From contig NZ_JAODIW010000005.1 of the NCBI RefSeq assembly GCF_026586625.1, positions 62,001 through 126,000 on the forward strand: a stretch of DNA of 64,000 nucleotides. The letters run 5' to 3'. Shown one piece after another: positions 1 to 64,000 of this stretch. The number at the start of each line of letters is the position of its first letter. Position 1 is the stretch's first letter. Source of the DNA: Halobium salinum (GTDB lineage Archaea > Halobacteriota > Halobacteria > Halobacteriales > Haloferacaceae). A model generated the notes under the pieces. It saw nothing but the letters and a program-made list of their open reading frames with translations, was not told where the DNA came from and searched no databases. A program made the translations under genes and the position numbers.

Positions 1-327
1 GTCGAGGTCGAGGACGGGAATCGCGTCGGCGCCGACCGCGTCGGTCCCGGCGCCGTCCACGGCGCCTCCGGACCCGCCCCGCGCCGCCCCGAAGTCGTCG
101 ACGGCACGGACCGCGAGTTCGCTCCCGCAGACGCGGACCGCGTCGCGCAGCACGTCGGCGTCGCCGACCACGACGACGTCCGCGCGGTCTCTCAGCTCCG
201 GGTACGCCTTCACGATCACCTCGCTACCGATACCTGCCGGGTCGCCCATCGTCACGCCGACCAGCGGCCGGCGAGCGCCCGACCCGTCGGCGGCCGCGGC
301 GTCGTCGCTGTCACGGGAGTCACGCAT
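1..327 (-). CDS. pdxA: PdxA-family 4-phospho-sugar-acid dehydrogenase (N-terminal part, cut by window edge)
   Basis: About 109 N-terminal residues are visible; the rest lies beyond the left edge. The start is ATG at 327, followed by an Asp/Ala-rich leader and then the PdxA signature GVTMGDPAGIGSEV (PdxA usually has GPE where this has GSE). PdxA enzymes are NAD-dependent oxidative decarboxylases acting on 4-phosphohydroxythreonine or, for the PdxA2 branch, on 4-phospho-erythronate/threonate. It overlaps the stop of the upstream DUF1537 kinase gene by 8 bp, so the pair is one operon. That pairing (kinase plus PdxA2) is the known arrangement for four-carbon acid sugar catabolism, which I therefore prefer over vitamin B6 synthesis. 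The family call is firm; the substrate is inferred. Confidence 0.85.
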   Translation of the reverse strand, partial: MRDSRDSDDAAAADGSGARRPLVGVTMGDPAGIGSEVIVKAYPELRDRADVVVVGDADVLRDAVRVCGSELAVRAVDDFGAARGGSGGAVDGAGTDAVGADAIPVLDLD

Positions 328-1687
328 CGTCAGTCACCTCACCGCCGAGGTAGTTAGCGATTACGCCGTCGCCGCCGAACGCGCCCGCTTTCGTCACGAG
401 CGGCGTCCCGTCCGCGACGCCGCCGCGGACCAGCCCGACCGGGATGCCGGCGCCGAGTTCTCGACCGACCGGGGCGACGGCCGCCGCGTCGAGCGCGTCG
501 AGGGTCGCGCGGGCGACGGCACCGCCGGTGAGCAGCGAGTCGGTCGGCGGCGGGTCGGCGTCTCGCCACACCGCCGCGGCCGTCGCCGCCAGCGCCGTCG
601 CCACTCGTTCCCCGACGCCGTCCGGCGGAACGCCGGCCGCCCGTCCCGCCTCGCGCGCGGCCGTCACGTCGTCCCGGTCCGTCGCGGCCGTGACGAGCGC
701 CTGTCCGGTCGCTTCGAGCCGGTCGAGGCAGGCGACCGCCGCGTCGGTCGCCGCCGCCTCGGGTTCTCGAACCGCGGCCGCGGCGTCGAGTCGTACGACC
801 GCGTCGTCCGGGACCCGGGCCACCTGGTCGAGCGTCGCCGCCGCCACGCTGCCGACGACCGCGAGCGCACGCCGGTCGGCCGCCGTCGCCGGGTCGAGGG
901 TCGGAGGTCGCGACCCGTCGTCGGGGAGCGGAACGTGCCGGGCCAACCCGCCGCTCCCGGCGAACACGACCGAACCGGGGTCGGCGCCGTCGGCCAGCGC
1001 GGCGAGATGGTCGTCGTGGACGGCGTCGCAGGCGACGAGCGTGCCGGCCGCCGGCCTCGACGACCCCGACGACCTCCCGGCGTCGAGCGCCGCGAGAGCG
1101 CCGAGGCGCTCCGCGACGGCGTCCGGACCGCGGGCGACGGTGGCCGACGCGATACGGGGGACGGACGCTCGCTCCCGCCCACCCTCCGACTCCCCCAGCA
1201 GACGGGGGAGGTACGACGTCGCCGGGGCCTTCGCGTCGTCCCCGGCGGCGGTCGCCGTCACGGGCACGCCGTCGACGAGGTGATGACCCTCGGCCGTGAG
1301 CCGGCCGTTGGCGGGGAACGCCGGGGCGACGAGGGCGAGCGGGCGGTCCGCGGCCGCCCGCGCCGCCGTAACCTCGGCGGCGACGTTCCCCCGGAGCGTC
1401 GAGTCGACCTTCTTGTAGACCACCGCGTCCGGGTCGGCGGCGACGGTTTCGCGCACGACGGTAGCCACCGACTCCCGCGCCGCGTCGGCGTCGGCGTACC
1501 GGGAGTCGGTGTCGACCACCGTCACCGAGGCATCGTCGTCCGACTGGTCGGCCGAGGCCTCCGCCGGGCCGTCCCCATCGTCACCACCCACCTGGACCGT
1601 CGTCCGACAGCCACGGGCGGCGAACTCGTGGCCAGTGTCCATCGCCCCCGTCAGGTCGTCCGCGACGACCAACACCCGTCGAGTCAT
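320..1687 (-). CDS. DUF1537 four-carbon acid sugar kinase (OtnK/DtnK family)
   Basis: A 455-residue protein of normal length for the family. The N-terminal domain begins VLVVADDLTGAMDTG (residues about 5-19), the substrate-binding signature of DUF1537 kinases. The C-terminal nucleotide-binding domain ends with a Gly-rich TKAGAFGGDGVI motif near residues 430-446. Family members phosphorylate erythronate, threonate or related acids at O4 in the cytoplasm, giving the substrate for PdxA2, whose gene follows with an 8-bp overlap. The middle (about residues 150-230) is Ala/Arg-rich and weakly conserved. The ATG at 1687 is the natural start. Erythronate versus threonate cannot be separated from sequence. 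Confidence 0.88.
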   Translation of the reverse strand: MTRRVLVVADDLTGAMDTGHEFAARGCRTTVQVGGDDGDGPAEASADQSDDDASVTVVDTDSRYADADAARESVATVVRETVAADPDAVVYKKVDSTLRGNVAAEVTAARAAADRPLALVAPAFPANGRLTAEGHHLVDGVPVTATAAGDDAKAPATSYLPRLLGESEGGRERASVPRIASATVARGPDAVAERLGALAALDAGRSSGSSRPAAGTLVACDAVHDDHLAALADGADPGSVVFAGSGGLARHVPLPDDGSRPPTLDPATAADRRALAVVGSVAAATLDQVARVPDDAVVRLDAAAAVREPEAAATDAAVACLDRLEATGQALVTAATDRDDVTAAREAGRAAGVPPDGVGERVATALAATAAAVWRDADPPPTDSLLTGGAVARATLDALDAAAVAPVGRELGAGIPVGLVRGGVADGTPLVTKAGAFGGDGVIANYLGGEVTDDA

Positions 1688-2006
1688 GGCAGCGAGTTCG
1701 GGGTGAGGGGCGAAAAACGCTCGGATGAGTGGGACTGCGGGGCGCGCGGACGGCGGTGTTCAGTTTCGCGCCTTCCGGACGGGGAAGGGACGGTGACCGC
1801 CCAACAGCCGTGGTGGGGTGGACCTCGGCAGGGAGACGCTCGTCGCGACGGTCTGAGCCGGTCAGAGACGCGACGGGGGATAGCCCCGACGCGACCAGGG
1901 ATGGCTCCGAACGGACGTAGCTGCCCGGTCACTCATCGAGGCGTACACGGAGGACCCCGGCCAGCGATACCGACCATTTATGCTGTGGTATTCGAAAGAG
2001 TACGTG
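1688..2006. other. Intergenic region, divergent promoter area
   Basis: This 319-bp stretch separates the leftward kinase gene from the rightward acyl-CoA dehydrogenase. Short open frames on both strands have no start-promoter context and no recognisable motif, so I see no gene. The right end carries the TATA-like box for the acyl-CoA dehydrogenase. Confidence 0.6.
1976..1981 (+). promoter_or_regulatory. TATA-like box for acyl-CoA dehydrogenase
   Basis: ATTTAT lies 26-31 bp upstream of the ATG at 2007, the spacing expected for leaderless haloarchaeal mRNA. It decides against the in-frame ATG at 1980, which lies inside the box. Confidence 0.6.
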
Positions 2007-3146
2007 ATGCGAAGTTTGACAGCGGAGCAACGCGACTACGCCGAGCGTGCGGAGTCGGTCGCAGCGGAGTTCGAGGAGAAGGCCTACACATGGGGCGGCG
2101 ACGTCCCGTGGGAGAACCTCCATCGACTCGCGGAAGCGGACCTGTACTGCCCCTCTATCTCCGAGAAGTACGGTGGGCAGGGGTTGTCCGACGTGACGGC
2201 CATGCTCCTGACCGAGGCGGTCGGTCGGGTGTGTCCCGACACCGGCTGGTTCACCTACATGCAGAGCTCCGTCGCGCCGCGGGCTATCGACCTCTTCGGG
2301 TCCGAGGCGGTCAAAGACGAGTTCCTCCCCGCCGTGACCGCCGGGGAGAGCTTCGTCTCGATCGCCATCTCCGAGCCCGAGGCCGGTTCGGACGTCGGGT
2401 CGATGACGACGGAAGTGACCGAGGAGGACGGTCAGTTAGTCTGTAACGGCGAGAAGACGTGGGTCGGCGGGGTCCCGTTCGGCGACGCCGCGGTGACGTG
2501 GGTCCGGTTTCCGGAAGGGCTGGGGTCGGTCGTCGTCCCCTTCGACGACCCCGGCGTCGAAATCGAGGAGGTGTACACGAACATGGCCGGCTACGCACAG
2601 ACACACTTCACCATCGACGACGTCGTGATTCCGGAGACGCACGTCCTCACCCGCGGGGAGGGGGCCTTCAAAGAGCAGTTGGTGTCGCTCAACTGGGAAC
2701 GCCTCGGCAGTTCGATTCTCACCGTCGCGTGGGCCGAGGCGGCGCTGGAGCAGGCCTTAGCGTACGCCGGCGAGCGCGAGCAGTTCGGCCAGCGCCTGGA
2801 CGGGTTCCAGGGTATCGAGTGGAAACTCGCCGAGATGTACCGACAGGTCGAGACGGCCGCCTCGTTGGTGTACATGTCCGCCGCGGGCGCGCAGGGACAC
2901 GAACGGGCCCCGCCGCGGCTACAGACCTCGACGGCGAAGCTCCACTGCTCGCAAGTCGCCGAGGACGTCGTCAGCGAGGCCGTCCAGATCGTCGGCGCTC
3001 GAGCCTACCAGCAGGGCCACCCGCTCGAGCACCTCTATCGCTTCGCGCGGAGCAGGCGCATCGCCGCGGGCACCGACGAGATGCAACTGAACACCATCGC
3101 CGGCGCGTTGAAAGACGACGGGCTCCCGGTCGTCTCCGAACGGTAG
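2007..3146 (+). CDS. Acyl-CoA dehydrogenase (isovaleryl/long-chain-type base)
   Basis: A 379-residue FAD enzyme oxidising acyl-CoA to 2-enoyl-CoA in the cytoplasm. The FAD/substrate signature ISEPEAGSD sits at about residues 121-129 and the ACAD C-terminal motif RRIAAGTDEMQ at about 350-360. Medium-chain enzymes carry the catalytic Glu directly before the GT; here that position is Ala354. A Glu in NWERL (E231) matches the alternative base used by isovaleryl-CoA and long-chain enzymes, so activity is plausible. I chose ATG 2007 over 1980 because of TATA spacing. It forms a CoA module with the convergent enoyl-CoA hydratase and the CoA transferase downstream. The acyl substrate is unknown. Confidence 0.85.
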   Translation: MRSLTAEQRDYAERAESVAAEFEEKAYTWGGDVPWENLHRLAEADLYCPSISEKYGGQGLSDVTAMLLTEAVGRVCPDTGWFTYMQSSVAPRAIDLFGSEAVKDEFLPAVTAGESFVSIAISEPEAGSDVGSMTTEVTEEDGQLVCNGEKTWVGGVPFGDAAVTWVRFPEGLGSVVVPFDDPGVEIEEVYTNMAGYAQTHFTIDDVVIPETHVLTRGEGAFKEQLVSLNWERLGSSILTVAWAEAALEQALAYAGEREQFGQRLDGFQGIEWKLAEMYRQVETAASLVYMSAAGAQGHERAPPRLQTSTAKLHCSQVAEDVVSEAVQIVGARAYQQGHPLEHLYRFARSRRIAAGTDEMQLNTIAGALKDDGLPVVSER

Positions 3147-3178
3147 CCGACCCGCTCTTTCTCTCGTCCCCTCCGGTC

Positions 3179-3994
3179 TCAGTCGTCGTACGACCGGTCG
3201 AACGCCGGCTCGCGGCCCTCGTTGAACGCCGCGACCGCCTCCTTGTGCTCGTCGTCGACGACGCAGTCCCACTGGTACTCGGCAGCTTTCCGGCAGTACT
3301 CGTCGAAGCTCTGCTGGGGGTCGACCAGCCGGTTCGTGTGCTGGACGGCCGTCGCGGGCTTGTCCCTGATCTCCGCCGCGAGGTCGCCGGCCGCGGAGAG
3401 CGCGTCGTCGGCGCGCTCGACGGCGAGACCGATGTCGACGGCGTCCTCGGGGGTGATGTCCCGCCCGGTGAGCAGGTACTCGCGGGCCTTCGACTCGCCG
3501 ACGAGGCGGGGCAGGAGCCACGCGCCGCCGTCACCGGGGACCAGTCCGACGTTGACGAACCCCTCGCGCATCACGCCCTCGTCGCCGACGACGCGCAGGT
3601 CACAGGCCAGTGCGAAGTCACAGCCGGCGCCGATAGCCGGGCCGTTGACGGCGGCGATGGAGGGCGTCGCCATCGTCCGGAGGTTCCAGACGAACTGCTG
3701 GATGAGCCAGAGGAACGCGCCGTACTCCTCGGGCGATTGGGCGTCCCAGTCGGGCATCTCCGTCGTGTCCGCGCCCGAGCAGAATCCCTTCCCGGCCCCG
3801 GTCAGCACGACCGCGTAGACGTCCTCGTCGTCCTCTGCGGTCCGCGCCGCGTCGTTGAGTTCGAGCACCGTGTTCCGCGTGAACGCGTTGTAGACGTCCG
3901 GGCGTTCGATAGTGATGGTCGCGATCCCGTCGGTGACGCCGTAGCTGATATCCTCGTAGGTCTCCACGTTCCCGTCGTCGGTCCGTTCCCACAT
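3179..3994 (-). CDS. Enoyl-CoA hydratase/isomerase (crotonase) family protein
   Basis: A 271-residue crotonase-fold protein. The oxyanion-hole region GKGFCSGADTTEM is visible near residues 70-82 and the second Gly-rich loop NGPAIGAGCDFALACD near 116-131. The Glu expected in GGGCE of classical hydratases is Asp here (GAGCD), and the next catalytic segment reads VGLVPGDGG, so it could be a hydratase, isomerase or hydrolase of the superfamily. It lies tail to tail with the acyl-CoA dehydrogenase and head to head with the CoA transferase, which supports a joint role in degrading one CoA-activated acid. Start ATG 3994 gives the usual family length. Confidence 0.82.
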   Translation of the reverse strand: MWERTDDGNVETYEDISYGVTDGIATITIERPDVYNAFTRNTVLELNDAARTAEDDEDVYAVVLTGAGKGFCSGADTTEMPDWDAQSPEEYGAFLWLIQQFVWNLRTMATPSIAAVNGPAIGAGCDFALACDLRVVGDEGVMREGFVNVGLVPGDGGAWLLPRLVGESKAREYLLTGRDITPEDAVDIGLAVERADDALSAAGDLAAEIRDKPATAVQHTNRLVDPQQSFDEYCRKAAEYQWDCVVDDEHKEAVAAFNEGREPAFDRSYDD

Positions 3995-4263
3995 ATAGAT
4001 AGTCGTCGGGTCGCGGGTCGTTCGCTCGGCGGTACGTACCCGACGATTTATTATCTCAGATGCAGTCGTTCGAGTAGCGACTACCTATCGGCGGTCAGTC
4101 CGAGCGACAGCGGGCGCTACGGCGCGCGTCGCCGGCCGCTGCGCCGTCAACTACCCACAACAATGTCTACCCTCACGGACGGTGGCGGCAGGACCGCCAC
4201 CAGCGACAGTCGTATCGTTCGCACGGCCGACTCGCCTCGACGGTCTCTCGGAGGGACGCACTC

Positions 4264-5736
4264 GTGACTCGCGCGCCGCCGGAGGGCGGGCCGGTCGAAC
4301 GCCGGCTGTACGGTGACCTCCCGCTCGTCGACGCGGCCGACGCCGCGGCGGGCATCGCGGCCGACGCGACGGTGCTCACCAGCGGGTTCGGGAGCGTCGG
4401 CTACCCGAAAGCGGTCCCGCTCGCACTCGCCGAGGACGACCGCGACCTCGAACTCACCGTCGTCCACAGCGGCAACGTGGGCGAGGAAATCGACGTCGAC
4501 CTCGTCGAGTCGGGCGCCATCGCACGACGCTTCAGCTATCAGTTCTCCAGTAGCGCCAGAGCGGCGAGCAACCGACGCGAAATCGCGTTCAGCGACCGCG
4601 ACGCCTCCTCCCTCGGCGACGAGGTGCAGTACGGTGGCCTGGTCGACCCCGACGTCGCGGTGGTCGAGGCCGTCGCCGTCGGCGAGGGCTGGTTCGTCCC
4701 GTCGACCTCCCTCGGACAGGTGCCGGCGTTCGTCGACGCGGCCGACGAACTCGTCGTCGAACTGAACCGCACGCAGCCGCTCGAACTGCAGGCGCTCCAC
4801 GACGTCTACCGGCCCGGGAAGCCGCCAGACCGGGAGCCGATACCGCTCACCGACCCGGGAGAGCGCATCGGGACGAACCACGTCAGTTTCGACCCCGGGA
4901 AACTGGTCGGCGTCGTCGAGACCGACATCGCCGACTCGACGTACACGTTTCGGGACCCGACCGACGACGACCTCGCCATCGCGACCAACCTCGGGTCGTT
5001 CCTCGCGGCGGAGATGGAGCGGTCGCCGGTGTTCGACGACGCGATCCACCTCCAGTTCGGCGTCGGGTCGCTCGGGAACGCGCTGATGGGCGAACTGAAG
5101 GAACTCGACTTCGGCGGCCGCGACGTCGTGTACTTCGGCGAACTCATCCAGGACGGCCTACTCGACATGCTCGACGCCGGTCGGCTCGAGTGTGCCAGCG
5201 CGACGTCCATGGCGCTCACCGAGGCGGGACAGGAGCGTCTCTTCGCCGACGTCGAACGCTACGCCGAGGAAGTCGTCCTCCGACCGGCCGACGTGGCGAA
5301 CCACCCGGGGCTCATCGACCAGTTCGGGGTCGTCGGCGTCAATAGCGCCATCGAGTTCGACATCTACGGCAACGTCAACTCCACGCACGTCGGCGGAACG
5401 CGGATGATAAACGGCGTCGGCGGGTCGGCGGACTTCAACCGCAACTCGCTGGTCACCGTCTGCGCGCTCCCGTCGAGCCTGAAGGGCGGCGACGTCTCCC
5501 GGGTCGTGCCGATGACGTTCCACGTCGACCACACCGAACACGACGTCGACGTCTTCGTCACGGAGCAGGGCGTGGCCGACGTTCGCGGCCTCTCGCCGGT
5601 CGAGCGAGCGGAGCTGATAATCGAGAACTGCGCCCACCCGTCGTTCGCCGACGACCTGTGGGCGTACTTAGACGACGTGCGAGAACAGGACAGTCACGTC
5701 CCACACGACGTCGAACGCGCGGCGGCGTGGCAGTAG
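4264..5736 (+). CDS. Acetyl-CoA hydrolase/transferase family CoA transferase
   Basis: A 490-residue class I CoA transferase with the usual two-domain length. The predicted catalytic Glu is in NSAIEFDIYGNVNST (about residues 361-375), the region that forms the glutamyl-CoA thioester in 4-hydroxybutyrate and succinyl-CoA:acetate transferases. A GVGSLGNALM loop near 262-271 and a C-terminal VFVTEQGVADVRGLSP motif complete the family pattern. It would activate a carboxylate with acetyl- or succinyl-CoA to feed the neighbouring acyl-CoA dehydrogenase and hydratase. The start is GTG at 4264; no better ATG lies upstream in frame. The acceptor acid is not predictable. Confidence 0.82.
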   Translation: MTRAPPEGGPVERRLYGDLPLVDAADAAAGIAADATVLTSGFGSVGYPKAVPLALAEDDRDLELTVVHSGNVGEEIDVDLVESGAIARRFSYQFSSSARAASNRREIAFSDRDASSLGDEVQYGGLVDPDVAVVEAVAVGEGWFVPSTSLGQVPAFVDAADELVVELNRTQPLELQALHDVYRPGKPPDREPIPLTDPGERIGTNHVSFDPGKLVGVVETDIADSTYTFRDPTDDDLAIATNLGSFLAAEMERSPVFDDAIHLQFGVGSLGNALMGELKELDFGGRDVVYFGELIQDGLLDMLDAGRLECASATSMALTEAGQERLFADVERYAEEVVLRPADVANHPGLIDQFGVVGVNSAIEFDIYGNVNSTHVGGTRMINGVGGSADFNRNSLVTVCALPSSLKGGDVSRVVPMTFHVDHTEHDVDVFVTEQGVADVRGLSPVERAELIIENCAHPSFADDLWAYLDDVREQDSHVPHDVERAAAWQ

Positions 5737-5785
5737 GCGGGTCCCCCTATTTTCGGAGAAATGGCGGTGAGAGCGGCGAGCGCAG

Positions 5786-6037
5786 TCAGAGCGGCGCGCC
5801 CGAGCCGCCGAGTAGGTAGAGGTACACCCACCAGATGTAGCCGCCGGTGAGCACGACGGCGGTCAGGACTTCGAGGACGGTGACGTACGTCTCGCCGTGG
5901 CGCTCGCGGAACGACTGGACGCGCTCGAACTGCCGCCACGCCGGCATGAGCGGTTCGGGGACGATCTCTCCGAGCCCGCCCGCGTTCTCCATCGATTCCT
6001 CTGCCATCGCTTCCGGGGATTCCTCGTTCGAACTCAT
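5786..6037 (-). CDS. Small single-span membrane protein of TRAP operon
   Basis: An 83-residue protein whose ATG overlaps the stop of the TRAP permease gene (ATGA), so it is translationally coupled. The N-terminal about 45 residues are acidic and soluble. One hydrophobic segment (about residues 53-76, TAVVLTGGYIWWVYLYLLGG) would span the membrane, with a short C-terminal tail. It is not a DctQ subunit, because that domain is already fused into the permease. I do not recognise a family. Its position suggests an accessory or stabilising subunit of this transporter. Confidence 0.7.
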   Translation of the reverse strand: MSSNEESPEAMAEESMENAGGLGEIVPEPLMPAWRQFERVQSFRERHGETYVTVLEVLTAVVLTGGYIWWVYLYLLGGSGAPL

Positions 6038-8025
6038 GGGCTTGCACCTCTGTTGAACGGCAGTTCAAGGCCGTAGTTCATCACCTTCTCACCGACGAAG
6101 ATGCCGGCGAACACCAGGATGCCGACGATCTTCACGAGCCTGCCCGGATACGCCATGATGAGGACGCCGAGCATGGCCAGCCCGGCCCGAAGAAGGGTGC
6201 GCTTGCCGAGGCTCATCTGGAACGGGTAGTTCAGCCCGTAGATGATGGTGATCGCACCCAACATCACGAGCGTCCCGACGATGAGGGTGGTGAGACCGAC
6301 GTCCATGGCGACGAGTCCGGGGTTGTAGACGAACGCGACCGGGAGGACGAACAGCGGCGCGGCGATTTTGATGGCCGCCCCGCAGGTCTTCCAGAAGTTC
6401 GCCTCGGCGATGCCGGCCGCGACCACCGCCGCCGTGGCCACCGGCGGCGTAATGCCTGCCAAGATGGCCGCGTAGAAGACGGTGTAGTGGGCCGTGATCT
6501 CGGCGACGCCGAAGTCGGAGACGAACGTCGGCACGATGAGGATGGCGACGATGACGTAGGCTGCCACAGTCGGCATCCCGACGCCCATCAGGATGGCGAC
6601 GCCCATCCCCAGCAGGACGGCGAACAGCAGGACGCCGCCCGAGATGTTGATCATCAGGAGCGCGATCTTCGCCGGGACGCCGGTCGTCCCGAAGATGTTG
6701 ACGACGCCGCTGATGACCACGAGGATGATGGCGATGGGCGCGAGGATGATGGCCCCGCGGCGGAAGCCGAAGACGGTCTTGCGCACCTGCGAGACGAGCG
6801 TGCTGCCGGGACCCTCGTCGGAACCGGTCGCGAAGCTCTGGAGCACGGGTATCGTGATACCGGTAATCACCATGGCGATGACCGTGTACAGCGCGGAGGT
6901 CATCACGGTGTACTGCGCGAACCCGAGCAGGTAGATGAGCAGGCCGAACGGAATCCCGAACCGGACCGCCTCGAACAGTTTCTCCTGGTTCGACAGCGGG
7001 TCGGCGAAGAACTCCGAGAACTCCATCTCCTGGCTACTGGAGTCGCTGATCGCGGTGTAGTGGACCGCGATTCCGATGGAGGCCACCAGAATCGCCGCCG
7101 GCATGAGTCCCGCGACGACGATGTTGAGGTACGGAACGCCGAGGTACGACGCCATCACGAACGCCGAGGCCCCCATGACCGGCGGGAGCACCTGCCCGGA
7201 AGTCGAGGCGACGGCCTCGATGCCGGCCGCGCGGTGGCCGGCCATCCCGCTCTCCTTCATCGTCGGGATGGTGAACGACCCCGTCATCGCGGCGTTAGCG
7301 GTGTAGGAACCGTTGATAGAGCCGATGACGGCCGAGGACAGTACGGCGGTCTGTGCGACGCCCGATTTGACGTACCGCGCCGCCACGATGGCGATGCGCA
7401 GAATGAGATCGAACGCGCCGTAGGCGAACAGGAGACCCGCGTACAGCAGGAACGGTGCGATCCACGACGCCGTCAGCTGCGTGAGCGAGCCGTAGAACCC
7501 GTACAGGTCGGTCACCGTCGCCTGCAGCAGGGTCAGCTCGGTCATCCCCGCGTGCCCGAGGACGCCCGGGACGGCGTCCCCGAAGAGGGCGTATATCATC
7601 ACCGCGATGACCAGCCCGAGGAACAGGTTCCCGAACTCCCGCCAGGTCAGATACAGCAGGGAGATGATGATGAGCCGCGCCAGCATGTACTCGTGTTCGA
7701 GCGCGAACCCCTGTCGGAGGAGGTACACCTGCTCGAAGTTCACCGCGAAGTACGCCGACGCGGAGATGAGGACGATGGACGCCGGCAACAGTACCGCGCC
7801 GTCTATCCAGTCCCCGTCTACCAGCGCCTCGCGGGTCTCGTTGAGGGCGTACACCGTCATGATACCGCCGACGAACACCGTCGCGTATCGCACCGTCGAC
7901 CACGTCTGAGTCGTGGACCACCAGATGACGATGGCCCAGAAGAGAAGTGCGGCCGCCGTCACCGAGACCTCCAGCCCCTGGAGGAGCCCCGAGGAGTGAT
8001 CAGTGTGTTCAGTTTGTGTGCTCAT
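6034..8025 (-). CDS. TRAP transporter fused permease (4TM/12TM, DctQM type)
   Basis: A 663-residue integral membrane protein with about 16-18 hydrophobic segments, matching the fused small-plus-large permease architecture of TAXI-type TRAP transporters. Segments near residues 25-125 correspond to the 4TM part and the remainder to the 12TM part. Conserved TRAP-like stretches include GSINGSYTANAAMTGSFTIP (about 234-253) and MGVGMPTVAAYVIVA (about 480-495). It would drive Na+ or H+ coupled uptake of an organic acid delivered by the TAXI binding protein, whose gene lies 62 bp upstream. Substrate range (dicarboxylates or other acids) is unknown. Confidence 0.9.
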   Translation of the reverse strand: MSTQTEHTDHSSGLLQGLEVSVTAAALLFWAIVIWWSTTQTWSTVRYATVFVGGIMTVYALNETREALVDGDWIDGAVLLPASIVLISASAYFAVNFEQVYLLRQGFALEHEYMLARLIIISLLYLTWREFGNLFLGLVIAVMIYALFGDAVPGVLGHAGMTELTLLQATVTDLYGFYGSLTQLTASWIAPFLLYAGLLFAYGAFDLILRIAIVAARYVKSGVAQTAVLSSAVIGSINGSYTANAAMTGSFTIPTMKESGMAGHRAAGIEAVASTSGQVLPPVMGASAFVMASYLGVPYLNIVVAGLMPAAILVASIGIAVHYTAISDSSSQEMEFSEFFADPLSNQEKLFEAVRFGIPFGLLIYLLGFAQYTVMTSALYTVIAMVITGITIPVLQSFATGSDEGPGSTLVSQVRKTVFGFRRGAIILAPIAIILVVISGVVNIFGTTGVPAKIALLMINISGGVLLFAVLLGMGVAILMGVGMPTVAAYVIVAILIVPTFVSDFGVAEITAHYTVFYAAILAGITPPVATAAVVAAGIAEANFWKTCGAAIKIAAPLFVLPVAFVYNPGLVAMDVGLTTLIVGTLVMLGAITIIYGLNYPFQMSLGKRTLLRAGLAMLGVLIMAYPGRLVKIVGILVFAGIFVGEKVMNYGLELPFNRGASP

Positions 8026-8087
8026 TATTGATTGGACCTATGTGTTGGTCGGCGTCCGTCACCGAGGGACGCCGCGCTCTGCATCGC

Positions 8088-9236
8088 TCACTCACCGACA
8101 GTGAGGCTGTCGTCCCACGCGTCGTTGTCCTTGTAGTACTGGGCCGCACCGGGGTGGACCGGGATGCTCTCGCGGGCCGAGCCGTACATCTCCTCGACGT
8201 TGGCGAAGTCGTTGAACTGGGCCTCGCCCTCGTTGACCACGTCGTTGTTCTCGTAGACGACGCGGCAGAGCTCGTAGACGGCGTCGTTGTTTGCCGCGGG
8301 GTTGAACGTGTAGTTGACTTCGAGGTCCCAGTGGAACAGCTCGTCCGTGTCGAACTCCAGGTTGCCGAGCTGCCAGTCGCTGTACGGCGTCGTGCTGGCA
8401 CCGGCCCCGCCGTAGGACTCGGCGGACTCACGGAGCGCGTCGGTCGGTTCGACGTAGTGGACGTCGAGCCGCGACGCGATTTCGGTCACCCAGCCGGTGT
8501 ACCGGACGCCGGGGGTCCCATAGGCGATACAGGCGTCGATGTTGCCCTCCTCCATCGCGCCGGGCGCGGAGTCGACGCCCATGTTCTGGATTTCCATCTG
8601 GTCGTAGACGTCGGCCGTCGGGTCTTGTGACCAGACGTCGAGCGTCGTCGCCCGCGTCGAGTAGCCCGGTTCGGCCGGGTAGACGTTCGCGCCCGCGAGG
8701 TCGTCGAACGTCTCGATGCCCGTGCCGTCCCGAGCGATGACGTAGATGCTGTAGGGGAACGCGTAGAACCCGTAATGCGGGATGCGCTCGACGCCTTGCT
8801 CGGAGAACTGACCCCGGCCCTCCTGTGCCTTGAGCAGGGAGTTGTTGTCGGTGATACCCGCGTTGAACTGACCCTGAGCCATCCGGTAGATGGTCCCGAT
8901 GTATCCGGGGCTCTCGATGGTGGAGTAATCGAGCGAGTCGCTGGACTGGCTGACGGCGCGTTCGACGGCCAGTCCCACGTCGCGGGTCCCGCCGGCGGAG
9001 GTCCCGACGCGCAGCGAGAGGTCGCCCGAGCCGCCACCACCGCCGCCGCCGGACCCGCCGTCGCCGCCGCTGCTATCGTTGCCCGAGCCGTTGTCGCCGC
9101 CGGACTCACCGTCGCCGCCACTGCTATCGTTGCCCGAGCCGCCACCGCCGGTACAGCCGGCCAGGCCGATGACGCCAGTAGCTGCCGCACCGTACAGGAA
9201 CTTGCGCCGCTGCATGCTTTCGTCAGACATCGTCAT
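8088..9236 (-). CDS. TAXI-family TRAP solute-binding lipoprotein
   Basis: A 382-residue secreted substrate-binding protein. It has a twin-arginine signal (QRRKFL, residues 9-14) and lipobox LAGC with Cys28. A Gly/Ser/Asp linker (about 29-75) is followed by the TAXI domain beginning LSLRVGTSAGGTRDVGLAVE. The linker holds an internal duplication (see 9061-9141). It first-serves the fused permease encoded next in the same operon. ATG 9236 is used; an ATG two codons later (9230) is equally possible. A TATA-like element on the minus strand around 9260-9267 fits a leaderless start. Confidence 0.88.
   Translation of the reverse strand: MTMSDESMQRRKFLYGAAATGVIGLAGCTGGGGSGNDSSGGDGESGGDNGSGNDSSGGDGGSGGGGGGGSGDLSLRVGTSAGGTRDVGLAVERAVSQSSDSLDYSTIESPGYIGTIYRMAQGQFNAGITDNNSLLKAQEGRGQFSEQGVERIPHYGFYAFPYSIYVIARDGTGIETFDDLAGANVYPAEPGYSTRATTLDVWSQDPTADVYDQMEIQNMGVDSAPGAMEEGNIDACIAYGTPGVRYTGWVTEIASRLDVHYVEPTDALRESAESYGGAGASTTPYSDWQLGNLEFDTDELFHWDLEVNYTFNPAANNDAVYELCRVVYENNDVVNEGEAQFNDFANVEEMYGSARESIPVHPGAAQYYKDNDAWDDSLTVGE
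9061..9141. repeat. 51-bp-spaced duplication in binding-protein linker
   Basis: Bases 9061-9090 recur at 9112-9141 with one mismatch, 51 bp apart, encoding the repeated GSGNDSSGGDG unit of the lipoprotein linker. This is typical slippage in a low-complexity linker and keeps the frame. Confidence 0.85.
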
Positions 9237-9649
9237 TGATGGACAATACCGGCGTGCTTAACAATCTATTCATTTTTTTCGCACACGTTTGTTGGCGACG
9301 CTCGTTCACTTCTCGAGCGATATCGCCGCTGGAATTGGAGAAGCTACGTGAAAGCGGTGAAGACCCGCTCTGCAGTGGCCAACGTGCTAGCTCGCCGTTC
9401 GGTTGCGCCGGCGCGGCGGTGTGGCCCGCGTCACGGGCGCGTCGACAGAATTAATCGACTTCGACGGTCACGCGCACGTCGCCGCCGGATTCGGTCGGGG
9501 CTGCACGAGGGTCCCGTACTGAACAGGTCGCCGGATTCTCGACGAAGGCCGGCGTTCACGGGAGCGCTGCTCTCGTGCAGTGTGGAAGACGCGCCGCGTT
9601 GTCCGTGCACACCGGAACGGCTCCGTCGCTCCGGATACTGCCCACGAGA

Positions 9650-9919
9650 AGTGCCATCGGCACTCCTCGGGACGACGCAAGCACCGCAGGAGAGCGAACG
9701 CAGTGAACGACCCGAGGGGCATGATTCGAGAGAGCAAAGCCCTCCCGTCGTTGTCGGACTGCGTCCGGCGAGCGGTCAGAGCCCTTCGAGTTCTGACGAC
9801 ATCACCGGAACGCGAAGCGTTCCGGTTTGCAACTGGAGCCGACGGCTCCGGCGACGTCACGATAGGCCGGCGGTGCCGGCCTTTCGAACGACCGCGAGCC
9901 GTCCGAGTCGAGGACTCGG
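9650..9919. repeat. Array of short perfect stem-loops with 3-nt loops
   Basis: Five perfect inverted repeats, each with exactly three unpaired bases: 9650-9664 (6-bp stem, loop atc), 9804-9826 (10-bp stem, loop gaa), 9835-9849 (6 bp, gac), 9864-9882 (8 bp, ggt) and 9903-9919 (7 bp, gag). The last four are spaced roughly 30-40 bp apart. Further looser repeats lie at 9665-9671/9711-9717 (7 bp) and 9775-9780/9792-9797 (6 bp). Function is unknown; it could be a structured RNA, a recombination-prone repeat or a decayed mobile element. Confidence 0.8.
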
Positions 9920-10000
9920 GGCCTTCCGTAACTTGCTCACACGTTCCCCCTGCTGCCGGTCTCTCTCCCGACTAAATACCGCCGTGCGAGCAAGGGAAAG

Positions 10001-10008
10001 GCTAAACA
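10001..10008 (+). promoter_or_regulatory. TATA-like box for UxaA-like cluster
   Basis: GCTAAACA is centred about 27 bp upstream of ATG 10031, consistent with a leaderless transcript of the three-gene cluster. Confidence 0.45.
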
Positions 10009-10030
10009 GGAATGAACGTGACCATCAACC

Positions 10031-11221
10031 ATGGTAGATACGTTCACGGGGTACCGGCGAGCCGACGGCCGCGTCGGCGTCCGCAACCACGTCGCGGTCC
10101 TCCCGACGTCGGTGGCGGCGTCGGCCGTGGCGGCCCGCGCCGCCGAGGAGGCGGGCGACTGGGCGCGGGCGACCCCACACCAGATGGGCACCTCACAGCC
10201 GGACCCGGCACGGGAACAGACCGAGCGCGTCCTCGCGGGCGTCGGGCGCAACCCGAACGTGGGCGCCGCGCTGTTGCTCGAACTCGGCACCGAGGACGTC
10301 GACGCCGACCGTATCGCGGACCGAATCGTCGAGACGGGGACGCCGGTCGAGACGCTCTCGATTCGGGAGGTCGGGGGTACCCGCGCCGCGGTCGAGCGGG
10401 CGGGGGAACTGCTCGCCGACCTGAACGCCGTCGCGGCGGACACCCGCCGCGAGGAGGCCGACGCGAGCGAACTCGTCTTCGGCGTCGAGTGCGGCGGGAG
10501 CGACGCCACCAGCGGCATCGCGGCGAACCCCGCCGTCGGCAACGCCTGCGACCGACTCGTCGAGGCCGGCGGCACCGCCAGCTTCAGCGAGACGCCGGAG
10601 TTCATCGGCGCGGAGCACGTCCTCGCCGAGCGCTGTGTCGACGACGAGACCAGGGAGCGACTCCTCGACCGCGTCGAGTCACGCGAAGCCGCCGCAGACC
10701 TGATGGGGGTCGACCTCCGGGGTGCACAGCCCTCCCCCGGCAACAAGGAGGGCGGGCTGACGACCATCGAGGAGAAGAGCCTCGGCGCGATCTCGAAGGG
10801 CGGGACGACGGCCGTCCGAGGAATCGTCGACTACGCCGAGCAGTTCCCCGTCGGCGGCGGGCTCGTCCTCATGGACACGCCCGGCTACGACGTGGAGAGC
10901 GTCGTCGGCAAGGTCGCCGGCGGCGCCCAAGTAGTCGCGTTCACGACGGGCCGGGGGAGCACCACCGGAAACCCCATCGCGCCCGTCATCAAGGTGACGG
11001 GCAACCCGAAGACCTGGGACCGGATGGCCAACAACATGGACGTGAACGCGAGCACCGTCATCGGCGGGGAGTCCCTCGAATCCGTGGGGGGGCGCGTGTA
11101 CGACACCCTGCTCGACGTCGCGGGCGGCAGGCGCACGGAGGCCGAGCGCCGCCGACTGGAGGAGTTCGCCGTGAACGAACTCCAGCCGAACGAACTCGCG
11201 GCCGGGAGGGCCGAGCCATGA
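10031..11221 (+). CDS. UxaA-family (altronate/galactarate dehydratase) large subunit A
   Basis: A 396-residue protein matching the large domain of altronate and galactarate dehydratases. It retains the second-half signature ECGGSDATSG (Cys154) and ANPAVG, and the SPGNKEGGLTTIEEKS and VIKVTGNPKTWDRM motifs. The first-half iron-binding signature, normally H-x-x-G-C-G, reads TPHQMGTSQ (residues 48-56), and the usual GLGCE reads LELGTED, so both expected Cys are lost. Its stop overlaps the SAF-domain gene by ATGA, and the SAF gene in turn overlaps a second large-subunit paralogue. Known members make 2-keto-3-deoxy acids from hexonates or aldarates. I infer it works as part of a hetero-oligomer. 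Confidence 0.83.
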   Translation: MVDTFTGYRRADGRVGVRNHVAVLPTSVAASAVAARAAEEAGDWARATPHQMGTSQPDPAREQTERVLAGVGRNPNVGAALLLELGTEDVDADRIADRIVETGTPVETLSIREVGGTRAAVERAGELLADLNAVAADTRREEADASELVFGVECGGSDATSGIAANPAVGNACDRLVEAGGTASFSETPEFIGAEHVLAERCVDDETRERLLDRVESREAAADLMGVDLRGAQPSPGNKEGGLTTIEEKSLGAISKGGTTAVRGIVDYAEQFPVGGGLVLMDTPGYDVESVVGKVAGGAQVVAFTTGRGSTTGNPIAPVIKVTGNPKTWDRMANNMDVNASTVIGGESLESVGGRVYDTLLDVAGGRRTEAERRRLEEFAVNELQPNELAAGRAEP

Positions 11222-11568
11222 AGGGTGACGTGTTCGGCGACGTCGCGCTGCGGATGGCCCGCTCGGACAACGTGGCCACCGCCATCGCCGACCTCGACGC
11301 CGGCGTCGAGGTGGAGACCGACGCCGACCCGGTGGCGCTGGTCGACGACGTCGAGTTCGGCCACAAGTTCGCCCTCGCCCCCATCACGGCCGGCGAGGAG
11401 GTGCGCAAGTACGGGGAGGTGATCGGCCGCGCGACCGCCGACGTCGCCCCCGGCGAACACGTCCACGTTCACAACTGCGAGAGCATGCGCGGACGGGGCG
11501 ACCTCGCCGCCGAGGCCTCGGAGGCGAAGGACGCCGCCGCCTCGGACAGCGGGGGTGAGAACGCGTGA
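11218..11568 (+). CDS. UxaA-family small subunit (SAF domain)
   Basis: A 116-residue protein equal to the N-terminal SAF domain of altronate dehydratase, here a separate gene as in many archaea. It begins MKGDVFGDVALRMARSDNVA, and the substrate-binding end reads EHVHVHNCESMRG (about residues 80-92), the conserved HVHN signature. An Asp/Ser/Ala-rich tail of about 20 residues follows. ATG 11218 overlaps the upstream stop, and its own stop overlaps the GTG of the next gene, so all three are translationally coupled. Confidence 0.85.
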   Translation: MKGDVFGDVALRMARSDNVATAIADLDAGVEVETDADPVALVDDVEFGHKFALAPITAGEEVRKYGEVIGRATADVAPGEHVHVHNCESMRGRGDLAAEASEAKDAAASDSGGENA

Positions 11569-12803
11569 GCGACGACCGGTACCGGCGGACGGCTCGACGG
11601 ACGGGGGGTGACCACCGTGTACGGACGGACGGCGCCGGTACGTCCGACGCGTCGGACGGGGTCGACGGCCCGACAGGGTACCGCCGGGGCGACGGCTCCA
11701 TCGGCGTGCGCGACCGGGTACTCGTCCTCCCGTCGGTCATCTGCTCGCACGTCGTCGCCGACCGCATCGCGGAGCGGGTCGACGGCGCCGTGAGCACGCC
11801 CCACGACCACGGCTGCGCCCAACTCGGCGCCGACGCCGACCAGACCGAGCGCACCCTGGTGAACGTCGCCCGCAACCCGAACGTCTCCGGCGCGGTCGTC
11901 GTCGGCCTCGGCTGCGAGGAAGTTCAGAGCGGGGACGTCGCCGCCGCGCTCGAGGAGTTCGGCGTCCCGGTGCGCGAAGTGTCCATCCAGGACGCCGGCG
12001 GGACCGACGAGTGTCTCGAGCAGGGGGTCGACGCCGCCGAGTCGCTGCTCGCGGGCGAGAGGTCCGGAGGGACCGCCGGCGCCGACGGCGCCCACAGCCC
12101 CGCCAGCGCCGACCCGACGCGCGTCCCCATCGACCTCGGCGACCTCACGCTGGGCGTCGTCTCCGGCGACCTCGCCGACTCGACCGTCGAAACGGCGGAC
12201 CCCCTCGTCGGCGAACTCGCCCGCGAGGTGGTCGCGGCGGGCGGGCGCGTCGTCGCCGCCGGCGTCGAGCGCCCGGTCGCACACCCCGAGGAGGCCCGGG
12301 CGGCCGCGACCGACGGGGCACGCCCCGCCGTCGACGCGCTTCTCGACCGGCACGCGGACCGGCCGGCGAAGGTGACCCGCGTCCGTCGCGAGGCCGCCGA
12401 CCGGTCGTACGCGGAGACGACGCGCGCCTGGGGGGAGCTTCCGGTCGCCGACGTGCTGTCGTACGGCGAGCGGGCCACGCACGACTCGGGGTTGGCGCTC
12501 GTCGACTCGCCCTCGGAGTTCGCGACCGCCGCGACGGGCCTCGCCGCCGCCGGCGCGCACCTCGTCGTCCACGTGACCGCCGACGGCGTGCCGGCCGGCC
12601 ACCCGGTCGTGCCCGTCCTGAAGGTGACCGGCGACCCCACCACGGCGGGGGCGCTCCCGGACGACGTCGACGTCGACGCCAGCCGCGTCGACGCCGCCGG
12701 CCTGCGTCGAGCGGTCAAGCGCGTCATCGCCGGCGACTTCTGCTGTGCCGAGCGCCACGGGTTGACGCAGTTCGCCATCGACAGGGTGGGCCCCTCGGTG
12801 TAG
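11565..12803 (+). CDS. UxaA-family large subunit B (divergent paralogue)
   Basis: A 412-residue paralogue of subunit A starting at GTG 11565. After a variable 35-residue leader the UxaA fold starts at TGYRRGDGSIGVRDRVLVLP. It keeps the N-terminal iron-binding signature TPHDHGCAQ (His80, Cys84) and GLGCEEV (Cys117), but the CGGSD segment is replaced by GVVSGDLADST and the GNKEGGL segment is not recognisable. The C-terminus ends FCCAERHGLTQFAIDRVGPS, with a Cys pair. Motifs lost here are those kept by subunit A, and the reverse. It may complete a split active site; a regulatory or redundant role is the alternative. Confidence 0.72.
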   Translation: MSDDRYRRTARRTGGDHRVRTDGAGTSDASDGVDGPTGYRRGDGSIGVRDRVLVLPSVICSHVVADRIAERVDGAVSTPHDHGCAQLGADADQTERTLVNVARNPNVSGAVVVGLGCEEVQSGDVAAALEEFGVPVREVSIQDAGGTDECLEQGVDAAESLLAGERSGGTAGADGAHSPASADPTRVPIDLGDLTLGVVSGDLADSTVETADPLVGELAREVVAAGGRVVAAGVERPVAHPEEARAAATDGARPAVDALLDRHADRPAKVTRVRREAADRSYAETTRAWGELPVADVLSYGERATHDSGLALVDSPSEFATAATGLAAAGAHLVVHVTADGVPAGHPVVPVLKVTGDPTTAGALPDDVDVDASRVDAAGLRRAVKRVIAGDFCCAERHGLTQFAIDRVGPSV

Positions 12804-12834
12804 AGGAGGTAGATGGCGGCGCCCGCCGACGCCG

Positions 12835-13800
12835 TCACTCCCGCACGTCCCCGTTCACGAGGTTCCGCGGCGCGTCCCCGTCGAGCGTCCGGAGGACGTC
12901 CTCGGTCACCGTCCGCCGGAGCTCCTCGAACGACTCCTCGGAGTACCAGGCGACGTGGGGCGTGAGCACGACGTCGTCGCGTCCGACGAGGGGCGACCCC
13001 TCGGGTGGCTCCGACGGGAGGACGTCGAGACCGGCGCCGGCGAGTTCTCCCGCGTCGAGCGCGTCGGCGAGGGCGTCCTCGTCGACGACCCCACCGCGAG
13101 CGGTGTTGACAAGCACCGCGGTCTCCTTCATCGAACCGAACGCGTCGCGGTCGAACAGCCCCCGCGTCTCGTCGGTCAGCGGCGTGTGGACCGACACCGC
13201 GTCGGCGCGCCCGAGCAGTTCGTCGAACTCGACCTTCTCGACGCCGTGTTCGGCGAGTACGTCCGCCGAGACGTACGGGTCGTAGGCGACGACGTCGAGG
13301 TCGAACGCGGCCGCCTTCTCGACGAGTCGCTGGGGGATGCGCCCGAATCCGACGAGCCCGAGGGTCGCGCCGGCGAGGCGGTGTATCGGCCGCTCGGCCG
13401 TCCAGTCCCACGTCCCGTCGGCGATGGCCGAGTCGTACGCAGAGGTACGCCGGACGCAGGCGAGCAGCAGCGCGAACGCGTGCGTCGACACCTCGTCGAG
13501 GCAGTAGTCCGGCACGTTGAGCACCCGCACCCCGTTCGCGCTCGCGGCGTCGAGGTCGACGCTGTCGACCCCGATTCCGTAGCGTCCGACCACCGCGAGG
13601 TCGTCGAGGGCGTCGAAGACGTCGGCACCGACCGGCGCGTACTGGACGAGCAGGGCGTCGGCCCCCGCGGCCGCGTCGACCACCTCCGCGGGGGTCTCGG
13701 CCTGTGCGGTCACGAGGCGGCCGCCGCGCTCCTCGACGAGTTCGCGCTCCAACTCCACGTCCGGGTAGTCGTAGTCGGTGACGACGACGGTGAACGTCAT
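12835..13800 (-). CDS. D-2-hydroxyacid dehydrogenase (PGDH/CtBP-like)
   Basis: A 321-residue NAD(P)-dependent enzyme. The Rossmann motif reads GLVGFGRIPQ (GxGxxP rather than GxGxxG). Catalytic residues are visible: Arg in NTARGG, acidic residue in the LPSEP region and His in LTPHVAWYS. It would interconvert a 2-hydroxy and 2-keto acid. A longer open frame extends upstream to 13899, but ATG 13800 matches family starts (MTFTVVVTDYDYPD) and lies properly behind a promoter with an inverted repeat. The paralogue at 56699 shares the PHVAWYS motif. Substrate unknown (hydroxypyruvate or sugar-derived keto acids are candidates). Confidence 0.85.
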   Translation of the reverse strand: MTFTVVVTDYDYPDVELERELVEERGGRLVTAQAETPAEVVDAAAGADALLVQYAPVGADVFDALDDLAVVGRYGIGVDSVDLDAASANGVRVLNVPDYCLDEVSTHAFALLLACVRRTSAYDSAIADGTWDWTAERPIHRLAGATLGLVGFGRIPQRLVEKAAAFDLDVVAYDPYVSADVLAEHGVEKVEFDELLGRADAVSVHTPLTDETRGLFDRDAFGSMKETAVLVNTARGGVVDEDALADALDAGELAGAGLDVLPSEPPEGSPLVGRDDVVLTPHVAWYSEESFEELRRTVTEDVLRTLDGDAPRNLVNGDVRE

Positions 13801-13801
13801 T

Positions 13802-13825
13802 CGTCCGACGAAGTCGGGTCGGACG
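13802..13825 (-). promoter_or_regulatory. Operator-like inverted repeat at hydroxyacid dehydrogenase start
   Basis: CGTCCGAC (13802-13809) and GTCGGACG (13818-13825) form a perfect 8-bp inverted repeat with an 8-nt spacer. It sits between the start codon (13800) and a minus-strand T-rich TATA-like element at about 13827-13834, where a repressor would block initiation. Confidence 0.65.
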
Positions 13826-13868
13826 CGAAAAAGCGCTTCGCCCCGGGTCGAGTCGACTCTCCTCTCCG

Positions 13869-14903
13869 TTACTCCCCGAACCGGAACGTCGGCTTGCACA
13901 CCGCGCCGTCGAGGAAGTCCTCGAACGCCGTCACCGGGTCATCCGGGTCGTACGGCTCCGTGATGGCCGTCGGGTCGACGGAGCCGTTCTCCATCAGCCG
14001 GAGCGCCTGCTCGAAGTTGCGCCAGACGGAGCCGTAGGAGGCGTCGAGCGACACCTCTCCACGGACGAGCGGCGTGAGAAACAGTTCGCTCTCGCTACCG
14101 GGGAGGCCGACGACGACGATCTGACCGCCCTTCCGGACGTGCTCGGCCGCGACCTCGACGCCGGAGTGATGGCCGGTCGTGTCGAACACCACGTCGAACC
14201 CGCCGCCGGCCGTCTCGCGCTCGGCGACGTCGCCGAGGTCCGCCTCCTCGACGTTGATGGCCGTCAGGCCCTGCTCCTCGACGAGCGGGAGGCGGTACTC
14301 GGCGTCCTGTCCGAGCCCCGAGACGGTGACGTTGGCGCCGACGGAGTCGGCGACGAGGGCGGTGAGCACGCCGATGGGTCCCGGCCCCTCGACGAGCACG
14401 TCGTCGCCGGGGGTCATGACCGACCGTTCGAGCACCGCCCGCGTGGCGATGCTCGTCGGCTCCGTCAGCGCCGCCTCCTCCAGTGGGACGTCGTCGGGAA
14501 TCTCGTGGAGGTGGTGGGCATCGACGGTGTGATACTCCCGCCACGCACCGTCGCGATGGAACCCCGTAATCTCGAAGTTCTGACAGACGTTCGACTGGTC
14601 GTTCTTACACTGGAAACACTCCCCGCAGTCGTGGATCGGCTCCTCGACCACCTTCGTGCCCGGCGAGAGCGTCGTCACGTCCGACCCCACCTCGACGACC
14701 TCGCCGGCGTACTCGTGGCCCATGACGCGCGGGACGTCGACGAACTCGTAGCCGGGGACGTACTTGTACGCGTGGGCGTCGCTTCCGCAGAGTCCCGCCG
14801 TGTGTACGCGGACGAGCGCCTCGTCCGGTCCCGGTTCCGGTCGCTCCCGTTCGCCGACCTCTACGCCGCCGCGTTCGCGTTCAGTCTGAATGATAGCCTT
14901 CAT
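13869..14903 (-). CDS. Zinc-dependent medium-chain alcohol/polyol dehydrogenase
   Basis: A 344-residue MDR-family enzyme resembling sorbitol and L-threonine dehydrogenases. Catalytic zinc ligands are Cys39 (GLCGSDAH) and His63-Glu64 (MGHEYAGEV). All four structural zinc Cys are present (C93, C96, C99, C107). The NAD-binding loop is GPGPIGVLTALVAD near residues 190-203. It would oxidise a polyol, sugar acid or 2-keto-3-deoxy acid hydroxyl in the cytoplasm. It lies between a hydroxyacid dehydrogenase and an enolase-superfamily dehydratase on the same strand, suggesting a shared catabolic operon or regulon. Confidence 0.87.
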   Translation of the reverse strand: MKAIIQTERERGGVEVGERERPEPGPDEALVRVHTAGLCGSDAHAYKYVPGYEFVDVPRVMGHEYAGEVVEVGSDVTTLSPGTKVVEEPIHDCGECFQCKNDQSNVCQNFEITGFHRDGAWREYHTVDAHHLHEIPDDVPLEEAALTEPTSIATRAVLERSVMTPGDDVLVEGPGPIGVLTALVADSVGANVTVSGLGQDAEYRLPLVEEQGLTAINVEEADLGDVAERETAGGGFDVVFDTTGHHSGVEVAAEHVRKGGQIVVVGLPGSESELFLTPLVRGEVSLDASYGSVWRNFEQALRLMENGSVDPTAITEPYDPDDPVTAFEDFLDGAVCKPTFRFGE

Positions 14904-14993
14904 GCTCGCTCAACCGTGTGTCGTGTGCACGCACCACCCGCCGGTACCTAAAGGTTGGCTCCCTGGGGTGACGGCGGAGAGCCGTTTCCACGG

Positions 14994-16085
14994 TCAGGTC
15001 TCGTACCCGTACTCCGCGCGGGCGTCGTCCGAGACGGCGTAGCCGTGTCCCGGCGCCTCGGACAGGTGGACCCGACCGTCCTCGATTCGGGGCGCGTTCT
15101 CCAGCACGTCGCCCGCGTCGTACTCGGGAATGTACTCCACGAGCCACCCGCTCGGCGCGGCGCTGACGAGGTGTGCGGCGACCGGGTAGTAGACGTGCGG
15201 CGCGAGGCGGGCGCCGTGACTCTCGGCGAGACGCGCGACGTCGAGCAGCCCGGAGACACCGCCGCAGCGGGCGAGGTCGGGTTGGGCGACGCCGAGGCGC
15301 CCCCGCGTCAGGAGGTCGGCGAAGCGCTCGGGGCGGTACAGCATCTCGCCGCCGGCGACCGCAGGGCGCACCCGGTCGGCGAGGCGACAGTACCCCTCGA
15401 TGTCGTACGCCGGGACCGGCTCCTCGACCCACGTTACGTCGTGCGGTTCGAGGCGGTCCAGGGTCCGGACCGTCTCGTCGACCGTCCAGGAGCCGTTCGC
15501 GTCGACCAGGACGTCGGCGTCGGGGCCGACCGCCTCGCGGACCGTCTCCACGCGAGCGGCCTCCGCCGACGGCGACCGGCCGCCGAGTTTGGTCTTGAAC
15601 GCGGTGAACCCCGCGTCGGCGTAGTCGCCGTGGAGGGTCGCGAGGTCGGCCTCGTCCCGACGGGCGTCGAGCCGCGAGACGTAGGCTCGTGCCGACGGCT
15701 CGTCGCCGCCGAGAAACCGGTACAGGGGTTGGTCGGCGGCCTTCGCCTTGAGGTCCCAGAGCGCGACGTCGATGGCGCCGCGGGGCGGCGCGGAGAACCC
15801 CACTTCTCCCGGGTAGTACTGCGTTTTCTCGCGGGTCGCCGCTCGAATCGCGCCCGTCTCGAACGGGTCGCGGTCGACGACGACCTCGGCGAGCGTCCCG
15901 TCGACGAACTCGCGGTACAGGTCGGGCACGCGCCACGTCCCGAACCAGCCGGTCCCCCGCAGGCCGACGTCCGTGTCGAGTTCGACGACGACCCAGAAGC
16001 GCTCGCTCACGGTCGCCCGCGCGTCGCCGAACGCGTCGCCGGTCGGGATTCGCAAAACGGACGTCTCCACGTCAGTGATTCGCAT
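14994..16085 (-). CDS. Enolase-superfamily sugar-acid dehydratase/racemase (MR type), K-x-K
   Basis: A 363-residue mandelate racemase/muconate lactonising enzyme. The capping domain starts MRITDVETSVLRIP. The barrel shows the Lys motif FKTKLGG (about 166-172), metal ligands in VDANGSW, WVEEPVP and GGEMLY, and the distal His in APHVYYP. This complete K-x-K/His set is typical of acid-sugar dehydratases of the MR subgroup. It lies 90 bp upstream of the alcohol dehydrogenase and 180 bp from the divergent FAA hydrolase, a natural downstream partner for a keto-deoxy acid. A minus-strand TATA-like box near 16110-16116 fits ATG 16085. Confidence 0.86.
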   Translation of the reverse strand: MRITDVETSVLRIPTGDAFGDARATVSERFWVVVELDTDVGLRGTGWFGTWRVPDLYREFVDGTLAEVVVDRDPFETGAIRAATREKTQYYPGEVGFSAPPRGAIDVALWDLKAKAADQPLYRFLGGDEPSARAYVSRLDARRDEADLATLHGDYADAGFTAFKTKLGGRSPSAEAARVETVREAVGPDADVLVDANGSWTVDETVRTLDRLEPHDVTWVEEPVPAYDIEGYCRLADRVRPAVAGGEMLYRPERFADLLTRGRLGVAQPDLARCGGVSGLLDVARLAESHGARLAPHVYYPVAAHLVSAAPSGWLVEYIPEYDAGDVLENAPRIEDGRVHLSEAPGHGYAVSDDARAEYGYET

Positions 16086-16264
16086 GGGGAGACGTGTCTT
16101 TCGGAGGGGATAACTGCTCGGACGGGGACTGGTCGGCCGGTGACCCCACCCTCCTCACGGGGGGGCGAGACCGCACGGCGCGGCGCGGTGGAGCGTGCTT
16201 CTGCTCGCCGGAGTCGGTTGTCACCACCGGAACGGTTTTCACCGCCTCCGAACACATCGGACGT

Positions 16265-16993
16265 ATGCAGCACGTCCGATTCCGAGACCCGGCGGGAGCC
16301 GTACGCACCGGCGAGTGGACCGACGAGGGCCCGGCGTTCGCCGGCCACACATACGACGTGGACGACGTCGACGTCCTCCCACCGACGACCCCCTCGAAGG
16401 TGGTCTGTGTCGGTCTCAACTACGCCGACCACGCCGAGGAGTCGGGAATGGAGGTTCCTGACCGGCCGCTTCTGTTCCTGAAGCCGCCGAACGCGCTGGC
16501 CGGCCACGGCGACAGCGTCCGGCTCCCGGCCGGAAAGGAGCGGGTCGACTGGGAGGCGGAACTCGGCGTCGTCATCGGCGAACAGTGTCGGCACGTCGAC
16601 GAGGCGGACGCGATGGACGTCGTCCGCGGCTACACCTGCGTGAACGACATCTCCAACCGCGACGACCAGGAGGTCGAGCAGAACTGGGTGCGCGGAAAGG
16701 CGTTCGACGGCGCCGCCCCGATGGGGCCGACCGTCGCCACGCCCGACGAAGTGCCCGACGACGCCGGCATCAGCCTTCGCGTGAACGGCGAGACGAAGCA
16801 GGAGTCCTCGCGCTCCGAGTTCATCTTCTCGGTGCCGGAGCTGGTCGCGGAGATCACGACGTACATGACGCTCGAACCGGGTGACGTCATCTCGACCGGG
16901 ACCCCGGCCGGCGTCGGCGCGCTGTCGCCAGGCGACCGCGTGGAAGTCGACGTCGAGGGGATTCCGACGCTCGAACACACCGTCGCGGAGTAA
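16265..16993 (+). CDS. Fumarylacetoacetate hydrolase (FAH) family protein
   Basis: A 242-residue FAH-domain protein starting at ATG 16265. The fold begins at KVVCVGLNYADHAEE. Metal ligands are in DWEAELGVVIG and in the Asp of VNDISNRD, and the C-terminal GDVISTGTPAGVG motif is intact. Members hydrolyse C-C bonds of diketo acids, decarboxylate, or dehydrate keto acids. In the haloarchaeal L-rhamnose diketo-hydrolase pathway an FAH member cleaves a 2,4-diketo-3-deoxy acid. It is divergent from the neighbouring dehydratase operon. The exact reaction is inferred. Confidence 0.85.
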   Translation: MQHVRFRDPAGAVRTGEWTDEGPAFAGHTYDVDDVDVLPPTTPSKVVCVGLNYADHAEESGMEVPDRPLLFLKPPNALAGHGDSVRLPAGKERVDWEAELGVVIGEQCRHVDEADAMDVVRGYTCVNDISNRDDQEVEQNWVRGKAFDGAAPMGPTVATPDEVPDDAGISLRVNGETKQESSRSEFIFSVPELVAEITTYMTLEPGDVISTGTPAGVGALSPGDRVEVDVEGIPTLEHTVAE

Positions 16994-17042
16994 CGGAGGC
17001 CTGCCACCCCGGCGGGGGTCGACGCCCCGCCGGTTACTCACC

Positions 17043-18149
17043 TCACCAGGAGGTTATCTCGACGTCCCTGAGCGGCCGCTCCAGCGGCACTTCGACGTGG
17101 CCGCCGGTGTACTCCGAGAGGTAGAAGCCGACGATTATCTCGAGCGAGCGGGTCGCCTCCTCGCCGGTCGAGGGGTTGTCGGCGTCGTCGTCGAGCATCG
17201 ACTCGATGTGGCGGGCAGCGTTCGGGAACGCCCGTCGGTAGTCCTCCTCCCACGTCCACGCCCCGTCGATTCCGGGGAGCGACTGCTCGACGTGGTCGCC
17301 GTCCTCCAACGACCAGTAGCGCCACTCGCCGTCGTCGTTGTTCATGTACAGCTTCCCCGCGGAGCCGACGAACTGGAACGTCATCGAGGAGTCCGCGCGG
17401 GGGATGGTGCAGTCGACGGTCGCGAACGTCCCGTCGTCCATCACGACGAACCCGCCGCCGCCGGCGTCGTCGACGCTCCGCGTCGCCGACAGCGACTCCG
17501 CCGCCTCGTTCTCGCCGGTGACGTGACCCGCCACACGCGACGCGCGGGCGTCGAGCAGGTAGACGAGCGTGTCGAGGAGGTGCGTCGAGTTGCGCAGCAG
17601 CTCCATCCGGAACTGGGCGGTCACCGAGTGCATCTCGCCCAGCAAGTCCTCCTCCTGGACGAGCTCTCTGAGCCGGCGGAGTTTGTCCGTGAACCGAAAC
17701 GAGTGGTTGACCACGAGTTCGACGCCGCGCTCCTCACAGACCCGACACATCTCCTCGGCGTCGGAGACGGCCGAGGCGATGGGTTTCTCACACCATATGA
17801 CTTCGGGGGGGTTCTCCGCCCGCGCCGCGTCGAGCACGTGTTCGTGGTGGAGGTAGGAGGGGGTACAGACCGAGACGACATCGAGGTCCTCGGCGGCGAG
17901 CATCTCCCGGTGGTCCTCGTACAGCCCCGACTCGGGGAGCCCCCACGCGTCGCCGAACGTCTCCAGCTTCTCGCCGTCGACGTCGGCGACGGCGACGAGT
18001 TCGATTCCCTCCGCCGCCTCGAACCCGCCGGCGTGGCTGGCCTCGAAGCGCTTCGTTCCGATGTCCGCGGCGTCGTGCATGCCGAGGATGCCGAGCCCGG
18101 CGATGCCGCCCGCACCGACGATGCCCGCCCTGTAGGTCGGTTCGCTCAT
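17043..18149 (-). CDS. Gfo/Idh/MocA-family oxidoreductase
   Basis: A 368-residue NAD(P)-dependent sugar/polyol oxidoreductase. The Rossmann loop is GIVGAGGIAGLGILG near the N-terminus, and the family signature CEKPIAS is at about residues 129-135. The C-terminal half has the usual alpha/beta substrate domain. ATG 18149 lies 11 bp after the stop of the enolase-superfamily gene at 18161, so the two are co-transcribed. It may form the aldonate or oxidise a cyclic sugar upstream of that dehydratase. Substrate unknown. Confidence 0.86.
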   Translation of the reverse strand: MSEPTYRAGIVGAGGIAGLGILGMHDAADIGTKRFEASHAGGFEAAEGIELVAVADVDGEKLETFGDAWGLPESGLYEDHREMLAAEDLDVVSVCTPSYLHHEHVLDAARAENPPEVIWCEKPIASAVSDAEEMCRVCEERGVELVVNHSFRFTDKLRRLRELVQEEDLLGEMHSVTAQFRMELLRNSTHLLDTLVYLLDARASRVAGHVTGENEAAESLSATRSVDDAGGGGFVVMDDGTFATVDCTIPRADSSMTFQFVGSAGKLYMNNDDGEWRYWSLEDGDHVEQSLPGIDGAWTWEEDYRRAFPNAARHIESMLDDDADNPSTGEEATRSLEIIVGFYLSEYTGGHVEVPLERPLRDVEITSW

Positions 18150-18160
18150 GCGTGCTCACC

Positions 18161-19336
18161 TCACTCGTAGACGTGGACGCTGCCGGTGGCGTTCTCCTCG
18201 ATGTACTCCCAGTCGTAGTCGACGCCGAGGCCCGGCCCGTCGGGGACCGGCACCGTCCCCTCGTCGTCGATGGCGTCGATCATGTCCGAGTAGCCGCCGC
18301 GGTAGACGGGTGGCTGAGTGTTCGGGCAGTCGGGGTGGACCAAGGCGAGTTCGTAGTAGTTCGCGTTCCGGGTCGCGGCGATGCAGTGGCGCTGGGCCGG
18401 CCCTGGAGCGTGGAACTCCACGTCGAGGCCGAACGCCTCGGTCATGCGCGCGACCTTCATCGCGCCGGTGATACCCGCGTCGTACTCGGGGTCGGCGCGG
18501 ACGAAGTCGGTGGCGTCGTTGGCGACGAAGTCGGCGTGGGGTTCGAGTCCCCGGACGTGCTCGGTCTGGAGAATCGGCGTGTCGAGCTGTTCCCGGAGCT
18601 TGCGGTGGCCGTGCTGGGAGATGCCGCCGTCGCGGTAGGGGTCCTCGTACCAGAAGAACCCCTGTTCGTCACACGCGCGACCCACGGTCAGCGCGTCGCC
18701 GAACGTCTCGTACTCGCAGGCGGGGTCGAGCATCAGGTCCATCTCGTCGCCGACGGCCTCGCCGACGGCGTGGACCGCCGCCACCTCCCGGGAGACATCG
18801 CGGGCGTCGTCGCCGCCGCCCCAGCCGTGGATCTTGAACCCGCCGTACCCCATCTCCAAACAGTCCTCCGCGAAGTCGGCGAACGCCTCGGGGGAGTCGA
18901 GTCCGCCCGCGTCGTCGCCGTGGTACGTCGACGCGTACGCGGGGATGCGCTCGCGGTAGGTGCCGAGCAGTTCGTGGATGGGCGCGTCGTAGTACTTCCC
19001 CGCGAAGTCCCACAGCGCGATGTCGACGGGGCCCATCCCCATCCGGTCGTACTTCCGGAGGGCACGTTTGATTTCGCTCCAGTGGCGCTCCCGGTGGAGC
19101 GGGTTCCGACCGATCAAGTAGTCGGCGAACGTGTTGATCTGGGCGGCCGCCGGGGAGTTCCCGCCGACGTACTCCCCGGTTATCCCCTCGTCCGTGTGAA
19201 TCTGCAGGGCGAACAGTTTCCGCGTCGTGGTCTCGCCGGGGGCGTACACGAGGTTGAACCCGTGCTCGTCCGTCCCGACGTCCTCCAGCGGGTACTCGAA
19301 CTCCGTACTCTCGATGCGCGTAATCTCCGGGCCCAT
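18161..19336 (-). CDS. Enolase-superfamily sugar-acid dehydratase, K-x-H type
   Basis: A 391-residue MR/MLE-family protein. Metal-ligand strands read LMLDPACEY, FWYEDPYRD and LQTEHVRG, and a distal His lies in VEFHAPGPAQ. The Lys strand is FKIHGWGGG, so the second Lys of the usual K-x-K is His. It closely resembles the protein at 62742 (shared ERHWSE, KRALR, HELLGTY and YASTY segments), so the two are a paralogous pair. A longer open frame runs to 19528, but ATG 19336 has a minus-strand TATA-like box (TTTTATCA, 19358-19365) at leaderless distance. It is first in an operon with the Gfo/Idh gene. Confidence 0.85.
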   Translation of the reverse strand: MGPEITRIESTEFEYPLEDVGTDEHGFNLVYAPGETTTRKLFALQIHTDEGITGEYVGGNSPAAAQINTFADYLIGRNPLHRERHWSEIKRALRKYDRMGMGPVDIALWDFAGKYYDAPIHELLGTYRERIPAYASTYHGDDAGGLDSPEAFADFAEDCLEMGYGGFKIHGWGGGDDARDVSREVAAVHAVGEAVGDEMDLMLDPACEYETFGDALTVGRACDEQGFFWYEDPYRDGGISQHGHRKLREQLDTPILQTEHVRGLEPHADFVANDATDFVRADPEYDAGITGAMKVARMTEAFGLDVEFHAPGPAQRHCIAATRNANYYELALVHPDCPNTQPPVYRGGYSDMIDAIDDEGTVPVPDGPGLGVDYDWEYIEENATGSVHVYE

Positions 19337-19879
19337 GTGTGGGCCTCTACGGCACGCCTGATAAAATGTGGAGGTCAGCGACGCCTGGGTGCTGCTCCGG
19401 GCCGGGACGCCGAACGCTCGGAACCGCCGTCTCGCCGGTCGGGAGGCCTGAACGACGGGGTTCCACGGCGCTTCTCCGGCGGGGCTCGTTGCATCACACG
19501 AAAACCGGGCGCCTTTCGTCGAATTCACCGGTTATTTCGCACTCTGCCGTCGAATCAGCCTCCCACTCCGACGCACATCGTTCAGCCAGGATGAACAGCG
19601 TTTGTGATTCGACCGGCGTGCCATGCGGCCACACGCATCACGGACCTCGGTCGACCCTCGGCGTATAACAGGCATATGTTCGTTATTCTCGACGCTGATT
19701 TGTCAGTATTGACTCTTTCGGCCGTCGGCCGGCCGTTCATCCTAGCTGAACACATGTTCATGCGGTCGATTCCAGAGAAGCACGGCGTTTCAGCCCCGAG
19801 TTCGTGGGCCACGGTATCGTGAGTCGTGCGACAGAGCCGAACGGTGACGGGAGCGCGCGAAAAAAGTGGATTCGGGCGA
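19337..19879. other. Intergenic region of 543 bp, no gene seen
   Basis: The left end holds the promoter of the dehydratase at 18161. The rest is less GC-biased than the coding DNA and holds only short open frames (for example one of about 48 codons from 19676) with no motif. A 14-bp palindrome TGAACACATGTTCA lies at 19747-19760. It may be decayed sequence or hold an untranslated RNA; nothing decides. Confidence 0.5.
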
Positions 19880-20746
19880 TTAGACGGTGACGACCGGGTT
19901 CTCGAGTCGGCCGATGCCGTCGACGTCGATGGCGACGAGGTCACCCGGTCGGAGCGTGAACTCCTCGGAGGGGACGAGCGAGGTGCCGGTCAACAGCACC
20001 GCCAGTTCGGGCACGGCGTTGTGGCGCGTGTAGTAGGAGGCGAGTTCCTCACAGCTTCGCACCATCTCGCCGGTGGAGGTGGACTCGTCGTACATCGTCT
20101 CGCCGTCGCGCGTGATGGTCATCGACATCCCGAGGTCGTGCGGGTCGTCCACGGCGTCGGCGGAGACGATACCCGGGCCGACTGCACAACAGCGGTCGTA
20201 TATCTTGGCCTGCGGGAGGTACAACGCGTTCTCACCTTCGATGGACCGGCTGCTCACGTCGTTGCCGACCGTGTAGCCGACGACCTCCCCGCCGTACAGC
20301 ACCATCGCCAACTCGGGTTCGGGCACGTCCCAGTCGGAGTCCTCGCGGACGCCGATGGCCTCCCCTGGACCCACGGTCCGCCCGGCGGTGGCCTTGAAGA
20401 ATATCTCCGGCCGGTCGCCCTCGTACACGTCGAGATACATCTCGGGCATGCCGCTCTCGGCCTCGCGAGCCTGCTCGCTTATCTCGTAGGTGACGCCCGC
20501 CGCCCACACCTCGTCGGGGTCGAGCGGCCGCCTGGCGTCTTCGAGCGCCGCCGTCCCGACCGTCGGCGCCCGGTCGAGCAGGCGCTCGGTCACCGCGTCG
20601 ATCGAGTCGCCGGCGATGGACGCGGCGGCAGCGAGGTCCCGGAACGAGCCGACGCTCCGGTTCGCTGCGGTCAGGTCGTACGCGAGGTCGCCTTCCTGGA
20701 CGGCGAGGCGGTCGCCGTCCTCGCCGCGGATGCGAAAGTATCGCAT
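19880..20746 (-). CDS. FAH-family hydrolase (second copy, longer form)
   Basis: A 288-residue FAH protein. An N-terminal domain of about 95 residues (MRYFRIRGEDGDRLAVQEGD onward) precedes the catalytic fold at VWAAGVTYEISEQA. Metal ligands are in VPEPELAMVLYG and VGNDVSSRSIEGEN. It differs from the other two copies here by the GVTY entry motif and by the conserved PEIFFKA stretch, a form seen in proteins annotated as 2-hydroxyhepta-2,4-diene-1,7-dioate isomerase-like. ATG 20746 fits a minus-strand TATA-like box at 20771-20778. It is divergent from the DUF2088 gene. Confidence 0.84.
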   Translation of the reverse strand: MRYFRIRGEDGDRLAVQEGDLAYDLTAANRSVGSFRDLAAAASIAGDSIDAVTERLLDRAPTVGTAALEDARRPLDPDEVWAAGVTYEISEQAREAESGMPEMYLDVYEGDRPEIFFKATAGRTVGPGEAIGVREDSDWDVPEPELAMVLYGGEVVGYTVGNDVSSRSIEGENALYLPQAKIYDRCCAVGPGIVSADAVDDPHDLGMSMTITRDGETMYDESTSTGEMVRSCEELASYYTRHNAVPELAVLLTGTSLVPSEEFTLRPGDLVAIDVDGIGRLENPVVTV

Positions 20747-20823
20747 ACCATCTACGGCCGAGGCCCCGCGTAAATAGTTTTCTTCGTCCCCACCGAGGGG
20801 ACGGAGCCGGGAGCGGGGTGCAG

Positions 20824-20830
20824 ATTTATG
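20824..20830 (+). promoter_or_regulatory. TATA-like box for DUF2088 gene
   Basis: ATTTATG lies about 30 bp upstream of ATG 20858 and supports that start for a leaderless transcript. Confidence 0.5.
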
Positions 20831-20857
20831 TGGGTGCCCGTGACATGGGGTAGACAC

Positions 20858-22210
20858 ATGCACGAACCGGCAGCGCCGACAGTCACCCCCGTCTCCGAGG
20901 CGACGGTCCTCGACGCCTGCGGCGGGCGGGACCTCCCGCGGCTGGGGACCGTCGAACAGCAGTGGGAGACGGACCCCATCCCGGAGGCGGCGATTCCCGA
21001 GCGCGCGGCCGCGGCGGTCGACGCCCTCGCGCTCGACGACGTGCCCGACGGCGGCAGCGTCGCGGTCGGCGTCGGGAGCCGGGGAATCACGAACCTCCCG
21101 GCCATCGTCGCCGGCGTCGTCGGCGAACTCGACGCGCGGGGGTACGAGCCGTTCGTCGTCCCCGCGATGGGGAGTCACGGGGGCGCGACCGCCGAGGGCC
21201 AACGCGCGAAGCTCGAAGCACTCGGCGTGACCGCCGAGCGGGTCGGCTGTCCGATTCGCCCGACGATGGAGACCGTGACCGTCGGGACGACCTCCGAGCG
21301 CGGAATCGACGTCGCCCTCGACGCCAACGCGGCGGCCGCCGACGCCATCGTCCCCATCAACCGCGTGAAACAGCACACCGACTTCGAGGGGCGCGTCGAG
21401 AGCGGCCTCTCGAAGATGCTCGTCATCGGCCTCGGGAAGCAGCGCGGCGCCAAGACGGCCCACGAGTGGGCCATCGACTGGAGCTTCCGGCGGATGATCC
21501 CGGAGATCGCCTCCCTGATCGTCGAGGAGGCGCCCGTCGTCGGGGGGGTCGCCCTCGTCGAGGACCAGCGCGACGACACCGCCGTCGTCGAGGGAGTTCC
21601 CCCGTCGGGCTTTCTCGACCGCGAGGCCGAACTGCTGGAGACCGCCCGTGAACTTCTCCCCACGCTCCCCTTCGACGACGTGGACGTGCTCGTCGTCGAC
21701 CGGATGGGGAAGGATATCAGCGGCTCGGGGATGGATACGAACGTCATCGGGCGGCGGGTGTACGGGCTCAACGAGCCGCCGCCGGAGCGCCCGGATATCA
21801 AGCGAATCTACGTCCGGACGCTCACCGAGCCCTCCCACGGTAACGCCGCGGCGCTGGGACTCGCGGACTTCGTCGGCGCCGACCTGCTCGCCGACCTCGA
21901 CCTCTCGAAGACCGTCATCAACGGGCTCACCGCGAGCACCCCGCGCGGGATGCGCGTCCCGCCGCCCGTCGAGACCGACCGGGCGGGGCTCGTGGCCGCG
22001 CTCTCGACCGTCGGCGTCACCCCGACGGAGGAACTGCGGGTGCTCCGCATCACCGACACGATGCGTCTCGAGCGCGTGTACGCCTCCGGGGCGCTGGTCG
22101 CGGAGGCACGCGAACGCGACGACCTCCGCGTCGTTTCCGAACCCGAACCCGTCGACTTCGACGACGACGGGTCGTTCGCAGCGCCCTCGCCCGTCGACCC
22201 GGAGCACTGA
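20858..22210 (+). CDS. DUF2088/LarA-like protein (lactate racemase N-terminal domain family)
   Basis: A 450-residue protein related to the N-terminal domain of nickel-dependent lactate racemase LarA. Recognisable segments are VAVGVGSRGITNLP, PAMGSHGGATAEGQ and INRVKQHTDFEGRVESGLSK, then GLGKQRGAKTAHEWAID. No larB, larC or larE gene for the nickel-pincer cofactor is seen in the window, so racemase activity is uncertain. I start at ATG 20858 (MHEPAAP), 30 bp after a TTTATG box, not at 20828. The Ldh2-type dehydrogenase gene follows in the same direction, which hints at hydroxyacid metabolism. A paralogue lies at 45553. Confidence 0.78.
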   Translation: MHEPAAPTVTPVSEATVLDACGGRDLPRLGTVEQQWETDPIPEAAIPERAAAAVDALALDDVPDGGSVAVGVGSRGITNLPAIVAGVVGELDARGYEPFVVPAMGSHGGATAEGQRAKLEALGVTAERVGCPIRPTMETVTVGTTSERGIDVALDANAAAADAIVPINRVKQHTDFEGRVESGLSKMLVIGLGKQRGAKTAHEWAIDWSFRRMIPEIASLIVEEAPVVGGVALVEDQRDDTAVVEGVPPSGFLDREAELLETARELLPTLPFDDVDVLVVDRMGKDISGSGMDTNVIGRRVYGLNEPPPERPDIKRIYVRTLTEPSHGNAAALGLADFVGADLLADLDLSKTVINGLTASTPRGMRVPPPVETDRAGLVAALSTVGVTPTEELRVLRITDTMRLERVYASGALVAEARERDDLRVVSEPEPVDFDDDGSFAAPSPVDPEH

Positions 22211-22306
22211 CCCGGGGGCCTCCACCTCACCCAACCCCATCACTCGACGAACGCGGCGTACAGCGCGACGGACCACCCTCCACCGACTACCACACCGACA
22301 CTTCCA

Positions 22307-23368
22307 ATGGCAGACGAACCCACCGACGGCGTCGTCGTCGACGCCGACTCGCTCGAACAGTTCACCGCCGACGTGCTCCGCGGGGCCGGTCTCGCGTCGG
22401 ACGCGGCGGACACCGTCGCCGACACGCTCGTCGACGCCAACCTCCGCGGCGTCGACACCCACGGCGTCGTCCGGCTCGAACCGTACGCCGACCGGCTGGA
22501 GGCCGGCGGCATCGCCCGCAATCCCGACGTCTCCGTGTCGGACTCCCGCGCCGGGGCGGCCGTCGTCGACGCCGACGACGGGCCCGGCCAGGTCGCGACG
22601 CTCCGGGCCACCGACGAGGCGGTCGACCGCGCCGCCGACGCGGGCGCCGCCTTCGTCGGAGTGCGCAACAGCAACCACTACGGTACGGCCTCCTACTACA
22701 CGAACCACGCCGCGGACCGTGGGTGTATCGGCATTTGCATGACTCACTCCGGGCCGAACGTCGCCCCGTTCGGCGGCGCGGACCCCTTCTTCGGCACGAA
22801 CCCGCTCTCGATATCCATCCCCCGCGAAGAGGGGTTCCACGTCACCCTCGACATGGCGACGAGCGTCGTCGCGAAGGGCGCCGTCATCCTCGCGGAGGAG
22901 GAGGGGGAGTCCATCCCGGAGGAGTGGGCGCTCGACGAGTCCGGCGAGCCGACGACGGACCCCGGGGAGTTCCACGCGCTCCGGCCCGTCGGCGGGCCGA
23001 AGGGGTACGGGCTCGCGTTCGTCATCGACGCACTCTGCGGGGCGCTGCTCGACACCGCCGTCGGCGAGGACGTAGCGACGCTGTACGACGACGAGTCGGA
23101 GCCCCAGGGCATCGGCCACATGGTCGCCGCCGTCGACGTCGAGGCGTTCGCCGAGCGCGACGGGTACGAACGCCGCATCGGCTCGCTCGTCGACCAGCTC
23201 TCCGCGGCGCGACCGGCCGAGGGGTTCGACGAGGTACTCCTCCCCGGCGAACCCGAAGCACGGACCCGTGAGGAACGATTGGCGGAGGGCATCCCGCTCG
23301 GTAGCGGCGTAGTGGAGACACTCCAGTCACTGGGTGACCGATACGACGTTCCACACACAATCCACTGA
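22307..23368 (+). CDS. Malate/L-lactate (Ldh2/YiaK-type) dehydrogenase
   Basis: A 353-residue protein of the NAD(P)-dependent malate/L-lactate/ureidoglycolate/2,3-diketogulonate reductase family. Characteristic segments are RGVDTHGVVRL (about 46-56, catalytic His), NSNHYGTASYY (about 122-132), FGTNPLSISIP and VGGPKGYGLAFVIDALCG. It interconverts a 2-hydroxy and a 2-keto acid in the cytoplasm. Lactate, malate or a sugar-derived hydroxyacid are all possible. If the FAH enzymes here release lactate from deoxy-sugar intermediates, this is a logical consumer. It lies 96 bp after the DUF2088 gene and 81 bp before the ABC binding protein. Confidence 0.86.
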   Translation: MADEPTDGVVVDADSLEQFTADVLRGAGLASDAADTVADTLVDANLRGVDTHGVVRLEPYADRLEAGGIARNPDVSVSDSRAGAAVVDADDGPGQVATLRATDEAVDRAADAGAAFVGVRNSNHYGTASYYTNHAADRGCIGICMTHSGPNVAPFGGADPFFGTNPLSISIPREEGFHVTLDMATSVVAKGAVILAEEEGESIPEEWALDESGEPTTDPGEFHALRPVGGPKGYGLAFVIDALCGALLDTAVGEDVATLYDDESEPQGIGHMVAAVDVEAFAERDGYERRIGSLVDQLSAARPAEGFDEVLLPGEPEARTREERLAEGIPLGSGVVETLQSLGDRYDVPHTIH

Positions 23369-23390
23369 GAAAAACTAACTACTTTCTCAG
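23365..23390. promoter_or_regulatory. Inverted repeat at end of Ldh2-type gene
   Basis: CTGAGAAA (23365-23372) and TTTCTCAG (23383-23390) are a perfect 8-bp inverted repeat with a 10-nt spacer, overlapping the stop codon. It may be an operator for the downstream ABC operon or a 3'-end hairpin. Confidence 0.6.
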
Positions 23391-23415
23391 TTATTCTAAT
23401 ATGACACTGGCCCAA

Positions 23416-23443
23416 ACTTATATGTGACAGCATTGAGTCACAT
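23416..23443 (+). promoter_or_regulatory. TATA box and overlapping operator of first ABC transporter
   Basis: ACTTATAT (23416-23423) lies about 27-34 bp before ATG 23450. It overlaps ATGTGAC (23422-23428) paired with GTCACAT (23437-23443), a perfect 7-bp inverted repeat with 8-nt spacer covering the region between TATA box and transcription start. This geometry is expected of a repressor site. Confidence 0.75.
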
Positions 23444-23449
23444 GTTCTC

Positions 23450-25048
23450 ATGGCTCGTGATAGCGGAGACCGGGTCGATCGGAGAGAGTTACTAAAGTAC
23501 CTCGGCGTCGGCTCCCTCACCGCCGCGTCAGCCGGGTGTATGGGCGGGAGCCCGCCGGCAGGTGGTGGAGGCGGCGAAAACGGCTCCGGCGGAAACGCCT
23601 CCGGCGGTGGCGGTGGCGGCGGCGACGCCCTCGCTGCCGCGCAGGAGGTCGGGTTCGCGGACAACTGGAAGGACCGTCGGATGGCGTCGCTTGACGAGTG
23701 GCCCCTGGAGAAGCGCGAGCAGATCCCGCCGGAGGGAAAGCGCTCGGACGTGAAACCGTGGCGGAACTCCGGGGCAGTCAAGAGCGCCCCGTGGAGCCCA
23801 CCGGACGGGTGGGAGGAGACGCCCGCGGGGGACGTAGAGAAGCTTCAGATTCTCAACTTCGGGTCGCTCGACTACGACCCGGCGACGGTCGCCACGTACG
23901 CGATGTTCGAGGAGGCGACCGGAATCGAAATCGAACCGCTGGAAATCGTCGTCGACCAAGCCGTGTCGAAAGAGGCGGCGTTCCTCTCGGCGAACAAGGG
24001 TCAACCGCAGGGGTTCCTCGTGGTCACCGGCCAGTCGCTCACCTCGTTCGTCCAGAACGGCTACCTCCAGCAGGTCGACCCGGTGATGGGGGAGGAGGAG
24101 ATGTGGGACCCGTACCTCAGCCTCGCCGAGAACAACTTCCAGATCGACGGTCACACCTACCTCAGCCCGAACATCAACGAAGGGAGCCTCGTCCACACGC
24201 GACCGAAACTGATGCGCGAGAACGGAGTCGACGACGAGACGGTGCAGCGCATCCTCGACGGGGAGTACGACTGGAACGACATGGAGACTGTGATGGAGGC
24301 GTTCAAAGGGACTGGAATCGCCGGGTGGGCCTACCGCGGCGCCTCCCTCGTCTACACCGTGCGCGACTGGATGAAGATGTTCTACCAAGCGGGGGGCCAG
24401 ATCGTCGGCGACGACGGGACGGTGACCTTCAACTCCGAGGCAGGCATCGTCGCCCTGCAGAAGATGGTCGAATGGCGCGAGAAGGGGCTCGTCCCGAAGG
24501 AGGTCGTCAACTACACTCAGGGGGACCTCGCCGACGGGTTCCTGTCGGGGCAGATCGCAATGGTTCCCGTGTTCGGCGACCTCGTCCCGCGCGCGGTCGA
24601 ACAGCACGGGAAGGCGCCTAACTACCGCCCGACCGTCCAACCGAAGGGCGGCGAGTCGGCGCCGAACCCGAAACGACGAGGGATCGCGGCTCCGACCGGA
24701 TTCGGAATCAACGTCAACGCCGACGTCGGACACAAACTCGCGGCGATGCTGTACATGGACGCCCGCTGGAGTGTCCCCAGCGGCTGGTTCGAGTTCGTCG
24801 TCGAGGGGAACCAGACGTACGCGAAGGACGTGTACGACCAGGCCTCCGAGACGGACGCCGCGCTGTTCGCGGACGTCCGCGGTCGAGCCGTCGAGAACAA
24901 CGTCCAAGAGATCTACCCACAGTCGCGGACGATTCGCCAGACGCTGAGCGAGGAGCTCCAGACGGCGATTGCCGGCGACAAGTCGCCAGAGGAGGCACTG
25001 AATGCCGTTCAAGAGTTCGCGGACACGGTGCTCGGACAGAACGAATGA
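23450..25048 (+). CDS. Sugar ABC transporter substrate-binding lipoprotein (first system)
   Basis: A 532-residue extracellular binding protein. It has a twin-arginine signal (DRRELLKYLG, residues 10-19), lipobox SAGC with Cys30 and a Gly-rich linker to about residue 60. The bacterial family 1 solute-binding domain follows from about 125 (KLQILNFGSLDYDPATVATY). It would deliver a sugar or oligosaccharide to the two permeases encoded directly downstream. The region at 62-120 between linker and domain is unusually long and hydrophilic. It is first gene of a four-gene transport operon behind a promoter with an operator-like repeat. Confidence 0.88.
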   Translation: MARDSGDRVDRRELLKYLGVGSLTAASAGCMGGSPPAGGGGGENGSGGNASGGGGGGGDALAAAQEVGFADNWKDRRMASLDEWPLEKREQIPPEGKRSDVKPWRNSGAVKSAPWSPPDGWEETPAGDVEKLQILNFGSLDYDPATVATYAMFEEATGIEIEPLEIVVDQAVSKEAAFLSANKGQPQGFLVVTGQSLTSFVQNGYLQQVDPVMGEEEMWDPYLSLAENNFQIDGHTYLSPNINEGSLVHTRPKLMRENGVDDETVQRILDGEYDWNDMETVMEAFKGTGIAGWAYRGASLVYTVRDWMKMFYQAGGQIVGDDGTVTFNSEAGIVALQKMVEWREKGLVPKEVVNYTQGDLADGFLSGQIAMVPVFGDLVPRAVEQHGKAPNYRPTVQPKGGESAPNPKRRGIAAPTGFGINVNADVGHKLAAMLYMDARWSVPSGWFEFVVEGNQTYAKDVYDQASETDAALFADVRGRAVENNVQEIYPQSRTIRQTLSEELQTAIAGDKSPEEALNAVQEFADTVLGQNE

Positions 25049-25088
25049 TGCCCACTAAACACCCCACGCCTGTCCGGAGGAACTGACA

Positions 25089-26036
25089 ATGGCGACCGAC
25101 ACCCAGACCGGACCGGGAACCCACGGCTACAGCGACGGCCTCCGTGGCCGGGTCGCGAAAGCGGCGAACGAACACGTGGTCCTGACGATGATGGCCCCGG
25201 CGCTGCTCGTCATCCTGGCTATCTTCATCTACCCGGTGACGTACATGGTGTACCAGTCGTTCTTCCTCGCCGTCCCCGGCGTACCGCTGCGGTTCGTCGG
25301 CCTCGACAACTACGTCGAGATGCTGGGTTCCTCGTCGTTCTGGAGCTACTTCGGCCACACCATGTTCTACTCGTTCGGCTCGCTGTTCCTGACGGTGACG
25401 GGCGGGCTGACCATCGCGCTGGCGATCAACCACGTCCAGCGGGAGTATCTCCGGAACACGTACTCGACGGTGCTGATGTTCTCGTGGGCGATCCCGTTGG
25501 CTGTCGCGGCGCTGATCTGGAACTGGATTCTCCAGGGCGGCGAGTTCGGTCTGCTGAACATGGTACTGACCGACCTCGGAGTCCTCGACACCGGGTACGC
25601 CTGGCTCGCCGACCAGACCGCCGCGCTCGTCGTCGTGACGATGGTCGACGCCTGGGCGCGGTTCCCGTTCGCGATGATCGTGTTCCTCGCCGGACTGCAG
25701 TCGATCCCACAGCACATGTACGACGCCGGCGACGTCGACGGCGCGACGACCTTTCAGGCGTTCCGCAACATCACACTGCCGTACCTCCGTCCGTACTTTG
25801 CTATCGTAGGACTGATCACGTGGATGTTCGCGTTCCGCGCGTTCGCCGTGATCTATCCCATGACCCAGGGCGGTCCGGGGACGGCAACGACGACGCTGAG
25901 CATCTACATCTACAGACAGGGGATGGTGAACCTCCAGTTCGGCTACGCCTCGGCGGTGGCGACGTTCCTGGTCGGCATCACCGTGATCGTGGCCGCCTTC
26001 TACGTCACCGTCGTCCTGGAGCGGATCGAGGAGTGA
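25089..26036 (+). CDS. Sugar ABC transporter permease (MalF/UgpA-like, first system)
   Basis: A 315-residue membrane protein with six predicted spans. The ABC-interacting EAA-loop equivalent reads YDAGDVDGATTFQAF and continues into ITLPYLRP (about 214-236). The N-terminal about 30 residues are cytoplasmic. It pairs with the second permease at 26113 to form the heterodimeric channel of a CUT1-type importer. A 24-codon open frame lies between the two permease genes. Confidence 0.9.
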   Translation: MATDTQTGPGTHGYSDGLRGRVAKAANEHVVLTMMAPALLVILAIFIYPVTYMVYQSFFLAVPGVPLRFVGLDNYVEMLGSSSFWSYFGHTMFYSFGSLFLTVTGGLTIALAINHVQREYLRNTYSTVLMFSWAIPLAVAALIWNWILQGGEFGLLNMVLTDLGVLDTGYAWLADQTAALVVVTMVDAWARFPFAMIVFLAGLQSIPQHMYDAGDVDGATTFQAFRNITLPYLRPYFAIVGLITWMFAFRAFAVIYPMTQGGPGTATTTLSIYIYRQGMVNLQFGYASAVATFLVGITVIVAAFYVTVVLERIEE

Positions 26037-26041
26037 CCACC

Positions 26042-26116
26042 ATGAGACGAACACACCGACCCGACGAATTCGACCGGCACACCGACGAGGCGTTCCGTGG
26101 AGGCATCGCCCTATGA
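26042..26116 (+). CDS. Possible 24-residue coupling peptide between permease genes
   Basis: ATG 26042 begins five bases after the upstream permease stop and its TGA overlaps the ATG of the next permease (ATGA). The peptide is hydrophilic and charged (MRRTHRPDEF followed by DRHTDEAFRGGIAL). Overlap at both ends suggests it is translated to couple the two permease genes, or it may be a relic of a longer permease N-terminus. No homologue is recognised. Confidence 0.45.
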   Translation: MRRTHRPDEFDRHTDEAFRGGIAL

Positions 26117-27015
26117 GCAACGTCGACGAAACGCGGACTCCCGGCATCGACGAGAGCCACGAGCGCGTGAGCTACCGGAGCCGCCAGCAGTTCTGGGACC
26201 TCATCGAGAGCCCGTACGTCGTCCACGCGGTGCTCGCGTTCGCGATGATGACCGTCCTCGTCCCGTTCGGCTGGGAGCTGATCACGTCGTTCAAGGCGAA
26301 CTCGGCGATCTACAACCTGAACTACCTCCCGGCGAACCCCACCCTGCAGACGTACTACAACGTACTCATCGGCGAGGGGTACTGGAAGGCGATTCTCAAC
26401 AGCCTGCTCATCTCGACGTCGACGACCGTGATCGTGCTGGCGCTGGCGACACCAGCGGGGTACGCGTTCAGCCGGTTCCGGTTCCGGTTCGACAACCTGC
26501 TGTTCATCGGGGTGATCTTCTCGCGGCTCTTCCCCCCGATCGGACTGGTGGTGCCGTACTACCAGATCATGGCGAGAGTGGGACTGCTCGACGACCTGCT
26601 CGGCGTCACGATCGCGCAGGTGTACCTCTGGCTACCGCTGATGATCTACATCATGCGTAACTTCTTCATCTCCATCCCGGAGGAACTGGACGAGTCCGCC
26701 CGCGTCGACGGCTGCACGCGCCTACAGGCGTTCCGAAAGGTCGCTCTGCCGCTCGCGCGGCCGGGGATCGCCGCGTGCGGCATCCTCACGTTCCTCTACT
26801 CGTGGCGAGAGTTCCTCTTCTCGCTCATCGTCACGAGCACGCTCGACGCGATGCCCATCTCCGTGGCCGTGTTCAAATTCGTCGGCGACGTGAGCGTGAG
26901 CTGGGCATCGATGGCGGCCGCGAGCATCCTCGCGATCATCCCGACGGTGTTCATCGTGGTGTTCTTCCAGCGGTACATCGTCACCGGACTCACCTCGGGG
27001 GCGCTGAAGGGATGA
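26113..27015 (+). CDS. Sugar ABC transporter permease (MalG/UgpE-like, first system)
   Basis: A 300-residue membrane protein with six predicted spans after a soluble about 35-residue N-terminus. The EAA loop reads DESARVDGCTRLQAF then KVALPLARPG (about 195-218). It is the second half of the permease dimer with the protein at 25089. Translation is probably coupled to the preceding short frame by an ATGA overlap. The ATPase gene follows after 115 bp. Confidence 0.9.
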   Translation: MSNVDETRTPGIDESHERVSYRSRQQFWDLIESPYVVHAVLAFAMMTVLVPFGWELITSFKANSAIYNLNYLPANPTLQTYYNVLIGEGYWKAILNSLLISTSTTVIVLALATPAGYAFSRFRFRFDNLLFIGVIFSRLFPPIGLVVPYYQIMARVGLLDDLLGVTIAQVYLWLPLMIYIMRNFFISIPEELDESARVDGCTRLQAFRKVALPLARPGIAACGILTFLYSWREFLFSLIVTSTLDAMPISVAVFKFVGDVSVSWASMAAASILAIIPTVFIVVFFQRYIVTGLTSGALKG

Positions 27016-27130
27016 CCCGCGAGCGACCCGCACTCGGTCGGCACCGACCGGTGCAACGCCGACTGACCCGCCCGCGTACGTGGGCGAGAGACAATCGAAG
27101 ACACGGACGCGGACAGGAGGAAGCCGACTC

Positions 27131-28327
27131 ATGAGCAATCAGACCCAATCAGATACCGCAGCGGGTCGCCCGACCGAGGGGCGCCCGCCCGAAGACACGA
27201 ACGTTCGCATCGACGACATCACCAAGGTGTTCGAGGAGAGCGACGGCGGCGAGGTCGTCGCCGTCGAGGACCTCAGTATCGACATCCGCAAGGGGGAGTT
27301 CCTCGTCCTCGTCGGCCCCTCCGGCTGCGGGAAGACGACGACCCTGCGCACCGTCGCCGGTCTAGAGAGTCCGACCGAGGGCGCCATCCGCATCCAGGGA
27401 ATGGACGTCACCGAGCTCGACCCGCGCGAACGGGACATCTCGATGGTGTTCCAAAACTACGCGCTGTACCCCCACAAGACGGTACGCGAGAACATCTCGT
27501 TCCCACTGGAGGTCAGGAGCTTCCCGAAGGACGAGACCGAGCGGCGCGTCGAGGAGGCGGCCGACCTGCTCGGCATCACCGAGCTGCTCGACCGCAAACC
27601 CAGTGCGCTCTCGGGGGGCCAACAGCAGCGCGTCGCCCTCGGACGCGCCATCGTCCGCGAGCCCGCGGTCTTCCTAATGGACGAGCCGCTGTCGAATCTC
27701 GACGCGAAGCTCCGCGTGCAGATGCGCACCGAGTTGAACGAGCTGCACAAGCGCGTCGGCAAGACGACCATCTACGTCACGCACGACCAGGCGGAGGCGA
27801 TGACGCTCGGCGACCGCATTGCCGTGATGAACGACGGCCAACTCCAGCAGATCGGGCCGCCACAGCAGCTGTACGATCGGCCGACCAACCGGTTCGTCGC
27901 CGGCTTCATCGGCGAACCGCCGATGAACTTCTTGCCCGCAGAACTCGACTCGACCGGGGACGGCTACCGCGTCCGGACCGAAGCGTTCGACTTCGACCTG
28001 CCGCGGGAGAAAGCCGCCCTGTTGGACGAGAGCGGACGCTCGCCCGACAGCGTCACGCTCGGTGTCCGGCCGGAGGACATCGACGACGCCTCGCTCGTCG
28101 AGTCGGGGCCGAACCGGGCGCGGTTCGAACCGTACGTCAAACTCACTGAACCGATGGGGTCGGACAAGTTCCTCACGCTCACGCCCGAGGCGGGCGAGGG
28201 TCAGGAGCTGACCGCGCGGGTGTCGCCCGACAGCGACGCCGAGGAGGACGAAACGACGACGTTGTCGGCGAACTTGGAGAAGGTCCACCTGTTCGACGAC
28301 CGTACCGGAGACAACCTCACGCGCTGA
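27131..28327 (+). CDS. Sugar ABC transporter ATPase (MalK/UgpC-like, first system)
   Basis: A 398-residue CUT1-type ATPase. Walker A GPSGCGKTT is at residues 62-70, signature LSGGQQQR near 158-165, Walker B VFLMDEPLSNLDAK near 178-191 and switch His in VTHDQAEAMT near 214. A MalK-like OB/TOBE regulatory domain occupies about 250-398. I use ATG 27131 because the extra upstream codons in frame (to 27080) are Arg/Thr-rich and unlike the family. Such ATPases often serve several sugar ABC systems, so it might also power others. Confidence 0.9.
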   Translation: MSNQTQSDTAAGRPTEGRPPEDTNVRIDDITKVFEESDGGEVVAVEDLSIDIRKGEFLVLVGPSGCGKTTTLRTVAGLESPTEGAIRIQGMDVTELDPRERDISMVFQNYALYPHKTVRENISFPLEVRSFPKDETERRVEEAADLLGITELLDRKPSALSGGQQQRVALGRAIVREPAVFLMDEPLSNLDAKLRVQMRTELNELHKRVGKTTIYVTHDQAEAMTLGDRIAVMNDGQLQQIGPPQQLYDRPTNRFVAGFIGEPPMNFLPAELDSTGDGYRVRTEAFDFDLPREKAALLDESGRSPDSVTLGVRPEDIDDASLVESGPNRARFEPYVKLTEPMGSDKFLTLTPEAGEGQELTARVSPDSDAEEDETTTLSANLEKVHLFDDRTGDNLTR

Positions 28328-28426
28328 CCGGGCGACGTCGACGGCAAGTATTCCGAGTATTCTTTCGTGTAAGTTTTCACCGAGCATAAACGGCTGACGA
28401 CCCAGACGTCCGTCCGGGTGGTCACG

Positions 28427-28753
28427 ATGTCGACAGGCAACGACGCGGACCAGCGAGACGCGACCGAGGAGCACGACTCGAGAGACAATGACGTCGACGA
28501 CTACGACGTCCACGACGGGGAGCGGGGCGAAAGCTACGAGATGCCGGCCGTCGACGCCGGCACCGCCGCCACGAGCGTCTGGTATCTGTGGGTCGTGGCG
28601 GTCGTCGCGGCCGTGGTGGCGGGCATTTTCGCCACGTCGAGCATGGTGACGACGCCCGCCGAGCCGTTCTACGCGCTCATCTTCGGCGGCGTGGCCGTCG
28701 TAGCCGCCGGGTACGGGTTCTACACCGTGCGCGAGCGGACCCGGCCGTTCTGA
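28427..28753 (+). CDS. Small two-span membrane protein, unknown function
   Basis: A 108-residue protein. The first about 48 residues are very acidic (Asp/Glu/His-rich). Two hydrophobic segments follow at about residues 50-70 (VWYLWVVAVVAAVVAGIFA) and 78-98 (FYALIFGGVAVVAAGYGFY), with a short basic tail. ATG 28427 is preferred to GTG 28418. A TATA-like CATAAA at 28384-28389 is somewhat far for a leaderless start. No family recognised; it follows the ABC operon by 99 bp and may be independent. Confidence 0.65.
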   Translation: MSTGNDADQRDATEEHDSRDNDVDDYDVHDGERGESYEMPAVDAGTAATSVWYLWVVAVVAAVVAGIFATSSMVTTPAEPFYALIFGGVAVVAAGYGFYTVRERTRPF

Positions 28754-29039
28754 GGCCGTAGGGGTGCGGCGGAGTCGGCCGTCGACCCCGAACGCCCGCT
28801 CACAGGCGCCGAGCCCGGCGAACCACATCCCGTAGCCGGGGTCTATCACCGTGCGGAGCCGACCACCGGTCGTGGTCGGAACCCCGTCCAACACCGTGGG
28901 GTGGAGTTCGACGGCGAGAACGTCGTCGGCAGCCGCCGCTGTGCGGGCGTGTAGCGATTCGACGAGCGAGGCGACGCCCGGCGGATTTGTCGCCGGAGGC
29001 GGCGCCGGTACGGCCGGTCACCGCCGGGAGCACCCCGGA
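28754..29039 (-). pseudogene. Possible remnant of a decayed coding sequence
   Basis: On the minus strand a frame running from about 29000 to 28760 has haloarchaeal-style codon use and reads like protein (segments VESLHARTAAAADDVLAVEL and IDPGYGMWFAGLGACERAFG), but it lacks a plausible start and has an in-frame stop just upstream. It has no stop before entering the next gene antisense. I read it as a possible gene fragment; it may equally be chance. Confidence 0.3.
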
Positions 29040-29816
29040 CTACTCGGGGAACGTGCTCCGGGTGAACCCGCCGTCGACCGTGATAATCTCGCCGGTCGTG
29101 TAGCTCGCGGCGTCGCTGGCGAGGTAGACGACGGCGCCCGTAATCTCCTCGGGGCGACCGAGGCGGCCGTCGACGGTCCGGTCGACGATGGTGTCGTGGC
29201 GGGGGGTCCCCTCGGTGTACGTCCCCGAGGTCTGCTCGGAGACGATGAACCCCGGCCGGACGGCATTGACGCGAATCTCCGGGCCGAGCTCCTCGGCCGC
29301 GGACCGGGTGAACGCGTCGATACCACCTTTCGCCGTGGAGTACGCCGCCAGGTTCGGGATGGCGATCTCCGAGGAGAGCGACGCGATGTTGACGACGCTC
29401 CCGGAGTCGATGGCCTCCGCGAAGACCTGCGTCGCGCGGAAGGTGCCGTCGAGTTGGACGTCGAACACCTCCGCCCAGTCGGTCTCGGAGGCGTCGCGCA
29501 CCGACTTCCGGGCGATGTAGCTCGGGGAGTTCACCAGGATGTCGACGCCGCCGAGCGCCTCGACGGCGTCGTCCCGTAGGCGCTCGAGCGACTCGCGGTC
29601 GGTGACGTCACAGGTCAGTTCGGCGGTCTCGGCTCCGAGGTCCCGGAGTTCCGCCGCCGTCTCCGCGACGTTCTCCTCGGTCCGACTCGACGCGATTACG
29701 TCCGCGCCCTCGGCCGCGAAGCCGCGCGCGATACCACGTCCGATGCCGCTCGTGCCCCCGATTACGACGGCGCGCTTGCCGTCGACTGTTACGGGTGTGT
29801 GCGTGTACGATGTCAC
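29040..29816 (-). CDS. Short-chain dehydrogenase/reductase (SDR)
   Basis: A 258-residue classical-length SDR. Nucleotide motif GGTSGIGRGIA lies at about 19-29. The catalytic Ser is in NIASLSSE and the Tyr/Lys pair in AAYSTAKGG. The usual NNAG structural motif is NSPS here, an oddity that does not touch catalysis. It would oxidise a sugar, aldonate or 2-keto-3-deoxy acid. A minus-strand TATA-like box (TATAACTT, about 29839-29846) fits the ATG at 29816. The cupin and enolase-superfamily genes next to it run in the same direction. Confidence 0.87.
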   Translation of the reverse strand: MTSYTHTPVTVDGKRAVVIGGTSGIGRGIARGFAAEGADVIASSRTEENVAETAAELRDLGAETAELTCDVTDRESLERLRDDAVEALGGVDILVNSPSYIARKSVRDASETDWAEVFDVQLDGTFRATQVFAEAIDSGSVVNIASLSSEIAIPNLAAYSTAKGGIDAFTRSAAEELGPEIRVNAVRPGFIVSEQTSGTYTEGTPRHDTIVDRTVDGRLGRPEEITGAVVYLASDAASYTTGEIITVDGGFTRSTFPE

Positions 29817-29897
29817 GGGTTCGCGTGGGACAGGCTGGAAGTTATACTTTCGCCCCCGGATTGCGACTTCGCCCGTCGGGTGGCCGACGGGTCGGCG

Positions 29898-30239
29898 TCA
29901 GTCCTCGACCCAGGGCGGGTTCGGTCGCGGCGGGCTGAATATCTCCACGCCCTCGACGGGCTCGTCGCCGCGGTTCTCGGCGGCGTGAGGGGCGTCGCCC
30001 GGGATGACGTACGAGTCCCCCGGTCCGGTGACGACCTCCTCACCGTCGACGGTGAACGTCAGCTCGCCCCGGGTGACGAATCCCGTCTGCTCGTGTTCGT
30101 GGCTGTGCTCCCCGACGACCGCGCCGGGTTCGATGCGGAAGTGCTGGACGCTGGTGCGTTCGCCGGCGGCCAACTGTGCGAGGTGGACACCCTCGAGTGC
30201 CTCCACGGACTCCTCGTCGGTGACTGAGACGACGTCCAT
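29898..30239 (-). CDS. Cupin-domain protein
   Basis: A 113-residue single-domain cupin. Metal-binding motif 1 is visible as GEHSHEHEQTGFVTRGE (about 42-58) and motif 2 as PGDSYVIPGDAPHAAEN (about 73-89). It may be an isomerase, lactonase-like enzyme or a sensor for sugar acids; small cupins often accompany uronate catabolism. A minus-strand TATA-like GTTTTATG at 30264-30271 precedes ATG 30239. Confidence 0.82.
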   Translation of the reverse strand: MDVVSVTDEESVEALEGVHLAQLAAGERTSVQHFRIEPGAVVGEHSHEHEQTGFVTRGELTFTVDGEEVVTGPGDSYVIPGDAPHAAENRGDEPVEGVEIFSPPRPNPPWVED

Positions 30240-30303
30240 GGGACCAGGTGCCGGTCTACGAACATAAAACCCGCCGGCGGCGGTCGTTCGGGGCGTAGCC
30301 TCC

Positions 30304-31446
30304 TCAGCCGTCGACCCGGTACCGCTCGACGGCGTCGGGCTCGAGCTCGACGCCGAGCCCCGGCCCCTCGGGGACGGTCACCCGGCCCTCGTCGTCCGCC
30401 TCGATGGGATCGGTGGCCAGCTCCTCCCGGAGCGGGTTCGCGGAGCGGTCGAACTCGAGCGGCGGGTCGCCGGGGAGCGTCGCCAGCAGTTGGAGGCTCG
30501 CCGCGAGCGCGACCGGCGTCCCCCAGACGTGCGGGACGAGCGGGACGCCGGCGCGCCGAGTCCCGTCGGCGACTTCGCGGGCCGGCGTCAGCCCGCCGAC
30601 GTTACAGACGTCGGGCTGGACAATGTCGAGCGCCCCGCGAGAGAGCAGGCGGTCGAGGGCCGCCGGTCCGTGGCACTCGCCGCCGGCGACCGGCACGTCG
30701 AGTGTCCGCGAGAGGCGTTCGTACCCGTCGTGGTCGGTGGGTCGGACGGGCTCTTCGAACCAGCACACGTCGAGGGCGCCGAGTTCGCGGCCGATGCGGC
30801 GGGCGGTCGGACGGTCGTACGCGTAGTTGGCGTCGACCATCAGGTCGACGTCGGGGCCGACCCGGTCGCGGACCCGCCGGACGAGTTCGAGGTCCTCGTC
30901 GGGACCGTGACCGAGCAGCGCGAGTCCGACCTTGAGCTTCACCCGTCCGAAGGCGTCGGCGTTGGCGGTCGCCTCGTCGCAGATGGACGCGTACTGCTCC
31001 TCGAGGTCGTCCGTCGGCCGGAAGTAGTGGCCGGTGGCGTAGGCGTCGACCGCGTCGCGCTCGCGGCCGCCGAGCAGCGTCGCGACGGGCACGCCGAGGA
31101 GCGTCCCCTTCAGGTCCCACAGCGCGAGGTCGAGGCCGCTGAGCGCCGGGAGCGGGACGGTCGACTGGTAGGCCGCGCGGGCGCGGTCGTACAGGTCGCG
31201 GTGGAGGCGCTCGACGTCGAGCGGCGACTCGCCGACCAGCGCCGGCCCGAGCAGCGACGCGACGGTCTCCCTGGTGCCGGCGACCGGCCCCCAGCACTCC
31301 CCCCAGCCGACCGTCCCGTCGTCGGCCTCGATTCGGACCAGCACGGCGCTCCGCGTCTCGACCCACGCCTGCGCGTAGCCGAACGGCTCCTCGACGGGTG
31401 CCTCGACGCCGACGGCCTCGACGTTCTCGATGCTGACGTCTTGCAT
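30304..31446 (-). CDS. Enolase-superfamily sugar-acid dehydratase/cycloisomerase, K-x-K
   Basis: A 380-residue MR/MLE protein. The capping domain includes VGWGECWGP. Barrel motifs are VKLKVGLAL (catalytic Lys pair), MVDANYAY, WFEEPVRP and GGECHGP for metal, and a distal His in VPHVWGTP. The C-terminal ending VPEGPGLGVELE is shared by most of the family members in this window. A minus-strand TATA-like box near 31470-31477 supports ATG 31446. It sits with the SDR, cupin and tartronate-semialdehyde-reductase-like genes. Confidence 0.86.
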   Translation of the reverse strand: MQDVSIENVEAVGVEAPVEEPFGYAQAWVETRSAVLVRIEADDGTVGWGECWGPVAGTRETVASLLGPALVGESPLDVERLHRDLYDRARAAYQSTVPLPALSGLDLALWDLKGTLLGVPVATLLGGRERDAVDAYATGHYFRPTDDLEEQYASICDEATANADAFGRVKLKVGLALLGHGPDEDLELVRRVRDRVGPDVDLMVDANYAYDRPTARRIGRELGALDVCWFEEPVRPTDHDGYERLSRTLDVPVAGGECHGPAALDRLLSRGALDIVQPDVCNVGGLTPAREVADGTRRAGVPLVPHVWGTPVALAASLQLLATLPGDPPLEFDRSANPLREELATDPIEADDEGRVTVPEGPGLGVELEPDAVERYRVDG

Positions 31447-31559
31447 GGGTCGCGTCTCGTCGTGGACGTACTAAGCGTTCCCGCCGCGAGTGGGCGCGCC
31501 GTTCGGAGCGCCGACGACTCCGCTCACTCGGCCCCTACGAGGGCCCGGCTCGCCCCCGT

Positions 31560-32480
31560 TCACTCCTCGACCCGCGCCTCCTCGCCTGCCATCGCCTCCA
31601 GTACTTTGATGACGGCCGAGTGGTCGTCCCGGCCGTACCCCATCGTCTCCATCGCCTTGTACTGCTCGTGGACGACAGACGTGGCCGGCATCGGGGCGCC
31701 GTACTCCTCGCCCGCACGGGTGGCGATTCGGAGGTCCTTGTACTGGTACGCGGCGAAGAAGCCGGGGTCGAAGTTCCCCTCGATGACCCGTGGGGCGCGC
31801 GCGTCGAGCGCCCAGCAGCCCGCCGCACCGCCGCTGACGGCGTCGAGGACGGCCTCCAGGTCGGCGCCGGCGCGCTTCGCGAACAGCAACGCCTCGCTCA
31901 CGGCCTGCAGGGTGGAGCCGACGATGATCTGGTTCGCGGCCTTGGTCACCTGCCCGGCCCCCGTCGGTCCGCAGTGGGTGACCGTCTCGCCCATGACCTC
32001 GAACAACGCCTCGGCCGCAGCGAACGTCGACTCGTCGCCGCCGACCATGATAGACAGCGTCGCCTCGACGGCGCCCTCCTCCCCGCCGCTGATCGGCGCG
32101 TCGAGGAAGTCAGCGCCTGCGGCTTCCAGTTCCTCGGCGATACGCTCGGTCGCGACCGGCGAGATGGTCGACATGTCGACCACGGTCGACCCTTCGTCGA
32201 CACCGTCGACGACCGGGTCGTCCGCTCCGTCGTGCTCTCCCTCGCCAAGCACGACCGACTCGACGACCGGCGTGTCGGGGAGGACGGTGATTACCACGTC
32301 CGACTCCCGCGCGACCTCGGCCGGCGACGACGCCGGGGTCGCACCCGCGTCGGCGAGGCGGTCGACCGGCCCGTCGGAGCGGTTGTGAGCGACGACCGGG
32401 TACCCCGCGTCGAGTACGTTCTTCGCCATCGGTTCGCCCATGATGCCGAGGCCGACGAAGCCCACGGTCTGTGAGGACAT
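31560..32480 (-). CDS. 2-hydroxy-3-oxopropionate reductase / 3-hydroxyisobutyrate dehydrogenase family
   Basis: A 306-residue beta-hydroxyacid dehydrogenase. The nucleotide motif GFVGLGIMGEPMAKN is at about 6-20, the substrate loop DAPISGGEEGA near 125-135 and catalytic Lys in GAGQVTKAANQ near 175-185. Tartronate semialdehyde reductase (GarR/GlxR) is a good candidate because an HpcH-type aldolase in the window could release tartronate semialdehyde. 3-hydroxyisobutyrate dehydrogenase is the alternative. ATG 32480 is chosen over 32507, since a minus-strand TATA-like GTTATTTG overlaps the latter. Confidence 0.85.
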   Translation of the reverse strand: MSSQTVGFVGLGIMGEPMAKNVLDAGYPVVAHNRSDGPVDRLADAGATPASSPAEVARESDVVITVLPDTPVVESVVLGEGEHDGADDPVVDGVDEGSTVVDMSTISPVATERIAEELEAAGADFLDAPISGGEEGAVEATLSIMVGGDESTFAAAEALFEVMGETVTHCGPTGAGQVTKAANQIIVGSTLQAVSEALLFAKRAGADLEAVLDAVSGGAAGCWALDARAPRVIEGNFDPGFFAAYQYKDLRIATRAGEEYGAPMPATSVVHEQYKAMETMGYGRDDHSAVIKVLEAMAGEEARVEE

Positions 32481-32599
32481 ACCACGGTGAGGGACGCCGA
32501 CCGCCAAATAACCCCCTGCTGGACGGGGTCCGCTCCCAGTCGTTCGAGGGCGCCGAGCGGTGCGTTCCCCGGCCGACCCCGCCGCGGTCCCGCGAAGGG

Positions 32600-32604
32600 T
32601 TTAA
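32600..32604 (+). promoter_or_regulatory. TATA-like box for chaperonin-like gene
   Basis: TTTAA at about 32600-32604 lies 26-30 bp upstream of ATG 32630 and fixes that start. Confidence 0.5.
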
Positions 32605-32629
32605 TTCGGTGACCCCGAAAGGGCCTCCC

Positions 32630-34324
32630 ATGGCAGCCGACATCGATGGTGAGGCGGGGCTCGGAGTCGACGAGCGAGGGGAGTGGACCCTCCGCGACGC
32701 CGAGGCGCGCGAGTACGTCAGGGGTGCCGCCCGCGCGACGGTCTCGCTGGTCGAGTCGACGTACGGACCGCGCGGGTTGGAGAAACTGGTCGAGACGGCG
32801 AACCACCAGGGCGTACCGGAGACGGTACGGGCCGGCGACGCCGGTCGCCTGTTCGACGCCGTCCAACGCGGTGGAGGGTTCACCCACCCAGTCTCCGCGC
32901 TGTTCGTCGACGCCGTCGACGGGATGCAGCGCGGGCTGAGCGACGGGACGACCGCCGCGACCCTGCTCGGAGGCGCACTGCTCGACGAGGGGTTCGACCT
33001 CGTGGAGGAGGGGGTCGCGCCGGGGAGCGTCGTCGTGGGGTACGCGATGGCTCGGGCCCGGGCCGGCGAGACGCTCGACGCCCTCGCCCGACCGGTCGCC
33101 GTCGACGACGAGGCGACGCTCAGAGCGGTCGCGGAGACGACGATGACCGCCGACCTCGACCCGGCCGTCCGCCGACGGGACGCCGAACGGGTCGTCGACG
33201 CCGTCCGCGAGGTGGCGGCCGCGGACGAGCGCGGCTGGGTCGACACGGACGACGTGAAGGTGCTCGCCGCGCGGGAAGCGGGCGAGGAGTTCCACCGAGG
33301 GCTCGTCCTGTCGCGCCCCGCCGACGCCGGGCCGAACGGGGCCGGCGTCCCCGAGCCGCTGACCGACGCGACCGTGGCGGTGCTCGACGACGACGTCGAC
33401 TTCGAGTCGACCGCGAGCAGCTTCGGGGGGGACGCCGGCGCCGGCGTTCGCCTCGACTCCGCCGACGCCGTCGCCGACTACCGCCGCGGCCTCGAGGGAC
33501 GCATCGAGTCGACGGCGACCGGGCTCGCCGAGACGGGCGTCGACGTGCTGGTCTGCATGGAGAAGCTCGACGCGGACGTCGCCCGGGCGTTCGAGCGCGC
33601 GGGAGTCGCCGTCGTCGACAAGGCCACGTACCCGAAAGGCGACATCTATCGTCTCGCGCGCGCGACCGGCGCGACGGTCACCTCGAACGTCGCCGACCTC
33701 GGCCCCGACCGACTGGGCCGCGCCGGACGGGTCGTGGAGCGGCGGGTCGGCGACGAGGTGTGGACCGCGTTCGAGGACTGCTCCGGGCCCCTCTACACCA
33801 TCGTCGCGGACGCGGACACCCCCGAGGCGGCCAACCGGCGCCGCGAGTCCATCGAGGACGCCCTGGAGACGACGGCCACGGCGGCGATGGACGGGCAGGT
33901 CCTTCCAGGTGCCTGCGCGCCCGCCGCGGCCGTCGCGGCCGCGCTCCGCGAGTACGCCCCGAGCGTCAGCGGGACGGAACAGCTCGCTATCGAGGCGTTC
34001 GCGGACGCGCTCGACCGACTCCCGTACGCCCTCGCGGCCAACGCCGGTCTCGACCCGATCGACGCCCTGACCCGCCTCCGGAGCGCCCACAGCGGCGGCA
34101 ACCCTGGCGGTGACGCCCCAAGCGAGCCGTCGGCGTTGGGCGTCGACCTCGACACCGGCGCGCCCGTCGACGCCTGGGAGGCGGGCGTCGTCGAGCCGCG
34201 GCGCGTGTTCTCGCAGGCGGTCGAGACTGGCGGCGCCGTCGTTGAGCAACTGCTCACGATAGACGCCGTACTCTACCCGAACGTCGACCTCCCGGGGTAC
34301 ACGCCACGTACGGAACACGAGTAG
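32630..34324 (+). CDS. Divergent TCP-1/cpn60 (thermosome-like) chaperonin, paralogue 1
   Basis: A 564-residue relative of group II chaperonin subunits. The equatorial motif TLGPKG appears as STYGPRGLEKLV (about 43-54). The ATPase loop GDGTT appears as LSDGTTAATLLGGALL (about 103-118), keeping Asp. The NDGAT loop is not recognisable (AGDAGRLF), and the C-terminal GGGA motif is reduced to LPGACAP. NAGLDPIDAL is well kept. The apical region includes VCMEKLDADVARAFERAGV. True haloarchaeal thermosomes keep these motifs intact, so this is a specialised or degenerate paralogue. It faces a second divergent chaperonin, convergent, 52 bp apart. Confidence 0.82.
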   Translation: MAADIDGEAGLGVDERGEWTLRDAEAREYVRGAARATVSLVESTYGPRGLEKLVETANHQGVPETVRAGDAGRLFDAVQRGGGFTHPVSALFVDAVDGMQRGLSDGTTAATLLGGALLDEGFDLVEEGVAPGSVVVGYAMARARAGETLDALARPVAVDDEATLRAVAETTMTADLDPAVRRRDAERVVDAVREVAAADERGWVDTDDVKVLAAREAGEEFHRGLVLSRPADAGPNGAGVPEPLTDATVAVLDDDVDFESTASSFGGDAGAGVRLDSADAVADYRRGLEGRIESTATGLAETGVDVLVCMEKLDADVARAFERAGVAVVDKATYPKGDIYRLARATGATVTSNVADLGPDRLGRAGRVVERRVGDEVWTAFEDCSGPLYTIVADADTPEAANRRRESIEDALETTATAAMDGQVLPGACAPAAAVAAALREYAPSVSGTEQLAIEAFADALDRLPYALAANAGLDPIDALTRLRSAHSGGNPGGDAPSEPSALGVDLDTGAPVDAWEAGVVEPRRVFSQAVETGGAVVEQLLTIDAVLYPNVDLPGYTPRTEHE

Positions 34325-34376
34325 GGTCGGAAAACGGGAACGGCGAGGGCGATGCGGACGGTCGGGGGTCCGTGAC

Positions 34377-35993
34377 TCAGTCCGCGTTCGGTCTGCCGGC
34401 CCCGCCTGCTGGACCGGGACCCATCCCCTCCTCGCCCTCCGCGTCGTCGCCGAGGTCGGTCGCGGACAGGCGCTCGTCGATCCGCACCAGCTGGACCGCG
34501 AGGTCCGTCGCCGCCGTCAGCGTCGCGCGCTTGACCGGCAGCGGGTCGACGATGGGGTCCTCGGCGAGGACGTCGCGGGTCGTCCCGGCGAGCGCGTCGA
34601 CGCCGACCGCGTCGCGATCCTCCGAGCGGGCGACGCGAAGGCGGATTTCGGCCTCCCACGCGTCCATCCCCGCGGTCCGGCCGAGTGCGCGGGGGACCGT
34701 CATCAGCGCGTCGCCGAACGCCTCGGCGGCGAGCTGCGACCGGTCGGGTATCGACCGGGCCTCCCGCCGGACCGCCTCGGCCGCGGTCGCCTCCGCGGCG
34801 CCGCCGCCGGGGACGACCCGACCGTCGCGGACGGCGGCCGCTGCCGCCGCGACCGCCGACTCGACCGAGCGCTCGAACGCCGTCGCGCTCCGCGGGTCGG
34901 GCGCGCGACAGAACAGCGTGTAGACGGCCTCGCCAGCCCCGTCGGTGACGAACGTCATGTCGCGGCCCGCCTTCCGTTCGACCCGAACGGCCGCGTCGCC
35001 CAGGGTCTCCGCGGTGACCTGTTCGAGCGTGGGGACGACCGTCGCGCCGGTTGCCCGGGCGACCCGACGAAGTTCGTCGGCGTCTAGGCGGTCGACCCCG
35101 AGAACGCCGCGTGCGGCGAGCTCGCTCTCGACGCGCTCGTTTATCGCCTGTTCGGTGAACACGGCGCCGCAGCCGGCCTCGACTGCGGCGTCGAGCTGCT
35201 CGGCGAACGCGGACCGTTCGTAGTCGGCGACGGCCTCGCGCTCCTCGAAGGAGTCGACGTCGAGTTCGACGCGTCGCGAGACGCGTCCCAACTCGGTGCC
35301 GACGGTCGGGACGTCGACGGTCGAAGAGAGGACGGCGACCCCCCGGCGGTCGGGCGTCCGGGGCATGGCCGGCGTCGTCAGGTTGCGGTCGAGGACCACA
35401 CCCTCCACCAACTCCGTCTCGGCGGCCGCCCCGCCGGTGCGGGAGACGACCTCGATCGCGTCCCGGGCGCCGGGACCGACGTCACCAGTTCCGACCTCGT
35501 CGCCGAGCCGCTCCAGGGCCGCGGCGACCTGGTCTGCGACGGCGCCCCGGGCGGACGGGTCGCGTGTCCCCGTGAGCGCGGTCCGGGCAACCGCCGCCGG
35601 CCCGTACTCGTCGAGCGGACGCGCCGTGCGGTCGAGCGTCGCGAGCGCCCTCTCCAGTCCGGTTCGGTACCCCTGTTCGATCGCGGTGGGGTGGAGCCCC
35701 CGTTCGCGGAGGCGCTCGGCCTCGGTCAGCAGCGCGCCGACGAGGGCGACGACGCTTCCGGCGCCGTCGCCGTGGCGTTCGCGGAACCCGGTCGCCGTCG
35801 ACGAGAGGAGCGTGACGGCCGGGTCGTCCACGTCGAGGCTGTCCAGCAGTTCGGTCGACGAGGCGGTGGTCTTGACGTTGCCGTCGGCGCCGACGAGTAA
35901 CTTGTTGGCACCGAACGGTCCGAGCGCGGTACGGATGACGTCGCACACCGTCCGAACCTCCCCGACGAGTCCGACGTCGCTCTCGTCTGCCAT
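34377..35993 (-). CDS. Divergent TCP-1/cpn60 (thermosome-like) chaperonin, paralogue 2
   Basis: A 538-residue group II chaperonin relative. RTALGPFGANKLLV at about 21-34 matches the equatorial motif. NDGAT is replaced by TASST (43-47), GDG is kept as HGDGAGSVVALVGALL (74-89), and the C-terminal VPGGGAAEA motif is intact. The tail ends in a Gly/Pro/Met-rich stretch like other chaperonins. Compared with paralogue 1, a different subset of ATPase motifs is preserved. It might form mixed rings with paralogue 1 or with the cell's thermosome. ATG 35993 is the natural start. Confidence 0.82.
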   Translation of the reverse strand: MADESDVGLVGEVRTVCDVIRTALGPFGANKLLVGADGNVKTTASSTELLDSLDVDDPAVTLLSSTATGFRERHGDGAGSVVALVGALLTEAERLRERGLHPTAIEQGYRTGLERALATLDRTARPLDEYGPAAVARTALTGTRDPSARGAVADQVAAALERLGDEVGTGDVGPGARDAIEVVSRTGGAAAETELVEGVVLDRNLTTPAMPRTPDRRGVAVLSSTVDVPTVGTELGRVSRRVELDVDSFEEREAVADYERSAFAEQLDAAVEAGCGAVFTEQAINERVESELAARGVLGVDRLDADELRRVARATGATVVPTLEQVTAETLGDAAVRVERKAGRDMTFVTDGAGEAVYTLFCRAPDPRSATAFERSVESAVAAAAAAVRDGRVVPGGGAAEATAAEAVRREARSIPDRSQLAAEAFGDALMTVPRALGRTAGMDAWEAEIRLRVARSEDRDAVGVDALAGTTRDVLAEDPIVDPLPVKRATLTAATDLAVQLVRIDERLSATDLGDDAEGEEGMGPGPAGGAGRPNAD

Positions 35994-36093
35994 GGTGGGC
36001 CATGGCCAGCGGGCGCCTATATATCTACCGCGACGAGTGTTCGCCCGATAGTAGGTTGTATTCTGATAGGTGGTCGGTGAAAGCGGGAGTAAA

Positions 36094-36100
36094 CATTATA
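36094..36100 (+). promoter_or_regulatory. TATA-like box for second ABC system
   Basis: CATTATA lies 28-34 bp upstream of ATG 36128, in a locally A/T-rich stretch, consistent with a strong leaderless promoter. Confidence 0.6.
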
Positions 36101-36127
36101 GTACAATGGTGATGATTAGCGTACGGT

Positions 36128-37720
36128 ATGTCAACAGACGGCAGGAGTGAGAAGACAGCCGAGAGTACCGACGGGACGGGCACCGACCGTTCCCGACGTG
36201 ACTTCGTCAAGGCGACCACGGCGGCCGCGTCCGCCGGTGCGCTGGGCGCCCTGGCCGGCTGTACGGGTGACGGTGGCGACGGTGGCAACGATACCGGCGG
36301 CGACACCGGTGGCGACGGGGACGGCAATGACTCCGGTGGTGGCGGCGGTGGCGGCGGTGGTGGCGGCAGCGAGTCCGTCGAAGTCCAGTTCCTGTCGGCC
36401 CAGGCGGCCGAGAATTCCTCGATCCGGAGCCACTTCCAGGAGTCGATGCAGGACTTCCAGGAGAAGTCCGGCAACGTCTCCGTCAGCCTGCAGACGGCGT
36501 CCTACGGGGACATGAAGAACAAGCTGGCCTCGACCGTCCAGTCCGGGAACCCGCCGGCGCTCGCAGAGTCCGGTTCGGCAGGGCTCCAGTTCTTCCTCAA
36601 CGACCAACTCGTCGACCACACGAAGTTCTTCGAGGGGTCAGACACCTTCCCGGACGACTTCACGGTCCCGAACAAGGAGGTCGCGAACTTCCGCGACCAG
36701 TGGTGGTCGGCCGGCGCGATCCGCCACACCAGCAGCAACCTCGGAATCCGACCGAAGATTTTCAGCCAGGTCGGCATCCAGAACCCGATGGAGGAGCTGA
36801 ACACCTGGAGCAAGTTCCACGACGCCATCGTGCAGATCGACGAGGAGATGGACACCATCGCCTACGAGGAGACGGGCGTCGCCGGCGACTTGGAATCCTA
36901 CTGGGGGCAGGCCCGGACCGCATACACCGGCGGGACGGACCCCTGGATCCGCGGGAACCCCGACGACCCGGACGTGGTCATCGCCAACTCCGACATGGAG
37001 GAGGACCGCCGGCGGACCGACGGGATGATCAAGGCCTGCATTAAGCGGGCCAACGAGTTCAGCAGCGACGAGGCCGCCTCGCGCGGCGACGAGGAGATCC
37101 CGTCGCTGATGCTCACCGGCCGGGTCGCCTCGTTCACCTACGCGACGCCGACCGCCCGTCGGTGGTTCGCGGTCAACGAGGACGCGACGATCGGCTGGGC
37201 CGACGGCGAAGGGGACTTCATGCTCCTGCCGGACCCCAAGCTCGACGCCGAGTACGGGAGCAAGATCGGGGTCAGCGACCTCGAGGGACTCGAGGGCGAA
37301 CACGGTGGCCACGTCTGGGGGCTCGAACAGGCCCACACCGTGTTCAGCGGCGTGAGCAACGCCAAGCAGCAGGGCGCCTGGGAGCTGTCCCAGTACCTGT
37401 TCAGCGACGACGACTTCGTGCTTCCGGCGTGGGGTGAGCACTACCAGTCCATTCCGGGTCTCGCCACGAAGATGGACCCGCTCCTCAACGAGTACCCCGA
37501 CCTGCCCCAGAACTTCCAGCGGGCGATCGAGAACCAGAACCAGTACGCCGAGCAGTACGCGAACACGGGCGGGGCCTGGGACCTGCGTGCGACCGACCCC
37601 ATCCGGTGGACCGACATCAACGAGACGATCAGTCAGGCCATCGCCGGCCAGCACAGCGTCGACGAGACCCCCGGTCTGGTCCGCGAGCGTGTGCTGACCC
37701 GAATCGAAGAGTCGGGCTGA
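36128..37720 (+). CDS. Sugar ABC transporter substrate-binding lipoprotein (second system)
   Basis: A 530-residue secreted binding protein. The twin-arginine motif SRRDFVK lies at 22-28 with lipobox LAGC at Cys45; the n-region of 20 residues is unusually long and Thr/Glu-rich. A Gly/Asp linker runs to about residue 83. The family 1 binding domain starts at VEVQFLSAQAAENSSI. The ligand pocket region keeps many Trp and Tyr residues, as for oligosaccharides. It is the first gene of the second CUT1 importer and has its own promoter; it shares little obvious identity with the first system's binding protein. Confidence 0.88.
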   Translation: MSTDGRSEKTAESTDGTGTDRSRRDFVKATTAAASAGALGALAGCTGDGGDGGNDTGGDTGGDGDGNDSGGGGGGGGGGGSESVEVQFLSAQAAENSSIRSHFQESMQDFQEKSGNVSVSLQTASYGDMKNKLASTVQSGNPPALAESGSAGLQFFLNDQLVDHTKFFEGSDTFPDDFTVPNKEVANFRDQWWSAGAIRHTSSNLGIRPKIFSQVGIQNPMEELNTWSKFHDAIVQIDEEMDTIAYEETGVAGDLESYWGQARTAYTGGTDPWIRGNPDDPDVVIANSDMEEDRRRTDGMIKACIKRANEFSSDEAASRGDEEIPSLMLTGRVASFTYATPTARRWFAVNEDATIGWADGEGDFMLLPDPKLDAEYGSKIGVSDLEGLEGEHGGHVWGLEQAHTVFSGVSNAKQQGAWELSQYLFSDDDFVLPAWGEHYQSIPGLATKMDPLLNEYPDLPQNFQRAIENQNQYAEQYANTGGAWDLRATDPIRWTDINETISQAIAGQHSVDETPGLVRERVLTRIEESG

Positions 37721-37771
37721 AGCGACGCGCCGCCTCCGGGCAGCGCGAACCACTTCCCCCGTCGGCGGGGC

Positions 37772-37783
37772 CAAAGATTTATT
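37772..37783 (+). promoter_or_regulatory. BRE/TATA-like element for second-system permeases
   Basis: CAAAGATTTATT lies about 25-36 bp upstream of ATG 37808. The same CAAAGAT prefix precedes the TATA box of the ATPase gene (39656), suggesting matched promoter strength or shared control. Confidence 0.55.
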
Positions 37784-37807
37784 CGTTACACATCGGTCAT
37801 AGTCATC

Positions 37808-38755
37808 ATGGCACAGGAACAGGGTCGGACAGCCGACCAGATACGCGAACGGTACGGTATCGGGGAGCGAACGCTCACGGATCGGATCAAGGACAACTGG
37901 GTGGGATACCTGTTCATCATACCCACCTTCATCGCCTTCACCGGCCTGTTCTACTTCCCCATCGCCCGGGGGGTGTTCATGACGTTCACGAACGCCTCGC
38001 TGGGCGTCACGGGGGAGTTCATCGGGCTCGACAACTACGCCTGGCTCCTGACGAACGACCTGTTCTTCTACTCGTTCGGCTGGACCATCGTGTTCGTCTT
38101 CGGGACCACGTTCACGCAGCTCGGGTTAGGTGTCGTCGCCGCGCTCCTGCTGAACGAACTCCGCGAGGTCGCGAAGGACTGGGTCGGCGTGTTGATCATG
38201 TCGCCGTACTTCTCGGCGCCGCTGGCCGGGGGTGTCATCTGGATGTGGTTCCTGGACTCCAACTTCGGGTTCGTTCCGAAGTTGTTCGGTCTCTTCGGCT
38301 TGACAGCCCCGTCGTTCCTCGCCGGGGACTTCTGGCCGTTCGTCTCGCTGATCGTCGCACAGACGTGGCACGACTACGCCTACTCGGCGATCATCTACGC
38401 CGCGGCGATCGTGAGCATCCCGAGCGAGCAGTACGAGGCCGCGGCGCTGTCGGGCGCCGGGCGACTCCGCCGGTTCCGGGACGTCACGCTGCCGCATCTG
38501 CTCATCCCGACGATCGTCATCCTCTCGCTGCGGACGGCCTGGAACATCGCGGAGTTCTCCCAGCCGTTCGCCCTGACCGGCGGCGGACCCGGGACGCAGA
38601 CGATGCTGATGAGCATCCTCACGTACCGCGTCGCGTTCGTCAACACGAACTTCGCGCGGGCGTACACGATCGGGATGGCGATGGTCGTGCTGTCGATGTC
38701 GGCGGCCGTCATCTACGTCAAGGCAATCGACCAGGAGGACGACCTCTACGTCTGA
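37808..38755 (+). CDS. Sugar ABC transporter permease (MalF/UgpA-like, second system)
   Basis: A 315-residue protein with six predicted spans. The EAA loop reads YEAAALSGAGRLRRF then DVTLPHLL (about 210-233). The N-terminus (about 35 residues) is charged and cytoplasmic. It forms the channel with the product of 38768, whose gene starts 12 bp after this stop. A separate TATA-like element in the 87-bp gap from the binding-protein gene allows different expression levels of the two. Confidence 0.9.
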   Translation: MAQEQGRTADQIRERYGIGERTLTDRIKDNWVGYLFIIPTFIAFTGLFYFPIARGVFMTFTNASLGVTGEFIGLDNYAWLLTNDLFFYSFGWTIVFVFGTTFTQLGLGVVAALLLNELREVAKDWVGVLIMSPYFSAPLAGGVIWMWFLDSNFGFVPKLFGLFGLTAPSFLAGDFWPFVSLIVAQTWHDYAYSAIIYAAAIVSIPSEQYEAAALSGAGRLRRFRDVTLPHLLIPTIVILSLRTAWNIAEFSQPFALTGGGPGTQTMLMSILTYRVAFVNTNFARAYTIGMAMVVLSMSAAVIYVKAIDQEDDLYV

Positions 38756-38767
38756 GGTACTACTACC

Positions 38768-39607
38768 ATGTTAAACCCAACCAAACGAGACCGGGCGCTG
38801 CTGTACGCCGGAATCATCGCGTTCGCGCTGTTCGCGGTGGTTCCGTACTACTGGATCCTTCGGACGTCGATCCTGACCAACTTCGCGGCGATCAGTCCCG
38901 ACACCGGGTTCCTCCCGCTGGGGGAGCTGACCCTCGACCCGTACTTCGCCGTGTGGGCCGACTTCGCGTTCCCGCTGTACTTCAGAAACAGCATCATCGT
39001 CGCGTTCGGAGCGACGCTCATCTCGCTGTTCTTCGCCATTCCGGGCGCGTACGCGTTCGCGCGACTCGACTTCCCGGGTCGACAGGCGCTGTTCTACACC
39101 GCCGTGTTCACCATCATGTTCCCCTGGATCGTGCTGACGATTCCGGTGTACGAGGTGTTCTACTTCCTCAACCTGGTGAACACGCTGCCGGGCATCGTCA
39201 TCGCCCTGTCGATATTCGTGCTCCCCCAGAACATCTGGCTGTTACAGGGGTTCTTCCGACAGGGGATTCCCGAGAACATCGAGGAGGCGGCACTTATCGA
39301 CGGCCACAACGAGCTGACCGCGTTCATGCGCATCGTCCTGCCACTGAGCGCGCCCGCGATCGGCGCTGCCGCGCTGTTCGCGTTCCTCACCGCGTGGAAC
39401 AACTTCCTGTGGGTGTTCGTGCTCACGAGCGACGAGGGCGTCCGAACGGCGACGGTCGCCATCCACTACATCCTCGGCAGCGACGTGCTGCGTGAGTGGA
39501 ACACGCTGATGGCCTCGGTGGTGCTGCTCGTGGCGCCGCCGGTGATCTTCTACGGCCTCTCCCGGCGTTACCTCGGAGAGGGGCTCGGGGGGTCCCCGGG
39601 CGGGTGA
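38768..39607 (+). CDS. Sugar ABC transporter permease (MalG/UgpE-like, second system)
   Basis: A 279-residue protein with six predicted spans. The EAA loop reads IEEAALIDGHNELTAF then RIVLPLSAP (about 174-198). It is shorter at the N-terminus than the first-system counterpart and begins directly before the first span (ALLYAGIIAFALFAVVPYYW). It is co-transcribed with 37808. Confidence 0.9.
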   Translation: MLNPTKRDRALLYAGIIAFALFAVVPYYWILRTSILTNFAAISPDTGFLPLGELTLDPYFAVWADFAFPLYFRNSIIVAFGATLISLFFAIPGAYAFARLDFPGRQALFYTAVFTIMFPWIVLTIPVYEVFYFLNLVNTLPGIVIALSIFVLPQNIWLLQGFFRQGIPENIEEAALIDGHNELTAFMRIVLPLSAPAIGAAALFAFLTAWNNFLWVFVLTSDEGVRTATVAIHYILGSDVLREWNTLMASVVLLVAPPVIFYGLSRRYLGEGLGGSPGG

Positions 39608-39655
39608 CCACCACCGGGGGATAATTTCCCTGCCGGGTCGCGTCGAAACGGGAGT

Positions 39656-39667
39656 CAAAGATATAAG
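39656..39667 (+). promoter_or_regulatory. BRE/TATA-like element for second-system ATPase
   Basis: CAAAGATATAAG lies 33-44 bp upstream of ATG 39700, a little farther than leaderless spacing, so a short leader is possible. Confidence 0.5.
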
Positions 39668-39699
39668 ACCACGCGGAAAACACACTGCAACGATAAACC

Positions 39700-40866
39700 A
39701 TGGCACAACTCGAACTCGACAAAGTCACCAAGGTGTTCGACGACTCGTCGGGCACCATCGTCGCCGTCGAAGAGCTCGACCTGGACATCGACGACGGGGA
39801 GTTCGTCGTCTTCGTCGGCCCCTCGGGCTGCGGGAAGTCGACGACGCTGCGGATGGTCTCCGGACTGGAGACCATCACGGACGGCGAGATTCGACTCGGG
39901 GGCGAGCGTATCAACGAACAGTCGCCGAAAGACCGAGACATCGCGATGGTGTTCCAGTCCTACGCGCTCTACCCGCACAAGACCGTTCGTGGGAACATGG
40001 CGTACGGGCTCCAGCTGAGCACCGACCTCGACGACCAGGAGATCAACCGCCGCGTCGAGGAGGCCGCCGACATGATGGGCATCGAGGACCTCCTCGACAA
40101 GAAGCCGGCGTCGCTCTCCGGTGGGCAACAACAGCGCGTCGCGACGGGTCGTGCAATCGTGCGCGAGCCTGCCGTCTTCCTATTCGACGAGCCGCTGTCG
40201 AACCTCGACGCGAAGCTCCGCAAGCACATGCGCACCGAGCTGGCGCGCATCCACTCGGAGGTCGGCATCACGACCATCTACGTGACCCACGACCAGGAGG
40301 AGGCGATGACGATGGCCGACCGAATCGTCATCCTCAACGACGGCCGCCTCCAGCAGGTCGGTACGCCGAAGGAGGTGTACTACGAGCCCAACAACCGGTT
40401 CGTCGCCGACTTCATCGGCTCGCCGTCGATGAACTTCCTCGACGTGAAACTCGACCGCGACGGGACGGGAAGTGGGACGCTCGTCGGCGACGAGGTGAGC
40501 TACAAAGTGTCGGACGGGATGGTCGGGAACCTCGACGACGCCAGCTCCGACCTGGTCCTCGGCGTCCGGCCCGAGAACATCAGAATCGAGGCGGGCGCGC
40601 CGCCCGAGAAGAGCATCGAGGCGACGGTCGACGTCGTCGAGGTGATCGGGTCGGACAACTTCATCTACCTCGACCTGGCGGGACAGGAGTTCCGCGTCCG
40701 CACCCCCTCCGAGATCGAGCCGGAGGAGGATGAGACGGTGACGCTCACCTTCGACGAGGAGAACGTCCACCTGTTCGACGCTCGAACCGGAGATGCGCTC
40801 GTCCACGGGCGCTCCCAGGCGAGCGTGTCGGCGCCCCCGGAGCAGTCAGATACCGCCGCCGACTGA
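39700..40866 (+). CDS. Sugar ABC transporter ATPase (MalK/UgpC-like, second system)
   Basis: A 388-residue ATPase with Walker A GPSGCGKST (40-48), signature LSGGQQQR (about 138-145), Walker B VFLFDEPLSNLDAK and switch region VTHDQEEAMT. A C-terminal OB-fold regulatory domain follows from about residue 235. The Ser/Pro/Ala-rich tail ends SDTAAD. It completes the second importer: binding protein, two permeases, ATPase in order. An own promoter suggests it may serve more than one importer. Confidence 0.9.
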   Translation: MAQLELDKVTKVFDDSSGTIVAVEELDLDIDDGEFVVFVGPSGCGKSTTLRMVSGLETITDGEIRLGGERINEQSPKDRDIAMVFQSYALYPHKTVRGNMAYGLQLSTDLDDQEINRRVEEAADMMGIEDLLDKKPASLSGGQQQRVATGRAIVREPAVFLFDEPLSNLDAKLRKHMRTELARIHSEVGITTIYVTHDQEEAMTMADRIVILNDGRLQQVGTPKEVYYEPNNRFVADFIGSPSMNFLDVKLDRDGTGSGTLVGDEVSYKVSDGMVGNLDDASSDLVLGVRPENIRIEAGAPPEKSIEATVDVVEVIGSDNFIYLDLAGQEFRVRTPSEIEPEEDETVTLTFDEENVHLFDARTGDALVHGRSQASVSAPPEQSDTAAD

Positions 40867-40979
40867 CCGCTCGACGCCGACAGCTCACCCGACTCGCGGT
40901 ACGTTCCGGCACCGACCGAGGGGCCGCTGGAACGACCGGGACGCGAACGTTTTTGAGGGTCGCTCCGACACGTGAGAGT

Positions 40980-42035
40980 ATGGCATACGACATCGCCCTG
41001 ATTCCGGGCGACGGGATCGGTCAGGAGGTCGTAGCGGCCGCGCGACCCGTACTGGACGACGCCGCCACGGACGCCGGCTTCTCGCTCGACTACGAACGCT
41101 TCGACTGGGGGAGCGAGCGCTACCTCGACGAGGGGGCGATGATGCCCGACGACGGGATCGACCGCCTCCGGGACCGCGACGCCATCCTCCTCGGCGCGGT
41201 CGGCCACCCCGACATCCCCGACCACGTGACGCTGCGGGGACTGATGCTCCCCATCCGCAAGCGCTTCAACCAGCAGGTGTGCAGGCGTCCGGCCGTGCTG
41301 TACGAGGGCGTCGAGAGCCCCCTGCGGGGGTACGGGGGTGGCGACATCGACCTCGTCGTCTTCCGGGAGAACACGGAGGGGGAGTACGCGGACGTCGGCG
41401 GGCGCGAACACCGCGGGTTCGACCACGAGGTGGCGATACAGAGCGCGGTGTTCACCCGGCAGGGGACCGAGGACGTCGTCCGCGCGGCGTTCGAGGCCGC
41501 GACCGAGCGCGACGGCAAACTGACGAACGTGACGAAGTCGAACGCCCAGGCCTACGGGATGGTGCTGTGGGACGACGTCGTCGCGGAGGTAGGCGAGGAG
41601 TACCCCGACGTGGAAGTCGAACGCCTGCTCGTCGACGCCGCCTCGATGGACTTCGTCCGCCGGCCCGACGAGTTCGACGTCGTCGTCGCCTCGAACCTCT
41701 TCGGCGACATCCTCACCGACCTCGGCGCCATCGTCACCGGGAGCATGGGGCTCGCTCCCTCCGCGAACGTCAACGTCGAGGGCGACTACCCGTCGATGTT
41801 CGAGCCCGTCCACGGGAGCGCCCCCGACATCGTCGGCCAGGGCGTCGCCAACCCGCTCGCGACCGTCCTCTCCGGGGCGATGCTGTTCGACCACCTCGGC
41901 GAGGAGGCGGCCGGGGAGCGCCTCCGTGGGGCCGTGGCCGACCAACTCGCCGACGGCGACGCCCCTCGGACGCCCGACCTCGGCGGCGACGCCGGCACCG
42001 AGGCGGTCGTGCGGGACCTCAGAGACCGTCTCTGA
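40980..42035 (+). CDS. Tartrate dehydrogenase/decarboxylase or D-malate dehydrogenase family
   Basis: A 351-residue member of the isocitrate/isopropylmalate dehydrogenase fold. It has IPGDGIGQEV near the start, GAVGHPDIPDHVTLRGLMLP (about 73-92) and RENTEGEYADVGG (about 132-144). The catalytic Lys is in VTKSNAQAYGMVLWDD (about 187-202), and SNLFGDILTDLGA is the metal-binding helix. The GHPD-x-PDH-V sequence is characteristic of TtuC/DmlA enzymes, which oxidatively decarboxylate D-malate or tartrate. ATG 40980 fits a T-rich TATA-like box around 40949-40955. It connects four-carbon diacids to pyruvate or glycerate. Confidence 0.84.
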   Translation: MAYDIALIPGDGIGQEVVAAARPVLDDAATDAGFSLDYERFDWGSERYLDEGAMMPDDGIDRLRDRDAILLGAVGHPDIPDHVTLRGLMLPIRKRFNQQVCRRPAVLYEGVESPLRGYGGGDIDLVVFRENTEGEYADVGGREHRGFDHEVAIQSAVFTRQGTEDVVRAAFEAATERDGKLTNVTKSNAQAYGMVLWDDVVAEVGEEYPDVEVERLLVDAASMDFVRRPDEFDVVVASNLFGDILTDLGAIVTGSMGLAPSANVNVEGDYPSMFEPVHGSAPDIVGQGVANPLATVLSGAMLFDHLGEEAAGERLRGAVADQLADGDAPRTPDLGGDAGTEAVVRDLRDRL

Positions 42036-42045
42036 GTGGGTCCGG

Positions 42046-43272
42046 ATGGAGCCCCCATCCCGCGACGCGTTCGTCCGTCGGCTCCGCGAGTTGGACCGCG
42101 AGGCGCTCGTCCGGCTCGTCGGGGACCTCGAATCGACCCGGGGCGGGACGGTCGAACGGACGGACGGGGGGTTGCTGGTCGAGCGCCCGTCCGGCGAGCA
42201 CCGCCGGCTCGTGGTGGCGACGACGGCTCGGCGGGCAATCGACATCGTAGCCGGAGCCGATTCCGCCGTCGACGCGGTCGTCCTCGGACGGGCGCTTGAT
42301 GGCGATGCCGACGCCGGCGCCCTCGACGGAACCCGGGTCGTCGGTCCGGACGACCTCCACGCGATGGCGCTGTACGCCGTCGACCGCGAGGACCTCCCGC
42401 CGCTTCTCGACTGCCACTTCGGAAGCGGCGCGTTCGACGACGCCGGCGGAGAGAGACGCTTCGGCGGGTTCGACGTTCGGCGGGTTGTTTCTCGGGCGAG
42501 TGACGTACCGGACCGGCAAGCGACCGGCGCCGCCGCGGGTGTGCTCCTCGCAGTCGTCCTCGCGGCGCTGGTCGTGACCGCCGCACCCGTGACCGTCCCC
42601 TGGACCGGTATCGGGCCCACCGACGCGGGGGGTGCCTCCGACGGTCGGACCGCGACCGAGGCGGAGACGACCGCTGGACGGTCGACGGGGGGACCGACGA
42701 CGAGTCCGGCGGCCCCGGCGGGGGCCCTCGGCGCGACCGACCGGAACGGGAGCGCCTGCCCCCGGCCACCACGGGACGCACATCCCGCGGCCCTCCGGCC
42801 CGAGCCGGTCGCCGTCGCCACCGCCTTCGGGCTCGACGGCTGGACGATTCGGCTGGCGACGAACGTCAGCTCCTTCCGGGGGCCGAACGAGCTCTCGATT
42901 CCCTACCTGCCGGAGGTTCGCCACGAGACGAGCTACCGGAGCCCGTCGGGGGCGACAGTCGTGCTCACGGTCGATCGGTGGCCGGACGACGACCGCGCCG
43001 CCGCGGCGGGCGCCGCGCTGGCCGCCGACCGGACGGTGGCCCTCCGGTGGGGTCGGTACACGATGGGCGTGCTCGTCTACCCGGTATCGGACGGAACGAG
43101 TACGGCGGCAGAACGGTCCGGCAGCGGGCCGGGCGACGCCGACCGCCGAAGGTCGGCAGAGACGGGCCGCCTGTTGCTGTCGCACGCGACGACGCCCGAC
43201 GGCCTGCGGCTGGGAGCGGACTGCGTCGCGGAACTCACGCTCGACGGGAACGCGACCGGTGCGGGAACCTGA
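42046..43272 (+). CDS. Haloarchaeal membrane protein with restriction-endonuclease-like N-terminal domain (uncertain)
   Basis: A 408-residue protein. The N-terminal about 130 residues resemble the Mrr/restriction-endonuclease-like module found in many haloarchaeal hypotheticals (LLVERPSGEHRRLVVATTAR, then a VVGPDDLHAMALYAVDRED end). One hydrophobic span lies at about 168-190 (GVLLAVVLAALVVTAAPV). The C-terminal about 200 residues would be outside the cell, Thr/Ser/Gly-rich, with a single Cys in SACPRPP and another near the end. It begins 10 bp after the tartrate dehydrogenase gene but is probably unrelated to sugar metabolism. The nuclease resemblance is a visual impression only. Confidence 0.55.
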   Translation: MEPPSRDAFVRRLRELDREALVRLVGDLESTRGGTVERTDGGLLVERPSGEHRRLVVATTARRAIDIVAGADSAVDAVVLGRALDGDADAGALDGTRVVGPDDLHAMALYAVDREDLPPLLDCHFGSGAFDDAGGERRFGGFDVRRVVSRASDVPDRQATGAAAGVLLAVVLAALVVTAAPVTVPWTGIGPTDAGGASDGRTATEAETTAGRSTGGPTTSPAAPAGALGATDRNGSACPRPPRDAHPAALRPEPVAVATAFGLDGWTIRLATNVSSFRGPNELSIPYLPEVRHETSYRSPSGATVVLTVDRWPDDDRAAAAGAALAADRTVALRWGRYTMGVLVYPVSDGTSTAAERSGSGPGDADRRRSAETGRLLLSHATTPDGLRLGADCVAELTLDGNATGAGT

Positions 43273-43308
43273 CGGGTCACCGGGGACCGCCTGAGTCGCC
43301 GCCGCACC

Positions 43309-44130
43309 TCACCTGACGACGTCGGCCGCCACGGAGCCGACCCCGTCGACCTCCGCCCGCACCGCGTCACCGGGTTCGATCGGGTGGGCGCCGGGCGTCC
43401 CGGTCGAGATGACGTCCCCAGGTTCGAGCGTCATCACCTCGGAGTGGAACGCGACCAGCTCCCGGGGCGGGAAATGCATGTTCGCGATGCGGTTCTCCGC
43501 GACGACCTCGTCGTTCACGACCGTCCGCACCGAGACGTCGTCGAGCGCCATCCGGCCCTCGGGGACGGCGACTTGCGGGCCGACCACGAGGAACGTGTCG
43601 AAGCTCTTCGCGCGGGTGAGAAATCTGGGGTTACGCCGGAGCACGTCCTCGGCGGTCATGTCGATGACGGGGACGAACCCCGCGATGACCGAGTCCGCGT
43701 CCTCTACGGCGACGTCCCGGCAGGTGCGCCCGATGACGACCGCCAGTTCGGCCTCCGCAGTCACCCGGTCCGTGCGCTCGCGGGGCGGGAGCCGGATGGG
43801 GCCGCCGGGGCCGGTGGCCGCGGTGGCCGGCTTGAAGAAGCTCGCCGGCTCGTCCGGGCTGTCCTCGTCCAGGTCGGCCGCGTGGTCGCCGTAGTTCAGA
43901 CCGATGCCGAACAGCTTCCCCGGGTCGGGAAGCGGCGTGTCGAAGGAGAGTCGGTCGGTCGGGGTCGGCGACGCAGTCGCCTCGGTCGGGTCGGGGAGGT
44001 CGCCGGCGGCCGCCCGCGGGAGCGCGTCCCGGACCGTCGAGAGCGAGGGGTCCGCGGCCGACAGCGGGCGGAACCCCTCGTCGTCGCCGAGCAGCGCGCG
44101 GCCGTCGGCGTCGCGGGCCAGGTAGCGCAC
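43309..44130 (-). CDS. FAH-family hydrolase (third copy)
   Basis: A 273-residue FAH protein from a GTG start at 44130, one base after the cupin stop, so coupled. An N-terminal domain of about 70 residues precedes LFGIGLNYGDHAADL. Metal ligands are in TAEAELAVVIG and in the Asp of VIDMTAEDVLRRN. GDVISTGTPGAHP ends the domain. MTAED replaces the NDxSxRD pattern of the first copy, which suggests different substrate specificity. Its operon partners are a cupin and, further upstream, an SDR. Confidence 0.85.
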   Translation of the reverse strand: MRYLARDADGRALLGDDEGFRPLSAADPSLSTVRDALPRAAAGDLPDPTEATASPTPTDRLSFDTPLPDPGKLFGIGLNYGDHAADLDEDSPDEPASFFKPATAATGPGGPIRLPPRERTDRVTAEAELAVVIGRTCRDVAVEDADSVIAGFVPVIDMTAEDVLRRNPRFLTRAKSFDTFLVVGPQVAVPEGRMALDDVSVRTVVNDEVVAENRIANMHFPPRELVAFHSEVMTLEPGDVISTGTPGAHPIEPGDAVRAEVDGVGSVAADVVR

Positions 44131-44131
44131 G

Positions 44132-44482
44132 CTACTCCTCCTCGCGGTCGGTCCAGAAGTCGAAGGAGCGACCGGGGGCGAACACGTCGAGGCCGACGGC
44201 CCGCTCGTCGCCGGTGTTCTCGACGCGGTGGGTCTCCCAGGACTCGAGCAGCACCGAGTCGAATCGTTCTAGAGTGACCTCGTCGTCCTCGGTGGCGACG
44301 GTGAGTTCGCCCTCCAGGCAGAGACACACCTGCTCGTTCTCGTGGTCGTGCATCGGCGAGGAGTGCCCCGGCGGCTTCTCGAACCACTCGAAGGAGAACT
44401 GCTCGCTGCCCGCCATCGATACGCGTCGCCATCCCTCGTCCGGTTCGTACGTCTCCGCGTCCTCGAAGTCTACCTCTCGCAT
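44132..44482 (-). CDS. Cupin-domain protein
   Basis: A 116-residue cupin. Metal motif 1 reads SPMHDHENEQVCLCLEGEL (about 42-60) and motif 2 is around LESWETHRVENTG (about 79-91). It differs from the 29898 cupin in length and in WEKPPG-like N-terminal segment. ATG 44482 is preferred to 44497. It is followed after one base by the FAH gene. Function is unknown; uronate or keto-acid isomerisation is a reasonable guess. Confidence 0.8.
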   Translation of the reverse strand: MREVDFEDAETYEPDEGWRRVSMAGSEQFSFEWFEKPPGHSSPMHDHENEQVCLCLEGELTVATEDDEVTLERFDSVLLESWETHRVENTGDERAVGLDVFAPGRSFDFWTDREEE

Positions 44483-44484
44483 GG

Positions 44485-44511
44485 GTGCCCGGAACACGTG
44501 TGGGAGGGCAC
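44485..44511 (-). promoter_or_regulatory. Inverted repeat upstream of cupin-FAH operon
   Basis: GTGCCC (44485-44490) and GGGCAC (44506-44511) form a 6-bp inverted repeat around a smaller palindrome ACACGTGT (44494-44501), directly before the cupin start codon. It is a possible operator. Confidence 0.4.
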
Positions 44512-44596
44512 ATCAAGCTTCGGCCGGGGGCAAAGAATCGGGAAGAACGGGAGCGAGAACGGGGTGCGTGAACGCGCGTCGCCCGACGTTCATAGA

Positions 44597-44666
44597 GGTT
44601 ATCGTAGCTCCTCGTAGAATTCTCGCCCCCACGGGGGGCGAGAAACTCCGTCCGGCTACGATAACC
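44597..44666. terminator. Nested 70-nt hairpin element downstream of SDR gene
   Basis: An outer perfect 12-bp inverted repeat (GGTTATCGTAGC at 44597-44608, its complement at 44655-44666) encloses an inner perfect 11-bp hairpin (44620-44630 and 44634-44644, loop acg). It starts four bases beyond the SDR stop codon (minus strand) and ends 115 bp before the cupin start. It is best explained as a strong 3'-end structure, though a small mobile element or processed RNA is possible. Confidence 0.6.
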
Positions 44667-44670
44667 CCTA

Positions 44671-45459
44671 TCAGAGGTTCGCGCCGGTCGTCCCGCCGTC
44701 GATGGGGATGGCGGTGCCGTTGATGTAGCCGGACTTCGGCGAGGAGAGGAAGGCGACGGTGTTACCGAGCTCCATCGGGTCGCCGATGCGTTCGAGCGGG
44801 TTGGTCGCCCAGTCCCCGAGCCCCTCCTCGTAGGAGTCGTACTCGCCGCGGTCGACGGCCTGGTTCACGAGGTCCTCGATGCGGGAGGTCTCGTGCGGGC
44901 CGGGGAGGACGGCGTTCGAGCGGACCTCGGGGGCGAACTCCTTCGAGAGGGTCTTCTCCAGCCCGATGACGCCCATCCGCACCGAGTTCGAGAGCACGAG
45001 CGAGTCGATGGCCTCCTTCACGCTCCGGGAGGTGATGGTGACGATGGTGCCGCCGTCGCCCTCCTTGAGGTGGGGTTCGGCCGCGCGGGCGAGCCGGACG
45101 ACGCTCATCACGAGCAGCTCGTACGCCTGCTGCCAGTCCTCGTCGTCGGTGTCGAGGAAGGCGCCGGAGGGCGGCCCGCCGGCGCTCGTCACGAGGTGGT
45201 CGAGGCCGCCGAACTCGTCGACCGTTCGCTCCACGAGCGTCTCCACGTCGTCGGGGTCCGTGAGGTCCCCCGCCTGCGTGACGACCTCGCCGGTCGCGTC
45301 CGCGCGAATCTCCTCGGCCGCCTCCTCGAGGCGCTCCTCGTCGCGTCCGTTGATGACGACGTTCGCGCCCTCGCGGGCGAGCGCCCGCGCCGACGCCTTC
45401 CCGAGACCGCTGCTGGATGCCGTTACGAGTGCCACGTTGCCGTCGATTTCGAGGTCCAT
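44671..45459 (-). CDS. Atypical SDR lacking the catalytic Tyr/Lys pair
   Basis: A 262-residue SDR-fold protein. The cofactor motif is TASSSGLGKASA (about 13-24) with TSAGGP in place of NNAG. After VTITSRSVKEA the expected YxxxK segment reads LVLSNSVRMGVIGL: aligned on the following GL helix, Tyr becomes Ser and Lys becomes Arg. A branch of SDRs with SN-x-VR at this place is common in bacteria and archaea, so it is not simply broken. I use ATG 45459, not 45510. Cofactor binding seems intact; the reaction is unclear. Confidence 0.82.
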   Translation of the reverse strand: MDLEIDGNVALVTASSSGLGKASARALAREGANVVINGRDEERLEEAAEEIRADATGEVVTQAGDLTDPDDVETLVERTVDEFGGLDHLVTSAGGPPSGAFLDTDDEDWQQAYELLVMSVVRLARAAEPHLKEGDGGTIVTITSRSVKEAIDSLVLSNSVRMGVIGLEKTLSKEFAPEVRSNAVLPGPHETSRIEDLVNQAVDRGEYDSYEEGLGDWATNPLERIGDPMELGNTVAFLSSPKSGYINGTAIPIDGGTTGANL

Positions 45460-45552
45460 TGCGGCCGGAACGTCGAACCCGGAGGGGTAAAGAGGTTTAC
45501 CACGGGGCAAGCCGGCGACGGTGGCGGAAGAACGTGGCGTCGGGACGGTGAT

Positions 45553-46851
45553 TCAGCCGTCATCGGCCGGTTCGAACCGTGCCTCCCCGTTCGAGAAGCT
45601 CAGGCGCGAACGCCCGACCGCCTCGACGTGCTCGGGGAGGTCCTCGGCCAGCGCCGGCGACACGCGAAAGGAGGAGAGGTGACCCGTGTCGCGTATCCAG
45701 GCGACGCGGACCGTCTCGGGGTCGTAGGGGCCGGCGGAGGAGAGCGCGGCCCGGAGCGCGCGCTCGTCGTCGGGGAGGACGACCGGAAGCGCGGACTTCG
45801 ACAGCGACCCGCTCGTGAGCGCGTTGGCGTACATCTGGTCGAAGTCGAGTTCGGCGGCGACGGCGGCGGTCGTCACGTCCGCGAGACCGATTCCGTGGGC
45901 GTTGCCGTGGGTCGCCTCGGTTAGCCCCCGGACGACGATGCGGTCGATGGCGGGGTGCTCCGGGTCGTCCGTGTTGAGCGCGCTGTACCGCCCGATGACG
46001 TTGGTGTCCATCCCGGTGCCGGAGACGTCCTTCCCGACCTCGTCGACGACGAGGGCGTCGAGGTCGTCGAAGGGGAGCGTCGGCATGTACTCGTAGGCCC
46101 GTTCGAGGAGCGCCGTCTCGGCGTCGGGGAGCGCGGCGGCGGCGAGCCCCGTGACCTCGGCCGTGTCGTCGTAGAAGTTCTCGACGACGGCCACGCCGCC
46201 GAGCAGGGGGACCGACTCGCGGACGACCTCGAACGTCGCGTCGAGGGACTCGACGTAGCCGTCGACGAGCGCGCGGTCGTGGATGGCGCTCGCGCCGGCC
46301 TGCTTTCCCAACCCCACCGCGGTCATCTTCGTCAGCCCGCTCTCGAAGGCCCCGCGGAAGTTGGTGTGGGCCTTCACCCGGTTGACGACGAGGACGCCGT
46401 CGGCCTCGACCGCCGGGAGCGCGACGTGGACGGGGTCGCCGGCGGGCGTCTCGCCGACCACCTCGGTCCCCATGCGGGCGTCGACGGGACAGCCGAGCGT
46501 CTCCTCGTCGAGTCCGAGCGCGGCGAGCGTCCGGCGCTGGCCCTCCGACGTCGCACCGCCGTGGCTCCCCATCGCCGGCACCGCAACCGGGTCGAACCCG
46601 CGCTCCCGGAGTTCGTCGACCACGGCCGTAGCGACCGGGACGACGTCCGTGATGCCGCGGCTGCCGAGGCCGACCGCGACGGTCGCGCCGGCCGGCAGCG
46701 AGTCGAGCGGGAGGTCGGCGACCGCCTCGCGGGCCGCGGCGGCCGGGTCGTCCACCTCGGGCGTCGGCGGGTCGTAGCTGACGTCCACGAACTCGGGGTA
46801 GGACACCGGCGGAAGCACGTCGTCGACGGTGTCGGCATCGGGGAACTCCAT
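45553..46851 (-). CDS. DUF2088/LarA-like protein (second copy)
   Basis: A 432-residue paralogue of the protein at 20858. It shows VAVGLGSRGITDVVP, PAMGSHGGATSEGQRR, NRVKAHTNFRGAFESGLTK, GLGKQAGASAIHDRA and GTGMDTNVIGRY. The region after residue 360 diverges most from the first copy. ATG 46851 is used; a minus-strand CTTTATCG at about 46881-46888 suits it. It is divergent from a D-2-hydroxyacid dehydrogenase, repeating the pairing of a DUF2088 gene with a hydroxyacid dehydrogenase seen at 20.8-23.4 kb. Confidence 0.78.
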   Translation of the reverse strand: MEFPDADTVDDVLPPVSYPEFVDVSYDPPTPEVDDPAAAAREAVADLPLDSLPAGATVAVGLGSRGITDVVPVATAVVDELRERGFDPVAVPAMGSHGGATSEGQRRTLAALGLDEETLGCPVDARMGTEVVGETPAGDPVHVALPAVEADGVLVVNRVKAHTNFRGAFESGLTKMTAVGLGKQAGASAIHDRALVDGYVESLDATFEVVRESVPLLGGVAVVENFYDDTAEVTGLAAAALPDAETALLERAYEYMPTLPFDDLDALVVDEVGKDVSGTGMDTNVIGRYSALNTDDPEHPAIDRIVVRGLTEATHGNAHGIGLADVTTAAVAAELDFDQMYANALTSGSLSKSALPVVLPDDERALRAALSSAGPYDPETVRVAWIRDTGHLSSFRVSPALAEDLPEHVEAVGRSRLSFSNGEARFEPADDG

Positions 46852-46963
46852 GTCTCTGTTCACTCGACGGGGCGCCGGAGCGATAAAGCCCCGCCCGACG
46901 GGAGGTCCCGGCCGGGTCAGGGCCGTGCATACCTATTTCTCCCGGGAGCCGGTAGGGCGGTAC

Positions 46964-47941
46964 ATGTCGACGGACGAGAGCGGCCGGATAGACGTGCTCG
47001 TACTCAGAAAAGGCGCCCACGGCATCTCCACGACGGAGTACGTCGACGCGCTCCGGGAGCGGTTGCCCGACGGCGTGCGCGTCGAGCGGGCGGGGACCGC
47101 AGCGGCCGAGCGCGAGGGCGTCGGGACGGCCCGCGTCGTCACCGGCGGGAGTATCGACCGGGAGAGCCTCGAGCGGGCGTCGAACCTGGAGCTGTTCGCC
47201 TGCACGTCGGCGGGCGTCGACGACCTCCCCCTCGACGCGCTCGCCGACCGCGGGGTGGCCGTGACCAACGCCTCCGGCGTCCACGGGCCGAACATCGCCG
47301 AGCACGTGGTCGGGAGCATGCTCTCGTTCGCTCGGGAGTTCCGCCAGTTCTGGCGCCAGGAGGAGCGAAACGAGTGGCGACGGGGGCAGGCGAGCGAGCT
47401 GTACGGGAGCACCGTCACCGTCGTCGGCCTCGGCGCCATCGGCGAGGCGATCGTCGAGCGGCTGGACGGGTTCGGCGTGACGACGGTCGGCGCGCGCTAC
47501 TCGCCGGAGAAGGGCGGCCCGACCGACGAGGTGGTCGGCTTCCGCGACGACGAGGCGTTCGCGGACGCCCTCTCGCGCAGCGACTACGTCGCGCTGGCCT
47601 GTCCGCTGACCGAGGAGACGCGGGGGTTGATCGGCGCGGCCGAACTCGACACGCTGGAGCCTCACGCCGTCTTAGTGAACGTCGCTCGCGGGCCCGTCGT
47701 CGACACGGATGCGCTCGTCGGGGCGCTGCAGGGGAACTCGATCGGCGGCGCCGCCCTTGACGTCACCGACCCGGAGCCGCTACCTGGCGACCACCCGCTG
47801 TGGGACCTCGACAACGCGTTCGTCACGCCCCACAGTTCGGGACACACCCCCGCGTACTACGAGCGGTGTGCCGAGATACTCGCGACCAACTGGGAGCGGC
47901 TGGAGGGCGACGACGACGACCTCCGCAATCGGGTGGCCTGA
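46964..47941 (+). CDS. D-2-hydroxyacid dehydrogenase (GyaR/Ghr-like)
   Basis: A 325-residue NAD(P)-dependent enzyme. The Rossmann loop VGLGAIGEAI has full GxGxxG. Catalytic residues are in NVARGPVVD (Arg), VTDPEPLP (Glu) and VTPHSSGHTP (His). It is more divergent from the two PHVAWYS-type copies in the window than these are from each other. ATG 46964 is chosen (not 46829), with a CTATTTC box about 30 bp upstream. Substrate may be glyoxylate, hydroxypyruvate or another short keto acid. Confidence 0.85.
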   Translation: MSTDESGRIDVLVLRKGAHGISTTEYVDALRERLPDGVRVERAGTAAAEREGVGTARVVTGGSIDRESLERASNLELFACTSAGVDDLPLDALADRGVAVTNASGVHGPNIAEHVVGSMLSFAREFRQFWRQEERNEWRRGQASELYGSTVTVVGLGAIGEAIVERLDGFGVTTVGARYSPEKGGPTDEVVGFRDDEAFADALSRSDYVALACPLTEETRGLIGAAELDTLEPHAVLVNVARGPVVDTDALVGALQGNSIGGAALDVTDPEPLPGDHPLWDLDNAFVTPHSSGHTPAYYERCAEILATNWERLEGDDDDLRNRVA

Positions 47942-48058
47942 CCGGGCCCTCCCGGGACGGCGGCGGAGCGCCGCCCGAGGCCGGGCCGACGCGGGGAGAC
48001 CGCAGGACCACGGGACGACGACGATGTCTTTATGTTCGAGCGCCGTCGTTGCCAACGT

Positions 48059-48340
48059 ATGGCACACGGTCCCGACGCGGTCCACCGAATCGTCGACGAC
48101 GCGGGGTGGTCGTACCCGGTGTCGGCGGGGCGCCTGGAGCGCAACTACGCGCTCGAGAGCGTGCAGATCGACGAGAAGGGGAACACGATGATGCTCTCGG
48201 AGCTGCTGGTGACGGCCGACGTCGAGCGGTTCGAGGACCGGGCGGACCTGGAACGGAAGCTCGGCCCCGTCTGCGAGGCCGAGAGCGAGGCGCGCAGCCC
48301 GGGCATCGTCGGACGACTGAAGCGGACGTTCCTGGGCTGA
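48059..48340 (+). CDS. Small conserved-looking haloarchaeal protein, unknown function
   Basis: A 93-residue soluble acidic protein; no domain recognised. It starts AHGPDAVHRIVDDAGW after Met and has a central ALESVQIDEKGNTMMLSELL segment, ending in a basic RLKRTFLG. ATG 48059 lies 30 bp after a CTTTATG box (48028-48034), which rules against 48032. A membrane protein gene follows after six bases, so they are likely one operon unrelated to the flanking sugar genes. Confidence 0.65.
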   Translation: MAHGPDAVHRIVDDAGWSYPVSAGRLERNYALESVQIDEKGNTMMLSELLVTADVERFEDRADLERKLGPVCEAESEARSPGIVGRLKRTFLG

Positions 48341-48346
48341 GTCGCG

Positions 48347-49486
48347 ATGGGTGTGAACAAGCTCCGGACACTGAGTTACGGCGGCGGACTGCTGGTCGGG
48401 TTGACCGCCCTCTGGGCGATGGTCAGCTACGGCGGGTCGCCGCTCCGGTTCGTCGGGGGGTTCGCGTTAGCCGTCGTCGCCGCCGGCCTCCCCGCTGCGC
48501 TCGCGCACTCGAAGGCGGGCATCCGCTCGTACTACCGGCGCTACGCCGACGAGGACGCCGGGTTCAGCGAGGAGCTGGGCGCGGTCTACGTCTCGGAGTC
48601 GTCGGTGGACGACGCCTTCGAGGCCCTCGAGTCGGTGTACGCGGCCCTCGAGGGAGACGGCACGTACGACCGCGTCGAGCGCGACGCGTTCGACGAGGGG
48701 CCGGGGCTCACCGTCACCTACAGCGGCTTCCACAACTGCTTCGTCCGGGTGACCGACGGCGGGCGGATGGTCGTCACCGGCGCCTCCGAGAAGACGGGGA
48801 CGCTCGCCGACGCGGTCGCGAGCGCCTGTTCGTTGTCGTTCGACCGGACCCGCGACAACCCCTTCGAGGGGGTCGAACCGATACGGGGCGCCCCGCGCGT
48901 ATTTCTCGGCGTGTTCGTGTTCGCGATTCTCGTCGTGGGCGTCTTCGCCCTCGGCGGCGGGGCGTACCCCTCGGACGCGTACAACCCGGCCGAGCGCACG
49001 GCCCTGATGGTGATAGACGCGAGCGGCGACGTCAACCCCGGGGTGTCGCCGACGGAGACCCAACTTCGGAAGGCGTCGTTCCTCGTCGGCATCGTCGACG
49101 AGGAGGCGACCGAGATTCGGTGGGAGGGGAACGACAGCGCCGAGATAGCCGGTCACGGCAGGCAGGCGCTCGCGGTGTCGAGCGACGCCCGCGACCTGCT
49201 CGCGACGGCCCGCGAGGGGTCGGTTACGCCGGAACAGGTCGAGCGGGCGGACCGCCTCGACGCCGAACTCCGGGAGGCCGAGCGGTCGGTGGCGACGGCG
49301 CTCGCCGAACGGGCCGACAGCGAGGCCCTCTCGGGCGACGTCGCCGCACTCCGGCGGCTCGGCGAGCAACTCCGCACGGACGCGGCCGCCCGGGGCGCGG
49401 CGACCGAAGACGGGAACGCGTCGCCGGCCGCCGCGACGTCCGCAGTGACGACCCCGGGCGGGGTGGGCGCCGCGACGACGGGCTGA
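48347..49486 (+). CDS. Membrane protein of unknown function with coiled C-terminus
   Basis: A 379-residue protein. Two close hydrophobic segments at about 11-55 are followed by a soluble domain (about 60-180), a third span at about 186-207 (VFLGVFVFAILVVGVFAL) and a C-terminal extracytoplasmic or cytoplasmic region. Residues about 290-350 are rich in Ala/Glu/Arg and look helical (DRLDAELREAERSVATALAE), and the end is Ala/Thr/Gly-rich. No family is recognised. It is co-directional and nearly contiguous with the 48059 gene. Confidence 0.65.
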   Translation: MGVNKLRTLSYGGGLLVGLTALWAMVSYGGSPLRFVGGFALAVVAAGLPAALAHSKAGIRSYYRRYADEDAGFSEELGAVYVSESSVDDAFEALESVYAALEGDGTYDRVERDAFDEGPGLTVTYSGFHNCFVRVTDGGRMVVTGASEKTGTLADAVASACSLSFDRTRDNPFEGVEPIRGAPRVFLGVFVFAILVVGVFALGGGAYPSDAYNPAERTALMVIDASGDVNPGVSPTETQLRKASFLVGIVDEEATEIRWEGNDSAEIAGHGRQALAVSSDARDLLATAREGSVTPEQVERADRLDAELREAERSVATALAERADSEALSGDVAALRRLGEQLRTDAAARGAATEDGNASPAAATSAVTTPGGVGAATTG

Positions 49487-49613
49487 GAACTCGGTCGAGG
49501 TGGTCGAGGCGGCGATGACACGGCGACCCACAGAGAGAGTGCGAGGTCGACACCAGCCCCGTCCGACCGACCCCACCAGCCCCATTTTTGGTACTAGAGC
49601 GTGAGGACGGGGT

Positions 49614-50360
49614 ATGGTAGCAGACGACCCGCTAGCGGGGGCAGCGACGCTCGTCACCGGGGCGACCTCTGGAATCGGCGCGGCGACCGTCCGCGCGTTC
49701 GCCGAACGAGGGGCGGACGTCGCCCTCGCGGCGCGACGCGAGGACCGGCTGGAGTCGCTCGCCGACGAACTGGCGTCCGAGCACGGCGTCGAGGCGCTCG
49801 TCGTCCCGACGGACGTCACCGACGAGGACCAGGTCGAGGCGATGGTCGAGGAGACCGTCGACGCGTTCGGCGGCCTCGACGTGGTCGTCAACAACGCCGG
49901 ACTGGGCCGCGAGGGCGACGTCGAGGAGCTGTCGACCGAGAAGTACCGCCACATGATGGACGTGAACGTCGATGGCACCTTCTTCACGTCGCGGGCGGCG
50001 CTCCCCCACCTCACCGACTCCGAGGGGAGCCTCGTGTTCGTCGGGAGCTTCGCCGGGCAGTACCCTCGCCCGGACGCCCCGGTGTACGCGGCGACGAAGT
50101 GGTGGACGCGCGGGTTCGCGCTCAGTCTGGAGGGCGCCGTCGGCGACGACGGCGTCGCGGTGTCGGTTATCAACCCGACCGAGGTGCGCACGGAGTTCGG
50201 CTCCGAGGACGGCGACCCGCTCAAGCGCGAGTTCGAGGCGGGCGAGGTGACCGAGCCGCCGGAGGTCGCCGAGGCCATCGTCTTCGCGGCGAGCCGCGAG
50301 TCGCCGAACGTCGCCAGCGAAATCGACCTCTACCGGCGGGACAAGTTCGCACACTTCTGA
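49614..50360 (+). CDS. Short-chain dehydrogenase/reductase (classical SDR)
   Basis: A 248-residue SDR with TGATSGIGAATVRAF (about 15-29), NNAGLGREG (about 93-101), catalytic Ser in FVGSFAGQYP and YAATKWW for Tyr/Lys. It matches the classical family, including the YdfG/serine-3-dehydrogenase-like branch. A CATTTTTGG box at 49583-49591 gives leaderless spacing to ATG 49614. The next gene, an enolase-superfamily dehydratase, has its own operator-bearing promoter. It may oxidise the keto-deoxy acid made by that enzyme. Confidence 0.87.
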   Translation: MVADDPLAGAATLVTGATSGIGAATVRAFAERGADVALAARREDRLESLADELASEHGVEALVVPTDVTDEDQVEAMVEETVDAFGGLDVVVNNAGLGREGDVEELSTEKYRHMMDVNVDGTFFTSRAALPHLTDSEGSLVFVGSFAGQYPRPDAPVYAATKWWTRGFALSLEGAVGDDGVAVSVINPTEVRTEFGSEDGDPLKREFEAGEVTEPPEVAEAIVFAASRESPNVASEIDLYRRDKFAHF

Positions 50361-50411
50361 CCCGGTCGTGCGCCGGATGCCGACCGGTTGTCGGATGTCC
50401 TCACACCCCAA

Positions 50412-50439
50412 CCCTTTTGCTGACCGGTCGTGACCGGTC
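50412..50439 (+). promoter_or_regulatory. TATA-like box with two tandem GACCGGTC palindromes
   Basis: CCCTTTTGC (50412-50420) lies about 30 bp before ATG 50446. Two identical 10-bp units, each holding the palindrome GACCGGTC (50422-50429 and 50432-50439), fill the space between it and the start codon, spaced one helical turn. A near-match (GACCGGTT) occurs about 40 bp upstream. It is a likely repressor site. Confidence 0.7.
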
Positions 50440-50445
50440 GCACGC

Positions 50446-51549
50446 ATGACAGTCAGCGACATCGAGAGTTTCGCCGTCTCCATCCCGCTCGACGAACCGG
50501 TCGCGTTCGCGACGCGCGTCGTCGAGGAGCGCGACCACGCCGTCGTCCGCATCCGCGACGACGCGGGCAACGAGGGAGTCGGCTACACGCTCGGCTACGG
50601 GGGCGCGACGCTCGTCGCCGACGCCGTCTCCGACCTGCTCGCACCCATCGTCGAGGGGGAGGACCCCGCGGACACGACCCGCCTCTGGCGCGAGATGTTC
50701 GACGGGACGGTCCAGATCGGCCGGAAAGGCGTCCTCCTGCGGGCCATCTCCATCGTCGACATCGCGCTGTGGGACCTGAAGGGCAAGCGGGCGGACCTCC
50801 CGCTGTACAAACTGCTCGGCGCGAGCAAAGACAGCATCCCTGCCTACGCCAGCGGCGGCTACTACCGCGACGAGAAGGGGCTAGACGGCCTGCGCGAGGA
50901 GATGGAACGGTACGTCGACCGCGGCCACGACGCGGTGAAGATGAAGGTGGGGCGCGAGTCCCTGGAACGCGAGGTCGAGCGCGTCGCCGCCGTCCGGGAG
51001 ACCATCGGCCCACACCGGACGCTGCTGATGGACGCGAACGGGAAGTGGAAGCACAAGCAGGAGGCGGTGCGGGCCTGCCGGGCGTTCGCCGAGTACGACC
51101 CGTACTTCATCGAGGAGCCGGTGATGCCCGACAGCGTCTCGCTGATGGCCGAGGTGAACGACGCGCTCCCGTACCCCGTCGCCGCGGGCGAACTGGAGTT
51201 CTCGCGCTACGGATTCGCCGAACTCCTGCGCGAGGGCGCCGTCGAGGTCGTCCAGCCCGACGTCTCCGTCGTCGGCGGGGTGACCGAGTGGATGCGCGTC
51301 GCCAACACCGCCGCGTCCTACGACATCCCCGTCGCCCCGCACTACAACTGGGACCTGCACGTCCACCTGCTGGGCGCCATCGAGAACGGCCTCTGGGCGG
51401 AGTACTTCTACCGCGACTCGGACGTGAAGGCGTTCGACGACGTGCTCGAACACCCGATGGAGGCCGAGGACGGCGAACTCCCCATCCCGGACCGTCCCGG
51501 CCACGGCGTCACCTTCGACGACGACGCGCTGGAGCAGTATCTGATCTGA
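50446..51549 (+). CDS. Enolase-superfamily sugar-acid dehydratase/racemase, K-x-K
   Basis: A 367-residue MR/MLE protein. Motifs: VKMKVGRES (Lys pair, about 165-173), LMDANGKWK, FIEEPVMPD and AAGELEFSR for metal, and a distal His in VAPHYNWDLH. Segment GEDPADTTRLWREMFDG in the capping domain is characteristic of the MR subgroup. It is preceded by an SDR and followed by a Gfo/Idh-family gene in the same direction. The reaction is probably dehydration of an aldonate or aldarate. Confidence 0.86.
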   Translation: MTVSDIESFAVSIPLDEPVAFATRVVEERDHAVVRIRDDAGNEGVGYTLGYGGATLVADAVSDLLAPIVEGEDPADTTRLWREMFDGTVQIGRKGVLLRAISIVDIALWDLKGKRADLPLYKLLGASKDSIPAYASGGYYRDEKGLDGLREEMERYVDRGHDAVKMKVGRESLEREVERVAAVRETIGPHRTLLMDANGKWKHKQEAVRACRAFAEYDPYFIEEPVMPDSVSLMAEVNDALPYPVAAGELEFSRYGFAELLREGAVEVVQPDVSVVGGVTEWMRVANTAASYDIPVAPHYNWDLHVHLLGAIENGLWAEYFYRDSDVKAFDDVLEHPMEAEDGELPIPDRPGHGVTFDDDALEQYLI

Positions 51550-51872
51550 GGACTGAGGGTCGACCTCCAGGCCCCTGCGTTTCACGGTCCCGTTTGGTCG
51601 ATCGACTCACTGAGCAGAGGGATGGCGGCGAGTGGCCGAACAGCCGCTTTTGGGTGGGAATTCGGAAGGGGCCGGGTTCTCGGCGAACGCGGCCGACGCA
51701 AGCACTGGAGCGAGGCGGAGCCGAGCGAAGCGCGCAGCGAGGCCCCGGATCCGAGAACCCGGGGGCTTCCGTATCCATCGATTCGACGCTTGTCCCTCCG
51801 GTTTTATCATAGCTGACCACTACTCAGAAAACCACCCCAAGCGTGAAGCGCCGTCCCGTCACACGAACACAC
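51550..51872. other. Intergenic region with structured repeat and promoter
   Basis: No gene seen in these 323 bp. The centre is the inverted repeat at 51663-51771. To its right GTTTTATCAT (51801-51810) is a TATA-like element that would start a transcript near 51830-51840, upstream of the Gfo/Idh gene. Confidence 0.6.
51663..51771. repeat. 109-bp imperfect inverted-repeat element
   Basis: Left arm CGGAAG (51663-51668), three unpaired bases, then CCGGGTTCTCGG (51672-51683). The right arm has the exact complements (51751-51762 and 51766-51771), again with three unpaired bases. The 67-bp interior carries GACGCAAGCACTG and repeated gagcga-type words, also found in the hairpin block at 9672-9710. 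Both regions end in a CTTCCGTA string. This suggests a shared intergenic repeat family. Confidence 0.7.
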
Positions 51873-52994
51873 ATGTCACATCGAGTCGCCGTCGTCGGCG
51901 TCGGGCCGGGACGGGAGACGGACATCAGCGGCCGGAGCCACGCCTTCGCGTACGAACACGCCGACGCCTACCGCGACCGCGACGACTGCGAACTCGTCGC
52001 CTGTGCGGACGTCGTCCCGGAGTACGCGGACCGGTTCGCCGCGGAGTACGGCGTGTCCGAGGGCGGCGTCTACGAGGACTACGCAGCGATGCTCGACGGG
52101 AGCGACCCGGACCTCGTGAGCGTCTGCACCCCAATCCCGACCCACGCCGACATCGTCGTCGGCTGTGCCGAGCACGGGAGCGTCGAGGCCGTCCACTGCG
52201 AGAAGCCGATGGCCCGCACCTGGGCCGGGGCGCGGGCGATGGCCCACGTCTGCGACCGCGCGGGCGTCCAGCTCACCTTCGGCCACCAGCGGCGCTTCGG
52301 CGACCCGTTTCGCCGGGCGAAGAGGCTGCTGGACGACGGCGTCGTCGGCGACCTCGAACGCGTCGAAATCTCGTGGGGGAACTTCTTCGACAACGGGACT
52401 CACACCCTCGACCTCGCGGCGATGTTCAACGACGAGCACCGCGGGGCGTGGGTGATGGGCCAACTCGACTACAGCACCGAGCACGTCCGCTACGGCGTCC
52501 ACACCGCCGACCACGCGTTCGTCTCGTGGCAGTACGAGAACGGCGTCCACGGGGTCGCCGCGACCGGCGACGACGTCCCGCTGTCGGACGGGCCGTACGA
52601 CTTCTACGACTGCTGGTTCCGCCTCGTCGGCGGCGAGGGGGTAATCGAGATCGGCCGGCGCGACGGGCCGGGACTCGCGTACCGCCGCGACGGCGAGGGG
52701 TGGACCGAGGTGGAGGTGGCCGACGAGTTCGACGGCCGGGTCGACCTCGCCATCGACGACGTCCTCGGCGCGCTCGACGGGGAGGCCGAGACGGCGTTGG
52801 AGGCCCGTCACGCGCTGAACACGACGGAGATACTGTTCGCCGGCCACGAGTCCTCGCGCCGACGGGGTCGCGTGGAACTCCCGCTCACCGGCGTCTACGA
52901 CCATCCGCTGGAGTCGCTGGTCGAGGCCGGGGAGGTGGTGCCCGAGCGCGGGGACGACCGACCGCCGCATCCGTCGGAGACGGACGGAGCGTAG
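51873..52994 (+). CDS. Gfo/Idh/MocA-family oxidoreductase (second copy)
   Basis: A 373-residue NAD(P)-dependent oxidoreductase starting SHRVAVVGVGPG after Met. The family signature CEKPMAR lies at about 107-113, and GHQRRFGDPF and HTLDLAAMFN are substrate-domain motifs (His of HTLDL is a usual catalytic position). The frame extends to a GTG at 51843, but ATG 51873 matches the family start. The upstream TATA-like box is about 65 bp away, so an untranslated leader is likely. Downstream lies a sugar-acid dehydratase, supporting a sugar oxidation role. Confidence 0.86.
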   Translation: MSHRVAVVGVGPGRETDISGRSHAFAYEHADAYRDRDDCELVACADVVPEYADRFAAEYGVSEGGVYEDYAAMLDGSDPDLVSVCTPIPTHADIVVGCAEHGSVEAVHCEKPMARTWAGARAMAHVCDRAGVQLTFGHQRRFGDPFRRAKRLLDDGVVGDLERVEISWGNFFDNGTHTLDLAAMFNDEHRGAWVMGQLDYSTEHVRYGVHTADHAFVSWQYENGVHGVAATGDDVPLSDGPYDFYDCWFRLVGGEGVIEIGRRDGPGLAYRRDGEGWTEVEVADEFDGRVDLAIDDVLGALDGEAETALEARHALNTTEILFAGHESSRRRGRVELPLTGVYDHPLESLVEAGEVVPERGDDRPPHPSETDGA

Positions 52995-53051
52995 GGAAGC
53001 GAGGGACGGGACGGCGTCGGCCCGACGCTCTCGGCGCTGCAAGTACTCTTC

Positions 53052-53083
53052 GTGTCTCGGTGTCTCGGTGTCTCGGTGTCTCG
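53052..53083. repeat. Tandem 8-bp repeat, four exact copies
   Basis: GTGTCTCG occurs four times in a row between the Gfo/Idh gene and the next dehydratase. Such a tract is prone to slippage and could vary in copy number between strains; it lies about 70 bp upstream of the likely promoter region. Confidence 0.9.
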
Positions 53084-53141
53084 GTACTCCCGTCGCTCCC
53101 GGCACGAACCGTCGCCGTGCGAACTGTTATGGTGTAGCGCA

Positions 53142-53156
53142 TACCTCTCGGAGGTA
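53142..53156. promoter_or_regulatory. Short hairpin upstream of dehydratase gene
   Basis: TACCTC (53142-53147) and GAGGTA (53151-53156) form a perfect 6-bp inverted repeat with a 3-nt loop, about 75 bp before ATG 53230, possibly in the 5' leader or an operator. Confidence 0.4.
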
Positions 53157-53229
53157 CGATGCGACCACGAGCCAGCGGTCGGAGAGACGGACAGCGTAGC
53201 GACTACGAACTGCCCGGCGGGAGTCTTCG

Positions 53230-54450
53230 ATGAGGGACTTCTCGAACCACGCGCCGACCCGCGGGGAGGGTCGGGATGTGGAGATCACCGGCATCGAGAC
53301 CTGCGTCGTCGAAGGGAACTTCGAGTGGAACCTCGTCCGCGTCCACACCGATGCGGGCGTCACGGGCCTCGGGGAGTCCTACCGCGGCGGCGGCGTCATC
53401 GAGGTGATGGAGTACATGGAGGAGTTCCTGATCGGGGAGAACCCCCTCGACGTCGAGCGGCTGTTCCGCCGGATGGTCCAGGAGACGTCCGGCCACGGCG
53501 GGACGACCGGGAAGGTCGTCACGGCGGCCTCCGGCATCGAAATCGCCCTCTGGGACGCCGCCGGGAAGATTCTCGGCGTGCCGACGTACCAGTTGCTGGG
53601 CGGGAAGTACCGCGACTCGGTGCGCATCTACTGCGACTGCCACGCCGGCGAGGCGTTCGAACTCGAACACGGCTACCACGCGGCCCACGACGACGACGCA
53701 TACTCCGTCGAGGCGTACGCCGAGGAGGCCGAACGCGTCGCCGACATGGGGTTCACCGCGCTGAAGTTCGACCTCGACCAGCCGTTCGACAACCACCCCG
53801 ACCCGTACAACGGTCGGGTGAGCAACGCGGCGATTCAGCGGAAGGTCGACACCGTCGAGGCAATCAGGGAAGCCATCGGCTACGAAATCGACCTCGCGTT
53901 CGACATCCACTGGGACTACTCCATCGACAGCGCGAAGCGCATCGCGAACAAGCTGGAGCCGTACGACCTGATGTGGCTGGAAGACGTCGTCCCGCCCGAG
54001 AACATGGACGCCCAGCGGGAGGTGAACCGCGCGACCGACACGCCGCTGGCGACGGGGGAGAACCGCTTCCGCGTCCACGAGTTCAAGGAACTGCTGTACG
54101 ACTTCGGCGTCGACGTCGTCACGCCGGACCCGAGCACCTGCGGCGGCCTCGCCGAGTCGAAGGCCATCGCCAGCCGCGCCGAGGAGAACTACATCGCCTT
54201 CTCGCCGCACAACGTCTGCAGTCCGGTCGGGACGGTGGCCTGCGTCCACCTCGGCGCGGTCGTCCCCAACTTCGACACCCTGGAGTACCACGCCCTGGAG
54301 GTCGACTGGTGGGACGACATGCTCGTCCGCGACGAACCGCTCATCCAGGAGGGGTACATCGACGTGCCCGAGACCCCGGGGCTCGGCATCGAACTCGACG
54401 AGGACGTCGTCTCCGAGCACCTCCTCGACCCCGGCACGATGTTCGGATGA
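53230..54450 (+). CDS. Enolase-superfamily dehydratase, archaeal gluconate/xylonate dehydratase-like
   Basis: A 406-residue protein. The N-terminal leader MRDFSNHAP is followed by VEITGIETCVVEGNFEWN. The barrel shows LKFDLDQPF (K-x-D rather than K-x-K), AFDIHWDYS, WLEDVVPPENMDAQ and TGENRF for metal and acid/base groups, plus FSPHNVCSPVG. This pattern is that of archaeal gluconate, galactonate and xylonate dehydratases. The product would be a 2-keto-3-deoxy acid. The aldolase gene directly downstream overlaps by ATGA, so the two steps are coupled. Confidence 0.86.
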   Translation: MRDFSNHAPTRGEGRDVEITGIETCVVEGNFEWNLVRVHTDAGVTGLGESYRGGGVIEVMEYMEEFLIGENPLDVERLFRRMVQETSGHGGTTGKVVTAASGIEIALWDAAGKILGVPTYQLLGGKYRDSVRIYCDCHAGEAFELEHGYHAAHDDDAYSVEAYAEEAERVADMGFTALKFDLDQPFDNHPDPYNGRVSNAAIQRKVDTVEAIREAIGYEIDLAFDIHWDYSIDSAKRIANKLEPYDLMWLEDVVPPENMDAQREVNRATDTPLATGENRFRVHEFKELLYDFGVDVVTPDPSTCGGLAESKAIASRAEENYIAFSPHNVCSPVGTVACVHLGAVVPNFDTLEYHALEVDWWDDMLVRDEPLIQEGYIDVPETPGLGIELDEDVVSEHLLDPGTMFG

Positions 54451-55334
54451 CGGAGTACGGCGGCGAGAGCGGGGGCGGCGAGTCGAGCGACGACGCGGCG
54501 GGGAGCCACGCAGGTACCGAGTCCGACGCCAACGACGCCAACGACGCCGACGACCCCGGCCCACGGCTCCGCCGTGCCGCGACGGCCGACGAGCCGCTGC
54601 TTGGCGGGTGGCTCTCGGTGCCACATCCGATGGTCGCCGAACTGCTCGCCGGGAGCGGCTTCGACTTCCTCTGCGTCGACGCCGAGCACGCGCCGGTCTC
54701 CTTCGAGACGATGGCGAACCTGCTCCGGGCGGTCGACGCCGCACCAGGGGGAACGGAGACGCTGGTCCGCGTCGGCGGCCACGACCCCGTCGAACTGAAG
54801 CGCACGATGGACCTGGACCCCGATGCACTGCTCGTCCCGATGGTCGACACCGCCGAGGAGGCCGAAGCGATAGTGGACGCGACGCGCTACCCGCCCGCCG
54901 GGAGTCGCGGGGTTGGTCTCGGACGCGCGACCGACTACGGGCGCGACCTGGACGGCTACGTCGCGTCCGCCGACGACCGCTTCGCGCGGTTCGTCCAGAT
55001 AGAGTCCGAGGAGGCGGTCGAGAACGTCGCCGACATCGCCGCGGTCGACGGGGTCGACGGCGTGTTCGTCGGCCCCGTCGACCTCTCGACGTCGATGGGG
55101 CTGCTCGGGGCGTGGGACGACGAGCGTTTCCAGGACGCGGTCGACCGCGTCCTCTCGGTCGCCGACGACGAGGGCGTCGCGGTCGGGACGCTCGCGACCG
55201 ACGCCGAGTCGCGGCGGACGCGCCTCGCCGAGTGGGGCGTCGACTACCTCGCCGCCGGCGTCGACGCGACCTACCTCGAGGAGGGCGCACGGCGGACGCT
55301 GTCTGAGTGTGCCGACGCGCTGAAAGAGCGATGA
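54447..55334 (+). CDS. HpcH/HpaI-family aldolase (2-keto-3-deoxy-acid aldolase)
   Basis: A 295-residue protein with an Asp/Ser/Ala-rich leader of about 45 residues unusual for the family. The catalytic domain then runs GGWLSVPHPMVAEL, DFLCVDAEHAPVSFE (catalytic His), PMVDTAEEAEAIV and VFVGPVDLSTSMG. It performs metal-dependent retro-aldol cleavage, as in 2-keto-3-deoxyglucarate aldolase, giving pyruvate plus an aldehyde such as tartronate semialdehyde, glyceraldehyde or glycolaldehyde. The ATG overlaps the dehydratase stop. The reductase at 31560 could consume tartronate semialdehyde. Confidence 0.87.
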   Translation: MTEYGGESGGGESSDDAAGSHAGTESDANDANDADDPGPRLRRAATADEPLLGGWLSVPHPMVAELLAGSGFDFLCVDAEHAPVSFETMANLLRAVDAAPGGTETLVRVGGHDPVELKRTMDLDPDALLVPMVDTAEEAEAIVDATRYPPAGSRGVGLGRATDYGRDLDGYVASADDRFARFVQIESEEAVENVADIAAVDGVDGVFVGPVDLSTSMGLLGAWDDERFQDAVDRVLSVADDEGVAVGTLATDAESRRTRLAEWGVDYLAAGVDATYLEEGARRTLSECADALKER

Positions 55335-55364
55335 AGTAGCGTCGCGGCGAGGGCGGGGAACGAC

Positions 55365-56609
55365 CTACTCTCCGCCCGGCTTCACACCCTCGTCGTACTC
55401 GAACTCGGTCCACGGCCCCTCTATCTCGGGGTACTCCTCGACGACGTCGAGGTTCACCTCCACGCCGAGGCCGGGGCCGTCGGGGACCGTGAGCGTTCCG
55501 TCCGAGAGGTCGAGGTCGGTGTCGAGGACCGCCTCGGCGAGCGGGAACGGGTACATCCCGGCGACGTCGTCGCCGAAGACGGGGTACTCGAGGAGCCGCG
55601 TCTCCGGCGCCGCCGCGGTGAGGTGGGCGTTCGCGACCAGCCCCAGGTTCGTCCCGAAGTTGTGGGGGACGAACCGGACGTCGCGCCCGGCGCAGTGGCG
55701 GGCCGCACGCATCGTCCCCGTGAACCCCTCGTGGTGGCGGACGTCCCCCTGGAGGAAGTCGACGCGCCCGTCCTCGGCGAGGGCGACGAGCCCCTCCGGC
55801 GACTCCTCGCTCTCGCCGCCGGCGAGTGGGACGTCGGTGCGCTCTGCCAACCGGGCGTAGGCGCCGTGGTCACCCGGTTCGACGGGTTCCTCCACCCAGT
55901 AGGGGTCGTGTTCGGCGAAGTCGTCGAGGAGGGCGACTATCTCGTCGAACGTGTAGGAGCGCTCGCCGAGTTTCCACCAGGTGTGGGCGTCGACCATCAG
56001 GTCCATCCCGTCCCCGACGCGCTCTCTGAGCAGGCGGAGGGTTCGACGGTCCTCGTCGGGGCCGAGCCCGGGTCGGTACTTGTAGCCGCCGAACCCGCGC
56101 TCCTGGATGGCTGCGGCCTGCTCTGCGTACCCCTCCGGTTCCATGTACATCCCGGCGCTGGCGTACAGCGGGAGCGATGTGCTGATGTCGGCCGCCTCCT
56201 CGGCCAGGAGTTCGTAGACGGGTGCTCCCGCCGCTTTCCCCCACACGTCGTGGGCGGCAACGTCGACCGCCGAGATGGCCTGCGACTCGAGGAGCCGCGG
56301 CAGCCCCAGGTCGCGGATTCGGGTCGCGAGCTCCCCCGGGTCGTCCGCGTCGGCGCCGGCGACGGCGTCGGCGACGTCCGACTCGAGGAGGTCGACGAAC
56401 CCGCCGTGGGAGGCGCCCTCGAAGTACTCGCGCATCGCCGAACTGCTCGCGCCGCCGGGGGCGAAGCCGACCGCGCCGTCGGCGGTTTCGAGCCGAACGA
56501 GCACGGCGTCGCGCTTCAGGAGCCGGCGCACCCCGCCGTAGAAACGGCGCTCCTGCGGGGGGTCGATCGGCGAGCTCAGCGTCCAGGCGGAAATGTCACT
56601 GATTCGCAT
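55365..56609 (-). CDS. Enolase-superfamily protein, K-x-R variant
   Basis: A 414-residue MR/MLE-like protein, longer than its paralogues because of insertions in the capping domain (about 60-105). The Lys strand reads YKYRPGLGP, so the K-x-K second position is Arg. Metal strands are MVDAHTWW, WVEEPVEPGD and GGESEESPEG; the loop has QGDVRHHEG and a distal His in VPHNFGTN. With only one Lys and the distal His it may be a dehydratase using the His. ATG 56609 fits a minus-strand CTTTATGC box at 56633-56640. It is convergent with the aldolase gene. Confidence 0.82.
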   Translation of the reverse strand: MRISDISAWTLSSPIDPPQERRFYGGVRRLLKRDAVLVRLETADGAVGFAPGGASSSAMREYFEGASHGGFVDLLESDVADAVAGADADDPGELATRIRDLGLPRLLESQAISAVDVAAHDVWGKAAGAPVYELLAEEAADISTSLPLYASAGMYMEPEGYAEQAAAIQERGFGGYKYRPGLGPDEDRRTLRLLRERVGDGMDLMVDAHTWWKLGERSYTFDEIVALLDDFAEHDPYWVEEPVEPGDHGAYARLAERTDVPLAGGESEESPEGLVALAEDGRVDFLQGDVRHHEGFTGTMRAARHCAGRDVRFVPHNFGTNLGLVANAHLTAAAPETRLLEYPVFGDDVAGMYPFPLAEAVLDTDLDLSDGTLTVPDGPGLGVEVNLDVVEEYPEIEGPWTEFEYDEGVKPGGE

Positions 56610-56698
56610 GCGAACCCGTCGCACCCGAGAGAGCATAAAGCCCCACGCGGCTGACGACGGAGACGGGGCAGCCCTCGACGCGGCGACTCACGTTCCGG

Positions 56699-57700
56699 TT
56701 ACTCGGGGGTCGCCGCCGCGTGTTCCGGCTCCCGGCCCTCGAACACGGCGCGAATCCCCTCGGCGGCCGTCCGGCGCTTCTCGTCGCTCGCGGCGCCCGA
56801 GTACCACGCGACGTGCGGGGTCAGGACGACGTTCTCGTGTCGCGCCAGCGGCGTCTCGAAGGAGGGGGTCGTCCCGTCGAAGCGGTCCGCCGGCTCGTCG
56901 GCGAACACGTCGATTCCGGCGCCGGCGATGTCACCGGAGTCGAGTGCGGCGTCGAGCGCCGCCTCGTCGTGGAGGCCGCCGCGGGCGACGTTGAGGAAGT
57001 ACGCGTCTTCGCGCATCCGAGCGAAGGCGTCGGCGTCGAACATGCCTCGCGTCTCGTCGAGCAGGGGCGTGTGGACGGAGACGACGTGTGCACGGTCGAG
57101 CAGGGGTTCGAACTCGACCTTCTCCACGCCCGCCGTCTCCATCTCGTCGGCGTCGACGTACGGGTCGGTGGCGACCACGTCGGCGCCGAACGCCCGGAAC
57201 TTGTCGGCGACGCGGCGGGCGATGGCGCCGAAGCCGACGAGCCCCACGGTCATCGTCGAGAGCCGACGGACCCGCGCCTCGCCGAGGCGCTTCTCCCAGA
57301 CGCCCTCGCGGAGCGAGGCGTCGTACCGCCGGAGGTCGCGTTCGAGCGCGAGCGCGAGCATGAGCGCGTGGGTCGACACCTCCTCCAGGCAGTAGTCGGG
57401 GACGTTGAGCACGTACATCCCCGCGTCGGTCGCGGCGTCGAGGTCGACGTGGTCGACGCCGATGCCACAGCGGGCGATGGCTCGGCAGCCGTCGAGCGCC
57501 GCTATCACCTCGGCGGTGTACGGGGCCGTGAGCAGGCGGTCGAGCACGGCGTCGACGCCGACGAGTTCGCGGCGCAGGTCGTCGGTCGTCTCCACGTCGA
57601 CCGGGCGGAACGCGACGTCGAGCCCTTCGAAGACCGCCTCCTCGACGGCGAGGTCGAAAGCGGAGCCGGCGGTGACGCCGACGGTGTACTGGTCTGCCAT
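56699..57700 (-). CDS. D-2-hydroxyacid dehydrogenase (PGDH/CtBP-like, second copy)
   Basis: A 333-residue enzyme paralogous to the one at 12835 (shared CGIGVD-like loop, LNVPDYCL-EEVSTHA segment and PHVAWYS). The Rossmann loop GLVGFGAIAR has Ala at the third Gly. Catalytic Arg is in NVARGGLHD, the acid in VFADEP and His in LTPHVAWYS. The frame extends upstream to 57961 only in an implausible Ala/Ser-rich stretch; ATG 57700 has a minus-strand CACTTTTCAC element about 25-33 bp away. It is divergent from the ThDP enzyme gene. Confidence 0.86.
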   Translation of the reverse strand: MADQYTVGVTAGSAFDLAVEEAVFEGLDVAFRPVDVETTDDLRRELVGVDAVLDRLLTAPYTAEVIAALDGCRAIARCGIGVDHVDLDAATDAGMYVLNVPDYCLEEVSTHALMLALALERDLRRYDASLREGVWEKRLGEARVRRLSTMTVGLVGFGAIARRVADKFRAFGADVVATDPYVDADEMETAGVEKVEFEPLLDRAHVVSVHTPLLDETRGMFDADAFARMREDAYFLNVARGGLHDEAALDAALDSGDIAGAGIDVFADEPADRFDGTTPSFETPLARHENVVLTPHVAWYSGAASDEKRRTAAEGIRAVFEGREPEHAAATPE

Positions 57701-57833
57701 GTGGAGACACGACAGCACCCCTCGTGAAAAGTGTACGGCGCCGAGGCCGGACGTGCGTAGCGACACAGGGGTCGGTGCTGCGAGGGCCGACGGCGGGGAA
57801 AAGGCTAATCCGGTGCGGGCGGTCGGTGTGAGC

Positions 57834-59585
57834 ATGACGGACGCCGACGCGGACGCGGACACCCACGGGAACGGGAGCGACGCCGGACGGGCGGCGAAGA
57901 CGGGCGGCGCCCACGTGTACGAGGCGCTCGTCGACGCCGGCGTCGACACGCTGGTCGGCATCCCGGGGACCCAGACGCTCCCGCTCGACCGGACGGTCGT
58001 CGAGCGCGACGAGATGCGCTACGTGATGGCCCGCCACGAGACCGCCGTCCCGCACATCGCGTGGGGATACTACGAGGCGTCCGGTCGGCCGGCCGCGACG
58101 CTCACCGTCCCCGGTCCGGGCGACACGAACGCGATGCACGGGCTGAAGAACGCCTACGAGGACTCGGTGCCGATACTCCACGTCTCCGCCGACGTCGACC
58201 CCGACGAGCGCGGGAAGGGGCCGATTCACGAAATCGAGCCCGACACCTACGACAACGCCGTGAAGGCGAACGTCAACGTCGAGCGCCGACGCGACCTGCC
58301 CGCCGACGTCGCACGGGGGCTGGAGACCGCGCTGACGCCGCCGACCGGACCGGTCAGGCTCGGCGTCCCGAGCGGCATCCTCGACGCCGAGTTCGCCGCG
58401 CCCGCCGCCGAGGTCGCCCCCGAGCAGACGAGTTTCGACAACGAAACGGCCTACGACGACGCCGTCGCCCGCCTCGCGTCGGCCGAGCGACCCCTGCTCT
58501 ACGTCGGCGGCGGCGCCCGCCGCGCCGAGGGAGGTCCCCGGGCCGTAGCCGACCTGGCCGACGCGCTCGACGCCCCGGTCGTGACGACGTACAAGGGAAA
58601 AGGGGTCTTCCCCGAGGACGACGACCGTTTCCTCGGCGTCGCCGGTAGCCACCTCCCGTCAGGCGCCGAGCGCGTCCTCGGGTCGGCGGACGTCGTCGTC
58701 GCCCTCGGCACCGACTTCGACGGCGTCACCACGGCGGGCTGGAGCCTCCCCATGGGCGACGCGCTGGTCCACGTCACGCTCGACCCCGACGCGATCGACG
58801 CGAGCTACGACACGGACGTCGCAATCGTCGACGACGCGGCCGACGCCGCCGACCGACTGCGCGAGGGCGTCGAAGAGCAGGGCCTCGAAGGACGGGACGG
58901 GTCCGCGACCGGCGACGGCTGGGACGGGTCGCGCGTCGCCCGCGAGGTCCGCGAGGAGTACGACGATCACCTCCGGGGGCTCGGGCTGTTCGACGGCGGG
59001 TCGCCGGCGACCACCCCCGAACTGCTCGCGGCGGTCCGGGAGGTGACGCCCCGAGAGGCGAGCGTCGCCGTCGACGTCGGCGGGTTCCGGCTCTGGGCGA
59101 TGCAGACGTTCCCCGCCTACGCCCCCGAGGGGTTCGTCGCGGCCGGGTCGTGGGCCGGGATGGGCGTCGGACTCCCGGCCGCCATCGGGGCCCAACTGGC
59201 CCGCCCCGACCGCCCGGCGCTCTGTCTCACTGGCGACGGCGGGCTGTTGATGTGTATCCACGAACTCCACACCGCGGCGGAGTACGACCTCGATATCACG
59301 TGCGTCGTGTCGAACAACGCCGACTACGGCGTCATCAGCAAGTCGCCGAAAATCGAGGGGTACGGTGACGGCCACCAGTTCACCTGGACCGCACCCGACT
59401 TCGCGACGGTCGCCGAAGGGTTCGGCTGGGAGGCGGTCCACGTCGAGTCGGCCGCCGAGGCCGGGGAAGCCGTCGCCGACGCGATGGACGCCGACGGGCC
59501 GGTGCTCGTCGACGTCGACGTCGAGACCGACGAGCCGTCGGCCGCGGAGGCCTCCGCGTACGACTCGACCGTCGCGCTGGACTGA
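57834..59585 (+). CDS. Thiamine diphosphate-dependent enzyme (acetolactate synthase/benzoylformate decarboxylase-like)
   Basis: A 583-residue ThDP enzyme. The PYR domain holds the cofactor-activating Glu69 in MARHETAV. A central Rossmann-like domain lies at about 205-340, and the PP domain has the metal/ThDP motif GDGGLLM...NN (about 460-490). A FAD-binding requirement is not evident. Family members decarboxylate 2-keto acids, ligate keto acids (acetolactate, tartronate semialdehyde from glyoxylate) or hydrolyse cyclic diketones (IolD). Between a hydroxyacid dehydrogenase and a DHDPS-family gene, glyoxylate carboligase or 2-keto acid decarboxylase are candidates. ATG 57834 follows a CTAATC box by about 31 bp. 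Confidence 0.8.
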   Translation: MTDADADADTHGNGSDAGRAAKTGGAHVYEALVDAGVDTLVGIPGTQTLPLDRTVVERDEMRYVMARHETAVPHIAWGYYEASGRPAATLTVPGPGDTNAMHGLKNAYEDSVPILHVSADVDPDERGKGPIHEIEPDTYDNAVKANVNVERRRDLPADVARGLETALTPPTGPVRLGVPSGILDAEFAAPAAEVAPEQTSFDNETAYDDAVARLASAERPLLYVGGGARRAEGGPRAVADLADALDAPVVTTYKGKGVFPEDDDRFLGVAGSHLPSGAERVLGSADVVVALGTDFDGVTTAGWSLPMGDALVHVTLDPDAIDASYDTDVAIVDDAADAADRLREGVEEQGLEGRDGSATGDGWDGSRVAREVREEYDDHLRGLGLFDGGSPATTPELLAAVREVTPREASVAVDVGGFRLWAMQTFPAYAPEGFVAAGSWAGMGVGLPAAIGAQLARPDRPALCLTGDGGLLMCIHELHTAAEYDLDITCVVSNNADYGVISKSPKIEGYGDGHQFTWTAPDFATVAEGFGWEAVHVESAAEAGEAVADAMDADGPVLVDVDVETDEPSAAEASAYDSTVALD

Positions 59586-59704
59586 AGGGGAACTGCGGGT
59601 CGGAGTCGAACGGGGACCGCGGCCCGTTCGGCGCTCGGACGGCGAGAGAGAGAGAGGGGTGCTCGACGGCGGTTCCCGGTCGGGAGGGGCGAGGGACGCC
59701 GGAG

Positions 59705-60628
59705 TCAGTATTCGCCGCTCACCAGGTGGTCGTAGTACTCCCGGGCGCGTTCCTCGTCCTCCTCGGAGAGGTCGACCAGCGGCGGGCGGACCGGCCCGCC
59801 GTAGTGGCCCGCGAGTTCCATCCCGAACTTCACCGCGGGGACGTTGTTCGCCGCCGGGAGGTGGCTCTCGGCGCCGGCCTCCTCGCGGAGGTCCTCGTAG
59901 GGGCGGAAGCGCTCGCGGATGTCACGGGCGCGCTCGTACTCCCCCTCTCGCAGGGCGTCCATCAACGCGAGGGCGGGTTCGGGGGCGAAGTTGCCGACGC
60001 CGGTGGTGAACCCCTCGGCGCCCTCGACGGCGAAGGCGGGGGCGAACCGTTCGGCGATACCGTTCGACCAGACTACGTCGCCCTCGGTGGTGGCGACGGC
60101 CTTCGAGAACGCCTTCACGTCGTTGACCGCGTACTTCACGGCGACGACGTTCTCCTCCTCGGCGAGGTCGGCGATGAGGTCGTCGTCCAGTTCGTCGCCG
60201 CGCTTGTAGAGGACGACCCCGAGGTCGGTCGCGTCGACCAGTTCCTCGTAGTACCGCCGGAGCCCGTCGCGGTGGATGTAGGTGTGGACGGGGTGCATCA
60301 CCATCACCGCGTCCGCGCCGGCGTCCTCGTAGCGCGAGAGTAGCGAGCGGGCAGTCGGGAGGCTCCCGCCGAGGCCGGCGACGACCGACCCCTCGCCGCC
60401 CATCGCGTCGGCGGTCGTCTCGACCACCGCGACGCGCTCGTCGTTCGAGAGGGAGTAGTACTCGCCCGTGTTGCCACAGGGGATGACCAACCGTGCGCCG
60501 GCCTCCCGCAACGACTCGACGTGCTCGGCGAGTTCGTCGTGGAGGACGTCGGCGCCGTCCTCGGAGAACGGGGTAGGGTTGGTGAAGGCGACGCCGCGCA
60601 GGTCCGACTTGAGTGACTCGTACGCCAT
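59705..60628 (-). CDS. DHDPS/NAL-family aldolase or dehydratase
   Basis: A 307-residue class I aldolase-fold protein. The Schiff-base Lys165 is in VAVKYAV and the catalytic Tyr141 in VVLYKRGDE. The ligand loop CGNTGEYYSL (about 51-60) is the GxxGE motif. GFTTGVGNFAPE lies late in the barrel. 5-dehydro-4-deoxyglucarate dehydratase and 2-keto-3-deoxy-acid aldolases in this family are the best candidates given the aldarate/aldonate context. It may work beside the HpcH-type aldolase. ATG 60628 has a minus-strand T-rich box (TTTTTTGTAAG, about 60653-60663). Confidence 0.86.
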   Translation of the reverse strand: MAYESLKSDLRGVAFTNPTPFSEDGADVLHDELAEHVESLREAGARLVIPCGNTGEYYSLSNDERVAVVETTADAMGGEGSVVAGLGGSLPTARSLLSRYEDAGADAVMVMHPVHTYIHRDGLRRYYEELVDATDLGVVLYKRGDELDDDLIADLAEEENVVAVKYAVNDVKAFSKAVATTEGDVVWSNGIAERFAPAFAVEGAEGFTTGVGNFAPEPALALMDALREGEYERARDIRERFRPYEDLREEAGAESHLPAANNVPAVKFGMELAGHYGGPVRPPLVDLSEEDEERAREYYDHLVSGEY

Positions 60629-60750
60629 CGTCGCGTGCCACCACTACCCACGCTTACAAAAAACCCCGCGGAACCGGGGACGGAGGCGTCGACACCGGTC
60701 GGGGTCGAGTCGGCTGCCCCGATACCGGCCGAAACGGTCCCCACCAACAG

Positions 60751-60756
60751 CTTTAA
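60751..60756 (+). promoter_or_regulatory. TATA-like box for MFS transporter unit
   Basis: CTTTAA lies 31-36 bp before ATG 60787 of a short open frame, so the transcript would begin at that frame rather than at the transporter GTG 110 bp farther on. Confidence 0.5.
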
Positions 60757-60786
60757 TCGTGGCTCCGCTGTGCGACTAGCTGACAC

Positions 60787-60900
60787 ATGGACGCCCGCGG
60801 ACGGGCGGAGCGAGCGACCCGTGCAGCCGAGCGCCCGCCCTCCCCTCGCACCGAGCGCCTGCCACACGCCCGCGTAGAGGTGGTGAGCGCGCCGCCGTGA
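60787..60900 (+). CDS. Possible 37-residue Arg-rich leader peptide of MFS gene
   Basis: ATG 60787 follows a TATA-like box at leaderless distance, and the TGA (60898-60900) overlaps the transporter GTG start (GTGA). The product is basic (MDARGRAERATRAAERPPS at the start), contrary to the acidic haloarchaeal norm. It may be a translated leader that couples or controls transporter synthesis. The alternative is that it is untranslated 5' leader. Confidence 0.4.
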   Translation: MDARGRAERATRAAERPPSPRTERLPHARVEVVSAPP

Positions 60901-62183
60901 CCCCGGCCCTCCCCTCCCGGAGCAGCGACCGCGTCCAGCGGTCGGCGATCGGCGTCGCCGCCGCCGCGAGCAAGTTCGCGCCGATACTGATGGGAACGGC
61001 GATGGCCGTCTACATCGGCCGGCGCGGGGGGTCCCCGCTCGCGGTGAGCCTCGTGCTCGCGCTGTACTTCTTCGGGCTGATGACGTTCGCGCCCGTCTGG
61101 GGCGCGCTCGCTGACGTCACCGGGCGCCGGCGGGACGTGCTGCTGGCCGTCTCGGCGCTGGGGGCTATCGCCGCCCTCCCGCTCGTCGTCGTCGACGGCA
61201 TCTGGCTCCCGCTGACGGCCCGAACCGTCTACGCCGCCTTCGCCGCGGGGTACCTCCCCGTGATGCTCGCGGTCGTGAGCGAGCGTGGCGGGGCGGAGGC
61301 GCGCGGGCGCTCGGTCGGCTTCTTCTCCAGTGCGCAGGCGGTCGGGTTCACGTTCGGCCAGCTGTTCGCGGGCGTCCTGCTCGGCCTGCTCGCCGCGCCG
61401 GAGCTGTTCGGCGTCGTCGCCGCGGCCTCGGGGGTCGTGTTGCTCGCGGCGCTCGTCGTCGAGGACCCGAACCCCGACCGCCACCGACGCGTCGCCCCCG
61501 GCGAACTCGCCGGCGAGGTGAAGCGGCGGCTGTTCCCCAGCGCGGCCGGCCGCGAACACCTCTACACGAACGGACTCATGTGGCTGTACGCCGCCACACT
61601 GCTCCGGAACATGACCGTGCTCGGGACGACGAGCCTCCTCCCGGTGTACATCGTCACCGACCTGGGGCTCTCGGAGTTCCTGATGGGCGCGCTGCTCGCG
61701 GTGAACCCCGCCGGCCAGATAGCGACGATGTACCTCGTCGGCGAGTACGCGGACCGCCTCGGACGCAAGCCGTTCATCACGCTCGGGATGGCCGGCTCGG
61801 GGGCGTTCGCCGCGGCGATGGCCGCCGCCGCGCTCGTCCCGTCCGCCATCGGCCGGGCCGTCGTCGTCGCCGTCGGGATGGCCCTGCTCGCGGTCGCCTT
61901 CTCGGGGACGCGCGTCGGTGCGGTGTCGTTCATCGGCGACGTCGCCCCCGAGAACCGCGAGTCCGAACTCATCGGGTTCCGTTCGACCGCCCGCGGCTTC
62001 GGCGGCATGGTCGGCCCGGCCCTGTTCGGCCTCGCGTCGACCGTCACCTCTATCGAACTCACCTACGCGGTCGGGAGCCTGCTCGCGTTCGCGGCCGCCG
62101 TCCTGACCCAGGTCGCGCTCGTCGAGAGCTTCGAGACGCCGGACGCCCCCGTCGGCGCGGAGCCGGAGTCGGACGCGGACTGA
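60897..62183 (+). CDS. Major facilitator superfamily transporter
   Basis: A 428-residue membrane protein with about 12 hydrophobic segments in two halves (about 15-190 and 230-415) joined by a hydrophilic loop around 190-225. The MFS A-motif equivalent between spans 2 and 3 reads GALADVTGRRRDVLLA (about 65-80) and recurs in the second half as GEYADRLGRKPFITL. The start is GTG. It would exchange or co-transport a small solute, perhaps export or import an acid of the adjacent pathway. No closer family is recognised. Confidence 0.84.
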   Translation: MTPALPSRSSDRVQRSAIGVAAAASKFAPILMGTAMAVYIGRRGGSPLAVSLVLALYFFGLMTFAPVWGALADVTGRRRDVLLAVSALGAIAALPLVVVDGIWLPLTARTVYAAFAAGYLPVMLAVVSERGGAEARGRSVGFFSSAQAVGFTFGQLFAGVLLGLLAAPELFGVVAAASGVVLLAALVVEDPNPDRHRRVAPGELAGEVKRRLFPSAAGREHLYTNGLMWLYAATLLRNMTVLGTTSLLPVYIVTDLGLSEFLMGALLAVNPAGQIATMYLVGEYADRLGRKPFITLGMAGSGAFAAAMAAAALVPSAIGRAVVVAVGMALLAVAFSGTRVGAVSFIGDVAPENRESELIGFRSTARGFGGMVGPALFGLASTVTSIELTYAVGSLLAFAAAVLTQVALVESFETPDAPVGAEPESDAD

Positions 62184-62219
62184 CCCCCCGTCACGGGCCC
62201 GCCGACTCTCGCGTCCGGG

Positions 62220-62630
62220 TCAATCCGACCGGCGCAGCCGGAGGCGTGCGCCGCCGTCCAAATCGTCGAGCCCCGAGACGTCGTCGACCGTCGCGAACAC
62301 CCCGACCGGCGAGGCGGCGACCGGTACCGCCCCGTCGCTCGCCGGCGTCGGCCCCCAGAACAGACAGACCGCCCGGCCGGCCGGCCAGTAGGCGAGCGCG
62401 CCGACGGGCACCTCCCGGACCCCGTCTTCTACCGGCGCGTCGATTCCGGTCCGCACGTACAGTTCCTCGCCCCACCGGGCGGCGTCACCCTCGACGGGGA
62501 GCGCCGCCGAGACCGCGTCACGGAGCGCCGGTTCGGCGTCCGTCCACGTCGCGTCGAGGGCCAGGTCGTCGACGTCGACGAGGAAGTCGGTGTCGGTCGG
62601 GTCGTCGCTCGGCGTGTCGGCCGGTGACAT
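62220..62630 (-). CDS. Cyclophilin-like (TM1367-type) domain protein
   Basis: A 136-residue protein. After about 25 acidic residues the domain shows RWGEELYVRTGIDAPVE, VGALAYWPAGRAVCLFWGP and TPASDGAVPVAASPVGV, the diagnostic pattern of the cyclophilin_TM1367-like (DUF369) family. Function is not established; isomerase activity has not been shown for the family as far as I know. ATG 62630 has a minus-strand CCTTTTGG element about 28 bp away. It is divergent from the last enolase-superfamily gene. Confidence 0.75.
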   Translation of the reverse strand: MSPADTPSDDPTDTDFLVDVDDLALDATWTDAEPALRDAVSAALPVEGDAARWGEELYVRTGIDAPVEDGVREVPVGALAYWPAGRAVCLFWGPTPASDGAVPVAASPVGVFATVDDVSGLDDLDGGARLRLRRSD

Positions 62631-62741
62631 GGGACCGTGCTCGGAGTCGGGAACCAAAAGGATTCGTCCGTACTCGGAGCCGACCGACGTGACCCCGACC
62701 GCCGGGCGAAGCTTCTTGTCGGCCCCTCTCGACCACGGACC

Positions 62742-63905
62742 ATGCCACCGACTATCACGTCCGTGGAGGCGTTCGCGTTCACCTACGACCGGGAGCACGT
62801 CCGGAGTCAGACGGTCGGGCCGCTGGTGTACGCCGAGGGGGAGACGGCCGAGCTGACGGGGTACGCCGTCCGAATCGACACCGACTCCGGGGTCACCGGG
62901 GAGTTCGTCGGCGGGACGGCCTCGGGCCACGCGCAGATAGCCGAGGTGGCCCCCTACCTGGTCGGGGAGAACCCGCTCGACCGGGAGCGCCACTGGTCCG
63001 AACTGAAACGGGCGCTGCGCGCCACCGACCGGATGGGGCTCGGGCCGCTGGACATCGCGCTGTGGGACCTCGCCGGCGAGCGCTACGACGCGCCGGTTCA
63101 CGAGCTACTCGGCACGTACCGCGACCGACTGCCGGCGTACGCCTCGACGTACTTCGGTGACGCCGACGCGGCGGGGCTCGACACGCCGGCGGCCTACGCC
63201 GACTACGCCGAGGCCTGTCGCGACGCCGGCTTCCCTGCGTTCAAGGTTCACCCCGTCGAGGGCGGCGACGTCGACCGGGACGTCGCGACGGTTCACGCCG
63301 TCGCGGACGCGGTCGGCGACGACCTCGACCTGATGCTCGACCCCGTCTGCGGGTACGGGACGTTCGCCGAGGCGCTCGCGGTCGGGCGGGCCTGTGACGA
63401 GTGCGGCTTCTACTGGTACGAGGACCCCTACCGCGACGCAGGCACCTCGGCTCACGGCCACGGGGCGCTCAGAGACCGCCTCGACACCCCGCTGCTGCAG
63501 GCGGAGATGATTCGAGGGGTGGAGGCCCACACCGACTTCGTCGACGCCGGCGCGACCGACTTCGTCCGCGCCGACCCGGTCTGGGACGGGGGCATCACGG
63601 GTGCGATGAAGATCGCCCGCGTCGCCGAGGGCCACGGGCTCGACGTGGAGTACCACCTCGCCGGCCCGCACACCCGCCACTGCATGGCCGCCACCCGCAA
63701 CGCGAACTACTACGAACTCGGCCTGGTCGGCCCGGAGGCGTCGGTACCCCACTCCGAGCCGCCGGTGTACGATTCGTACACGGACGGGGTCGACGCGCTC
63801 GACGGCGACGGGACGGTACCGGTCCCCGACGGGCCGGGGCTCGGCGTCGACTACGACTGGGCGTACATCGAGGACAACGCGACCGACGTCGTCGTCGCCG
63901 AGTGA
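62742..63905 (+). CDS. Enolase-superfamily sugar-acid dehydratase, K-x-H type (second paralogue)
   Basis: A 387-residue protein closely related to the one at 18161. The Lys strand reads FKVHPVEGG (K-x-H). Metal strands are LMLDPVCGY, YWYEDPYRD and LLQAEMIRG, and a distal His lies in VEYHLAGPHTRHC. The paralogues share the ending VPVPDGPGLGVDYDW. The position of Glu in LQAEM versus LQTEH and of Gly-Tyr versus Glu-Tyr in the first metal strand suggests different substrates. ATG 62742 is the natural start. Confidence 0.85.
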   Translation: MPPTITSVEAFAFTYDREHVRSQTVGPLVYAEGETAELTGYAVRIDTDSGVTGEFVGGTASGHAQIAEVAPYLVGENPLDRERHWSELKRALRATDRMGLGPLDIALWDLAGERYDAPVHELLGTYRDRLPAYASTYFGDADAAGLDTPAAYADYAEACRDAGFPAFKVHPVEGGDVDRDVATVHAVADAVGDDLDLMLDPVCGYGTFAEALAVGRACDECGFYWYEDPYRDAGTSAHGHGALRDRLDTPLLQAEMIRGVEAHTDFVDAGATDFVRADPVWDGGITGAMKIARVAEGHGLDVEYHLAGPHTRHCMAATRNANYYELGLVGPEASVPHSEPPVYDSYTDGVDALDGDGTVPVPDGPGLGVDYDWAYIEDNATDVVVAE

Positions 63906-64000
63906 GGGGTGAGCGGGTCGGGTGGGCCGGGCGGTCGACGACCCGAGCGCGTTTCGTCCTCGATCCTCGGTCGCCAAGAGTTATCAGGGTGCGCACGGAC
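63906..64000. other. Right edge, no gene seen
   Basis: The last 95 bp hold no gene. AGTTATC near 63978-63984 could be a TATA-like element for a gene beyond the window. Confidence 0.4.

Follow-up and report, generated by a model that had tools for sequence, protein, structure and literature searches.

A dispersed extragenic repeat of haloarchaea combining a conserved folded rod with interchangeable triloop hairpins

Results

A worn copy of a repeat in a gene-free block of the Halobium salinum genome

The stretch of DNA analysed here, referred to as the window, is 64,000 nucleotides of the Halobium salinum genome. Within it, a gene for a TAXI/NMT1-type solute-binding protein (8088-9236, minus strand) and an altronate-dehydratase-type gene (10031-11221, plus strand) border a block in which the gene caller finds nothing and which is without coding support, as a preliminary description of this DNA had stated. 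The same description had pointed to a row of perfect stems with 3-nt loops at 9650-9919, and five such stems of 6-10 bp are indeed present there. Dinucleotide-preserving shuffles of the block (n = 2,000) gave on average 0.14 perfect 3-nt-loop stems of 6 bp or longer and never more than 2, with 5 reached in 0/2000; 270-nt tiles across the 64-kb window hold 0.26 on average. The constant loop length was thus rightly judged not to be a chance effect, and we will see below that this bias is family-wide.

Comparison of 9237-10030 with its own genome by BLAST matched 38 places. Five pieces of the window (9537-9577, 9541-9697, 9640-9720, 9722-9898 and 9893-9933) are 80-91% identical to other copies, and this similarity places the whole element, long and partly degenerate, at about 9530-9933 on the plus strand. 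The hairpins do lie within 9650-9919 as first described, but the element itself reaches further. The fold of 9486-9934 has a z-score of -4.8. The block is one worn, module-rich and partly decayed copy of a dispersed extragenic haloarchaeal repeat, and the five-hairpin row consists of optional, interchangeable arms of the rod that forms the repeat's core.

All parts of the window copy read on the plus strand. The basal stem of the rod is formed by a degenerate 5′ arm, GGATTCTCGAC (9533-9543), and a 3′ arm, GTCGAGGACTC (9907-9917), which is followed by the family 3′ end GGGGCCTTCCG (consensus GGGGGCTTYCG, from comparison of copies); the arms make 8 Watson-Crick pairs, 2 G-T pairs and 1 mismatch, and the homologous stem covaries in the family. 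Downstream of the 5′ arm lies a cassette hairpin of 9 bp (one G-T) with a 3-nt loop (9557-9577), a position at which copies L010-L014, L019, L026 and L033-L035 also have a 3-nt-loop hairpin. The next cassette hairpin, at 9584-9604, again with a 3-nt loop, is degenerate in the window and intact in L010 (GGAAGACGC/GCGTCTTCC). The 6-bp hairpin AGTGCC-atc-GGCACT (9650-9664) is a cassette in many copies. It precedes a conserved distal segment of the rod with tandem GA motifs, GACGCAAGCACCGCAGGAGAGCGAACGCAGTGAACGA... (9673-9730), detected by BLAST and by our covariance model R1 (31 bits, E 4e-4). The matches are modular: 9537-9577 and 9640-9720 abut in L011-L014, whereas in the window further sequence separates them.

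Next comes a multi-hairpin arm. Its position a (9728-9746) is a degenerate stem with loop AAA between the linkers GATTC and GTCGTTG, assigned by the linker rule and by its match to L009, and its position b (9755-9767) is CGGAC-tgc-GTCCG, a sixth perfect stem of 5 bp. Then follow a 10-bp hairpin, ACCGGAACGC-gaa-GCGTTCCGGT (9804-9826); the 6-bp GGAGCC-gac-GGCTCC (9835-9849), whose loop ends could extend the pairing and which has homologues in L009, L015 and L017; and the 8-bp AGGCCGGC-ggt-GCCGGCCT (9864-9882), which leads into a conserved linker. The order of linkers and hairpins (hp) in the arm is GATTC-hp-GTCGTTG-hp-GCGGTC-hp-GACGACATC-hp-TTGCAAC-hp-GGCGACGTCACG-hp-TTCGAACGAC, which parallels L009 when the two are aligned by eye. 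The last of the five perfect hairpins, the 7-bp CCGAGTC-gag-GACTCGG (9903-9919), shares sequence with the 3′ arm of the basal stem, and other copies lack a hairpin there, so it probably arose by accident.

The window contains a second copy, a minimal and intact rod element at 51656-51771 on the plus strand (R1 102 bits, E 5e-18). Long perfect 3-nt-loop hairpins of 10 and 11 bp also occur at 27905-27927 and 44620-44644, with no match to the family model.

The rod keeps its pairing while its sequence changes

Minimal copies, about 115-125 nt long, are imperfect-palindrome rods interrupted by GA/GA internal loops and capped by a C(GNA)G loop. Alignment of short copies defines a core of about 106-124 nt. 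Its ends are GGGRCTYCGRAAGGGGCCG and CGGGGGCTTYCG, also written GGGRCTYCGRAAGGGG and GGGGGCTTYCG, and its conserved middle is CGACGYAAGCACCGCAG...GAGCGAACGCAGTGAGCGA...GAGGAGCGCAGCGAG. From the base upwards, the rod has 6 bp, a GGG/GGG internal loop and a variable stem of about 13 bp, beyond which short helices are parted by GA/GA-type internal loops up to the terminal triloop.

In nine short copies, two-sided changes affect 18 of the 38 pairs and 96.4% of cells are paired, compared to 33-42% when the partners are slid. Two larger sets, A5 with 64 distinct sequences drawn from many genera and A3 with 61 from named genomes, each show two-sided change at 32/38 pairs, with 97.3% and 94.9% of cells paired, respectively. 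None of 500 shuffles reached the observed values, and sliding gave 32-44%; it should be noted that both sets were aligned by R1 and are thus tilted towards its structure, although the slid controls are still far lower. G-U pairs are tolerated at two rod positions (15/64 and 8/64 sequences). Where RNA folds of the core ended in a triloop (n = 115), the loop was GNA in 88, of which 81 were C(GNA)G. In single-stranded DNA, triloops of the cGNAg type and tandem sheared GA pairs have an unusual stability. Since pairing persists in the stems through an almost complete change of sequence, the folded shape seems to be conserved for some purpose.

Cassette hairpins are exchangeable and almost perfectly paired

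Longer copies carry perfect hairpins set between conserved linkers. In twenty related copies of the Halobium salinum genome (8,370 nt), perfect stems of 7 bp or more have a 3-nt loop in 47 cases, a 4-nt loop in 6 and a 5-nt loop in 7, whereas the corresponding numbers for the 64-kb window are 31, 27 and 14. The preference for 3-nt loops is therefore real and common to the family.

An alignment-free search for the two-hairpin form by its linkers alone (GTGGTTC-N-GTCATCAC-N-GAACGACAG) found it in 58 of 188 genomes, from 28 genera, while the reversed linker pattern, used as a control, had no match in the same 188 genomes. The 104 distinct modules recovered contain 208 free segments, of which 195 are of odd length, 179 have a 3-nt loop and 158 are perfect. 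The stems are variable yet complementary, with 1,729 Watson-Crick pairs, 11 G-T pairs and 16 others. Loop triplets and their reverse complements occur at roughly similar frequencies (GAA 39/TTC 38, TCC 23/GGA 21, TTT 15/AAA 8). Within a module, the two stems were identical in 0/104 cases, as against 10.9 expected if they were drawn independently. A few stems, GAGAGAGC, GAAAGGCGC, GAGACGCC and GAAAGACGC, recur across genera and swap places.

The repeat is abundant and confined to haloarchaea among the genomes searched

Model R1 finds at least 71 copies in the Halobium salinum genome and matches 161 of 194 Halobacteria genomes, in 58 of 66 genera; per-genome copy numbers in this survey rest on at most 18 scored candidates. 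Named carriers include Halorussus, Halonotius, Halobellus, Halomarina, Salinarchaeum, Natronococcus, Halorarius and Haladaptatus. In a draw of genomes from the same phylum, 0/124 outside Halobacteria had an R1 match, and the 19 positives all fell among its 24 haloarchaea. We considered bacterial relatives and rejected them: seven bacterial contigs fit a loose pattern only and are taken as chance because they have no covariance-model match. A viral or plasmid origin was likewise discarded, as the exact-pattern search of viral contigs gave zero matches, phages gave none, and haloarchaeal plasmids gave only weak and partial matches, mostly without an annotated feature.

A description of the element is absent from the open-licence literature that we searched, although an account in a subscription journal is possible, and the RepRanger survey of archaea (PMC12306157) mentions no haloarchaea (it has no word beginning 'Halo'). 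The dispersed triloop-hairpin repeat is thus apparently undescribed so far.

Copies lie between genes, in some genomes at a regular distance from start codons

All 81 scored copies lie clear of called genes. The distance from the 3′ end of the element to the next start codon is 99 nt (sd 10, n = 21) in the congeneric genomes G003 and G012, and 115 nt (sd 21, n = 21) in Halobium salinum. Uniform placement in the same gaps would give standard deviations of 81 and 103, and the observed tightness was reached in 0/20,000 simulations each. This tightness may partly reflect where insertion is tolerated, because the uniform null ignores promoter and terminator exclusion zones. The distances are wider in a further genus, g2. 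Where both neighbouring genes are on the same strand, copies run with them in 34 cases and antisense to them in 18, a mild orientation bias linked to transcription. Many copies in G003 and G012 are paired head-to-head, mostly 26-32 bp apart. Among L277-L306, the five copies that face a convergent downstream neighbour have 48-58 nt between their 3′ end and the stop codon of that gene.

Among relatives, no genome matches both genes flanking the window copy together. Between G003 and G012, we could compare eight core pairs at five orthologous sites with flanks 86-90% identical. The rod is kept at most of them, while the basal stems are almost wholly different at some (GAGGCTGTGGAC/GTCCACAGCCTC vs. 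GGCCAGCTACGG/CCGTAGCTGGCC, for example). Ten species of genus g2 similarly keep the rod at one site despite stem change, and the same site is empty in several other species (14-31 bp between the flanks). These sites point to a constraint at the level of the family and do not prove stepwise compensation, since conversion of the whole core would give the same picture. At one orthologous site (L303 against L306, between G003 and G012), the interior of the rod is inverted while its outermost ends keep the same orientation.

Some copies have further repeated or structured DNA around them. In genus g2, the 3′ end of the element and about 40 bp of adjoining DNA form perfect tandem arrays (57 bp x 4.2 at L083:1276-1516; 51 bp x 3.4 at L091:1344-1516), and similar but diverged repeats adjoin other copies. 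A subgroup (L137:924-1502, L227-L232, L068-L092) shares a conserved upstream leader with GGCTGGGGAGGTGTGAGG and GTGCGAGGGATGAG, which often lies between divergent copies hundreds of bp apart, has further variable hairpins and may be a second structured domain.

Five copies ride in IS6-type MITEs

Copies L011, L012, L013, L022 and L024 are inside units of 230-364 bp with ends NGTCGTGTTTAGTT...AACTACACATCGCC and perfect 8-bp target duplications. A 697-bp element with the same 5′ end is assigned to the IS6 family because its 217-aa protein matches DDE_Tnp_IS240 (PF13610). These five copies therefore demonstrably ride in IS6-type MITEs; IS6-like ends with a target duplication were not found for the window copy or for most others. 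The end of the 697-bp element sits about 50 bp from the ends of several contigs (C2, C9, C10, C12 and C13); the assembly breaks at its copies. A search for the Y1/REP transposase (PF01797) gave no match in the Halobium salinum genome, as against 5 of 14 control genomes. TnpB has six matches in this genome, five of them above the family cut-off, and 0/6 lie near a copy.

Discussion

The preliminary description left a choice between a multi-stem RNA and a repeat family. The repeat family is now demonstrated, whereas RNA as the working molecule is unsupported. We think it likely, on balance, that the block works as structured DNA, in the manner of a long and modular REP/BIME, rather than as an RNA gene. 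When intergenic DNA is underwound or single-stranded, folding of the marked strand would create the rod, which a host factor would recognise by shape and not by sequence. The rod might then act to constrain supercoiling or to insulate the promoters beside it, or it might be a landing or transposition site. Copies would have spread as non-autonomous passengers, some inside IS6-type MITEs and the rest by another route.

The foremost competing explanation, which we hold to be unlikely, is a multicopy structured non-coding RNA or UTR element that acts after read-through transcription. The very strong covariation, the fold of one strand, the conserved unpaired purines, the mild co-orientation bias (34 vs. 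18) and the tight spacing to the next start codon would all suit an RNA, and the GA/GA loops and one-strand fold, being equally fitting for RNA, do count in part against structured DNA, as do the two rod pairs that tolerate G-U. However, there is no TATA-like box within 160 nt upstream of any of 54 cores, many copies are antisense to both neighbours, and head-to-head pairs leave no room for a promoter; the strand symmetry of the cassette loops, the near absence of G-U pairs in the cassette stems and the inverted rod interior likewise argue for DNA. Known RNAs were also looked for and set aside: nothing in the window reaches an Rfam gathering score, and there is no tRNA or tmRNA near the block. 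Structured DNA may itself carry a larger meaning, which we offer as speculation and do not expect to hold: a haloarchaea-wide DNA shape code, in which a one-strand rod with swappable triloop arms, under selection for shape and about 100 nt upstream of start codons, would be read by an archaeal protein, without a counterpart in bacteria, whose role would be to organise or insulate transcription units.

Perfect cassette hairpins could also arise without selection, through palindrome-perfecting mutation. In its full form, this explanation makes the perfect hairpins by-products of template switching at quasi-palindromes in non-functional repeats, with pairing unselected. It would account for cassette stems that are perfect and almost free of intermediate mismatches, for loops equally frequent in both orientations and for modules whose two hairpins are never identical (0/104 vs. 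10.9), as if identical neighbours deleted each other. Such a process would not maintain mismatched GA loops, a GNA apical loop (88 of 115 triloops), or linkers and a module layout common to 28 genera, and we consider it quite improbable as an account of the element. Descent from an IS605/TnpB transposon, as a PATE or omega RNA, is more doubtful again and was rejected: palindrome-bearing repeats of this kind are common in haloarchaea (PMC3119063), and one has been seen transcribed in a virus-host system (PMC10544981), but the TnpB genes of this genome are not adjacent to copies, the genome has no Y1 transposase despite its at least 71 copies, and the clean insertions seen here carry 8-bp duplications, a feature missing from PATEs. 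Ordinary terminators or a chance cluster of hairpins would fit the intergenic location; both are refuted by the shuffles (0/2000), the class-wide distribution and the covariation, and no T-run follows the stems.

Among known systems, the element most recalls the bacterial REP/BIME/REPIN elements (PMC3116915, PMC2817692, PMC3733652), which are likewise high-copy, extragenic, imperfectly palindromic and non-autonomous, with frequent inverted pairs separated by a short spacer. REPs, however, are 20-40 nt, against about 115-125 nt for the haloarchaeal rod, and carry a GTAG or CGTC tag at one end, which is missing from the element's consensus as read by eye. The element also differs in stems that vary freely while pairing is kept, in its swappable 3-nt-loop hairpin arms, in the lack of a Y1/REP transposase in the Halobium salinum genome and in its restriction to haloarchaea among the genomes searched. 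Given its length, missing tag, free stems and missing transposase, we regard the element as REP-like in its working and do not class it as a REP. PATEs are similarly short, non-coding palindromic repeats of haloarchaea, but are linked to IS605 ends and lack target duplications (PMC3119063), whereas our element has no TnpB/TnpA link in this genome and its five IS6-borne copies do have 8-bp duplications. The IS6-family MITEs account for a subgroup of copies, with 230-364-bp units and IS6-like ends; most copies, including that of the window, lack such ends, and the rod is far more widespread. With structured non-coding RNAs of Rfam the element shares a conserved fold and compensatory changes, but it has neither an Rfam match nor evidence of a promoter.

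These data extend REP/BIME-type elements to archaea, in a form that is longer and modular, with freely evolving stems under a pairing constraint, and that exists without the transposase that explains the bacterial REPs. They raise the testable questions of what folds or binds the element and whether intergenic DNA conserved in shape affects archaeal transcription or supercoiling. Globally, the repeat is an abundant, class-wide feature of haloarchaeal genomes that is unannotated in their records, and it may explain many GAGCGAAGCGAGCGA-like strings and many of the extremely perfect small hairpins found between genes in these organisms.

Follow-up and report, generated by a model that had tools for sequence, protein, structure and literature searches.

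Two divergent chaperonin genes and their neighbourhood

The window analysed here is a stretch of 64,000 nucleotides, bases 62001-126000 of a 428-kb contig (C10) in a haloarchaeal genome of 4.46 Mb. Near its middle lie two open, full-length and convergent reading frames for divergent group II chaperonins, referred to below as A and B. The features of the locus are as follows.

320..1687, minus strand: four-carbon acid-sugar kinase (SBD_N/NBD_C, DUF1537 family)
18161..19336, minus strand: enolase-superfamily sugar-acid dehydratase, whose orthologue adjoins A in several genomes
30304..31446, minus strand: enolase-superfamily dehydratase (MR/MLE)
31560..32480, minus strand: 2-hydroxy-3-oxopropionate reductase / 3-HIBDH-like enzyme, divergent from A
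32630..34324, plus strand: A, divergent group II chaperonin, 564 aa (PF00118, alignment, AF2 model)
34325..34376, no strand: 52-bp gap separating the convergent stop codons of A and B (gap measured)
34377..35993, minus strand: B, divergent group II chaperonin, 538 aa (PF00118, alignment, AF2 model)
35994..36127, no strand: 134-bp divergent intergenic region common to B and the binding-protein gene (sequence inspection)
36128..37720, plus strand: substrate-binding protein of the importer, with twin-arginine motif SRRDFV and lipobox LAGC
37808..38755, plus strand: ABC importer permease 1 (homology to annotated permease)
38768..39607, plus strand: ABC importer permease 2 (homology to annotated permease)
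39700..40866, plus strand: ABC importer ATPase (ABC_tran, TOBE_2 and OB_MalK domain matches)
40980..42035, plus strand: tartrate / beta-decarboxylating dehydrogenase, 3' of the importer genes

The original prediction, made from this DNA alone, had located both reading frames correctly, and its tail-to-tail spacing of 52 bp and its assignment of chaperonin length (564 and 538 aa, matching PF00118 end to end) are borne out. What it overlooked is that the contig bears a third divergent paralogue. The genome contains six PF00118 genes, three of them ordinary subunits scoring 529-620 bits and the others A (303 bits), B (337 bits) and C (314 bits), against a family cut-off of 34.3 bits. C (C10:205286-206851; L073:9283-10959) is located outside the window, about 108 kb away, in a hydantoinase/oxoprolinase cluster with ABC genes close by.

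Neither A nor B is claimed by the NCBIfam thermosome models, for which the alpha, archaeal and beta scores are 283, 281 and 280 bits for A and 303, 308 and 298 bits for B, against cut-offs of 450, 671 and 400 bits. The AF2 models (mean pLDDT 86.4 for A and 86.6 for B) have a predicted group II chaperonin fold, with the equatorial, intermediate and apical arrangement of a thermosome subunit, and align with Mm-cpn and thermosome chains from end to end (query TM 0.76-0.84, best Foldseek E about 1e-36); rows from plasmid records were left out of the structure alignments. The N-terminus is altered in both proteins, that of B being short, and in A a conserved C-terminal P-R/Q-T-E-H-D/E replaces the GGM tail.

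The gap between A and B ranges from -4 to 104 bp (12/12 genomes measured). In the usual order B is divergent to the binding-protein gene, after which come the genes for two permeases, for the ATPase and often for the tartrate dehydrogenase. Around the importer are found varying sets of genes for enolase-superfamily dehydratases, UxaA-family proteins, four-carbon acid-sugar kinase (relatives of 320..1687 recur in A/B clusters), PdxA-like and 3-HIBDH-like enzymes. The setting of the pair is acid-sugar uptake and breakdown, and its predicted linkage to one metabolic setting is supported. TATA-like stretches are present on both sides of the 134-bp region between B and the binding-protein gene, from which the two may be co-regulated.

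Phylogenetic position and ATP-site residues

The A clade and the B clade are each monophyletic (100/100), and both fall outside the clade of CCT1-3 and methanogen thermosomes on a branch with 99/99 support, for which the program warns of long branches. Neither is placed within the ordinary thermosome subunits, in agreement with the prediction that they are paralogues divergent beyond these. A quick tree of 94 rows did not join A and B. Holding them as one clade gave a higher likelihood and was not rejected by the AU test (p 0.86), so that A and B may be sister clades, and their description as unrelated was dropped.

The ATP site was read in register from an alignment of 94 chaperonins, including 29 ordinary subunits, 17 A sequences and 17 B sequences. 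Three acids were followed: the Asp of NDG, the Asp of GDGT and the general-base Asp, which we take to be D390 of the thermosome and D386 of Mm-cpn. All three are kept in the ordinary subunits (29/29). In A, the NDG Asp is kept in 15/17 orthologue rows (D70 in the window, within 'GDAG'), the GDGT Asp-Gly in 17/17 (D105 and G106) and the general base in 14/17 (D410), while GGG has become GAG, as it has in the ordinary CCT3 of this genome, and GAC in the window. The original prediction had A losing its NDGAT and GGG ATPase signatures; with the hydrolysis acids mostly retained, that description needs correction, and a simple loss of ATPase activity in both proteins was rejected.

The B sequences present a different picture. 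The NDG Asp is found in 0/17 (Ser in 15, Ala in 2; S45 in the window) and the D390 equivalent also in 0/17 (Ser in 10, Ala in 5, Gly and Arg in one each; S379 in the window). GDG, including the GDGT Asp, is preserved in 17/17 (window residues 75-77) and the full GGG in 16/17 (396-398). The loss of NDGAT and the retention of GDG and GGG had been correctly predicted for B, but the missing D390 equivalent had escaped notice. C is likewise without the D390 position. The lysine of the MTGK loop, presumably a nucleotide-sensing residue, is absent from A and B and kept in all ordinary subunits. Because of the altered N-terminus and the lack of a lysine after MTG, the assembly and cycle of A and B may differ from those of known rings.

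In Mm-cpn, the D386A variant binds ATP and does not hydrolyse it (PMC5019054). Read against this variant, the loss of the D390 position in B suggests that the pair comprises one hydrolysing and one non-hydrolysing subunit, with A as the candidate for the former role and B for the latter. Judged from its residues alone, B is very probably unable to hydrolyse ATP, and it can probably still bind nucleotide. The archaeal thermosome and the haloarchaeal CCT1-3 are the closest solved relatives of the pair, with the same fold over the whole length and the GDG phosphate loop. In contrast to CCT1-3, A and B fall below the NCBIfam cut-offs for thermosome alpha, beta and archaeal models, stand outside the ordinary-subunit clade, have no GGM tail, have two hydrolysis acids missing on the B side and are both embedded in a transport cluster.

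Distribution of the pair and of the importer's binding protein

A profile for A separates cleanly, with intact A sequences at 666-1024 bits and ordinary subunits at 312 bits or less. Intact A was detected in 17/171 genomes of the family and B in 17/392 genomes sampled across the order; the 11 B genomes outside the family all carry A as well (11/11). Of the 28 genomes that have both genes, 26 show them side by side in convergent orientation, across four GTDB families (17/17 in the family and 9/11 of the further order genomes), and the order of the convergent pair, which the original prediction had proposed to check, is therefore conserved. In the two exceptions both genes are nevertheless present: about 33 kb separates them in G286, and a few kb, with the gene for the binding protein in between, in G275. 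The carriers include Haloplanus ruber, Halegenticoccus soli, Salinigranum salinum, Halogeometricum pallidum, Haloferax sulfurifontis and H. denitrificans, and the pair is also found on plasmids in Haladaptatus and Halomarina.

Reading frames are intact in 28 genomes, and purifying selection is seen in the dN/dS values of A (0.11-0.34) and B (0.11-0.35), with eight orthologue pairs each. Pseudogene-like rates, the adverse outcome named in the original prediction, were looked for and are absent. It is near certain that A and B are group II chaperonins under selection. Distances among A sequences follow those among B sequences in 19 genomes with r=0.97, a correlation that partly reflects shared species history. 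In a member of another GTDB family (G277, locus L218), about 20 kb, including the pair, is roughly 91% identical in nucleotides to the cluster of the window, and this block looks like a recent transfer as a unit. A is split or partial in two genomes (L143 of G165 and L072 of G030), as is C in a third (L159 of G026); these copies are possible recent losses or assembly errors.

The binding protein of the importer has the same distribution as the pair. With cut-offs each fixed ahead of its own search, it is present at E<=1e-90 in exactly 17/171 family genomes, those with intact A, and at E<=1e-70 in exactly 17/392 order genomes, those with B. The agreement persists in genomes with the genes separated, as in G113, in which the binding protein is 25 kb away, and in G286. 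A seeming case of a binding protein unlinked from the pair (G272) was dropped, since the draft contig there is short and B lies at its end. Orthologues of the enolase at 18161 and of the tartrate dehydrogenase are found in 50/171 and 53/171 family genomes respectively, most of them without A. Physical linkage and the transfer of whole blocks account for some of the binding-protein match, and the identical distribution could partly reflect transfers of the kind seen in G277. It is nonetheless likely that the function of the pair is tied to the importer. A Tat motif and a lipobox are present in the binding protein at all 20 linked loci checked, and Tat, the principal export pathway of haloarchaea, transports proteins in folded form (PMC2910488).

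Divergent chaperonins in other clusters and a proposed role of A and B

Other low-scoring haloarchaeal chaperonin genes were chosen by score or annotation, not by context. Each divergent clade among them goes with a single kind of transport or catabolic cluster, which is not true of ordinary subunits. Clade F is beside formamidase at 10/10 haloarchaeal loci (L074, L075, L131, L154, L155, L157, L158, L160, L161 and L169). Clade C occurs with polyamine-type ABC genes and hydantoinase/oxoprolinase or asparaginase, clade G with glycoside hydrolases and a sugar importer, clade H with another importer and dehydrogenases, and clade I with Dpp/Liv-type ABC genes. In the alignment, the D390 position is lost in groups C and H. 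ABC genes are found no more than 7.5 kb away at 40/51 divergent versus 1/20 ordinary loci (Fisher 1e-8, kinship ignored), and binding-protein or Tat-lipoprotein genes are found at 38/51 versus 1/20 (Fisher 6e-8, kinship ignored). Since these values ignore relatedness, the clade-by-clade match of chaperonin to cluster is better evidence than the tests.

Two methanogens have a divergent group II gene in a corrinoid-methyltransferase operon, by a hydantoinase-A-like gene (L216:8913-10211 and L217:8756-10315), which the chaperonin gene overlaps in L217. Three further methanogen matches (L213-L215) were rejected as divergent group II genes, being GroEL beside GroES.

We tentatively favour, with something short of even confidence, a reading in which A and B would form a dedicated, pathway-embedded hetero-chaperonin serving the adjacent carbohydrate-acid importer, whose binding protein they would most likely fold ahead of its export by Tat. 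A would be the subunit that cycles, and B its non-cycling partner in a hetero-oligomer, probably binding nucleotide without hydrolysis. The most likely client would be the substrate-binding protein, a twin-arginine lipoprotein that would fold in the cytosol with A and B and then be exported. As Tat carries folded proteins, the binding protein must fold in the cytosol, which makes it the first choice of client; however, the importer was profiled through this protein alone, and any other component of the importer could be the client instead. Co-assembly of A and B, the choice of client and the part played by B are what we infer from the residues and distributions described above. On balance we think that A and B act together; that the binding protein is their client is plausible, but we hold it with some doubt.

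An alternative that we consider unlikely is that A and B are induced accessory subunits, entering the CCT1/2/3 thermosome during sugar-acid use and changing its client range or ATPase cycle, with B dampening hydrolysis in mixed rings. The original prediction had likewise suggested that such paralogues might cap or regulate the main thermosome rings. Archaeal thermosomes are hetero-oligomeric, and three subunits make varied combinations possible (PMC5983026); the full group II fold is retained in the AF2 models of A and B, and carrier genomes hold the ordinary subunits too. Set against this, the N-terminal region of the ordinary ring contacts is missing or changed in A and B, and their inheritance as a pair with matched divergence suggests a fit to each other. 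Still less probable, in our estimate, is that the two no longer fold proteins and would instead be scaffolds, assembly factors or sensors for the importer or an enzyme complex, as BBS6/MKKS, BBS10 and BBS12 are for the BBSome in animals. These vertebrate proteins are divergent group II paralogues with eroded hydrolysis motifs (PMC2846930), paralleled by the absence of two hydrolysis acids from B and of D390 from C and H. Their origin and setting are separate and eukaryotic, however, and the hydrolysis acids of A, kept in 14-17 of 17 orthologues, are hard to explain in a pure scaffold.

In a further reading the clients would be the sugar-acid enzymes, notably the enolase-superfamily barrels that the original prediction had proposed. 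Several such enzymes are present in most clusters, one of them directly beside A in some genomes, but the enolase and tartrate dehydrogenase orthologues occur mostly without A, the binding protein follows A 17 for 17, and several other divergent clades are found in clusters without enolases. Enolase barrels as main clients were set aside as the leading idea on this distribution (50/171 versus 17/171), and we regard the enzyme-client reading as improbable. The patchy distribution, the plasmid location in several species, the split or partial copies in G165 and G030 and the near-identical block in G277 could also mark A and B as neutral hitch-hikers, decaying chaperonin copies on mobile catabolic islands. 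This is highly improbable given the dN/dS values, the intact frames, the strict pairing and the matching of clade to pathway; the selection test already contradicts it, and it was rejected together with the pseudogene reading.

A and B may belong to a broader pattern, which we put forward with rather less assurance: archaea may several times have evolved private chaperonins, each bound to one uptake or catabolic system, A and B being a heteromeric case with one non-hydrolysing subunit that folds a Tat-exported binding protein. Tat export cannot be the general reason, because the formamidase clade (10/10) and the methanogen corrinoid-methyltransferase clade are linked to soluble enzymes. Textbook accounts present chaperonins as general folding machines, and the pair suggests a chamber dedicated to one uptake system. 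A set of archaeal clades with one cluster apiece would offer a natural experiment in the evolution of client specificity. A and B would provide an asymmetric design, in which one subunit hydrolyses ATP and the other does not, on a scale that can be tested, and a concrete candidate for the folding of many haloarchaeal Tat-exported proteins.

No description of divergent archaeal chaperonins in catabolic clusters was found in the literature searched, which covered few subscription papers. Methanosarcina Hsp60-4 and Hsp60-5 are extra divergent archaeal group II chaperonins and in this resemble A and B; unlike for A and B, we know of no tie to a transport cluster. The GroEL-like chaperonins MimG, PrmG and Smo of bacterial diiron monooxygenase clusters are a further likeness, in that an extra chaperonin gene lies within a cluster, much as A and B are conserved in one transport/catabolic cluster. 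They are group I proteins from single genes with a soluble monooxygenase as client, whereas A and B are a convergent group II pair, one member of which is apparently hydrolysis-dead. These bacterial GroEL-like genes, the nearest idea in print, are reported to be needed in other hosts for the enzyme of their cluster to be active (PMC11057499).

Three other genes of the window have no Pfam or NCBIfam match. Two of them (48059-48340, 93 aa, and 48347-49486, 379 aa) recur together, close to A/B clusters, across many genera, and the third (42046-43272, 408 aa) recurs directly 3' of the importer and tartrate dehydrogenase genes.
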